The notes under the pieces were generated by a model. The model saw nothing but the letters and a program-made list of their open reading frames with translations, ran no database searches and was not told where the DNA came from. A stretch of DNA of 34,897 nt from Phycicoccus sp. Soil748. GTDB taxonomy: Bacteria > Actinomycetota > Actinomycetes > Actinomycetales > Dermatophilaceae. The translations under genes and the position numbers were made by a program. Shown piece by piece: positions 1-34,897 of the stretch. The DNA lies in assembly GCF_001428025.1 (NCBI RefSeq), contig NZ_LMSC01000008.1:155647-190543 (forward strand), written 5' to 3'. The stretch's first letter is position 1. Each line of letters opens with the position of its first letter.

Positions 1-480
1 GGTCGGGCCGAAGGCGTTGCCGCCACCCCATGAGTACGGGTACCTGCCGAGCATCCCCTTGGCGGCGGCGATCGTGGCGGTGACCTTGGCCGACTGGGTG
101 TGCGTCGGCGGCGGAGGCGTGGTGCCCTTGCAGAGCGGGGCGACCAGGCCGTCGGAGCCGGTCTTGACGAAGGCGTCGCTGACGTAGCCGCCGCTCTTGA
201 GCTTGTCCCAGACCGTCGAGCTGCCATAGGTGCCCGACACCTGCTGGCCGTAGGTCGGGCAGGTGATGGTGACGCGCGCCCCGTCGGCGCGGGTGCCGAC
301 GACGGTGGAGCTCGTCGTCGGGGCCGAGCGGACCTTGAGCGCGGCGCCGCTCGTGTTGACGCGGCCCGTCGCGGTGTCCGCCGCGTTCGCCGCGACGGTC
401 GAGACCAGTGGGACGGCGACCAGGACGACGGACGCGGCGGCGGTCGCCAGCCGGCGGCGGTGGGTGCTGAGCAGCTGCAT
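1..480 (-). CDS. Secreted SH3-domain cell-wall protein, partial (3' end outside window)
   Basis: The reading frame opens at ATG 480 on the minus strand and is still open at base 1, so only the first 160 residues are visible. Residues 1-33 form a typical signal peptide: an RRR-containing basic start, a hydrophobic core and an Ala-rich end (VAANAADT). A bacterial SH3-like region follows, with the LKVRSAPTTSSTVVGT pattern and two cysteines. After a Pro/Thr linker the segment MLGRYPYSWGGGNAFGPT begins. That motif opens a catalytic-type domain in actinobacterial SH3/amidase-like secreted proteins, so a peptidoglycan or wall-associated role is likely, but the catalytic residues are not in the window. 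A GGGGGAA ribosome site lies just before the ATG. Identification of the SH3 region is fairly sure; the enzyme class is not. Confidence 0.75.
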   Translation of the reverse strand, partial: MQLLSTHRRRLATAAASVVLVAVPLVSTVAANAADTATGRVNTSGAALKVRSAPTTSSTVVGTRADGARVTITCPTYGQQVSGTYGSSTVWDKLKSGGYVSDAFVKTGSDGLVAPLCKGTTPPPPTHTQSAKVTATIAAAKGMLGRYPYSWGGGNAFGPT

Positions 481-501
481 GGGAGTTCCCCCTCGTGACG
501 G

Positions 502-516
502 CCGGCACGGTGCCGG
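502..516. repeat. Palindrome in the 5' leader of the secreted SH3 gene
   Basis: CCGGCAC and GTGCCGG flank a single G, giving a 7-bp inverted repeat 22-36 nt upstream of ATG 480. On the minus strand a TAGCGT -10-like box lies further upstream (about 529-534), so the repeat would sit in the transcribed leader. It could be an RNA hairpin or a protein site; the sequence does not decide. Confidence 0.4.
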
Positions 517-613
517 TGTGCGGGGAACGCTAGGAGCCGCAAGGCGAACCGACCATGGGGAGCAGTCCCCTGCGCGGCCTGCGCGTCCGGACCTGTGGTG
601 GGTGCCGGGCGGT

Positions 614-619
614 TACGGT
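614..619 (+). promoter_or_regulatory. -10 box TACGGT of the LprG-like operon
   Basis: TACGGT ends 6 nt before GTG 626. This places the expected transcription start on or next to the start codon, consistent with a leaderless mRNA. No convincing -35 hexamer is visible. Confidence 0.5.
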
Positions 620-625
620 GGGCCT

Positions 626-1330
626 GTGCGCGCCACCCTCCGCCCAGCCGTTGCAGCTGTCGCCGCCGTCCTGTCGTTGCTGGCGGTGGCCGGCTGCTCG
701 AGTGGTGGCGACGGCGGTGCGGTGGAGCAGTCCCCGGCCCAGCAGCTCGCGGCGGCCCGCGCGAAGCTGGAGAAGAGCCCTGCGGTGGACTTCACCCTCG
801 AGTCGACGGGGCTGCCCGGCAAGGCCGTCGGCGTCTCGGCCGCCAAGGGCACCGGCGTCTTCACCCCGCCGTCCTTCCAGGGCACCCTCAACGCCTCGAT
901 CCGCGGCATCACCGGCACAGTGCAGGTCGTGGCCGTGGAGCAGGACGTCTACATGAAGTTCTTCACGCCGTCGTTCGTCAAGATCGACCCGGCCAAGTAC
1001 GGCGCCCCCAACCCGGCCCAGCTGTTCAACACCTCGACCGGCATCACCAGCCTCATCACGAGGACGCAGGACCTCGCCAAGGCCTCCACCGTCCGTGACG
1101 GGGCAGACGTCCTCAACACCTTCACGGGCAAGCTCCCCGGCGGCGCGGTGGCCGACCTGCTCGTCACCGGTGACCGCAACGGCACCTTCGACGTGACCTA
1201 CGGCGTGACCCGCTCCGACAAGGAGCTGCGCACCGTCGTCATCAAGGGCCCGTTCTACGCCGGCGCCACCTCGACCTACACCCTGCACCTCACGAGCCTG
1301 GCCAAGGCCGTTGCGATCACCCGCCCCTAG
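626..1330 (+). CDS. LppX/LprAFG-family lipoprotein (LprG-like)
   Basis: This is a 234-residue lipoprotein. The hydrophobic signal segment ends in the lipobox LAVAGC (Cys about residue 24), followed by an SSGGDGG spacer typical of exported lipoproteins. The rest matches the LppX/LprAFG fold: an early 'aspAvdFtLestG' strand, a central 'GTVQVVAVEQDVYMKF' region and a late 'DVTYGVTRSDKEL' strand. The mycobacterial member LprG is 236 residues and carries triacylated lipids in a hydrophobic cavity. GTG 626 was chosen because it gives a clean signal peptide and follows a TACGGT box by 6 nt; a longer upstream reading has no signal peptide. The gene overlaps the next (MFS) gene by 20 bp, the same partnership as lprG with the P55 exporter. 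Lipid carriage is inferred from the family. Confidence 0.85.
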   Translation: MRATLRPAVAAVAAVLSLLAVAGCSSGGDGGAVEQSPAQQLAAARAKLEKSPAVDFTLESTGLPGKAVGVSAAKGTGVFTPPSFQGTLNASIRGITGTVQVVAVEQDVYMKFFTPSFVKIDPAKYGAPNPAQLFNTSTGITSLITRTQDLAKASTVRDGADVLNTFTGKLPGGAVADLLVTGDRNGTFDVTYGVTRSDKELRTVVIKGPFYAGATSTYTLHLTSLAKAVAITRP

Positions 1331-2942
1331 GGCGCTGCTCGCGACGGCCTCCGTGGCCGTGGCGCTCGCGGCGGCCGACACGTATGTCGTCGTGCTGGCG
1401 CTCACCGACATGATGACCGGCGTCGGCCTGGGCATCGACGCGCTGCAGAAGGCGACCCCGATCATCTCGGGCTTCCTGCTCGGCTACATCGCCGTGCTGC
1501 CGCTGATCGGACGACTCGCGGACCTCGTTGCGCGGCAACGGATCCTGGTGGCCTGCCTGGCGATCTTCGTCGTCGGGTCGGCGGTGACCGCCCTCGCCGT
1601 CGAGCTGCCGGTGCTCGTCTCGGGGCGAGTGCTGCAGGGGATCGGCGGCGGTGGTCTCGTGCCGGCGACCCTGGCCCTCGTGGCCGACCTCTGGCCCGTC
1701 GGGAGGCGCGGCGTGCCACTGGGCGTCGTGGGGGCGGTGCAGGAGCTCGGCAGCGTGCTCGGGCCCGTGCTCGGCGCCGTCGTGCTGGCGGTCTCGGGCT
1801 GGCGGACGATCTTCTGGCTCAACGCGATCGCCGGTGTCGTGCTGACCGGCGCGGTGCTGCTCGCCGGTGGTCAGCGGCCGGGGCGGCCCCGCGCCGTGCC
1901 GCTCGTCGTCGGTGTCCTGGCCCTCGTCGTCACGGGCCTCGCCCTCGCGGCGCCGCAGCGGTTGGTCACGGACGTGACCCTCGGGGTGCCGTTCGTGCCG
2001 TTCGGCGGGTCGACCTCGCGGCTGGCCACCCCGGTCGGCGTCGCGGCGCTCGTCCTGGTGCTCGCGTGGCTGGGGGTCAGCGCCCGCGGCTGGTGGGCCG
2101 TGCTCGGGCGCGCCGACCTGCCCGGCGCGCTGCTCCTGGCCGTTGCGCTCGGCAGCGTCGTGCTGACCTTCGCCGCCAGCGACCCGGAGCGGGAGGTCGT
2201 CGGGCCGCTGGGGCTCGCGCTCCTGCCGTTGGGGGCGTTGGCCTTCGGCGCCTACCTGTGGCGGCACCGCCGGGTCGAGACGCCGCTCGTGGCGCGTGGG
2301 GTCGTCCGCGGCCGCGCGCGGTACGCCCTGCTGGTGAGTGCCTGCGCCGGGGTCGCGCTCGTGGCCGTGGTGGTCGACGTGCCGGTGCTGGCCCGGCTCA
2401 CGCTGACCAGCTCCCAGACCGAGGCCGCGCTGGTGCTCGTCCGGTTCCTGGTCGCCGTGCCGGTGGGTGCGCTGCTCGGTGGATGGTCGCTGCGTCGGCT
2501 CGGCGACGGCGTCGTCAGCGGCGTGGGCCTGGCCCTGGCGGCGGTCGGCCTGTTCGTGATGAGCCGCTGGGGCGACGGCGCCCTGGACCACCTCTCCGCG
2601 ACGGTCGTCCTGGCGCTGGTCGGCCTCGGCATCGGGCTGGCCCTCGCCCCCGTCAACAACGCCGCGCTGGCCGCCGCCCCCCACGAGGCTCACGGTGTCG
2701 CCTCCGCGCTGGTCGTCGTCGCACGGATGGTCGGCATGGTGGTCGGGCTCGCGCTCCTGACCGCCATCGGCCTGCACCGCTACTACGCCACGGTCGCGGC
2801 CCTGCCCGACCAGTCCGACACCAATGCGCTGGTCGCTGCCGGTGTCGTGCAGGTGCAGACCGTCTTCGCCGGGGCCGCCGTCGCGGCACTTCTCGGCGCC
2901 ATCGCCTCGACCGGACTCGGCCTCGGTCGATCCCGGCGCTGA
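1311..2942 (+). CDS. MFS multidrug/lipid exporter, P55 (Rv1410)-like
   Basis: This 543-residue, very hydrophobic protein is predicted to have about 14 membrane segments (DHA2-type major facilitator). The cytoplasmic motif A region GRLADLVARQRIL is near residue 67, and the antiporter-type stretch LVSGRVLQGIGGGGLVP is near 103-119. A long polar loop around 205-240 (with TLGVPFVPFGG) interrupts the membrane segments. The TTG start at 1311 lies inside the end of the lipoprotein gene, so translation is probably coupled; a GTG 14 codons later (1353) is an alternative. In mycobacteria the lprG-Rv1410c pair moves triacylglycerol-type lipids to the envelope and affects drug tolerance. Pairing, order and sizes fit that system, but the substrate here is unknown. 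Confidence 0.85.
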   Translation: MRSPAPRALLATASVAVALAAADTYVVVLALTDMMTGVGLGIDALQKATPIISGFLLGYIAVLPLIGRLADLVARQRILVACLAIFVVGSAVTALAVELPVLVSGRVLQGIGGGGLVPATLALVADLWPVGRRGVPLGVVGAVQELGSVLGPVLGAVVLAVSGWRTIFWLNAIAGVVLTGAVLLAGGQRPGRPRAVPLVVGVLALVVTGLALAAPQRLVTDVTLGVPFVPFGGSTSRLATPVGVAALVLVLAWLGVSARGWWAVLGRADLPGALLLAVALGSVVLTFAASDPEREVVGPLGLALLPLGALAFGAYLWRHRRVETPLVARGVVRGRARYALLVSACAGVALVAVVVDVPVLARLTLTSSQTEAALVLVRFLVAVPVGALLGGWSLRRLGDGVVSGVGLALAAVGLFVMSRWGDGALDHLSATVVLALVGLGIGLALAPVNNAALAAAPHEAHGVASALVVVARMVGMVVGLALLTAIGLHRYYATVAALPDQSDTNALVAAGVVQVQTVFAGAAVAALLGAIASTGLGLGRSRR

Positions 2943-2944
2943 GG

Positions 2945-3730
2945 TCAGTCGGCGATCTCGACGACGACGGGGGCGTGGTCGGAGGCGCCCTTGCCCTTGC
3001 GCTCCTCGCGGTCGATCGCCGCGCCGAGCACCCGGTCGGCGAACGCGGGGGAGCCGAGGATGAAGTCGATCCGCATGCCGCGGCGCTTCTGGAAGCTCAG
3101 GCGCGTGTAGTCCCAGTAGGTGAAGGTGCCGGGCTCGGACGTGTGGGGCCGCACGACGTCGACGAACCCGGTGTCCAGCACCGCCTGGAAGGCCGCCCGC
3201 TCGGGCGGCGACACGTGGCTCTTGTCGAGGTAGTACTCCATCGACCAGACGTCCTCGTCCTGAGGCGCGATGTTCCAGTCGCCCATGATGGCGGCGGTCT
3301 CGCCGGCCTCGACCGAGTGCTGGGCCTGCGCACGCAGGGCGGCGAGCCACTGCAGCTTGTAGGCCATGTGGGGGTCCTCGAGAGCCCGGCCGTTCGGCAC
3401 GTAGACGGAGGTGACCTTGATGCCGCCGCAGGTCGCGGTCAGCGCGCGGGCCTCCACCACGGGCGGCTCGCCCCACGAGGGTGCGTCCGCGAAGGAGGGC
3501 ACCACGTCGGCAAGCCCCACACGCGAGACGATGGCCACGCCGTTCCAGTGGTTGAGCCCGTGGTGGGCCACCTCGTAGCCGAGCGCAGCGAGCCGGTCGA
3601 ACGGGAACTGGGCGTCCGTGGCCTTGGTCTCCTGGATCGCCAGGACGTCGACGTCCGTGCGCTGGAGCCACGCCTCGACGCGGTCGATCCGGGACCTGAT
3701 GGAGTTGACGTTCCACGTCGCGATGCGCAC
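2945..3730 (-). CDS. xthA: Exodeoxyribonuclease III (AP endonuclease)
   Basis: This 261-residue enzyme belongs to the ExoIII/APE1 family and acts in base excision repair, cutting at abasic sites and removing 3' blocking groups. The metal-binding and catalytic motifs are present in order: WNVNSIR at 6-12, the QETK motif with Glu34, VYVPNG, the GDWNIAP motif with the catalytic Asp and Asn, and the C-terminal SDHAPVV with the catalytic His. Length matches the family. The start is GTG 3730, 6 nt downstream of a minus-strand TAGGGT box. The gene is tail-to-tail with the MFS gene (2-bp gap) and head-to-head with the SDR gene (36 bp). Confidence 0.95.
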   Translation of the reverse strand: MRIATWNVNSIRSRIDRVEAWLQRTDVDVLAIQETKATDAQFPFDRLAALGYEVAHHGLNHWNGVAIVSRVGLADVVPSFADAPSWGEPPVVEARALTATCGGIKVTSVYVPNGRALEDPHMAYKLQWLAALRAQAQHSVEAGETAAIMGDWNIAPQDEDVWSMEYYLDKSHVSPPERAAFQAVLDTGFVDVVRPHTSEPGTFTYWDYTRLSFQKRRGMRIDFILGSPAFADRVLGAAIDREERKGKGASDHAPVVVEIAD

Positions 3731-3736
3731 GGGGCA

Positions 3737-3742
3737 ACCCTA
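3737..3742 (-). promoter_or_regulatory. -10 box TAGGGT of xthA
   Basis: On the minus strand TAGGGT is followed by 6 nt and then GTG 3730, the spacing of a leaderless transcript. It lies 12 bp from the oppositely oriented -10 box of the SDR gene. Confidence 0.55.
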
Positions 3743-3754
3743 AGGGGACGCACC

Positions 3755-3760
3755 TACAGT
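3755..3760 (+). promoter_or_regulatory. -10 box TACAGT of the SDR gene
   Basis: TACAGT is followed by 6 nt and then ATG 3767, suggesting a leaderless mRNA. No Shine-Dalgarno sequence fits in the short space before the ATG. Confidence 0.55.
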
Positions 3761-3766
3761 GGGCCC

Positions 3767-4549
3767 ATGAGCACTGCCCTCGTCACCGGCGCGACCGCCG
3801 GCATCGGCCTCTCGTTCGCCCACCAGCTCGCCGAGCGGGGCCACGACGTGGTGCTCGTCGCCCGCGACCGCGCCCGGCTCGAGAACGTCTCGGACGAGCT
3901 CCAGGCCAAGTACGGCGTGGCCACGGAGATCCTCGTGGCCGACCTGTCCGACCGGGCCGACACCGGCAAGGTCGCCGAGCGCCTCGCCGACGCCGCCCGG
4001 CCGGTCGACCTGCTCGTCAACAACGCCGGGTCCTCCCTGCGCAAGCGGTTCCTCGACAACGAGGTCAGCCAGGAGGAGGCCGTCTTCGACGTGCTCTGCC
4101 GGGCCGTCCTGGTCCTCTCGCACGCGGGGGCGCGGGCCATGCGCGAACGCGGGCACGGCGCCATCGTCAACGTCTCCTCGGTGGCCGGCTTCATCACCTC
4201 GGGCAGCTACTCGGCGGAGAAGTCCTTCGTCACCGTGTTCACCGAGTCGCTCGCCGGCGAGCTGGCCGGGACCGGGGTCACCGCCACGGCGCTCTGCCCC
4301 GGTTTCACCCACACCGAGTTCCACCAGCGTGCCGGGGTCACCATGTCGGGGGTGCCGGGGTTCATGTGGCTCGACGCCCGTCGTCTCGTGCACGACTGCC
4401 TCGAGGACGTCGCCAAGGGCAAGGTCGTGTCCGTGCCCGGGGCGCAGTACAAGGCCGTCGTCGCCGGGCTGCGCTTCCTCCCTCGCGCACTGGTCCGCTC
4501 GCGCGCCCGTACGGTGCACCGTCCGAAGCAGCGTCGCGACGCTCGGTAG
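3767..4549 (+). CDS. Short-chain dehydrogenase/reductase (classical SDR)
   Basis: This is a 260-residue NAD(P)-dependent oxidoreductase. The Rossmann motif TGATAGIG is at 7-14 and NNAG at 85-88. The active-site Ser is in NVSSVAG (about 137-138) and the catalytic YxxxK is Tyr148-Lys152. The helix alpha-4 position that usually carries the fourth catalytic residue (Asn) seems to read Leu (FDVLCRA, about residue 110), a possible deviation that needs an alignment. Arg33/Arg35 after the second strand suggest NADPH preference. The frame stays open far upstream inside other genes; ATG 3767 was chosen because the glycine motif then sits at the normal distance from the N terminus. The substrate is unknown. 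Confidence 0.85.
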   Translation: MSTALVTGATAGIGLSFAHQLAERGHDVVLVARDRARLENVSDELQAKYGVATEILVADLSDRADTGKVAERLADAARPVDLLVNNAGSSLRKRFLDNEVSQEEAVFDVLCRAVLVLSHAGARAMRERGHGAIVNVSSVAGFITSGSYSAEKSFVTVFTESLAGELAGTGVTATALCPGFTHTEFHQRAGVTMSGVPGFMWLDARRLVHDCLEDVAKGKVVSVPGAQYKAVVAGLRFLPRALVRSRARTVHRPKQRRDAR

Positions 4550-4552
4550 GCT
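4547..4552 (+). promoter_or_regulatory. -10 box TAGGCT of pyrE
   Basis: TAGGCT overlaps the stop codon of the SDR gene and ends 8 nt before GTG 4561. No ribosome-binding sequence is visible before the GTG, so a leaderless or nearly leaderless transcript is likely. Confidence 0.45.
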
Positions 4553-4560
4553 GCTGAGCC

Positions 4561-5115
4561 GTGACCGACACCTCCGCCGCCCGCGCCCGCCTGCTCGAGA
4601 TCATCAAGGACAAGGCCATCGTCCACGGCCGCGTCACCCTCTCCTCGGGCAAGGAGGCGGACTACTACGTCGACCTGCGCCGGATCACCCTCGACGGTGA
4701 GGCGGCCCCGCTGGTCGGCCTGGTCATGCGCGACCTCGTCTCCGACCTGGCGTACGACGCGGTGGGCGGCCTGACCCTGGGTGCCGACCCGGTCGCCACG
4801 TCGATCCTGCACGCCAGCGCCGCCGCGGGGGAGCGCAAGGACGCGTTCGTGGTCCGCAAGGCCGGCAAGGCGCACGGCCTGCAGCAGCGCATCGAAGGGC
4901 CCTCGATCCAGGGTCGCCGTGTCGTCATCGTCGAGGACACCTCCACGACCGGCGCCTCGCCGCTCGAGGCCGCGAACGCCGCACGCGAGGCCGGCGCCGA
5001 GGTCGTCGCCGTGGCCACGATCGCCGACCGGGCCACCGGTGCCGCGGAGAAGTTCGCCGAGGCCGGGTTCGAGTACCGCTTCGTCTACGGGCTCGAGGAG
5101 CTCGGCCTCGCCTGA
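4561..5115 (+). CDS. pyrE: Orotate phosphoribosyltransferase
   Basis: This 184-residue enzyme converts orotate and PRPP to orotidine 5'-phosphate in de novo pyrimidine synthesis. The PRPP-binding loop VVIVEDTSTTGAS is at 121-133. The orotate-side features SSGKEADYYVDLR (28-40) and the flexible-loop RKAGKAHG (99-106) are clear. Length is normal. It starts at GTG 4561, 11 bp after the SDR stop. It may be partly co-transcribed with the SDR gene but also has its own TAGGCT box. The usual actinobacterial neighbour, a SpoU-type methyltransferase, is found about 7 kb downstream, separated here by the LemA, ABC/two-component, DedA and GTPase genes. Confidence 0.96.
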   Translation: MTDTSAARARLLEIIKDKAIVHGRVTLSSGKEADYYVDLRRITLDGEAAPLVGLVMRDLVSDLAYDAVGGLTLGADPVATSILHASAAAGERKDAFVVRKAGKAHGLQQRIEGPSIQGRRVVIVEDTSTTGASPLEAANAAREAGAEVVAVATIADRATGAAEKFAEAGFEYRFVYGLEELGLA

Positions 5116-5152
5116 GCCGCACGGCATACTGCCCCCCGCTGCGCGCAGGGCC

Positions 5153-5158
5153 TAGGCT
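5153..5158 (+). promoter_or_regulatory. -10 box TAGGCT of lemA
   Basis: TAGGCT lies 31 nt upstream of ATG 5190. Unlike most promoters in this window it leaves room for a leader, and a Shine-Dalgarno sequence is present there. Confidence 0.4.
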
Positions 5159-5189
5159 CAGGGCACTCAGGAAGACCTAGGGGAGTCCC

Positions 5190-5855
5190 ATGATCATCTG
5201 GATCGTCATCGCCGTCGTCGTCGTGCTGCTGGTCCTCGCAGCCGTCGGCATCTACAACGGCCTCATCAAGCTGCGCAACCTCGTGCAGGAGGCCTGGCGC
5301 CAGATCGACGTCGAGCTCAAGCGCCGGCACGACCTCATTGGCAACCTCGTCGAGACGGTCAAGGGCTACGCGGCCCACGAGCGGGGCACCCTCGAGGACG
5401 TCATGAAGGCCCGGTCGGCCGCCATGGCCGGTGGCCAGAGCCCCGCCCAGCAGGCGCAGAGCGAGGGCCTGCTCAGCCAGGCGCTCGGGCGCCTCATCGC
5501 CGTGGCCGAGGCCTACCCCGACCTCAAGGCCAACCAGAACTTCCTGGCCCTGCAGCAGGAGCTCACCGCGACCGAGGACCGCATCGCCTCCGCGCGGCGC
5601 TACTACAACGCCAACGTGCGCGAGCTCAACACCAAGGTCGAGACGGTCCCGAGCAACATCGTGGCGAACATGTTCGGCATCCACCGCGAGGAGTACTTCG
5701 AGGTGCAGGGCGAGGAGCGCGACGCGGTGAAGGTCGACTTCGGCCAGCGCGAGGCGACCATCCCGCCCCCGAGCGGGTATGCCGCCGGGTCCGGTCCCGC
5801 GGCGACCCCGCCTCCCGCCGAGCAGCCCCCGGCGTCGCCGCCCACCCAGCCCTGA
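5190..5855 (+). CDS. LemA family membrane protein
   Basis: This 221-residue protein has one N-terminal membrane helix (residues 2-24, Ile/Val/Leu only) and then the conserved LemA helical domain. The motifs are YNGLIKLRNLVQEAW, IDVELKRRHDLIGNLVETVKGY, the AYPDLKANQNF helix, and the final 'FGIHREEYFEV' with a short downstream strand. The tail after about residue 190 is Pro/Ala-rich and probably disordered. The role of LemA proteins in actinobacteria is poorly defined; membrane or envelope stress functions are proposed for relatives. The start follows a good AGGGGAG ribosome site (5179-5185). A TAGGCT -10 box at 5153-5158 gives a leader of about 30 nt. Confidence 0.9.
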   Translation: MIIWIVIAVVVVLLVLAAVGIYNGLIKLRNLVQEAWRQIDVELKRRHDLIGNLVETVKGYAAHERGTLEDVMKARSAAMAGGQSPAQQAQSEGLLSQALGRLIAVAEAYPDLKANQNFLALQQELTATEDRIASARRYYNANVRELNTKVETVPSNIVANMFGIHREEYFEVQGEERDAVKVDFGQREATIPPPSGYAAGSGPAATPPPAEQPPASPPTQP

Positions 5856-5860
5856 CGCGC

Positions 5861-5880
5861 CGTCCACCGGTCGGTGGACG
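5861..5880. promoter_or_regulatory. Perfect 20-bp palindrome before the ABC/two-component operon
   Basis: CGTCCACCG and CGGTGGACG are separated by GT: 9-bp perfect arms 57-76 nt upstream of ATG 5937. A second dyad, CGGTT-C-AACCG, follows at 5882-5892. The position between lemA and the operon fits either an operator (for example for the operon's own response regulator) or a short lemA terminator. It has no T-run. Confidence 0.5.
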
Positions 5881-5936
5881 ACGGTTCAACCGGAAAGTGC
5901 TCCCGCGCGGGACTGCTGCCGCGGCAGGCTGGTCCC

Positions 5937-6818
5937 ATGGACGCACCCATCACCGTGACCGGCCTGCGCAAGACCTACGGGTCCCGCGAGGCGGTCGACG
6001 GCATCGACCTGCAGATCGAGGCGGGCGAGGTCTTCGCCCTGCTCGGCCCGAACGGCGCCGGCAAGACCACCACCGTCGAGGTCCTCGAGGGCTTCCGGCG
6101 CCGCGACGGCGGGGACGTGAAGGTCCTCGGCAGCGACCCGGAGGACGCGGACCTCGCGTGGCGCAACCGCATCGGGATCGTGCTGCAGACCTCCACCGGC
6201 CTCGACCTGCTCACCCCGCGGGAGGCCGTCGCCAGCACCGCCAAGGTCTACCGCAACCCCCGCGACGTCGACGAGGTCATCGCCGCGGTCGGCCTGCAGG
6301 ACAAGGCGGACGACCGCATCGGCAAGCTCAGCGGGGGCCAGCGACGACGCCTCGACGTGGGTCTCGGGATCGTGGGGTCGCCGGAGCTGCTGTTCCTCGA
6401 CGAGCCGACGACCGGGTTCGACCCGCAGGCGCGTCGCGACTTCTGGGACCTCATCCGCTCCCTCACCGACGGCGGCACGACGATCCTGCTGACCACCCAC
6501 TACCTCGACGAGGCCGAGCACCTCGCCGACCGGGTCGGGGTCATCGCCGCGGGCCGGATGCTCGCCCTCGACACCCCGGCCAACCTCGGTGGCCGCGCCT
6601 CCTCGGAGGCCACGGTCTCGTGGGAGGAGGGCGGCGCCCGGCGCACCGAGCGGACCAGCGTGCCCACGCAGTACGTCGCGGAGCTGTCCGCCCGTCTGGG
6701 AGGTGAGGTGCCGCGGCTCACGGTCACGCGACCCTCGCTCGAGGACACCTACCTGTCGCTGATCGCCCCGCACCTCCACGAGGTCGCGCCGGCCGATGCG
6801 ATGGCGGTGTCGGCGTGA
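5937..6818 (+). CDS. ABC-2 type transporter, ATP-binding protein
   Basis: This 293-residue ATPase is of the DrrA/YfiL type. Walker A GPNGAGKTT is at 37-45, the Q-loop at IVLQTSTGL, the signature LSGGQRRRLDVG at 131-142 and Walker B LLFLDEPTTGFD at 151-162; the H-loop is TTHYLDEAEHLADR. A 60-residue C-terminal extension ending in SLEDTYLSL is typical of the drug and lipid exporter branch. ATG 5937 is preferred over the in-frame upstream ATG 5874, which would add a stretch lacking homology features. CAGGCT ends 6 nt before the ATG and could be a weak -10 box. It overlaps the permease gene by 4 bp (GTGA), so the two should be made together. Confidence 0.93.
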   Translation: MDAPITVTGLRKTYGSREAVDGIDLQIEAGEVFALLGPNGAGKTTTVEVLEGFRRRDGGDVKVLGSDPEDADLAWRNRIGIVLQTSTGLDLLTPREAVASTAKVYRNPRDVDEVIAAVGLQDKADDRIGKLSGGQRRRLDVGLGIVGSPELLFLDEPTTGFDPQARRDFWDLIRSLTDGGTTILLTTHYLDEAEHLADRVGVIAAGRMLALDTPANLGGRASSEATVSWEEGGARRTERTSVPTQYVAELSARLGGEVPRLTVTRPSLEDTYLSLIAPHLHEVAPADAMAVSA

Positions 6819-7624
6819 ACGCCGCAGCGATCGGCTGGGACCGCACGGTCCTGGAGCTGAAGATGTACTTCCGCGAGAAGGAGGCGGTGTTCTTCTCGTT
6901 CGCCTTCCCGATCCTCATGCTGTCGATGTTCGCGGTGATCTTCGGTGACTCGTTCTCCGAGGGCGACGCGGCCGACGCCGGCGTCAATGCCGCCCGGTTC
7001 TTCCTGCCCGGCATGGTCGCGGCCGGCGTGATGCTCACGAGTTTCCAGTCGATGGCGCTCAGCGTCGCGGTGGAGCGCGACGACGGCACGCTCAAGCGGC
7101 TGCGCTCGACGCCGATGCCCCCCGTGGCCTACTTCCTCGGCAAGGTCGGGCTGGTCGCCAGCACCTCCCTGGCGCAGTTCGTGCTGCTCATCGCCATCGC
7201 GCGGCTCGGGTTCGGCGTGCAGCTGCCCACCGACGCGGTGCACTGGTTCACGTTCGCGTGGGTCTTCCTGCTCGGCGTCGCCTGCGGCACCGTGCTCGGG
7301 ATCGCCTATTCCTCGGTGGCGACGTCCTCCCGGTCGGTGGGGGCCGTGGTCATCGCCCCGACGCTGGTCCTGCAGTTCATCTCCGGCGTCTACTTCGCCT
7401 TCACGGACCTGCCCGACTGGCTCAAGCAGGTGGCGTCGCTGTTCCCGCTGAAGTGGATCGCCCAGGGCATGCGCTCGGTGTTCTTCCCCCAGGACTGGCA
7501 GGGCCAGGAGATGGCCGGGGTCTGGGAGCACGGCCGGACCGCGCTCGTCCTGGGCGCGTGGCTCGCCGCGGGGCTCGTCATCTGCGCGCGGACGTTCCGC
7601 TGGACCAAGCGCGGCACGACATGA
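6815..7624 (+). CDS. ABC-2 type transporter, permease
   Basis: This 269-residue integral membrane protein has six predicted membrane segments. The first (FFSFAFPILMLSMFAVIFG) precedes a short polar loop (DSFSEGDAADAG), and the ABC-2 core segments follow: VAAGVMLTSFQSMALSVAVERDDGTLKRLR and the conserved C-terminal FISGVYFAFTDLPDWLKQVASLFPLKW. The motif 'R(E)RDDGTLKRLRSTPMP' is characteristic of ABC-2 membrane components of drug and lipid exporters. It is translationally coupled to the ATPase and followed after 7 bp by the sensor kinase gene. The substrate is not deducible. Confidence 0.92.
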   Translation: MNAAAIGWDRTVLELKMYFREKEAVFFSFAFPILMLSMFAVIFGDSFSEGDAADAGVNAARFFLPGMVAAGVMLTSFQSMALSVAVERDDGTLKRLRSTPMPPVAYFLGKVGLVASTSLAQFVLLIAIARLGFGVQLPTDAVHWFTFAWVFLLGVACGTVLGIAYSSVATSSRSVGAVVIAPTLVLQFISGVYFAFTDLPDWLKQVASLFPLKWIAQGMRSVFFPQDWQGQEMAGVWEHGRTALVLGAWLAAGLVICARTFRWTKRGTT

Positions 7625-7631
7625 TGGGCCG

Positions 7632-8855
7632 ATGAGCGCCGACCAGCCCGTGGACTGCCGGCCGGTGCCGGGCACCTCCACGGGTGAGCTCGACGAGATG
7701 TGGCGTCGCCAGCTCGTCTGGTGGCACGTCTTCTTCGGCGTCCTGGTCGCCACGACGGCCGGCGTCCTGGTCGCCGAGGAGCCCGACCACCTCGGGTGGT
7801 CCCTGCTCGGGGTGGGCGTCATCGCCGCCGCGTACCTCGTCTGGGGCCGTCGCGGCATCGGTGACGAGGAACGGACCGCCGGCGTCCGCTACGTCGCCGT
7901 CGCCTGGGTCGCCCTCGTGGCGCTCATGGCGGTGGACGGGACGGGTACGGCGTGGGTCCTCACCTTCGGGCTCTTCCCCCAGACCTGGGCGATGCTGCGG
8001 CGCAACCACGCCGCTGCGGTGGTGGTCGCCGCGGTCCTGGCCATCGGCGCCGTACGCCTCTGGCAGGCCCCCCGCACCGGCGACGACGTCCTCGGCATCG
8101 CCATCAGCACGGTCATCACGCTGACCCTCTCCCTGGTCATGGGGCTGTTCATCCACAAGCTCATCCGCGAGGCCGACTCCCGGGCGTTCACCATCGACGA
8201 GCTCCGTCGCACGCAGGCGCAGCTGGCAGCCGCCGAGCGTGCCCAGGGGGTCGCGAGCGAGCGCGAACGCATGTCCCGCGAGATCCACGACACGCTGGCC
8301 CAGGGGTTCACCTCGGTGGTCACCCTGGCCCGGGCCACCGAGGCGGCGCTCGACCGGGGCGACCTCGAGGTGGTCCGCGAGCGCGTGCGCCTCATCGAGC
8401 AGACCGCCGCCGACAACCTCTCCGAGGCGCGGCTCATCGTGGCCGAGATGACGCCCGGCCACCTCCAGTCCCGCACGCTGTCCGAGGCGCTCGGCCGGCT
8501 GGTCGACGCCGTCGCCGCCGAGTCGGGCATGCAGGGCACCCTGGTCGTGCAGGGTGAGCCGACGGTGCTCCCCGCCAACTCCGAGGTCGTCCTGCTCCGC
8601 ACCGCCCAGGAGGGGCTGGCCAACGTCCGCAGGCACGCGCAGGCGCGGACCTTCGAGGTCCGCCTCACGTATGCCGCCGACGCGCCGGTCTCGCTCGAGG
8701 TCGCCGACGACGGCGTGGGCTTCGCCCCCGACGACCCGGATCGCGGCTACGGCCTCGACGGTGCCACCGCGCGGGCCGGCGAGGTGGGCGGGCGCTTCGA
8801 GGTCAGCAGCGCCCCCGGCGCGGGGACACGGCTGCGCATGGAGGTGCCCCGATGA
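7632..8855 (+). CDS. Sensor histidine kinase (HisKA_3, NarL/LiaS/DesK class)
   Basis: This 407-residue kinase has an N-terminal half with about five or six membrane segments (residues 30-170) and no large extracellular domain, resembling intramembrane-sensing kinases. A short coiled coil leads into the dimerisation domain with the phospho-acceptor in MSREIHDTLAQGF (His219). The ATPase domain carries the N-box-like LRTAQEGLANVRRHA, the G1 box DDGVGF and the RGYGLDGATARA region. It is translationally coupled to its response regulator (ATGA overlap). Its place directly after an ABC-2 transporter suggests it senses the transporter's substrate or a membrane disturbance, as in the linearmycin LnrJK-LMN system; this is inference. 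Confidence 0.93.
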   Translation: MSADQPVDCRPVPGTSTGELDEMWRRQLVWWHVFFGVLVATTAGVLVAEEPDHLGWSLLGVGVIAAAYLVWGRRGIGDEERTAGVRYVAVAWVALVALMAVDGTGTAWVLTFGLFPQTWAMLRRNHAAAVVVAAVLAIGAVRLWQAPRTGDDVLGIAISTVITLTLSLVMGLFIHKLIREADSRAFTIDELRRTQAQLAAAERAQGVASERERMSREIHDTLAQGFTSVVTLARATEAALDRGDLEVVRERVRLIEQTAADNLSEARLIVAEMTPGHLQSRTLSEALGRLVDAVAAESGMQGTLVVQGEPTVLPANSEVVLLRTAQEGLANVRRHAQARTFEVRLTYAADAPVSLEVADDGVGFAPDDPDRGYGLDGATARAGEVGGRFEVSSAPGAGTRLRMEVPR

Positions 8856-9478
8856 CGTTGCGGCTGCTGGTCGTCGACGACCACCCGGTCGTGCGGATGG
8901 GGCTCGCGGCGATGCTCTCGGAGCACCCCGACTTCGAGGTCGTCGGGGAGGCCGCCGACGGTGCGGAGGCGGTCCTGCTCGTCGAGCGGCTGTCGCCCGA
9001 CGTCGTCCTCATGGACCTGCGGATGCCGGTGCTCGACGGCGCCGCCGCGACGGCCCGGCTGCGGGCACGACCCGACGCCCCGGCCGTCCTCGTCCTCACC
9101 ACCTACGACACCGACGCCGACATCGTCCGGGCCGTCGAGGCGGGGGCCAACGGCTACCTGCTCAAGGACTCGCCTCGCGAGGTGCTGGCCGACGCCATCC
9201 GGCGAGCCGCCCGCGGCGAGACCGTCCTCGCCCCGCCGGTCATGGCGACCCTGGCCAGCCGGCTCCGCGCGCCCGCCGGACCCTCGCTCACCGAACGGGA
9301 GACCGAGGTCCTGCGCTGCGTCGCCCGTGGGCTGTCCAACGCCGCGGTCGGGCGCGAGCTGCACATCGGCGAGGCCACGGTGAAGACGCACCTGCTGCGG
9401 GCGTTCGAGAAGCTCGACGTCACCGACCGCACCGCCGCGGTCACCGCAGCCCTGCGGGCCGGCCTGATCGAGCTGTAG
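8852..9478 (+). CDS. NarL/FixJ-type response regulator
   Basis: This is a 208-residue regulator. The receiver domain has the acidic pair Asp9-Asp10, the phospho-acceptor Asp55 in LMDLRMP, the switch Thr in LTTYD and the conserved Lys in LLKDSPREV. A LuxR-type helix-turn-helix follows in LTEREtEVLRCVARGLSNAAVGRELHIGEATVKTHL. It overlaps the kinase gene by 4 bp. It probably controls the ABC operon, possibly through the palindromes at 5861-5892, although that link is only positional. Its end is 3 bp from the end of the DedA gene on the other strand, with no terminator between. Confidence 0.94.
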   Translation: MTLRLLVVDDHPVVRMGLAAMLSEHPDFEVVGEAADGAEAVLLVERLSPDVVLMDLRMPVLDGAAATARLRARPDAPAVLVLTTYDTDADIVRAVEAGANGYLLKDSPREVLADAIRRAARGETVLAPPVMATLASRLRAPAGPSLTERETEVLRCVARGLSNAAVGRELHIGEATVKTHLLRAFEKLDVTDRTAAVTAALRAGLIEL

Positions 9479-9481
9479 GGA

Positions 9482-10168
9482 TCAGGCGCGCTCGTCGGTG
9501 AGGTCGTCGTACGCCTCGCCGGCCTCGTCCACGATCTTCTCGGAGGGGGTGTGGCCGCGACGGGCCCGGACGACCTCGACCACCATGGGGACCACCGAGA
9601 CCGCCACGATGGCCAGGATCGCGAGCTCGAGGTGGTCCTTCAGCGCGGGGAACGAGTTGCCGAGGAAGTAGCCGAGCAGGGTGACGACCCACACCCACAG
9701 GACCGCGCCCACGCCGCTCCACACGAAGAAGTGGCGGCGGTCCATGCGGCTGACGCCGGCGACGACGGTGATGAACGTGCGCACGATCGGCACGAAGCGG
9801 CCGATGACCAGCGCCTTGGCGCCGTGCTTCTCGAAGAAGGCGTGGCTGTCGTCGAAGTACTTCTTCTTGAGCAGCCGGCCGTCGCGCTCGTACAGGGGAC
9901 GTCCCACGGCGCGCCCGATCTCGTAGCCGACGACGTTGCCGGCGAACGCGGCCGCGCTCAGGACGAGCAGGGCCACGACGAGGTTCATGCTGAAGTCGCC
10001 GGTGCTGATGAACAGCCCGATCGCGAACAGCAGCGAGTCGCCGGGCAGGATCGGGAAGAGCAGCCCGCACTCGACGAAGACGATCGCGACGCTCACCCAG
10101 AAGAACTGGGAGCCGAAGTGGTCGAGGAGCCACTGGGGGTCCATCCAGTTGGTGCTGAGTGAGTGCAT
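9482..10168 (-). CDS. DedA family membrane protein
   Basis: This 228-residue protein has the DedA/SNARE-associated core: a re-entrant ECGLLFPILPGDSLLF motif early (residues 33-48), then GNVVGYEIGR and the signature RFVPIVRTFITVVAGVSRM (about 123-141), followed by two membrane segments. The tail is charged. DedA proteins are linked to membrane potential maintenance and undecaprenyl-phosphate or lipid flipping. ATG 10168 follows a minus-strand TACCCT box by 6 nt, which supports this start over ATG 10144 (MDPQWL). Confidence 0.92.
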   Translation of the reverse strand: MHSLSTNWMDPQWLLDHFGSQFFWVSVAIVFVECGLLFPILPGDSLLFAIGLFISTGDFSMNLVVALLVLSAAAFAGNVVGYEIGRAVGRPLYERDGRLLKKKYFDDSHAFFEKHGAKALVIGRFVPIVRTFITVVAGVSRMDRRHFFVWSGVGAVLWVWVVTLLGYFLGNSFPALKDHLELAILAIVAVSVVPMVVEVVRARRGHTPSEKIVDEAGEAYDDLTDERA

Positions 10169-10174
10169 GGGTCA

Positions 10175-10180
10175 AGGGTA
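10175..10180 (-). promoter_or_regulatory. -10 box TACCCT of the DedA gene
   Basis: On the minus strand TACCCT is followed by 6 nt and then ATG 10168, again the leaderless spacing seen elsewhere in the window. Confidence 0.5.
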
Positions 10181-10235
10181 CGGGTCGCAGCCGGGTGCTC
10201 CCTGTGCGTCACCTGAGCGCGGGCTCGCCGGGGGC

Positions 10236-12206
10236 CTACCGGGCTGGCCAGCTGCGCTGGACACGCCCCCAGTCTCCGACCTGCGCGAACGGGTCGGGCA
10301 GGGCCCGGGTGCGACGCGGTGGGGGACCGGTCACCGGAGCGTGGTGGTCGAGGACGGTGGTGAGCACCCCCTCGCCCCGCGTCAGGTGCGGCAGCCGCTG
10401 GGCGAGGCCGTGGACCTCGTCGGCCGGCACGTCGCCGCTCAGCACGGCGGCAGCGGTCGCGGAGGTGCCGGGCACCCGGGTGTCGTGGGGTACGGCGCGG
10501 TGGTGGGGCAGCTCGGCGAGCACCGTCCCGACCAGGTCCTGCGGCACCTCGAGCTCGAACCGGTGCACGGGCGCGCAGACGACCGTCCCGGCCCGGGCGA
10601 GGGCCTCGGCGAGCACGAGCCGGGCCAGGCTGCGGAAGTCCGCCGCGGTGCTCGACATCTTCTTGTCGAACCCGGCGTGCATCGCGCTCTGCCTCGGGTA
10701 GTAGCCCGAGTGGGTCACCACCACGCGGCAGTCCGGCACCGACCAGCCGTGCACGGCCTCGGTGAGGGTGCCGTCGACGCCCTCGCGGACGGCGGCGAAG
10801 AACGCCGGTGGCATCGAGCCGAGCTCGACCTCCAGCGCGAGGTCGACGCCGCTGCCGACCGGCGCCGGCTCGACCCGCAGCCCCACCGTGGCGAGGAACG
10901 GGTTGGGGCTGACGTCGATCAGCTGGTGCGCCGATCCGGCCGCCCGGACGCGCTCGACGCAGATCGGGGTCGTCGGCCGGAACGACGCCTTCACGCCGTG
11001 GTCCTCGGCGAGGAAGGTGGCGATCACCTCCTTCTGGACCTCGCCGTAGAGCGAGACCGCGACCTCGCCACGGCCGTCGTCGAGGCGCAGGGCGATGAGC
11101 GGGTCCTGCTCCGCGAGCTCGGTCAGGGCGGCGAACAGCCGTCCTCGTTGGCTGGGCTCGACCGGGTCCACGACCGTCTCGAGGCTGGGCCGGCCCAGCT
11201 CGACCTGCCGCGCCCGGAGCCCACCGGTGCCGAAGGTGTCGCCCACCCGGGCCGTCACCGGACCGCGGAGCACGGCGATCCGCCCCCGGTCGACCTGCTC
11301 GACCCTGCGCAGCCCGTCGGGGCCGAAGACCTCCAGACCCGTCACGCGTTCGGGTACGCGTCCGCCCACCTCGAGCCGGTCGCGGACCCGCAGCGTGCCG
11401 CCCGTCACCCGCACGTAGGTCAGCCGGCTCCCCGCGGCGGACCGGTCGAGCTTGAAGACGGTCCCGGCGGCGGGCTCGTGGTCGTGGTCGTGGTCGTGGT
11501 CCTGGTCCTGGAGGTGGTGGTGGTCCTCGCCCGGCGGCGTCGTGCAGGCGGCGTCCTCGGCGACGAGGTCCGTGAGGGCGTCGAGCAGGGCCGGCACCCC
11601 GGCTCCCGTGATCGCCGACCCGAAGACCACCGGCTGCACCCGAGCCGCCCGCGTCCGCTCGCGCAGGTCGGCGCGTTCGCCGTCCGTCGGCACGAATGGC
11701 AGGTATGCCGCCTGCGGGGTCCCGGGCGCGTCCACCGTTCCCAGGGGCACCGCGTCGGGCGTGAGGCGCTCGCCCACCTGCGCGAGGACCCGGTCGGGAT
11801 CGGCGCCGGTGCGGTCGAGCTTGTTCACGAACAGCACGGTCGGCAGCCCGAGCCGCTGCAGGGCGCGGGCGAGCACCAGGGTCTGCGCCTGCACCCCCTC
11901 GACCGAGGACACGACGAGGACAGCGGCGTCGAGGACGGCCAGCGAGCGCTCGACCTCGGCGACGAAGTCCGAGTGCCCGGGGGTGTCGACGAGGTTGACG
12001 AGGGTGTCGTGCCAGGCGAACGAGGCGACCGCGGAGCGGATCGTGATGCCGCGGCGTCGCTCGAGGTCGAGCGAGTCGGTCCGGGTGTCACCGGCGTCGA
12101 CGCTGCCGGGGTGGTCGAGGACTCCCGCCTCGTGCAGGATCCGTTCGGTCAGGCTGGTCTTGCCGGCGTCAACATGCGCGACGACCCCGACGGTCAACGT
12201 GCGCAA
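10236..12206 (-). CDS. Tet(M)/OtrA-like ribosomal protection GTPase
   Basis: This 656-residue translational GTPase is close in size to Tet(M) (639) and OtrA. G1 AHVDAGKTSL is at 10-19, the switch I threonine region at RRGITIRSA, G3 DTPGHSDF at 74-81, G4 NKLD at 128-131 and G5 GSAITG near 196. EF-G-like domains II to V follow. Domain IV carries GYYPRQS...GFDKKMSST...ADFRSL, a pattern I associate with OtrA-type proteins rather than true EF-G. These proteins dislodge tetracycline from the ribosome. Residues 228-243 are a His/Asp-rich insertion in the linker between the G domain and domain II. The start is TTG 12206: an in-frame TGA lies only 9 nt upstream, so only TTG 12206 or TTG 12197 can serve. 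Whether it confers resistance cannot be read from sequence. Confidence 0.85.
   Translation of the reverse strand: MRTLTVGVVAHVDAGKTSLTERILHEAGVLDHPGSVDAGDTRTDSLDLERRRGITIRSAVASFAWHDTLVNLVDTPGHSDFVAEVERSLAVLDAAVLVVSSVEGVQAQTLVLARALQRLGLPTVLFVNKLDRTGADPDRVLAQVGERLTPDAVPLGTVDAPGTPQAAYLPFVPTDGERADLRERTRAARVQPVVFGSAITGAGVPALLDALTDLVAEDAACTTPPGEDHHHLQDQDHDHDHDHEPAAGTVFKLDRSAAGSRLTYVRVTGGTLRVRDRLEVGGRVPERVTGLEVFGPDGLRRVEQVDRGRIAVLRGPVTARVGDTFGTGGLRARQVELGRPSLETVVDPVEPSQRGRLFAALTELAEQDPLIALRLDDGRGEVAVSLYGEVQKEVIATFLAEDHGVKASFRPTTPICVERVRAAGSAHQLIDVSPNPFLATVGLRVEPAPVGSGVDLALEVELGSMPPAFFAAVREGVDGTLTEAVHGWSVPDCRVVVTHSGYYPRQSAMHAGFDKKMSSTAADFRSLARLVLAEALARAGTVVCAPVHRFELEVPQDLVGTVLAELPHHRAVPHDTRVPGTSATAAAVLSGDVPADEVHGLAQRLPHLTRGEGVLTTVLDHHAPVTGPPPRRTRALPDPFAQVGDWGRVQRSWPAR
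11478..11525 (-). repeat. Hexanucleotide repeat encoding a His-Asp tract
   Basis: Four perfect GTGGTC units (11478-11501, plus-strand reading) and degenerate CTGGTC/GGTGGT units follow one another. In the GTPase frame they encode alternating His and Asp (residues 228-243). All units are multiples of three, so copy-number change would keep the frame. Confidence 0.8.
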
Positions 12207-12264
12207 CTGCCTTCACATCCATTCGGTAGGTGGGTACCTGGCGGGACGTGTCGGCAGCTCGCAT
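12169..12264 (-). CDS. Leader ORF (31 aa) overlapping the ribosomal protection gene start
   Basis: ATG 12264 is preceded by GGAG at a 6-nt distance, a better ribosome site than that of the GTPase gene itself. The 31-codon frame runs through the GTPase start (TTG 12206) in another frame and stops at 12169-12171, 38 nt inside it. The peptide begins MRAADTSRQVPTYRMDV and ends RRGRRAC. Leader peptides control several ribosome-targeting resistance genes by attenuation or translational coupling. Here the overlap and the weak main start suggest such control, but expression is unproven. No known stall motif is recognised. Confidence 0.45.
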   Translation of the reverse strand: MRAADTSRQVPTYRMDVKAVAHVDRRGRRAC

Positions 12265-12374
12265 CGGTTTCTCCGGTCTGTGGGTCGTTCGGGTGGGTGG
12301 GTCGTGCTCCTCCATGGCAGCAGCCGCACCCCCGGCCGGGCAACGGCTTTTCCGTCGCGCAGCCATCGCGCGCC

Positions 12375-12380
12375 TAGGGT
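12375..12380 (+). promoter_or_regulatory. -10 box TAGGGT of the TrmH-family gene
   Basis: TAGGGT is followed by 7 nt and GTG 12388. There is no Shine-Dalgarno sequence, consistent with a leaderless mRNA. The box also supports GTG 12388 as the start. Confidence 0.5.
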
Positions 12381-12387
12381 GGCCCCC

Positions 12388-13092
12388 GTGAGCGACGACG
12401 ACCTGGCGGGCGCTGGCCCTGGCCGCGCCGGCCGTGATGACGAGGTCGGCGTCGGGCCGTGGGTCGGTGAGTGGCCGGCGGGGGACCAGTGGGACGCCGA
12501 GCTGCTGCGCGACGGCGACCGCCGCAACGTCGTCGACGCCTACCGCTACTGGCGGCACGACGCGATCGTCGCCGACCTCGACACCCGCCGCCACGACTTC
12601 CACGTCGCCGTCGAGAACTGGGGCCACGACTTCAACATCGGCTCCGTCATCAGGACCGCGAACGCCTTCAACGCCAAGGCTTTCCACATCGTCGGCAAGC
12701 GGCGCTGGAACCGGCGTGGGGCGATGGTGACCGACCGCTACCAGCACGAGCACCACCACCCCACGGTGGACGACCTCCTGGCGTGGGCCGAGACCGCCGG
12801 ACGCGCCGAGGACGGGACGGCACGCGCCATACCCGTCGTCGGCATCGACAACCTCCCCGGTTCGGTGCCGCTGGAGACCTACGACCTGCCGCGGGAGTGC
12901 GTCCTGCTCTTCGGGCAGGAGGGCCCCGGGCTGTCGCTGGAGGCGCGCCGGGCCTGCGCTGCGGTCCTGCACATCGAGCAGTTCGGCTCCACGCGCTCGA
13001 TCAACGCCGGGGCTGCCGCGGCGGTCGCCATGCACGCCTGGGTCAGGCGCCACCGGTTCGGGCAGCTGCCGACAGCAGCCCGCGGCGGGTGA
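12388..13092 (+). CDS. TrmH/SpoU-family RNA methyltransferase
   Basis: This 234-residue protein is of the SPOUT superfamily, using S-adenosylmethionine to 2'-O-methylate rRNA or tRNA. SpoU motif 1 is ENWGHDFNIGSVIRTANAF, motif 2 VLLFGQEGPGLS, and motif 3 the loop GSTRSINAGAAAAVAMHAW that forms part of the trefoil-knot cofactor site. The acidic first 35 residues (SDDDLAGAG...) are poorly conserved. GTG 12388 was chosen because of the TAGGGT box; the frame is open far upstream but only opposite the GTPase gene. The 3' end overlaps the convergent propeller gene by 50 bp. The exact target nucleotide is unknown. Confidence 0.9.
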   Translation: MSDDDLAGAGPGRAGRDDEVGVGPWVGEWPAGDQWDAELLRDGDRRNVVDAYRYWRHDAIVADLDTRRHDFHVAVENWGHDFNIGSVIRTANAFNAKAFHIVGKRRWNRRGAMVTDRYQHEHHHPTVDDLLAWAETAGRAEDGTARAIPVVGIDNLPGSVPLETYDLPRECVLLFGQEGPGLSLEARRACAAVLHIEQFGSTRSINAGAAAAVAMHAWVRRHRFGQLPTAARGG

Positions 13093-14458
13093 GGCCCAGG
13101 ACCATCAGGGCGGCGGCGCCGAGCAACAGCTCGCGCCAGTGCCAGGCCGCCCAGCCCGTGTGGGTGCCCAGCAGGCTGCTGTGTGCCGGTCCCGCAAGGG
13201 CGTCGTCGGCGAGGTCGAGCCACCCCAGGCGCAGCGCCGGGTCGGCGACGAGCGCCGGCGCGCCGGTCGTGCGTGGAGCCACGGCGGTGACCACCTCGCC
13301 GGGAGGCGTGCCGTACCACGTGGCCCCACGCCACTCGAGGTGCTTGGCGCCGGCATGGGAGGCCGTCGTCGGGGGCAGGAACGGTGACGCGACCTCGGAG
13401 GTGTCCACCTCACGACCGCTGGCCACGTCGAAGACCAGCACGGTCGACCCCGAACCCGAACCCGACCCGGAACCAGGTCCCGAGTCGTGCTGGTCGCCGC
13501 CGAGGCCGATGGCGAGGGACCTGCGGTCGGGCGAGAGGGAAGGGCTCCACTGGCTGTAGGCGAAGCCGGACACGGGCGTGGCGGGCCGCAGCACCGGCAG
13601 CCTGCGGACCGAGCCGTCCAGGCCCAGGGCCACCGGGGTGAGGGTGGTCGTGAGGTCGGTGTCAGGACCGGAGTCGCGCCCCGCGACGGCGAGCACGGTG
13701 TGGTCGTCGAGCCAGCCGGCGAGGCTGTACCCAGAGTCGGCCGCCAAGGGGCGGACCGACCCGTCGGTGCCGAGCACGAGGATCGCGACGGAGCCGTCGT
13801 TGCCGGTCGTGGCACCGGCCAGGGCGACCCGCGTGCCGTCGGGCGAGACGTAGCCGGGGGTCTGGGCGCCCACGCCGTACGGGTAGGTGGGTTCGTGCTG
13901 CGCGTCGGGGTACGCCGTGGTGCCCACCTCCGGGAAGGTCGTGGTCCGTCCGGTCACGACGTCGTGGATCCGGTAGCGGCCGTCGCCGGAGTCGACGTAG
14001 CCGAGGACGCGTCCGTCGGCTGACAACGCGGGGACCACACCGTCCATGAAGCCGCCACGGACGGGCAGGCGACGCAGGCCGCCGTCCTGGGTGACGCCGT
14101 ACCACCCGCTGTTGCGGCCCATCCCCTCGGACAGGGCGACCGCGGCGAGCGGCTCGCCCCGCCGAGGGAGGTCGCTGACGGACCACGGCCTCGCGATGCG
14201 CACGGGGTGGCCCAGGGTCACGGACCCCGACGGGGCGGCCGGTAGGGCGTCCCGGTCCCACGACCCCGGCAGCACGGCGACCACGACCGCGACCACAGCC
14301 GCCGCGGCGAGTGCGACACGGGTGCTGCGCACCCGACGACGCCGGCGTCGGCCGCGGGACCACGCGGTGGCGGCGAGGTCGGGCACCGTCCGTGCGTGAC
14401 CGGGGCCGTCGAGGTCGTCGGCAAGGTCTGCGAGGGCGTCGGACAGCACGGGGCCCAT
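13043..14458 (-). CDS. Membrane-anchored beta-propeller-like protein, partner of ECF sigma factor
   Basis: This is a 471-residue protein. A cytoplasmic N-terminal stretch of about 45 residues (acidic start, then SRGRRRRRRVRSTR) precedes one membrane helix (about 48-64). A long extracytoplasmic region has WD40/TolB-like repeats, recognisable by recurring 'SpDGtrvALaG', 'SPSLSPDRRSLAIGLGG' and 'AGWLDDHTVLAVAGRD' blades. A second hydrophobic segment (WRELLLGAAALMVLGL) is at the C terminus. It starts at ATG 14458, overlapping the sigma gene stop by 1 bp (TGATG). The topology and coupling suggest an anti-sigma-like or sensory partner, but no classical zinc anti-sigma motif (HxxxCxxC) is visible, so that role is inference. 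A GSGSGSGS tract interrupts the propeller. Confidence 0.75.
   Translation of the reverse strand: MGPVLSDALADLADDLDGPGHARTVPDLAATAWSRGRRRRRRVRSTRVALAAAAVVAVVVAVLPGSWDRDALPAAPSGSVTLGHPVRIARPWSVSDLPRRGEPLAAVALSEGMGRNSGWYGVTQDGGLRRLPVRGGFMDGVVPALSADGRVLGYVDSGDGRYRIHDVVTGRTTTFPEVGTTAYPDAQHEPTYPYGVGAQTPGYVSPDGTRVALAGATTGNDGSVAILVLGTDGSVRPLAADSGYSLAGWLDDHTVLAVAGRDSGPDTDLTTTLTPVALGLDGSVRRLPVLRPATPVSGFAYSQWSPSLSPDRRSLAIGLGGDQHDSGPGSGSGSGSGSTVLVFDVASGREVDTSEVASPFLPPTTASHAGAKHLEWRGATWYGTPPGEVVTAVAPRTTGAPALVADPALRLGWLDLADDALAGPAHSSLLGTHTGWAAWHWRELLLGAAALMVLGLTRRGLLSAAARTGGA
13445..13474 (-). repeat. Imperfect hexanucleotide repeat encoding Gly-Ser tract
   Basis: Units CGAACC, CGAACC, CGACCC and GGAACC run in tandem on the plus strand and encode GSGSGS on the minus strand within the propeller protein. 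Length variation would be in frame. Confidence 0.6.
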
Positions 14459-14991
14459 CACGTCACCACCAGTCGGTCGGTGAGCTCGACGAGCTCGGGT
14501 GCGGTGACCCGGAGGCGCTTGAGCGCATCGCGGGTCGTGGTCTTCACGGTGCTCACCGAGCAACCCAGCACGGCCGCGGCCTGGGCCTCGGTGCGGTCCT
14601 CGTAGAAGCGGAGCACGAGCACCGCGCGCTGCTTGGGGGTGAGGCGGCCCAGTGCGGCCTGCAGGAGCAGCCGTCGCTCGGACTCGGCGGACAGGTCGGC
14701 GCCGTCGGTGGGCTCGAGGGCCGGCTCGCCGACCACCCGTGGCCGGCGCAGTCGCATCCGCCACGTGTCGACGGCGCGGTGGTAGAGGACGGTGCGGGCG
14801 TAGGCCTCCGGGTTGCCCTCCTCCTCGACGGCCTCCCAGTGCTGGGCCACCTTGGCCAGGGTGTCCTGGAGGAGGTCCTCGGCCAGGTGACGGTCGCCGG
14901 AGAGCAGGTACGCGGTGCGCAGCAGGGTGCCCGAGCGCGACTGCACGAAGCGCTCGAACCCGGCCATCCCCTCCTGTCCCACACCCCCCAT
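14458..14991 (-). CDS. ECF sigma factor, SigE family (SigE-like, Streptomyces/actinobacterial type)
   Basis: This is a 177-residue sigma factor. Region 2 contains FVQSRSGTLLRTAYLLSGDRHLAEDLLQDTLAKV with the -10-binding helix, then VLYHRAVDTWRMRLRRP. Region 4 contains LTPKQRAVLVLRFYEDRTEAQAAAVLGCSVSTVKTTTRDALKRL, the -35-binding helix-turn-helix. The spacing is normal for the family. The start is uncertain: ATG 14991 is used here, and TTG 15024, GTG 15012 and ATG 14967 are alternatives. It is coupled to the downstream membrane propeller protein and divergent from the DGPF/ECF42 operon. A minus-strand GGGAAC (15032-15037) with CGTG 18 nt later could be an ECF-type promoter for it, but this is weak. 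Confidence 0.88.
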   Translation of the reverse strand: MGGVGQEGMAGFERFVQSRSGTLLRTAYLLSGDRHLAEDLLQDTLAKVAQHWEAVEEEGNPEAYARTVLYHRAVDTWRMRLRRPRVVGEPALEPTDGADLSAESERRLLLQAALGRLTPKQRAVLVLRFYEDRTEAQAAAVLGCSVSTVKTTTRDALKRLRVTAPELVELTDRLVVT

Positions 14992-15035
14992 GACGTCGAA
15001 CTGTGCCCTCACGGGTGGGTCCAAGGGCCACGTTC

Positions 15036-15051
15036 CCGGATTCTTTTCCGG
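15036..15051. repeat. Inverted repeat in the sigma/sigma divergent region
   Basis: CCGGA and TCCGG flank TTCTTT. It lies between the SigE-like sigma gene and the TGTCGA box of the DGPF operon. It is a possible operator or just chance; the 5-bp arms are short. Confidence 0.3.
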
Positions 15052-15056
15052 CAGGC

Positions 15057-15083
15057 TGTCGATCAGGACGGCGCCCGTGCGTC
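15057..15083 (+). promoter_or_regulatory. Predicted ECF42-dependent promoter (TGTCGA-N17-CGTC)
   Basis: TGTCGA (15057-15062) and CGTC (15080-15083) are separated by 17 nt and end 37 nt before the first DGPF gene. From memory, the described ECF42 target motif is TGTCGA at -35 and CG[A/T]C at -10, located upstream of DGPF genes. The match in sequence, spacing and position is complete. A GAGAGGA ribosome site follows before ATG 15121. Confidence 0.75.
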
Positions 15084-15120
15084 ATCAGGGTGCACGCACC
15101 CACCGATGAGAGGACCAGCC

Positions 15121-15480
15121 ATGACCCAGTACCTCGTGCTCCTGCCGAGCCCGGAGGCGCGCTACGCCACCGCGAGCGACCAGGAGAAGCAGGAGCTGCA
15201 CACCGCCCACACCGAGTTCGTCGAGCTGCTCGGGACCCGTGGCCACAAGATGGTCGGCGGAGCCCAGCTGACGCCCTCGACCCACGCGCGGGTCGCCCGC
15301 GGCAGCGCGCTCGACGACGTCACCGTGACCGACGGCCCCTTCGCCGAGAGCGCCGAGCAGGTCGCCGGCTACTACCTGGTCGAGTCCGACGACGTCGACG
15401 ACCTGGCGCAGGTCTGCGGCCGCCTGCTGTCGACGCCGTTCCACCCGGCGGTCGAGATCCGTCCGACCGTGGCGATGTGA
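15121..15480 (+). CDS. YCII/DGPF-domain protein 1
   Basis: This 119-residue protein is of the YCII-related family (PF03795). It opens MTQYLVLLPSPEARY with the usual first strand, has a central helix (EKQELHTAHTEFVELLGTRGHKMVGGAQL) and carries the name-giving VTDGPFAE motif at about 69-75, followed by 'EQVAGYYLVES'. It starts at ATG 15121 with GAGAGGA upstream. It is the first gene of a four-gene run ending in the ECF42 sigma factor. The biochemical role of DGPF proteins is unknown; a dimeric ferredoxin-like fold is known for YciI relatives. Confidence 0.9.
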   Translation: MTQYLVLLPSPEARYATASDQEKQELHTAHTEFVELLGTRGHKMVGGAQLTPSTHARVARGSALDDVTVTDGPFAESAEQVAGYYLVESDDVDDLAQVCGRLLSTPFHPAVEIRPTVAM

Positions 15481-15490
15481 GGGGAGCGCG

Positions 15491-15853
15491 ATGACCGAGT
15501 ACGTCGTGCTGATCATGGGGGATGCCGACCGCTGGTGGACCACCATGAGCGTCGAGCAGCGCACGGCCGGGTACGCCGAGTACACCCGGTTCGGTGAGGA
15601 GCTCGGCCGCCGGGGGCACAAGATCACCGGCGGCGCCGAGCTCCACGCCTCGGGCGAGGCCCGCAGCATCCCCGCCGGTGGTGGCACCCCGACCGACGGT
15701 CCGTTCGCCGAGGTCACCGAGCAGGTCGGCGGCTTCTACCAGGTGGAGACCGACGACCTCGACGACCTGGTGGACTGCTGCCAGATCATCGCCGCCCTCG
15801 GCGACGGCATCGAGGTACGGCGCGTGGTCAAGCCGGAGGACCGTCCCTCGTGA
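15491..15853 (+). CDS. YCII/DGPF-domain protein 2
   Basis: This 120-residue paralogue has the same layout: the first strand EYVVLIMGD, then two aromatic residues (DRWWTTM), the helix YAEYTRFGEELGRRGHKITGGAEL, the motif PTDGPFAE and then 'EQVGGFYQVETDDLDDL'. It starts 10 bp after the first copy with GGGAGCG upstream. Its C-terminal part has a Cys-Cys pair (VDCCQII) absent from the other two copies. It is GTGA-coupled to copy 3. Confidence 0.9.
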   Translation: MTEYVVLIMGDADRWWTTMSVEQRTAGYAEYTRFGEELGRRGHKITGGAELHASGEARSIPAGGGTPTDGPFAEVTEQVGGFYQVETDDLDDLVDCCQIIAALGDGIEVRRVVKPEDRPS

Positions 15854-16209
15854 GGTACGTCGTCCTCATCGCCTCTGAGCCGGGTGAGTGGGAGGCGGCC
15901 GACGAGGAGGCCCGCCAGGAGCTCTTCGACGCCCACCACGCCTTCGAGAGGTTCGTCGACGAGCACGGAAGCAGGCGGGAGAGCGCCGCCCTCGCCGACG
16001 CCGAGACCGCGACGACCATCCGCCACCGTGCAGGCGGCCCGGTCGTCACCGACGGCCCCTTCGTCGAGCTGACCGAGCAGGTCGGCGGCTACTACGACGT
16101 CGAGCTCCCCGACCTCGACACCGCCATCGCCGCGGCCAAGCTCCTGCCGAGGTCCTACACGGTCGAGGTCCGACCGACGGTGCAGGTCGAGGGGTACGAG
16201 GGCCGGTGA
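15850..16209 (+). CDS. YCII/DGPF-domain protein 3
   Basis: This 119-residue third copy starts at GTG 15850 inside the stop of copy 2 (GTGA). It is the most divergent: RYVVLIASEPGEWEAADEEARQELFDAHHAFERFVDEHGS, then VVTDGPFVEL and 'EQVGGYYDVELPDLDTAI'. The DGPF motif is intact. It is coupled by another GTGA overlap to the sigma gene, so all four proteins are probably made from one message. Confidence 0.9.
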   Translation: MRYVVLIASEPGEWEAADEEARQELFDAHHAFERFVDEHGSRRESAALADAETATTIRHRAGGPVVTDGPFVELTEQVGGYYDVELPDLDTAIAAAKLLPRSYTVEVRPTVQVEGYEGR

Positions 16210-17519
16210 CCGCCGGCGCCGACGAGCACGACCCGAGCAAGCCGAGCGGCCCGGGCGGCCGGGACGTCTCGGACGGCCCGGACGCCGCGCTCGCCCGGGT
16301 CGTGCGCGAGGAGTGGGGCCGGTTGGTGTCCCTCCTCCTCGCCCGGTTCCGCCGGCTCGACCTCGTGGAGGACGCGCTGGCCGACGCGGTCGAGGCCGCC
16401 GCCCGGCGCTGGGCGCGCGACGGGGTGCCCGACAACCCGGCCGGGTGGCTCCACACGACCGCACGGCGCCGGATCCTCGACCGGCTCCGCGGTGAGGCGA
16501 TGGCCCGGCGCAAGGTGCCGCTGCTCGTCGTGGCGGCCGAGGAGGAGGGGAGTGGCGCCGTGCGGGCCGACCCGGGTGACCTCGTCGAGGACGACCTCCT
16601 GCGCCTGGTCCTCATGTGCAGCCACCCCGCGCTCGACCCGGCGGCCGCGAGCGCCCTCACCCTGCGCCTCGTCCTGGGTGTCACCACGGCCGACGTGGCG
16701 CGCCTGTTCCTCGTGCCGGAGCCGACCATGGCTGCCCGTCTCACCCGGGCGAAGAAGAAGATCGTCACGGCGGGCATCCCCTTCGCCGTCCCCGCGGCCA
16801 CCGAGCTGCCCGAGCGGCTCGACGTCCTGGCCCAGACGGCCTACCTCGCCTTCACCGCCGGGTACGCCCCCGGCAGCGGCCCCGACGCCCTCCGCGCCGA
16901 GCTGGCCGGTGAGGCGGTGCGCCTGGTCCGGGTGGTCCTCGGCCTGCGTCCCGGCGAGCCGGTCCTCACGGCGTTGCTCGCCCTGATGCTGCTGCAGCAC
17001 TCACGCCGCGACGCCCGCGTCGACGCGCACGGAGCGATCGTGCTGCTGCCCGACCAGGACCGCAGCCGCTGGCACCGCGACGAGGTCGACGAGGCGCTGG
17101 CGCTGCTCGCCTCTCCTGCCCTCACCGGACGGGTCACCGTCCAGGCGGCCGGGTATGCCGTGCAGGCCCGGATCGCGGCCGAGCACGCCACCGCCCCCGA
17201 CGCCGCCTCGACGCGCTGGGACCGCGTCGTCGCCCACTACGACACGTTGCTCAGGCTCGCCCCGACCCCGAGCGCCCGGCTGGCGCGCGCCGTCGCGGTC
17301 GCGGAGGCCGACGGACCACGAGCCGGACTCGCCCTGCTCGACGACCTCGACGAGCAGCTGCCGCACAGCCACCGCCTGCCTGCGGTGCGGGCCGAGCTGC
17401 TCAGCCGCGCCGGAGACCACGACGGTGCCCGCGCCGCGTACGCCGTCGCGATAGCGCGCTGCGCCAACGACGCGGAGCGGGCCCTGCTGACGGGGCGCCG
17501 AGACGCGCTTGACGCCTGA
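16206..17519 (+). CDS. ECF42-type RNA polymerase sigma factor with C-terminal TPR-like extension
   Basis: This is a 437-residue sigma factor, far longer than ordinary ECF factors. Region 2 is in EEWGRLVSLLLARFRRLDLVEDALADAVEAAARRW and VPDNPAGWLHTTARRRILDRLR. Region 4 is in LTLRLVLGVTTADVARLFLVPEPTMAARLTRAKKKI. The remaining 240 residues carry family hallmarks AYLAFTAGY and HSRRDARVDAHGAIVLLPDQDRSRW, then helical repeats (HYDTLLRLAPTPSARLARAVAVAEADGP...). This is the ECF42 architecture, in which the C-terminal extension is needed for activity and the gene is linked to DGPF proteins. GTG 16206 overlaps the preceding stop. The first 25 residues are polar and poorly conserved. No anti-sigma gene is adjacent. 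Expression is predicted to depend on the site at 15057-15083. Confidence 0.93.
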   Translation: MTAGADEHDPSKPSGPGGRDVSDGPDAALARVVREEWGRLVSLLLARFRRLDLVEDALADAVEAAARRWARDGVPDNPAGWLHTTARRRILDRLRGEAMARRKVPLLVVAAEEEGSGAVRADPGDLVEDDLLRLVLMCSHPALDPAAASALTLRLVLGVTTADVARLFLVPEPTMAARLTRAKKKIVTAGIPFAVPAATELPERLDVLAQTAYLAFTAGYAPGSGPDALRAELAGEAVRLVRVVLGLRPGEPVLTALLALMLLQHSRRDARVDAHGAIVLLPDQDRSRWHRDEVDEALALLASPALTGRVTVQAAGYAVQARIAAEHATAPDAASTRWDRVVAHYDTLLRLAPTPSARLARAVAVAEADGPRAGLALLDDLDEQLPHSHRLPAVRAELLSRAGDHDGARAAYAVAIARCANDAERALLTGRRDALDA

Positions 17520-17601
17520 GACGACGGGTGTCGTGGGCGGCTGCGGACGTGAAAGGATCGGCGCGACGACGAAGTCCCGCAGATGGCTCTAAGGAGACCC
17601 C

Positions 17602-18623
<1,022 letters not shown>

Positions 18624-18627
<4 letters not shown>

Positions 18628-19028
18628 GCGACAACCTGCTCGGCATCCCCGAGACCCGCCTGCCCGTCGACCCCGCGGCAGCCAAGCTGGAGGAGGGGGT
18701 GGCCGCCGACCAGGTGGCCGCGGCACACCCCACCTCCTCGCTGGCCTGGGCGACCCTCGCCGAGGACGCGCTCGCCGACGGCCGCACCGTCGAGGGCTAC
18801 GCCTACGCCCGCACCGGCTACCACCGGGCGCTGGACTCGTTGCGCAAGAACGGGTGGCGCGGCCAGGGACCCGTCCCCTGGGAGCACGAGCCCAACCGAG
18901 GGTTCCTGCGCGCGCTTGCTGCCCTGGCCAAGGCGGCCGGCGCGATCGGCGAGACCGACGAGGAGCACCGCTGCACCGAGTTCCTGCGCGACTCCTCCAC
19001 GACCGGGGCCCGCGAGCTCGGCCTCTAG
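18624..19028 (+). CDS. DUF3151 family protein
   Basis: This 134-residue protein is found next to class II aldolase genes in many actinobacteria; its function is not known to me. The visible features are the conserved start 'NLLGIPETRLP', a helical region HPTSSLAWATLAEDAL...YAYARTGYHRALDSLRKNGWRG, and 'VPWEHEPNRGFLRALAALAKAA' near the C terminus, all alpha-helical in character. ATG 18624 overlaps the aldolase stop (ATGA), so expression is coupled. A strong terminator-like hairpin follows 23 bp downstream. Confidence 0.9.
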
Positions 19029-19051
19029 CCGACGACGCCTCACCACCTGCA

Positions 19052-19096
19052 GCGCCACGGAGCCGGCGACCCCCGAGGTCGCCGGCTCCGTGGCGC
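19052..19096. terminator. Bidirectional terminator, 19-bp perfect stem
   Basis: The arms 19052-19070 and 19078-19096 are perfectly complementary (19 bp, GC-rich) around a 7-nt loop CCCCGAG. It sits between the convergent DUF3151 and lipoprotein genes. There is no T-run, as is common for actinobacterial terminators. It can serve both strands. Confidence 0.85.
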
Positions 19097-19100
19097 GCGG

Positions 19101-19130
19101 CTGCTCGGTGCTGCTCGGTGCTGCTCAGTG
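19101..19130. repeat. Three 10-bp tandem units at the lipoprotein gene 3' end
   Basis: CTGCTCGGTG, CTGCTCGGTG and CTGCTCAGTG are in tandem. The last contains the stop codon (TCA 19125-19127) of the minus-strand lipoprotein gene. Confidence 0.8.
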
Positions 19131-19685
19131 CCGGAAGGCGACCTCGGTCACGGCGTGTGGCTGTCCCGTGGAGGCGGTCTCGTTGAGGATGCGCAGCTGC
19201 AGCGTGTACTCGTCGCCCTCCCAGGTGCAGTAGCTCGAGCCCGCGGCGCCTTCGCAGTGCTGGAACCGCGGCGCCACGCCGGGCCGCACGGCGAACGCGT
19301 CCTTGACCGCTGCCTCGCTGCCGAGCTGGGTGGCGCGGGTCCGGTCGCCCTTGACCCACGCGGTGACGAAGGCGATGCCGTAGTCCTGCGCCGAGCGCGG
19401 GATCGCCGGGGCGTCCTTGCCCGGCGGTGGCGTGGTGGGCGACGGGTCGATGGTCGGCCGGGTCGGCTTCGTCGGCACGGGCCTGGTCGCCGTCGGTGAC
19501 GCGGTCACGGTGGTGGTCACCGTGACCGTCGCCGGCGCGGGTGTCGTCGAGCTCGTGCCGGTCGTGGTGGCGGGGCCCTTCGAGGGCCCGCACCCCGCGA
19601 GCACGACGGCGATCGCGATGGCGAGCATCACGGCCGAGAGGGCGGATGCGGTGGCTGGCGTGGTGGGCTGGTGTCGCGTGGTCAT
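19125..19685 (-). CDS. Putative lipoprotein with Thr/Pro-rich linker
   Basis: This is a 186-residue exported protein of unknown function. The signal segment (SAVMLAIAIAVVLAGC) ends in a clear lipobox VLAGC, Cys about residue 32. A 55-residue Thr/Pro/Val-rich linker (TVTVTTTVTASPT..., PTTPPPG) follows, then a small folded domain of about 95 residues beginning IPRSAQDYGIAFVTAWVKGDRTRATQLG. Two cysteines (FQHCEGAAGSSYCTWEGDEY) could form a disulphide, and 'LQLRILNETAST' follows. The 'FVTAWVKGDRTRA' helix recalls NTF2-like/DUF4878-type domains, but I cannot name the family. GGGGGAAG lies before ATG 19685. Confidence 0.8.
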   Translation of the reverse strand: MTTRHQPTTPATASALSAVMLAIAIAVVLAGCGPSKGPATTTGTSSTTPAPATVTVTTTVTASPTATRPVPTKPTRPTIDPSPTTPPPGKDAPAIPRSAQDYGIAFVTAWVKGDRTRATQLGSEAAVKDAFAVRPGVAPRFQHCEGAAGSSYCTWEGDEYTLQLRILNETASTGQPHAVTEVAFRH

Positions 19686-19755
19686 CGGACTTCCCCCGTC
19701 GTGGACGTGCGGTCACCAGCACAGACGTCGCGGGACGGCGGGGGGTTGGGCGGCC

Positions 19756-19789
19756 GTTGGTCGGCGGGTTGGTCGGCGGGTTGGTCGGG
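19756..19789. repeat. 12-bp tandem repeat, 2.8 units
   Basis: GTTGGTCGGCGG occurs twice in tandem, followed by a partial third unit GTTGGTCGGG. It is in non-coding DNA. Confidence 0.8.
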
Positions 19790-19802
19790 CCGTGGGCATG
19801 GT

Positions 19803-19846
19803 GACGGCGGAGGGAGGGATCTGGTCGGATCCCTCCCCCCGCCGTC
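19803..19846. repeat. Long inverted repeat (19-bp arms, one mismatch) upstream of a LuxR-type gene
   Basis: The arms 19803-19821 and 19828-19846 pair at 18 of 19 positions (one A-C mismatch) around a 6-nt loop TGGTCG. It lies 160 nt upstream of the regulator start, between divergent genes, so no annotated gene needs a terminator here. It could end an unrecognised transcript or be a regulatory structure. Confidence 0.75.
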
Positions 19847-20005
19847 GCCCCCTTGGGGGAGGACCGTGGTCCGTCCCGCGTGCCCGTCGTCGGTGCGTCC
19901 CCTGCGTCGTCGACGAGGTGGCGCGCTCATTGTGCATCGCCTTCGGCCTCAGTGGTGTCACTATGGTGCCAATGGCCAGATGATGCCGACGGAGGACGGG
20001 GGCCT

Positions 20006-20845
20006 GTGACCAGCACCGATGAGCCGCGCCGCCAGGTGCAGGCCCTCTTCGTGGACCCCGTGGAGCGCCTGCAGCGCATCCTCGAGCGCGGCGAGCGGCA
20101 GCTCGAGGCGAGGCGCGAGGACCTGGCCGAGGTGCGCTTCGCCCTCTACGAGCTGGCCTCGGCGGCTGGCAGCGTCTCCACGCGCGGACAGCGCGTCGTC
20201 GAGCCGCTGCCGGCGGACCTCGCGCCGTCGGTGCTGCGCCACCTCGTCGACAGCACCACCTCGATCGTGCGCCACTGCGCCATGACCGTCGAGGTCGGCT
20301 CGGGGCTCGACCCGGACGTCAACCGCCAGACCCGAGAGCTGCTGTCCGCCGGTGCGTTCCGGCAGCAGACGATCTACCCCATCGACATCATGGACACCAA
20401 GGCCGGCCGGACCTGGGTGCGCGCGTGGGCCGACGCGGGTGAGGAGCAGCGGCTGAGCCTCGTGCCCCCCACCGACTTCGCGGTCTTCGACCAGGAGGCG
20501 GTGGTGGCGGTCGCCGACTGGGGCAACCCCGCCGCCGACTACGTGCTGATCCGTGACCCGATGCTGGTGTCCGCGTTCACGGCCCTGTTCGACCGGTCCT
20601 TCGCCCGAGCCCTGCCCGTGGCCCCGGAGGGCGGCCCCGACCCCGCAGAGCAGGAGCTCATGCGGCTGCTGGCGCTCGGGCTCAAGGACGAGTCGATCGC
20701 CCGCTACCTGCACTGCAGCCTGCGCACGGTGCGCCGCAGGGTGGCCCAGCTCATGGACCGTCACGGCGTCCAGACCCGGTTCCAGCTCGGCGTGGCCGCG
20801 GCCCGGGCTGGTCTCGCCACGCTGGCCGATCCCACGGACCGGTAG
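20006..20845 (+). CDS. LuxR-type HTH regulator (TrmB/LuxR-like family)
   Basis: This is a 279-residue transcription regulator. The N-terminal 50 residues form a charged helix (VERLQRILERGERQLEARREDLAEVRFALYEL). A central domain of about 150 residues has alternating strands (AMTVEVGSGLD, QQTIYPIDIMD, FAVFDQEAVVAVADW) as in the TrmB-like sensor domain. The C-terminal helix-turn-helix is EQELMRLLALGLKDESIARYLHCSLRTVRRRVAQLMDRHGV, ending TRFQLGVAAARAGL. GTG 20006 was chosen because GGAGGA lies 9 nt upstream; an open frame extends upstream without homology features. The DNA-binding end closely resembles that of the regulator at 26323-27357. The ligand and targets are unknown. Confidence 0.85.
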   Translation: MTSTDEPRRQVQALFVDPVERLQRILERGERQLEARREDLAEVRFALYELASAAGSVSTRGQRVVEPLPADLAPSVLRHLVDSTTSIVRHCAMTVEVGSGLDPDVNRQTRELLSAGAFRQQTIYPIDIMDTKAGRTWVRAWADAGEEQRLSLVPPTDFAVFDQEAVVAVADWGNPAADYVLIRDPMLVSAFTALFDRSFARALPVAPEGGPDPAEQELMRLLALGLKDESIARYLHCSLRTVRRRVAQLMDRHGVQTRFQLGVAAARAGLATLADPTDR

Positions 20846-22231
<1,386 letters not shown>

Positions 22232-22252
22232 CGCTCCCCTCGCCACGCACAA

Positions 22253-22287
22253 CCGGGCGCCGCCTCGGGGGAAGAGGCGACGCCCGG
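22253..22287. terminator. Bidirectional terminator between purA and the surface protein gene
   Basis: The arms 22253-22266 (CCGGGCGCCGCCTC) and 22274-22287 (GAGGCGACGCCCGG) pair with one mismatch around GGGGGAA. It lies between convergent genes, with no T-run. Confidence 0.8.
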
Positions 22288-22334
22288 TACGACGCGGTGG
22301 CTGCGAAGCCCCGCCGCGTCGGTCTGGTGGACCG

Positions 22335-23711
22335 TCAGTGCTCGCGGCGGCGAGCCACGACGGTGAGGCCGGAGCCGACGAACAGGAGCACCAGGCCGCC
22401 TGCGACATACAGCTCGGGGTCGAAGCCGGTGAAGGCCAGGGTCGGCACGGCGCTGGCCGAGCTGGTGGTCTTCGGGTCGCCCGAGCCACCGGGGCCCGCG
22501 ATCTCCTCGCCGCCGGTGCTGATGACCGGGCACGCCTCGCCGGCCGGGACCGCAGGCGTCACGAGCTCCTGGGTGTCGTAGGCCGGGGTGGTGACGATGG
22601 TGTCCTCCATGTGGGAGACCTCGTCGGTGGCAGGGACCTCCGGGGAGACGAGCACCTGGCGCTCACCCATGACCGCCGGGACCTCGGGCTGGGCCGGGGT
22701 GACGACCACGGTGCGCGCCCACTCGTACTCGGTGTAGGCCGGCTTGAGGACGGTGGTCTCCTGACCCACGAGCGAGTAGCCCTCCGGGGCCGTCTCGTCG
22801 TCCACGGTGAAGACGGTGTCGGTCTCGGTGGTGACGAGGGGCTCGGTGGCGCTGCGCACCCAGCCGTCGGCCGGAGCCTCGGTGGGGGAGGTCGTCCACT
22901 GCTTGTCGTAGTGGCTCTTCTCGGGCGCCGTGACGGTCTGGTCGTAGGCGGCGGTGACGAGCTCCTGGACCGTGTGCTCAGGGACGTCGACCTCCTGCTT
23001 GTACGTCGCAGGGACGGTCTCGTCCCAGGCCTCGGTGACGACCGGGTGGACGTACGGCATGACGATGTTCCAGCCCTGGTCGTGACCGTCCGCGGTGTTC
23101 CAGCCAAGGGGCTGGAACTGGGTCCTGCCCTGCTTGTTGACGTACTGGTACAGGCTCGTGTCGTAGACGGCGTCGTGGTGGACGACGTGCTCCGGGACGT
23201 CGACGACGTCCTTGTACGTGGCCGGGACCACGACGTCCCTGTAGACCGCGTCGTGGTGGACGATGGTCGTGGTCTCGGGCTGGTCGATGACCTTGATGAC
23301 CCACTCGTACTGCGTGGTCGTCGTCACCTTCTCCCACTGGTACCGCGTCTGGGTGACGGCAGCGTGGTCCTTGGTCTGGCCGGTCGTGGCCCACCCGTCG
23401 CCATCGGGACCGGTGCTGTTGCCGACGGTCCACTGGGTCTCCTGGGCCGTTACCGCGGGCACGGCCGGCACGGCCGGAGTGATGACGTAGGACTCGGTGG
23501 CCCAGACGGCGGGCACGGCCGGCTGGGCCGGCTGGTCGACGACCTTGTGCTGGCCGGTGACGACGCTCTCGGCGTCGTGGTGGACGGTCGTGTAGACGGC
23601 CTCGACGGCCGGTGTGCCGCAGCTGGGCGCGGCGTGGGCGGTGCTGGCGATCAGCAGCGGGCCGGTGGCCAGGGTCAGCGCCAGTACGGCGCTCTTGCGC
23701 GTGGACATCAT
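22335..23711 (-). CDS. Repeat-rich surface protein with LAFTG sorting signal
   Basis: This is a 458-residue exported protein. The signal peptide MMSTRKSAVLALTLATGPLLIASTAHA is cut after AHA. The body (residues about 30-400) is built of imperfect repeats rich in Val, Thr, Tyr and Pro, including VHHDAV three times (TTVHHDAE is a further variant), PATYKDVVDVPEH/PATYKQEVDVPEH, and 'PAVPAV' spacers. The C terminus has LAFTG (425-429), then a hydrophobic segment and RRREH, a class E sortase-type (LAxTG) signal for covalent wall anchoring. AAGGGGA precedes ATG 23711; a second ATG follows directly (23708). The function is unknown, perhaps adhesion or a surface layer. The frame upstream of 23711 is not coding-like. 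Confidence 0.85.
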   Translation of the reverse strand: MMSTRKSAVLALTLATGPLLIASTAHAAPSCGTPAVEAVYTTVHHDAESVVTGQHKVVDQPAQPAVPAVWATESYVITPAVPAVPAVTAQETQWTVGNSTGPDGDGWATTGQTKDHAAVTQTRYQWEKVTTTTQYEWVIKVIDQPETTTIVHHDAVYRDVVVPATYKDVVDVPEHVVHHDAVYDTSLYQYVNKQGRTQFQPLGWNTADGHDQGWNIVMPYVHPVVTEAWDETVPATYKQEVDVPEHTVQELVTAAYDQTVTAPEKSHYDKQWTTSPTEAPADGWVRSATEPLVTTETDTVFTVDDETAPEGYSLVGQETTVLKPAYTEYEWARTVVVTPAQPEVPAVMGERQVLVSPEVPATDEVSHMEDTIVTTPAYDTQELVTPAVPAGEACPVISTGGEEIAGPGGSGDPKTTSSASAVPTLAFTGFDPELYVAGGLVLLFVGSGLTVVARRREH

Positions 23712-23788
23712 GAGTTTTCCCCTTCGCAGTGTTGGTTTCCCCCGCTTCACCCGCAGGTATGGGGAACCCCCGTGAAAGGAAAGTATTA

Positions 23789-23818
23789 GTAAAGATTGGG
23801 TAAAGGCATCAGGTAAAA
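23789..23818 (-). promoter_or_regulatory. Direct repeats GTAAAG in AT-rich promoter of the surface protein gene
   Basis: GTAAAG (23789-23794), GTAAAG (23800-23805) and GTAAAA (23813-23818) on the plus strand, i.e. TTTACC/TTTACT on the minus strand, are spaced 11 and 13 bp start to start. They lie 78-107 nt upstream of ATG 23711 in an unusually AT-rich patch. About 11-bp direct repeats are typical of OmpR-family regulators such as MtrA or PhoP. The assignment to any one regulator is inference. Confidence 0.45.
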
Positions 23819-23969
23819 ATGCGTAGTGGTGCCGCCGTTCGGTCGATGACAAAGCAGCACAGAACCACTGGAAGCAGTCATTTCGTCGTGACTTGTTGAC
23901 CGGGATGGTCAATCCGTCGACGGGCCGCAGGGCGCGGAAGGCCGTCGGGGTCGGCAGAAGAGGCGCTGG

Positions 23970-26195
23970 TCAGGCGGGGCGGAGCACCGTCATGCGGTGG
24001 GCCGCGCGGGTCAGGGCGACGTAGAGGACGCGGATGCCGCCGGGTGACTCGGCGGTGATCTCGTCGGGGTCGACGATGACCGTGGCGTCGTACTCCAGGC
24101 CCTTGGTCGACATCGGGTCGATGACCACGACCCGGTCGTCGAGGTCGGCCAGCGCCGCCAGCTCCGCTGCGTGCCGGGCGGGGGTGACCACCGCGACGGA
24201 GCCCTCGACCTCACCCAGCAGGGTCTCCACCGCGTCGGTGCCCACCTCCGCCCAACGGCCGCTCGTCACCACTGCGTCGACCGGCTGCGCACCGGTCTCC
24301 CGCACGGCCTGGGGGATGTCGGCGTCGGGGACCGAGGCCCGGACGACCTCGGCGGCGTAGTCGAAGATCTCGCGCGCGTTGCGGTAGTTGGTGTCCATGT
24401 GGAACAGGCGTCGCTCCTGGGTGCCGAACGCCTCCTCACGCGCCCGGCCGGCCTCCATTGCGTCGGGCCACGACGCCTGGGCCGCGTCACCGACGACGGT
24501 CCACGACGAGTACCGGCCGCGGCGACCGAGCATGCGCCACTGCATGGGGGACAGGTCCTGGGCCTCGTCGACGAGGACGTGGGCGTACTCGCCGGGACCC
24601 TCGACGCGGCCCTGCAGCAGTCGCTCGCGCGGGTCGGTCGGGGCCGTGCGCGACGTGCGGGTGCTGGAGCCGTCGCTGCCCTGGCGGCTGGCGCGGACCT
24701 CGGCGACGCCGAACTGCGAGACGTCGTCGAGCTCCTCGATCTCGTAGAAGCCGCGCTCCTCGGCGGGCGCGTCCTGCACGGTGCCCAGGCGGGCGGCGAG
24801 GTCGTCGACGAGCGCCGCGTCGGCCACCGACCAGGTGCCCGTCTCCAGCGCCACCTGCATCGAGGCCGCGAAGTCGTCGCACTCCTGGGGCGTGAGGGCG
24901 CCCTTGCCGTGGCGGTGTGCCAGGGAGGGGTCGGCGAGCCAGAGCAGCACCTCCCGCGGGTCGACCTGGGGCCACCACTGCTCGAGGAAGGTGACGACCT
25001 CGAGGTGGTCCTCGAAGCGGTCCATGAACTCGGCGCGGTCGCCCTCGCGCACGCTGGCCCACGCCGCCTCGGCGAGCTGGGCGCGCACGGCCTTAGCCGC
25101 GTTGTTGCGCTGGTGACCGCGGAGCACCTGGCTGCGGATCCGGTCGAGGGCAGGGGTGTCGACGCGGACCGCCTTGCCGTTGACGAACGCGCGGAACTGC
25201 TTCGGCGCCCCCGGCGGGGTGTCCGAGGCCGCGCGGGCGAGCAGGCGGCGTACGCGGAGCGAACCCTTGGTGGCTGCGACCGCCGGCGGGTCGAGACGCA
25301 CGGCGGTGACGCCGTCGACGACGTCACCGAGGGACCGCAGGGTCACCGACTCCTCGCCGAGCGAGGGGAGCACGCGCTCGATGTAGGCGGTGTAGGCGGA
25401 GGAGGGGCCGACCACGAGGATGCCGCCGGACTCGAAGCGGCGGCGGTCGGAGTAGAGCAGGTAGGCGGCGCGGTGCAGCGCCACGACGGTCTTGCCGGTG
25501 CCGGGGCCGCCCGTGATCTCGGTGACGCCGCGGGCGGAGGCGCGGATGGCCTCGTCCTGGTGCCGCTGGATGGTGGCCACGATGTCGCGCATCTGAGCGC
25601 CGCGGCTGCGGGTCAGGGCGGCGAGCAGCGCGCCGTCGCCGACGACGACGAGGTCGTCGGGCGCCTCGGCGACCATCAGGTCGTCCTCGACCCCCACGAC
25701 GTCAGGACCCTTGCAGCGCAGCACCCGTCGGCGCAGCACGTCCATCGGCTCGACCGGGGTGGCGCGGTAGAAGGCGGCCGCGGCGGGGGCTCGCCAGTCG
25801 ACGACCAGCGGCTCGTAGTCGTCGTCACGGACGCCGAGGCGACCGATGTAGCGCGTCTCGCGATCGGGGTCGGCGCCCTCCTTGCCCAGCGCGTGGTCGA
25901 GGTCGAGACGGCCGAAGACGAGGCCTTCGTACTGGGTGTCCAGGGTCGAGCGACGACGAGCGGCGTTGAACACCAAGGCGTCACGCTCGAACAGCCCGGT
26001 CAGCTCCTCGTCGCGGACGTCGCCGGTGCGGTCGGTGCGCCCGCGCGCCAAGCCGTCGGCCTCCACGAGACCGGCCCGCGCCTGGGCCTTGGCGAGCTCG
26101 GCGTGGACGAGGTCGACGTGCGCCTGCTCGACGGCGATCTCGCGCGCCACCTCGGCGGTGGTCGCCTTGGAGGTGGTGTGGTCCGGAGCGGTCAC
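23970..26195 (-). CDS. HelD/HelR-like RNA polymerase-associated ATPase (UvrD-like)
   Basis: This is a 741-residue superfamily 1 helicase-like protein. The N terminus (residues 10-50) is a coiled-coil arm (VAREIAVEQAHVDLVHAELAKAQARAG) followed by the conserved 'YIGRLGVRDDDYEPLVVDWRAP' block. Walker A GGPGTGKT is at 229-236, then LVVGPSSAYTAYIERVLPSLGEESV, Walker B HVLVDEAQDLSPMQW, the 'VVGDAAQASW' motif III, and the C-terminal GLEYDATVIVDP and LYVALTRAAHRM motifs. An acidic insert FYEIEELDDVSQF precedes Walker B. HelD proteins push into the RNA polymerase channels to recycle stalled enzyme; the HelR branch also gives rifamycin tolerance. The N-terminal extension visible upstream has no start codon near a ribosome site; GTG 26195 fits best. 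HelR versus plain HelD is not decided. Confidence 0.85.
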   Translation of the reverse strand: MTAPDHTTSKATTAEVAREIAVEQAHVDLVHAELAKAQARAGLVEADGLARGRTDRTGDVRDEELTGLFERDALVFNAARRRSTLDTQYEGLVFGRLDLDHALGKEGADPDRETRYIGRLGVRDDDYEPLVVDWRAPAAAAFYRATPVEPMDVLRRRVLRCKGPDVVGVEDDLMVAEAPDDLVVVGDGALLAALTRSRGAQMRDIVATIQRHQDEAIRASARGVTEITGGPGTGKTVVALHRAAYLLYSDRRRFESGGILVVGPSSAYTAYIERVLPSLGEESVTLRSLGDVVDGVTAVRLDPPAVAATKGSLRVRRLLARAASDTPPGAPKQFRAFVNGKAVRVDTPALDRIRSQVLRGHQRNNAAKAVRAQLAEAAWASVREGDRAEFMDRFEDHLEVVTFLEQWWPQVDPREVLLWLADPSLAHRHGKGALTPQECDDFAASMQVALETGTWSVADAALVDDLAARLGTVQDAPAEERGFYEIEELDDVSQFGVAEVRASRQGSDGSSTRTSRTAPTDPRERLLQGRVEGPGEYAHVLVDEAQDLSPMQWRMLGRRGRYSSWTVVGDAAQASWPDAMEAGRAREEAFGTQERRLFHMDTNYRNAREIFDYAAEVVRASVPDADIPQAVRETGAQPVDAVVTSGRWAEVGTDAVETLLGEVEGSVAVVTPARHAAELAALADLDDRVVVIDPMSTKGLEYDATVIVDPDEITAESPGGIRVLYVALTRAAHRMTVLRPA

Positions 26196-26245
26196 GGTGG
26201 TGACTTTCTTGTCGTACGGCCTGCTCGTCCTGCAGAGAACGCACG

Positions 26246-26251
26246 AGTCTA
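26246..26251 (-). promoter_or_regulatory. -10 box TAGACT of the HelD/HelR-like gene
   Basis: TAGACT on the minus strand lies 50 nt upstream of GTG 26195, giving a leader of about 40 nt. No rifamycin-associated inverted repeat is seen next to it. Confidence 0.45.
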
Positions 26252-26322
26252 GCCATCCGCGCCGACGCCCCACCGCCGCATCCCACAACCCGACGGGCCG
26301 TGCAGGACGGGAGGGGGCCGGG

Positions 26323-27357
26323 TCACAGCATGCCGCGTCGCGCGGCCTGGACCCCGGCCTGGAACCTGGTGTTGGCGCCCAGCTGGTCCATGAGGGCCCG
26401 GACCCGTCGCTCGACGGTGCGCTGGGACACCCCGGTCTGGCGGGCGATGGTCGCGTCGGGTGCCCCGGCGGCGAGCAGCGACAGGATCTGCTGGTCGCGC
26501 TGCTCCGCCGCCGGGCCGCCGCCGGGGCGGTGCAGTGGCGACCCCAGGGCCCACAGGTGGTCGGCGAGGGCGATGAGGGCCAGCACCATGGGCCTCGACC
26601 GGACCAGGGCCGACCCCGAACCGCTCGCGTCGAAGGCGCTGAGGTCGACCACCGCCGCGGCGTCGTCGACGATGACGCAGGAGAACGGCACCGCCGAGGT
26701 GAACCGGTAGCGCTCACCCCCGCGTTCGCGCGCCTCGAGGACGGTGAGGACGTCCGGCGCCTCGAGGATGCGGGTGTCGTAGACGGACATCATGTCGAGC
26801 ACCCGGCCGCCGGCACCGCGGCTCGGCTCCTCGTGGCTGTGCAGCGGGCTGGAGAAGATGGCGTCGGTGCGCGGGGACGGCGCGCGGAAGGTGCGCACGA
26901 GCTCGGTACCCGCCGCGATCGCCTCCGCCGTCGCGGCCGCCACCTCGTCGAGGGACGTGAGGATCCGGATCGAGCCCGGGTCCGGTGCCGTCGACGATGA
27001 ACGCGCCTGGAAGAACACCTGGGCCAGCTCGTGCGCCGCGGAACGGGTCTCGCGGGCACGGCGCTCGTAGGTGAGGGCCAGGGTGGGCAGCGAGATGTCC
27101 GGCGGCACCACCTCGACCATCCCGCCCCCGTGGAGCCGGACCAGGCCGCGGTCCTCCAGGACGGCGAGGCAGCGGTCGACGACGTCGGACCGCATCCCCT
27201 GCGCCACCAGGAGGGAACGGGAGGGCTCGGGGTGCTGGAGGGCGGCGAGGTAGACGCGGGTCACCGCGGCGTCGGCGTCGCCCTGCGCAGGCTCGAGGTC
27301 GAGCGGCAGAACGGGCCCGGAGGCGGTGGCAGGGGCCACGTCGGGTTCAGCGGGCAT
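26323..27357 (-). CDS. TrmB/LuxR-type HTH regulator
   Basis: This is a 344-residue regulator with two DNA-binding-type modules. Residues about 28-85 form a TrmB-like winged helix (VTRVYLAALQHPEPSRSLLVAQGMRSDVVDRCLAVLEDRGLVRLHGG). The middle is a PLD/TrmB-like sensor domain (IRILTSLDEVAAA, GGRVLDMMSVYDTRIL, FSCVIVDDAAAVVD). The C terminus is a LuxR helix-turn-helix (RDQQILSLLAAGAPDATIARQTGVSQRTVERRVRALMDQLGANTRFQAGVQAARRGML). ATG 27357 lacks its own good ribosome site and overlaps the end of a 16-codon leader ORF, so coupled translation is likely. The C-terminal part matches the regulator at 20006-20845. Confidence 0.87.
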   Translation of the reverse strand: MPAEPDVAPATASGPVLPLDLEPAQGDADAAVTRVYLAALQHPEPSRSLLVAQGMRSDVVDRCLAVLEDRGLVRLHGGGMVEVVPPDISLPTLALTYERRARETRSAAHELAQVFFQARSSSTAPDPGSIRILTSLDEVAAATAEAIAAGTELVRTFRAPSPRTDAIFSSPLHSHEEPSRGAGGRVLDMMSVYDTRILEAPDVLTVLEARERGGERYRFTSAVPFSCVIVDDAAAVVDLSAFDASGSGSALVRSRPMVLALIALADHLWALGSPLHRPGGGPAAEQRDQQILSLLAAGAPDATIARQTGVSQRTVERRVRALMDQLGANTRFQAGVQAARRGML

Positions 27358-27397
27358 GGCGTGGCAGCGGGGTGGTCGTGCGGGACCTCGTGCCCAT
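27347..27397 (-). CDS. Leader ORF (16 aa) coupled to the TrmB/LuxR regulator gene
   Basis: ATG 27397 is preceded by GGAGGAG at 6 nt, the strongest ribosome site nearby. The peptide MGTRSRTTTPLPRHAR ends at TGA 27347-27349, 11 nt inside the regulator gene (ATG 27357). Terminating ribosomes could restart on the overlapping ATG. The regulator gene itself shows only a poor ribosome site. Expression is unproven. Confidence 0.45.
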   Translation of the reverse strand: MGTRSRTTTPLPRHAR

Positions 27398-27516
27398 GCT
27401 CTGCTCCTCCCGGGCGCGTGCTGGGACCATGGTGGTGTCCTGTCGAGATCCCGTCAATGGCGAAAGTCCGACAGTCCAGGGCTTTACGGGCGGCCGGGTC
27501 ATGGTCCACTCTGGCG

Positions 27517-27535
27517 GGGTCGACACTGTCGACCC
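27517..27535. promoter_or_regulatory. Perfect palindrome GGGTCGAC-ACT-GTCGACCC (probable operator)
   Basis: The 8-bp perfect arms around a 3-nt centre have the size and spacing of a dimer-binding operator. It is 120 nt upstream of the regulator's leader ORF and 133 nt upstream of purD, so it could serve either gene. The regulator itself is an obvious candidate ligand. Confidence 0.5.
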
Positions 27536-27581
27536 GCGTGCCGTGTTGCAGGTTCCCCCGCCAGGCGACCGCACGTCGGCT

Positions 27582-27633
27582 GCGCGGCGTCCCCAGGGAG
27601 AAAGTCCCCCCCTGCCTCCCGGGGACGCCGCGC
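27582..27633. repeat. Long hairpin (13+5 bp stem) upstream of purD promoter
   Basis: GCGCGGCGTCCCC (27582-27594) pairs perfectly with 27621-27633. After one bulged A, GGGAG (27596-27600) pairs with CTCCC (27616-27620), leaving a 15-nt loop. It ends 22 nt before the purD -10 box, between divergent genes, so it terminates no annotated transcript. Confidence 0.75.
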
Positions 27634-27655
27634 ACTCATCTCCGCCGCGGTTCCC

Positions 27656-27661
27656 TAGGCT
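27656..27661 (+). promoter_or_regulatory. -10 box TAGGCT of purD
   Basis: TAGGCT is followed by exactly 6 nt and GTG 27668, with no Shine-Dalgarno sequence: a leaderless arrangement. Confidence 0.6.
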
Positions 27662-27667
27662 GGGGCC

Positions 27668-28951
27668 GTGAAGGTTCTCGTCATCGGATCCGGTGCCCGC
27701 GAGCACGCCATCGTCCGCAGCCTCGGCGCCGACCCGGCGGTCGACGCCGTCGTCGTGGCCCCGGGCAACCCGGGCATGGACGTGGTCGCGCTGTGCGAGC
27801 CGCTGCCCGGCGGCCTGCTCGACGGTGAGGGCGTCGCCGACCTCGCGCGTCGCCACGGCGTGGACCTCGTGGTCATCGGGCCCGAGGCCCCCCTCGTGGC
27901 CGGTGTCGCCGACGTGGTGCGCGAGGCGGGCTTCGCGGTCTTCGGCCCGTCCGCTGCGGCGGCCCGGCTCGAGGGCAGCAAGGCGTTCGCCAAGGAGGTG
28001 ATGGCAGCCGCCGACGTGCCGACGGCCATGGCACGCGTGTGCAGCACCGTCGAGGAGGTGGCCGACGCCCTCGACGCCATCGGCGCCCCCCACGTAGTCA
28101 AGGACGACGGCCTCGCCGCAGGCAAGGGCGTCGTCGTGACCGACGACCTGGAGGAGGCGCTGGAGCATGCCCGCGCCTGCCTCGCCAAGGACAGGGGTCA
28201 GGTCGTCGTCGAGGAGTTCCTCGACGGGCCGGAGGTGTCGCTGTTCGTCCTGTGCGACGGCGAGACGGTGGTGCCCCTGGCGCCCGCCCAGGACTTCAAG
28301 CGGGTGTTCGACGGCGACCGCGGCCCCAACACCGGCGGCATGGGGGCCTACTCGCCGCTCGACTGGGCGCCGGCGTCGATGGTCGACGAGCTCGTCACCC
28401 GCGTGGCCCAGCCCACCGTCGACGAGATGCGCCGCCGCGGGACGCCGTTCTCCGGTGTCCTGTTCATCGGGCTCGCGCTCACCTCCCGGGGCCCGCGCGT
28501 CATCGAGTTCAACGCCCGGTTCGGCGACCCCGAGACCCAGGTCGTGCTCTCCCGGCTGCAGACGCCGCTCGGCGGGCTGCTGATGGCCGCAGCCACCGGC
28601 CACCTCGCCGACGTGGGCGCCCTGCACTGGTCCGGCCAGCACGCCGTGACCGTGGTCGTGGCCTCGCACAACTACCCGGGCACCCCGCGCACCGGTGACC
28701 CTGTCACCGGCATCGAGGAGGCGACCGACGTGCCCACCGCGTACGTCCTGCACGCAGGCACCGCCCGCGACGACGACGGGACGCTGGTGTCCGCCGGCGG
28801 CCGCGTGCTGTCCGTGGTGGCCCTCGGCGACAGCCTCTCCCAGGCGCGCGAGCGGGCGTATGCCGCCGTGGACGCCATCGAGCTCGAGGGCTCGCACCAC
28901 CGCAGCGACATCGCCCTGGCCGCCGAGCGCAACGAGCTCCACGTGGGCTGA
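27668..28951 (+). CDS. purD: Phosphoribosylamine-glycine ligase (GAR synthetase)
   Basis: This 427-residue ATP-grasp enzyme joins phosphoribosylamine and glycine in step 2 of purine synthesis. The N-terminal strand KVLVIGSGAREHAI is a family hallmark. PEAPLVAGVADVVREAGFAVFGPSAAAARLEGSKAFAKEVM, the ATP-grasp segment VVKDDGLAAGKGVVV, EEFLDGPEVSLFVLCDG, the glycine-rich RGPNTGGMGAYSP and metal-site EFNARFGDPETQ are intact. Length is normal. GTG 27668 follows the TAGGCT box directly. Confidence 0.97.
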   Translation: MKVLVIGSGAREHAIVRSLGADPAVDAVVVAPGNPGMDVVALCEPLPGGLLDGEGVADLARRHGVDLVVIGPEAPLVAGVADVVREAGFAVFGPSAAAARLEGSKAFAKEVMAAADVPTAMARVCSTVEEVADALDAIGAPHVVKDDGLAAGKGVVVTDDLEEALEHARACLAKDRGQVVVEEFLDGPEVSLFVLCDGETVVPLAPAQDFKRVFDGDRGPNTGGMGAYSPLDWAPASMVDELVTRVAQPTVDEMRRRGTPFSGVLFIGLALTSRGPRVIEFNARFGDPETQVVLSRLQTPLGGLLMAAATGHLADVGALHWSGQHAVTVVVASHNYPGTPRTGDPVTGIEEATDVPTAYVLHAGTARDDDGTLVSAGGRVLSVVALGDSLSQARERAYAAVDAIELEGSHHRSDIALAAERNELHVG

Positions 28952-28959
28952 CGCACGCG

Positions 28960-29006
28960 TCGGCTCACCCGGCGCGGCAGGCCTCGGCTCAGCCGGCGCG
29001 GCGGGC
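28960..29006. repeat. Two 23-bp direct repeats at the purD/MFS junction
   Basis: 28960-28982 and 28984-29006 match at 21 of 23 positions. The second copy contains the stop codon and last codons of the minus-strand MFS gene; the first lies just outside it. It looks like a small local duplication. Confidence 0.75.
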
Positions 29007-30386
29007 TGCGGCCCAGCCGACGGCGCCGACGGCCGCGCCGGCGGCCATCACCCCGGCGAAGAGCCAGCCGGGAAGCGCCGGAGCCTGCCACGCGATCAGG
29101 GCACCCGCCGCTGCCAGCGCCACGGCCTGTGCCACCGACGCCGTGAGGCTGGACGCCGCGGTGACCCGGCCCTGGTCGGAGACCGGCGCGAAGAGCAGCA
29201 GCTGGGTGGACAGGGTGGGTGACACGATGCCCATGCCCAGCCCGGCGACCCCCCAGAGCGCCAGCCCCGCCACCACGCCGAGGGCGTCGAGGCTGGTCAG
29301 CGCCGGCCCGAGGACGCCGACCGTGATGAGGGCGAAGCCCAGCTGCAGCCGGCGGACCGCCCTGACGCGGCGCTGCACGACATCGAGGCCGTGCAGCTGC
29401 GACCCGGCCGCCCAGCACAGCCCCGTCACGGTCAGGCTGGTCCCGGCCGCAGCCGGCCCCAGGCCGTGCACCGTCGACAGCATGAGCGGCAGCAGGCTCC
29501 CGGCCGTGCCGAACGCTGCGGCCACGAGCCCCCGCAGGGCCACGAGGGCCGGTATGCCGCGGGCCAGCCGCAGGGTCCCGGCCGGCAGGACGGTGCGGAC
29601 CGCCGGGACGGTGCACGCCAGTCCGGCGACAGCCAGGCCCACCCCGAGCGCCCTCGTGCTGCCGTCGCGTCCCAGCAGCGACCCGCCGGCGGTCAGGCCG
29701 GCGAGGCCGACGGCAGCGAGGGCGGCCGCTCGCACCGCGCGGTGCTCCTGGCCGGTCCACCGGGTGGGCGCTGCGGTGGTTGCCGCGGCGCGCATCGACG
29801 GACGCAGCAGCAGCCAGGCGGGCACCAAGAGGGCGACGCCCACGGCGAAGACCGCCCGCCACGACCACACCTCGGCGAGCACGCCCGCGATGGGCGGACC
29901 CAGCAGCGACGGCAGCACCCAGGCCGCGGCGAACGCTGCGAAGACCTTGGCCCGCAACGCTTCTGGCAGTGCCCGGGCCAGCAGGACGGTGAGGGAGACG
30001 TCCATGAAGGCCTCGGCGATCCCCGAGCCGAACCGGCCCAGGGTGAGCACCGCCATACCCGGCGCCGCGGCCATCGCGACCTGGGAGGCGACGAACACCG
30101 CCATCCCCGCCTGCAGCGGCCGCACCGGTCCCCGGTGGTCGGCCCACGCGCCGGCCACCACGGTGGCGAGCACGAACGACACGAGCGGTGCAGCGCTGGC
30201 CGCGCCGAACAGCCACAGCGCGTCGAGGTCGCGGGCGGCGGTGGGGAGCACCGTCGTCGTCGCGCGGTTCTCGAACGCCCCCAGCGTCACGAGCGCGACC
30301 GCCCCGACCGCAAAGGGCAGGTGGTCGCGGGTGAACAGGCTCGCCGGCCTGCTGTCGCGGCGGCTGGGCGCCGTGGTGGTGGGCAT
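28989..30386 (-). CDS. MFS exporter under a MerR/SoxR-type promoter
   Basis: This 465-residue protein has about 12-14 membrane segments. The first loop carries ENRATTTVLPTAARDLDA, and the cytoplasmic loop WADHRGPVRP corresponds to motif A. FAAAWVLPSLLGPPIAGVLAEVWSWRAVFAVGV is the motif C-like helix pair typical of drug exporters. ATG 30386 was chosen over ATG 30395 because the GAGGAT box ends 7 nt before it; the same GAGG would also serve as a ribosome site. The gene is tail-to-tail with purD and head-to-head with purC. The substrate is unknown; the operator suggests induction by a redox-active or toxic compound. Confidence 0.85.
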   Translation of the reverse strand: MPTTTAPSRRDSRPASLFTRDHLPFAVGAVALVTLGAFENRATTTVLPTAARDLDALWLFGAASAAPLVSFVLATVVAGAWADHRGPVRPLQAGMAVFVASQVAMAAAPGMAVLTLGRFGSGIAEAFMDVSLTVLLARALPEALRAKVFAAFAAAWVLPSLLGPPIAGVLAEVWSWRAVFAVGVALLVPAWLLLRPSMRAAATTAAPTRWTGQEHRAVRAAALAAVGLAGLTAGGSLLGRDGSTRALGVGLAVAGLACTVPAVRTVLPAGTLRLARGIPALVALRGLVAAAFGTAGSLLPLMLSTVHGLGPAAAGTSLTVTGLCWAAGSQLHGLDVVQRRVRAVRRLQLGFALITVGVLGPALTSLDALGVVAGLALWGVAGLGMGIVSPTLSTQLLLFAPVSDQGRVTAASSLTASVAQAVALAAAGALIAWQAPALPGWLFAGVMAAGAAVGAVGWAAARRAG

Positions 30387-30393
30387 GCGGCCC

Positions 30394-30424
30394 ATCCTCG
30401 AAGTTCAAGTCGACTTGAGGTCAA
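30394..30424 (-). promoter_or_regulatory. MerR/SoxR-type promoter with 19-bp spacer and palindromic operator
   Basis: On the minus strand a -35 TTGACC (30419-30424) and a -10 GAGGAT (30394-30399) are 19 bp apart, the over-long spacing typical of MerR-family promoters. The spacer contains the perfect palindrome TCAAGTCGACTTGA (30405-30418). The E. coli SoxR site is CCTCAAGTTAACTTGAGG, so the 14-bp core differs only at the two central bases. A third half-site TCAAGTC overlaps the -35 (30421-30427). Confidence 0.7.
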
Positions 30425-30467
30425 GTCTCGGCGCTGGACCTCCACGCAGTGACCCGGCGACGACTGG

Positions 30468-30473
30468 GAGGAT
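30468..30473 (+). promoter_or_regulatory. GAGGAT element before purC (-10 box or ribosome site)
   Basis: GAGGAT is followed by 7 nt and ATG 30481, the same spacing as in the divergent MFS gene. It can be read as a weak -10 box of a leaderless mRNA or as a Shine-Dalgarno sequence. Confidence 0.4.
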
Positions 30474-30480
30474 GTCGGCC

Positions 30481-31377
30481 ATGACGTCCTCCCAGCCGCT
30501 CGTGCTGCCCGGCTACGCCCACGTCTACTCGGGCAAGGTCCGCGACCTCTACGCCCCGCTCGACGAGTCGGGTGCGCCGCGCGGCGACCAGCTCCTTCTC
30601 GTCGCCAGCGACCGCATGTCCGCCTACGACTTCGTCCTCGACACCCCCATCCCCGACAAGGGCGCGGTGCTGACCCAGCTGTCGCTGTGGTGGTTCGAGC
30701 GACTCACCGACCTCGTGCCCAACCACGTCGTCTCGACCGACGTCCCCGACGCCGTGGCGGGGCGGGCGGTGCTCGTGCGACGCCTCGAGATGCTGCCCGT
30801 GGAGTGCGTGGCTCGCGCCTACCTCACCGGCGGGGGGCTCAACGAGTACCGCGCCGACGGGCACGTCTCCGGGGTGGCGCTGCCCGAGGGGCTCGTCGAC
30901 GGGTCGCGCCTGCCGTCGCCCGTCTTCACACCCTCGACCAAGGCGCCGATGGGCGAGCACGACCAGCCCATGCCGTACGCCGACGTCGAGGCCGAGATCG
31001 GCGCCCCCCTCGCCGCACGCGTCCGCGACCTGACCACCGCGATCCTCGCCCGGGGCAACGAGATCGCCGCCGAGCGGGGGATCCTCATCGCCGACACCAA
31101 GGTCGAGTTCGGCCTCGACGGCGACGACGTCATGCTGGCCGACGAGGTCCTCACCCCGGACTCGTCGCGCTTCTGGCCGGCCGACCTGTGGGAGCCGGGC
31201 CACCAGCAGCCGTCCTACGACAAGCAGTTCGTGCGCGACTGGCTCACCTCCTCCGCCAGCGGCTGGGACCGGGCGTCCGGCGAGGCGCCGCCCGACCTGC
31301 CCGAGGACGTCGTCGAGCAGACCCGGGCGAAGTATGTCGAGGCGTACGAGCGCCTGACCGGCCGATCCTTCACCTGA
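30481..31377 (+). CDS. purC: SAICAR synthetase
   Basis: This 298-residue enzyme (phosphoribosylaminoimidazole-succinocarboxamide synthase) works in purine synthesis. The family motifs are YSGKVRDLY near the N terminus, LVASDRMSAYDFVL, VECVARAYLTGGGLNEY, FTPSTKAPMGEHDQP, LIADTKVEFGLDGD and LADEVLTPDSSRFWPAD with the ATP/metal residues, and SYDKQFVRDWL. Length is that of the longer actinobacterial type. The open frame extends upstream opposite the MFS gene, but ATG 30481 gives the standard N terminus. Confidence 0.97.
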   Translation: MTSSQPLVLPGYAHVYSGKVRDLYAPLDESGAPRGDQLLLVASDRMSAYDFVLDTPIPDKGAVLTQLSLWWFERLTDLVPNHVVSTDVPDAVAGRAVLVRRLEMLPVECVARAYLTGGGLNEYRADGHVSGVALPEGLVDGSRLPSPVFTPSTKAPMGEHDQPMPYADVEAEIGAPLAARVRDLTTAILARGNEIAAERGILIADTKVEFGLDGDDVMLADEVLTPDSSRFWPADLWEPGHQQPSYDKQFVRDWLTSSASGWDRASGEAPPDLPEDVVEQTRAKYVEAYERLTGRSFT

Positions 31378-31417
31378 CGCACGCCTGATGCGGGTTCTCC
31401 CCACCGGCACGCGGGCG

Positions 31418-31423
31418 TAGCCT
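31418..31423 (+). promoter_or_regulatory. -10 box TAGCCT of the PLP decarboxylase gene
   Basis: TAGCCT is followed by 6 nt and GTG 31430, the leaderless spacing. No ribosome site is present. Confidence 0.5.
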
Positions 31424-31429
31424 GCGGGC

Positions 31430-32812
31430 GTGGAGGACCTGGAGGACCACCCAGCCCTCGCGGTGGCCGCCTCGGCCGCACGCGCCCACCTCGACGGACT
31501 GCGTGACCGCCGGGTCGGTCCGACCGCCCCCACCGCCCGCCTCGACGGCTTCGCCGGACCGCTGCCGGCCGAGGGCAGCGCGCCGGAGGACGTCGTGGCC
31601 CGGCTGGTCGCGGCAGCGGGTCCGGGCCTCGTGGCCTCCAGCGGCCCGCGCTACTTCGGGTACGTCGTGGGCGGCACCCTCGAGGCGGCGATGGCGGCGG
31701 ACTGGCTCGCCGCCGCGTGGGACCAGGTCGCCGGCCTCGAGGTCATGTCGCCGGCCGCAGCGGCCGCCGAGGAGGTCGCGGGGAACTGGCTGCTGGAGCT
31801 GCTCGGCCTGCCCGAGGGCTCGTCCTACGGCTTCCCCACCGGGGCGCAGATGGCCAACTTCACCGCCCTGGCCACGGCCCGGCATGCGGTCCTCGCGCGG
31901 GCCGGGTGGGACGTCGAGGCCGACGGGCTGCAGGGGGCGCCGCCGGTGCAGGTCGTCGTGGGCGGACAGGCGCACGCCACGATCGCGCAGGCGCTCCGGC
32001 TGGCCGGGTTCGGCAGCCGCCCGGATGTCGCCGCGAGCGACGACCAGGGCCGGATGCTCCCCGGCGAGCTCGAGCGCGTGCTGCGCCGCGACCGCGGGCC
32101 GGTCATCGTCTGCGCCCAGGCCGGCAACGTCAACACCGGTGCGTTCGACCCCTTCCCGGCGATCGCCGACCTCTGCGGCGCCGCCGGTGCCTGGCTGCAC
32201 GTCGACGGTGCGTTCGGGCTGTGGGCCGGGGCCAGCGAGCGACTGCGCCCGCTCGTCGCGGGCGTGGACCGGGCCGACTCGTGGGCGACCGACTGCCACA
32301 AGTGGCTCAACGTCCCCTACGACGGGGCGTTCGTCGCCACCCGGGACCCGGACGCCCACGTCGCGGCGATGTCGTGGGAGGCGCCGTACGTCGTGCCCGG
32401 AGCCGGCCGCGACCCCTACCGGTACGTGCCCGAGGCCTCGCGGCGGGCCCGAGGCTTCGCCGTCTGGGCGGCGCTGGTGCAGCTGGGCCGCCGTGGGGTG
32501 GCCGACCTCGTCGACCGGTCGTGTGCCCACGCGCTGCGCTTCGCGACGGGCCTGGCCGATGCCGACCCGGGCGTCGAGGTGCTCAACGACGTGGTCCTCA
32601 ACCAGGTGCTCGTCCGCTTCGACGACTCCGACGAGGTCACCCGGGCCGTCGTCACCGGGGTGCAGGACGCGGGGGAGGCGTGGCTGGGTGGAAGCACCTG
32701 GGAGGGCCGGGCGGTCATGCGCATCTCGGTCTCAGGGTGGATGACCACGGCCGAGGACGTCGACCGCACGGTCGCCTCGATCCTCGCGGCGCTCGCCGCC
32801 GCCCGCACCTGA
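31430..32812 (+). CDS. PLP-dependent amino-acid decarboxylase (group II family)
   Basis: This 460-residue fold type I enzyme is of the aromatic-amino-acid/glutamate/diaminobutyrate decarboxylase family. The cofactor lysine is Lys291 in TDCHKWLNVPYDGAF, with His290 before it as usual. AGNVNTGAFDPFPAIADL and the Asp in WLHVDGAFGLW (which binds the pyridine nitrogen) are intact. GLEVMSPAAAAAEEVAGNWLLELLGLP and SYGFPTGAQMANFTAL form the substrate and phosphate side. The substrate cannot be chosen from sequence. GTG 31430 is preceded by TAGCCT at 6 nt. A terminator hairpin follows. Confidence 0.88.
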   Translation: MEDLEDHPALAVAASAARAHLDGLRDRRVGPTAPTARLDGFAGPLPAEGSAPEDVVARLVAAAGPGLVASSGPRYFGYVVGGTLEAAMAADWLAAAWDQVAGLEVMSPAAAAAEEVAGNWLLELLGLPEGSSYGFPTGAQMANFTALATARHAVLARAGWDVEADGLQGAPPVQVVVGGQAHATIAQALRLAGFGSRPDVAASDDQGRMLPGELERVLRRDRGPVIVCAQAGNVNTGAFDPFPAIADLCGAAGAWLHVDGAFGLWAGASERLRPLVAGVDRADSWATDCHKWLNVPYDGAFVATRDPDAHVAAMSWEAPYVVPGAGRDPYRYVPEASRRARGFAVWAALVQLGRRGVADLVDRSCAHALRFATGLADADPGVEVLNDVVLNQVLVRFDDSDEVTRAVVTGVQDAGEAWLGGSTWEGRAVMRISVSGWMTTAEDVDRTVASILAALAAART

Positions 32813-32815
32813 CCG

Positions 32816-32848
32816 GCCGTCGCCTGGGCGAGCAGGCCCGGCGACGGC
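32816..32848. terminator. Bidirectional terminator after the decarboxylase gene
   Basis: GCCGTCGCC (32816-32824) pairs with GGCGACGGC (32840-32848). After one bulged T, GGGC pairs with GCCC around a GAGCAG loop. It touches the stop codon of the convergent reductase gene. Confidence 0.75.
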
Positions 32849-33285
32849 TACGGCGTCGGGGTCAGCAGGGCGAGTGGCATCTTCCTTGTGGTCTTCTGCT
32901 CGTACTTGCCGAAGGGCGGGCAGCGGACGAGGACGATGTCGGTCCAGGCCGTGTCGCGCTCGGCGCCGGTCAGCTCCCGGACGCTGACCGGGAAGGCCCG
33001 GCGACCCACCTGGACCTCGGCGCTGCTCGCGGCACGCAGGTTCCTGAACCACTGCGGGTCCTGCGGCGTCCCGCCGGCCGACCCGACGACGAGGTAGCCA
33101 CCCTCGTGCTCGAAGTAGCCGACCGGGTTCGTGTGGGGCTGGCCTGTCTTGCGTCCTGACACGGTGAGGAGCAGCACCGGGACCCCGCCCGCGGCCCGGC
33201 CGCCGACCTTCCCTCCCGACGCCTTGTAGACGGCTACGGCGAGCTTGGACGCTCCACGCATCACGGTCCTCATGACGGGGTTCAT
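32848..33285 (-). CDS. Deazaflavin (F420)-dependent nitroreductase-family protein
   Basis: This 145-residue split-barrel protein is of the DUF385/Ddn-like family. The signature VPVLLLTVSGRKTGQPHTNPVGYFEHEGGYLVVGSAGG (about 35-71) includes the GRKTG phosphate-binding stretch for the F420 cofactor. PQWFRNLRAASSAEVQVG and the RCPPFGKYEQKTTRKMPLALL tail are typical. Members reduce quinones or nitro compounds with reduced F420, implying the organism makes F420. ATG 33285 follows AAGGAGG at a normal distance; a longer frame exists without support. Confidence 0.88.
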   Translation of the reverse strand: MNPVMRTVMRGASKLAVAVYKASGGKVGGRAAGGVPVLLLTVSGRKTGQPHTNPVGYFEHEGGYLVVGSAGGTPQDPQWFRNLRAASSAEVQVGRRAFPVSVRELTGAERDTAWTDIVLVRCPPFGKYEQKTTRKMPLALLTPTP

Positions 33286-33369
33286 GCCGCCTCCTTGGCG
33301 TCCAGGTGGGTCCTGCGCCGGACGTTCCTCCCCGTCGACCGGGGTGTCAACCGTCGTCGTCAAGCCCGT

Positions 33370-33390
33370 GGGCTGACCGCGGGCTGACCG
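33370..33390. repeat. Direct repeat GGGCTGACCG (11-bp period) before the purSQL operon
   Basis: Two perfect 10-bp copies (33370-33379, 33381-33390) lie one helical turn apart, 27 bp upstream of the TAGACT box. They may be a regulator site for the purine operon or chance. Confidence 0.4.
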
Positions 33391-33416
33391 TGGACGGCGG
33401 CACCGCACGGCCCCGA

Positions 33417-33422
33417 TAGACT
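33417..33422 (+). promoter_or_regulatory. -10 box TAGACT of the purSQL operon
   Basis: TAGACT lies 65 nt upstream of ATG 33487, giving a leader of about 58 nt with a GGAGAC ribosome site. No riboswitch-like fold was recognised in the leader. Confidence 0.45.
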
Positions 33423-33486
33423 GCCGACGCCTTCACCCCGCGCCATCCCCCGCGCTGGACCCCGCATCAACCCAGGAGACACCCGA

Positions 33487-33756
33487 ATGGGCCACGTCGT
33501 CATTGACGTCATGCTGAAGCCAGAGATCCTCGACCCCCAGGGGCAGGCCGTGAACGGGGCGCTCCCCCGGCTCGGCTTCGAGCAGTTCACCGACGTGAGG
33601 CAGGGCAAGCGCTTCGTCCTCACCGTGGACGGCGAAGTCACCGACGAGGTGCTCGCGGCGGCGCGCGAAGCGGCCGAGAAGCTGCTGTCCAACCCCGTGA
33701 TCGAGGACGTCGTGAGCGTCCGCGACTCCGCGCACGACGAGGACCCCGGCCGGTGA
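33487..33756 (+). CDS. purS: Phosphoribosylformylglycinamidine synthase subunit PurS
   Basis: This 89-residue small subunit of the three-part FGAM synthase bridges PurL and PurQ. The typical features are [19 protein letters not shown], the strand-loop [21 protein letters not shown] and '[16 protein letters not shown]'. AGGAGAC precedes ATG 33487. It is coupled by a 4-bp overlap (GTGA) to purQ. Confidence 0.96.
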
Positions 33757-34424
33757 AGGTCGGGGTCGTCACGTTTCCGGGCTCCCTCGACGACCGTGAC
33801 GCCGCCCGCGCGGTGCGCGCAGTCGGCGGCGAGGCCGTCAGCCTCTGGCACGGTGACGCCGACCTCAAGGGTGTCGACGCGGTCATCCTCCCGGGCGGGT
33901 TCTCGTACGGCGACTACCTGCGCTGCGGTGCCATCGCCCGTTTCGCGCCGGTCATGGACGCGCTCATCCCGGCCGCCCAGGGTGGCCTGCCGGTCCTGGG
34001 CATCTGCAACGGGTTCCAGGTGCTCTGCGAGAGCCACCTGCTGCCGGGCGCGCTGATCCGCAACGACCACCGCAAGTTCAACTGCGTCGACCAGCGGCTC
34101 GTCGTCGAGAACGCGTCGACCGCCTGGACCTCCGACTTCGAGGCCGGGCAGGAGATCACCGTCGTCCTCAAGAACGGCGAGGGCGGTTTCGTCGCGGACG
34201 AGCGCACGCTCGACGAGCTCGAGGTTGAGGGCCGCGTGGTCTTCCGCTATGCCGGCGACAACCCCAACGGCTCCTACCGAGCCATCGCGGGCATCAGCAA
34301 CGACCGCGGCAACATCGTGGGCCTCATGCCCCACCCCGAGCACTGTGTCGAGGAGGGCTACGGCCCCTCGACCGACGGGCTCCCGTTCTTCACTTCCGTT
34401 CTGCGACAGGTGGTTTCGGCATGA
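33753..34424 (+). CDS. purQ: Phosphoribosylformylglycinamidine synthase subunit PurQ (glutaminase)
   Basis: This 223-residue class I glutamine amidotransferase supplies ammonia to PurL. The nucleophile cysteine is in the elbow [12 protein letters not shown], the catalytic His and Glu are in [10 protein letters not shown] near the C terminus, and [18 protein letters not shown] forms the oxyanion side. GTG 33753 lies in the purS stop overlap. Its end overlaps purL by 4 bp (ATGA). Confidence 0.97.
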
Positions 34425-34897
34425 CGGCCCAGGTCGACCGACCGGTCCTCGACACGGTCTCGCACGCTGCGCAGACCCCGGACACCGAGCAGCCGTGGGC
34501 CGAGCTCGGGCTGAAGGCGGACGAGTACCACAACATCCGCGAGATCGTCGGCCGCCGCCCCACCAGCGCCGAGCTCGCGATGTACTCCGTGATGTGGAGC
34601 GAGCACTGCTCCTACAAGTCCAGCAAGGTGCACTTCTCCCTCTGGGGGGAGAACACCACAGACGAGATGCGTGAGAAGCTCCTGGTCGGCATCGGCGAGA
34701 ACGCCGGTGTCGTCGACATCGGTGACGGCTGGGCGGTGACCTTCAAGGTCGAGTCGCACAACCACCCGTCCTACGTCGAGCCCTACCAGGGCGCTGCCAC
34801 CGGTGTCGGCGGCATCATCCGCGACATCATGTCGATGGGCGCCCGGCCGATCGCCGTGATGGACCCGCTGCGGTTCGGCAACCTGCACCACCCCGAC
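34421..34897 (+). CDS. purL: Phosphoribosylformylglycinamidine synthase subunit PurL, partial
   Basis: The first 159 residues of PurL are visible and the gene runs off the window. After a variable 30-residue start come [42 protein letters not shown] with the active-site His, and [37 protein letters not shown], the ATP/metal-binding core. This is the short (PurSQ-dependent) type, as expected from the upstream purS and purQ genes. Confidence 0.96.

Follow-up and report, generated by a model that had tools for sequence, protein, structure and literature searches.

The operon studied here, in which three tandem DGPF genes are followed by the gene of an ECF sigma factor, raises the questions of which promoter drives it, whether its own sigma factor reads that promoter and what the three related proteins are for. 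It lies in a stretch of 34,897 nt from Phycicoccus sp. Soil748, referred to below as the window, to which all coordinates apply unless a contig is named. Based on the comparison of related genomes, the best explanation is with high probability that of an autoregulated ECF42 operon with a regulon in trans.

Organization of the operon

The operon consists of the following genes:

15121..15480, plus strand: D1, YCII/DGPF protein of 119 aa (PF03795, 31 bits; D1 class in 14 loci)
15491..15853, plus strand: D2, YCII/DGPF protein of 120 aa (PF03795, 40.4 bits; D2 class in 45 loci)
15850..16209, plus strand: D3, sigma-adjacent YCII/DGPF protein of 119 aa, GTG start overlapping D2 (PF03795, 37.8 bits)
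16206..17519, plus strand: ECF42-type sigma factor of 437 aa (Pfam; 80 of the 186 family genomes, this one among them, have a match with E <= 1e-100)

These coordinates agree with the initial annotation, which had described an operon DGPF-DGPF-DGPF-ECF42 with GTGA overlaps at its last two junctions: the overlaps are located at 15850-15853 (D2/D3) and 16206-16209 (D3/sigma), and D1 is separated from D2 by 10 bases. The DGPF motif, said there to be intact in all copies, is present as TDGPF in D1, D2 and D3, and all three proteins score above the Pfam cut-off of 24 bits for PF03795 (YCII). Proteins of the YCII/DGPF family have a ferredoxin-like fold and are dimeric.

The sigma protein contains the domains Sigma70_r2 and Sigma70_r4_2 (both above the Pfam cut-offs) and DUF6596 at residues 204-302. 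Approximately 250 residues follow region 4, and both proposed hallmarks of this long C-terminal extension, AYLAFTAGY and DQDRSRW, were located in the protein. According to Pfam the extension has no SnoaL match and consists of DUF6596 plus further helical sequence; at profile positions 369-398 there is a weak similarity to some designed chains (E 1e-5 to 7e-5), with no single stretch passing by itself. Among the four operon proteins and one neighbour per side, Pfam revealed no anti-sigma factor, as had been claimed. We call the sigma factor ECF42-type on the basis of its architecture, its gene context and its promoter.

The divergent neighbour gene (14458-15024, minus strand) encodes a SigE-family sigma factor, and a further long frame on the minus strand lies alongside it within 13043-15103. 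The SigE-family gene sits between the operon and a gene which by eye is methyltransferase-like; at several loci of the same genus, also judged by eye, the end of that gene falls right at the ECF42 -35 element.

The promoter and its conservation in orthologous loci

The promoter elements upstream of D1 are:

15057..15062, plus strand: -35 element TGTCGA (this hexamer is shared by the loci having the strict motif, 80 of 81)
15080..15083, plus strand: -10 element CGTC, 17 bases past the -35 element (CGTC in 67 and CGAC in 12 of 79 other loci)
15092, plus strand: predicted transcription start (conserved T-G step 8-9 bases past the -10 element; analogy to SMc01149)

The sequence TGTCGA-N17-CGTC, proposed to lie directly upstream of the operon, was indeed found at 15057-15083. 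The loose motif occurs at five sites in the window, while 1.8 are expected and five of 100 shuffled sequences reach this number, and at 276 sites in the genome as compared to 78 for the reversed pattern. Since such matches are frequent by chance, the loose motif is insufficient as an argument on its own, and its counts were discarded as uninformative. A matrix built from the 79 other loci gave 37 bits for the window site and -8 for the next best position, and a scan with it revealed no second promoter of the ECF42 type in the window, divergent or internal. The transcription start, previously suggested to be near 15089, is better placed at 15092, nine bases past CGTC. This position is suggested by the conserved T-G step and by Sinorhizobium meliloti SMc01149, for which the start marked in the accessible part of PMC6180224 is also nine bases past CGTC.

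To analyse conservation, the sigma protein was searched in 58 genomes and in 186 genomes of the family, which gave, in addition to the window, 81 orthologous loci: 22 from a first set of 40 stretches and all 59 of a second set. In 80 of the 81 usable loci, the strict motif TGTCGA-N17-CG[A/T]C lies no more than 260 bases ahead of the first DGPF gene, compared to eight of 4050 Markov sequences and three of 4590 other windows from the same loci. The single exception is L135, whose upstream part is short, since this stretch begins at the first base of a contig. That TGTCGA, CG and C do not vary in the 79-locus matrix is a product of locus selection; beyond these bases, the A following CG[T/A]C is invariant in all 79 non-window loci, and the T and the G of the T-G step are each found in 78 of them.

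The extended motif and targets in trans

The fixed columns of the operon loci define the extended motif TGTCGA-N17-CGTCA-N6-TG. With at most one mismatch it occurs only twice in the own genome (3.97 Mb), both times perfectly, and the reversed pattern occurs once; an earlier version of the pattern was picked with the second of the two sites already known. One site is the window operon, the other, on contig C7 (G000:C7:157147), precedes an orphan YCII gene, one of seven YCII matches in this genome. Four further members of the genus have likely counterparts of this gene with the promoter at zero or one mismatch (L115, L116, L126, L134). Thus, the proposed genome search for the motif had a divided outcome: in its loose form the motif is widespread, while in its extended form it is confined to two sites.

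In the 186 family genomes the perfect extended motif is present at 137 sites, the reversed pattern at two. At least one perfect site is found in 66 of 80 genomes bearing the sigma gene (orthologue match at E <= 1e-100), but in only 29 of the 106 others (Fisher p 3e-14). The 14 sigma-bearing genomes without a perfect site comprise 12 with CGAC, one lacking the T-G step and one with the locus at a contig end. The sites in the 29 genomes without an orthologue are taken for promoters of other ECF42 branches in part, and for chance matches in part. In the genomes G193-G201 (genus g73), which have no window-type sigma gene, a similar promoter with GAGTTCGTCAGGATGATG recurs; it probably belongs to another ECF42 branch.

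The 101 sites in sigma-bearing genomes correspond to 66 operon promoters, including one (G187) which lies on a broken contig and is identical to the G011 promoter, and to 35 others, namely the own orphan YCII gene and 34 fetched sites. At these 34 off-operon sites the next gene encodes a YCII protein in 25 cases (profile E <= 1e-3), a glyoxalase-like protein in four, an MFS protein in two and a mycothiol-S-transferase in one, and two sites (L307, L337) have no convincing gene. Pfam was run on L304, L305, L307, L320, L324 and L329, while L306 and L333 were named by their likeness to L304 and L329. Six of the 36 sites in other genomes were also fetched: L342 precedes a YCII gene by profile and L339 and L341 gave nothing, while by eye L338 shows a cut-short YCII-like start, L340 resembles L305 and L343 resembles L329.

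The promoter in 80 of 81 loci, its co-occurrence with the sigma gene and the two extended sites in the genome strongly support the earlier proposal that the sigma factor drives its own operon. It very likely drives, in addition, a small detoxification-like regulon. According to the model that we favour, the sigma factor together with core RNA polymerase would read TGTCGA-N17-CGTC at 15057-15083, and transcription would begin at approximately 15092, resulting in one mRNA for D1, D2, D3 and the sigma factor. The extra sigma factor made from its own operon would constitute a positive feedback, and the orphan YCII gene on C7, bearing the same promoter, would be switched on as well. Since YCII, glyoxalase-like, MFS and mycothiol-S-transferase genes are the targets in relatives, we infer that the operon answers a small toxic or reactive molecule, and that the handling of such molecules may be the task of the DGPF proteins. 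These observations are important for two reasons. In GC-rich genomes, likely targets can be told apart from chance matches by the extended promoter, and the kinds of co-regulated genes, including YCII classes, point to small-molecule detoxification and offer a testable lead to what DGPF proteins do in ECF42 operons.

Paralogous ECF42 genes and classes of DGPF proteins

The own genome carries three ECF42 genes, that of the window and those on contigs C5 and C9. The operon on C5 has the sequence TGTCG[T/G]-N17-CGTGGAG-N-GGGTG in common with an orphan YCII gene on C6 (G000:C5:87616-87651 and G000:C6:349016-349051; L344, L345). The pattern was built from these two sites themselves, and no further site with up to two mismatches exists in the genome, compared to three for the reversed control. 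The promoter of the C9 operon is TGTCGA-N17-CGAC. Another promoter type of the genus, TGTCGAG with CTCCGTCC, is found in the set L118, L120, L121, L122, L132 and L133. There it precedes YCII-like genes, three of which neighbour another ECF42 gene, as well as a RibD_C gene and PNPOx-like genes (L121 slightly under the Pfam cut-off, L122 by eye).

The number of DGPF genes varies between loci: among 82 loci, 22 have three, 34 have two, 18 have one, seven have four and one has none, with L171 and L172 perhaps overcounted and L170 cut by a contig end. Three copies are therefore not unusual in this branch. Of the 96 loci that are distant or paralogous, 64 have one DGPF gene, 16 none, 12 two and four three; all four triples belong to the 13 loci of the window's branch (L194-L206), and the 83 ECF42 loci outside of it have one (61), none (16), two (6) or three (0). 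Loss within the array is evident from eight loci (L053, L058, L067, L172, L181, L183, L189, L190), where DGPF genes between the promoter and the sigma gene are truncated, frame-shifted or interrupted.

The initial annotation had considered the three copies distinct, and a tree of 172 proteins bears this out with uneven node support: D1 (0.90), D3 (0.65) and D2 (0.24, so that its grouping as drawn is weak) fall into separate classes that recur across genera. The D3 class adjoins the sigma gene in 75 of 81 loci; pieces of D3 are found in two more (two pieces in L067, an interrupted gene in L172), and L144, L173, L176 and L190 have no D3 or only a trace. The D2 clade is represented in 45 loci and the D1 clade in 14, and a loose further class X comprises 25 operon proteins. 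Four-base overlaps join D2 to D3 in 29 of 34 such pairs and D3 to the sigma gene in 40 of 75. The D2 class is strongly conserved (GDADRWW, GY-EY-RF, RGH, GGAELH) and has the most conserved residues, its mean distance in 40 loci being 0.33 as compared to 0.47 for D3. By these comparisons D3 appears as a near-constant companion of the sigma factor, with D1, D2 and the fourth class of relatives being optional. The classes thereby single out D3 as the candidate sigma companion and D2 as the candidate enzyme.

Alternative explanations

It could be argued that the window promoter is read mainly by the C5 or the C9 paralogue while the window sigma factor serves other genes, so that there is cross-talk. 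Three ECF42 genes coexist in this genome, the other two operons also have TGTCG-type -35 elements and N17 (L071, L072), and the C9 promoter is close to the window type. Yet the C5 operon and the C6 orphan use TGTCGT or TGTCGG-N17-CGTGG instead, and the window-type promoter accompanies the window-type sigma gene in 80 of 81 loci, which makes us regard such cross-talk as quite improbable. A second question is whether the DGPF copies are redundant tandem duplicates that only raise dosage. The range from one to four copies, the extra D3-type copies in eight loci and the lack of D1 or D2 in many relatives would fit this, but D1, D2 and D3 form separate classes in many genera with class-specific conserved residues, even if node support is uneven, and we consider pure redundancy unlikely. 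We rather assume that the three proteins would be members of separate classes and not spare copies of one protein.

Since the operon has no anti-sigma gene, control of the sigma factor presumably lies with its C-terminal extension and a partner protein; dependence of ECF42 activity on the extension is described in the accessible part of PMC8999054. It is conceivable that the DGPF proteins, chiefly D3, are ligand-sensing regulators of the sigma factor instead of enzymes and that the operon is a sensor loop. D3 lies beside the sigma gene in 75 of 81 loci, with an overlap in 40 of these 75, and the review (PMC8999054, the part accessible) assigns the neighbouring YCII protein to the regulatory mechanism and mentions fusions of YCII with ECF. 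At the same time, the orphan YCII genes located in trans behind the same promoter resemble effectors, and a mirror-tree analysis of 40 loci contradicted the expectation that D3 would be the partner: it favoured covariation of the sigma C-terminus with D2 and not with D3 (partial r 0.35 vs 0.10, the difference ranging from -0.41 to -0.05 in the bootstrap), which speaks against D3 in this role. We therefore see the sensor loop as a possibility that is the less probable one, and the autoregulated operon with targets in trans as the preferred explanation; regulator and effector roles of DGPF proteins could coexist.

A probable stem-loop at the 5' end of ECF42-type transcripts

In many ECF42-type transcripts a short stem-loop, with unrelated stem sequences, seems to begin within a few bases of the predicted start (part of L308-L335, L071, L074, L346:740-779). 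For the analysis, leader starts were set nine bases after CG[T/A]C, and a stem of at least six pairs with a loop of 3-8 bases was demanded. A stem positioned at the start is present in 49 of 80 operon loci, compared to a mean of 3.75 (largest 11) after shuffling of the tails and to 10.8% of other windows; the loci are mutually related. When positions +3 to +8 were taken as the arm, 57 of the 80 loci kept five or six of six pairs. The pair at +5 in these 57 is T-G (31), C-G (9), T-A (4), G-C (4), A-T (3) or G-T (1), with no pair in five, a variability more in keeping with RNA than with a DNA operator.

Off-operon targets behave similarly: 17 of 34 have at least six pairs (shuffle mean 1.1, largest 5; 11% of window stretches), and among the 18 with at least five pairs 15 stems begin at +3 or +4. 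When the examined windows were shifted upstream into the promoter, four to eight of 34 reached at least six pairs (six to 20 at least five), and when they were shifted downstream, none or one did (one to three at least five). Among 53 distant operons or orphan genes with the N17 motif, 22 have at least six pairs (shuffle mean 1.5, largest 6), including 15 of the 40 outside the window's branch. In S. meliloti, SMb20475 has a nine-pair stem from +2, while 113 of 20000 shuffles reach eight pairs; the start was assumed to be the last base printed in the accessible part of PMC6180224. The folding energy of this leader is not unusual (z -0.74). Whole-leader folding energy in general gave a weak signal (mean z -0.83; 15 of 80 below -2) and was rejected as a proof of the hairpin, which is why positional stem counts were used.

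The six-pair stem is absent from 31 of 80 operon leaders, including those of the window and of most of its genus. The window has the following repeat:

15088..15101, plus strand: inverted repeat GGGTG-CACG-CACCC, its register differing from that of the relatives' hairpin

This repeat would form a 5' hairpin only if transcription started at or before 15088, about four bases before the predicted start. Thus, a 5' leader hairpin is likely an element of the ECF42 group, judged by the positions of complementary bases, while the window operon does not clearly show a share in it.

It is tempting to join these observations with those on the paralogues, and we give about even chances to a reading in which ECF42 transcripts share a 5' stem-loop and paralogous ECF42 factors have separate promoter codes. 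The stem-loop may begin mostly at +3 or +4, be conserved in structure and not in sequence, and occur in several ECF42 branches; it may extend to one alphaproteobacterial target. As for the codes, at least two paralogues may each serve their own operon and one orphan YCII gene. If true, the stem-loop would be a regulon-wide RNA element guarding or regulating the mRNA end. A literature search that stopped short of the main ECF42 papers met no report of the leader hairpin or of the DGPF classes.

Comparison with known systems

Examples of ECF42 factors are Sven_0747, Sven_4377 and Sven_7131 of Streptomyces venezuelae, ECF-10 of Pseudomonas putida and RpoE10 of S. meliloti (PMC8999054, PMC6180224, accessible parts). 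As far as these sources go, the window operon shares with them a long C-terminal extension (in the known factors about 200 residues with TPR repeats), the YCII gene alongside, the lack of an anti-sigma gene and TGTCG-N17-CGTC promoters. The promoters of RpoE10 are of the form TGTCGG-N17-CGTC in the accessible part of PMC6180224 (spacing counted by us), and the class TGTCG[A/G]-N17-CG[A/T]C fits them as well as the window site at 15057-15083 and 80 of 81 loci.

The same part of that paper states that overexpression of RpoE10 did not raise the YCII gene of S. meliloti itself. Self-activation therefore does not seem to be universal in ECF42, and the self-regulation which we propose for the window operon was not seen for RpoE10. 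Further differences to known ECF42 systems are the three DGPF genes of separate classes and the orphan YCII gene under the same promoter in the window genome. Among solved structures, the profile of alignment A2 matched a single chain, that of the YCII protein PDB 1s7i (PA1349; E 4e-25), which has the DGPF motif in common; compared by sequence, the D2-class motifs GDADRWW and GGAELH are absent from the aligned 1s7i. The window factor also resembles ECF41 (SigJ type), in which, according to the accessible part of the review, a regulatory domain is fused to the C-terminus of an ECF sigma factor, but the extension of the window factor is made of DUF6596 and more helical sequence, without a SnoaL match. 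Altogether, ECF42-DGPF operons are already known, and the window operon is a well-conserved member of this group with more copies and more DGPF classes than most.
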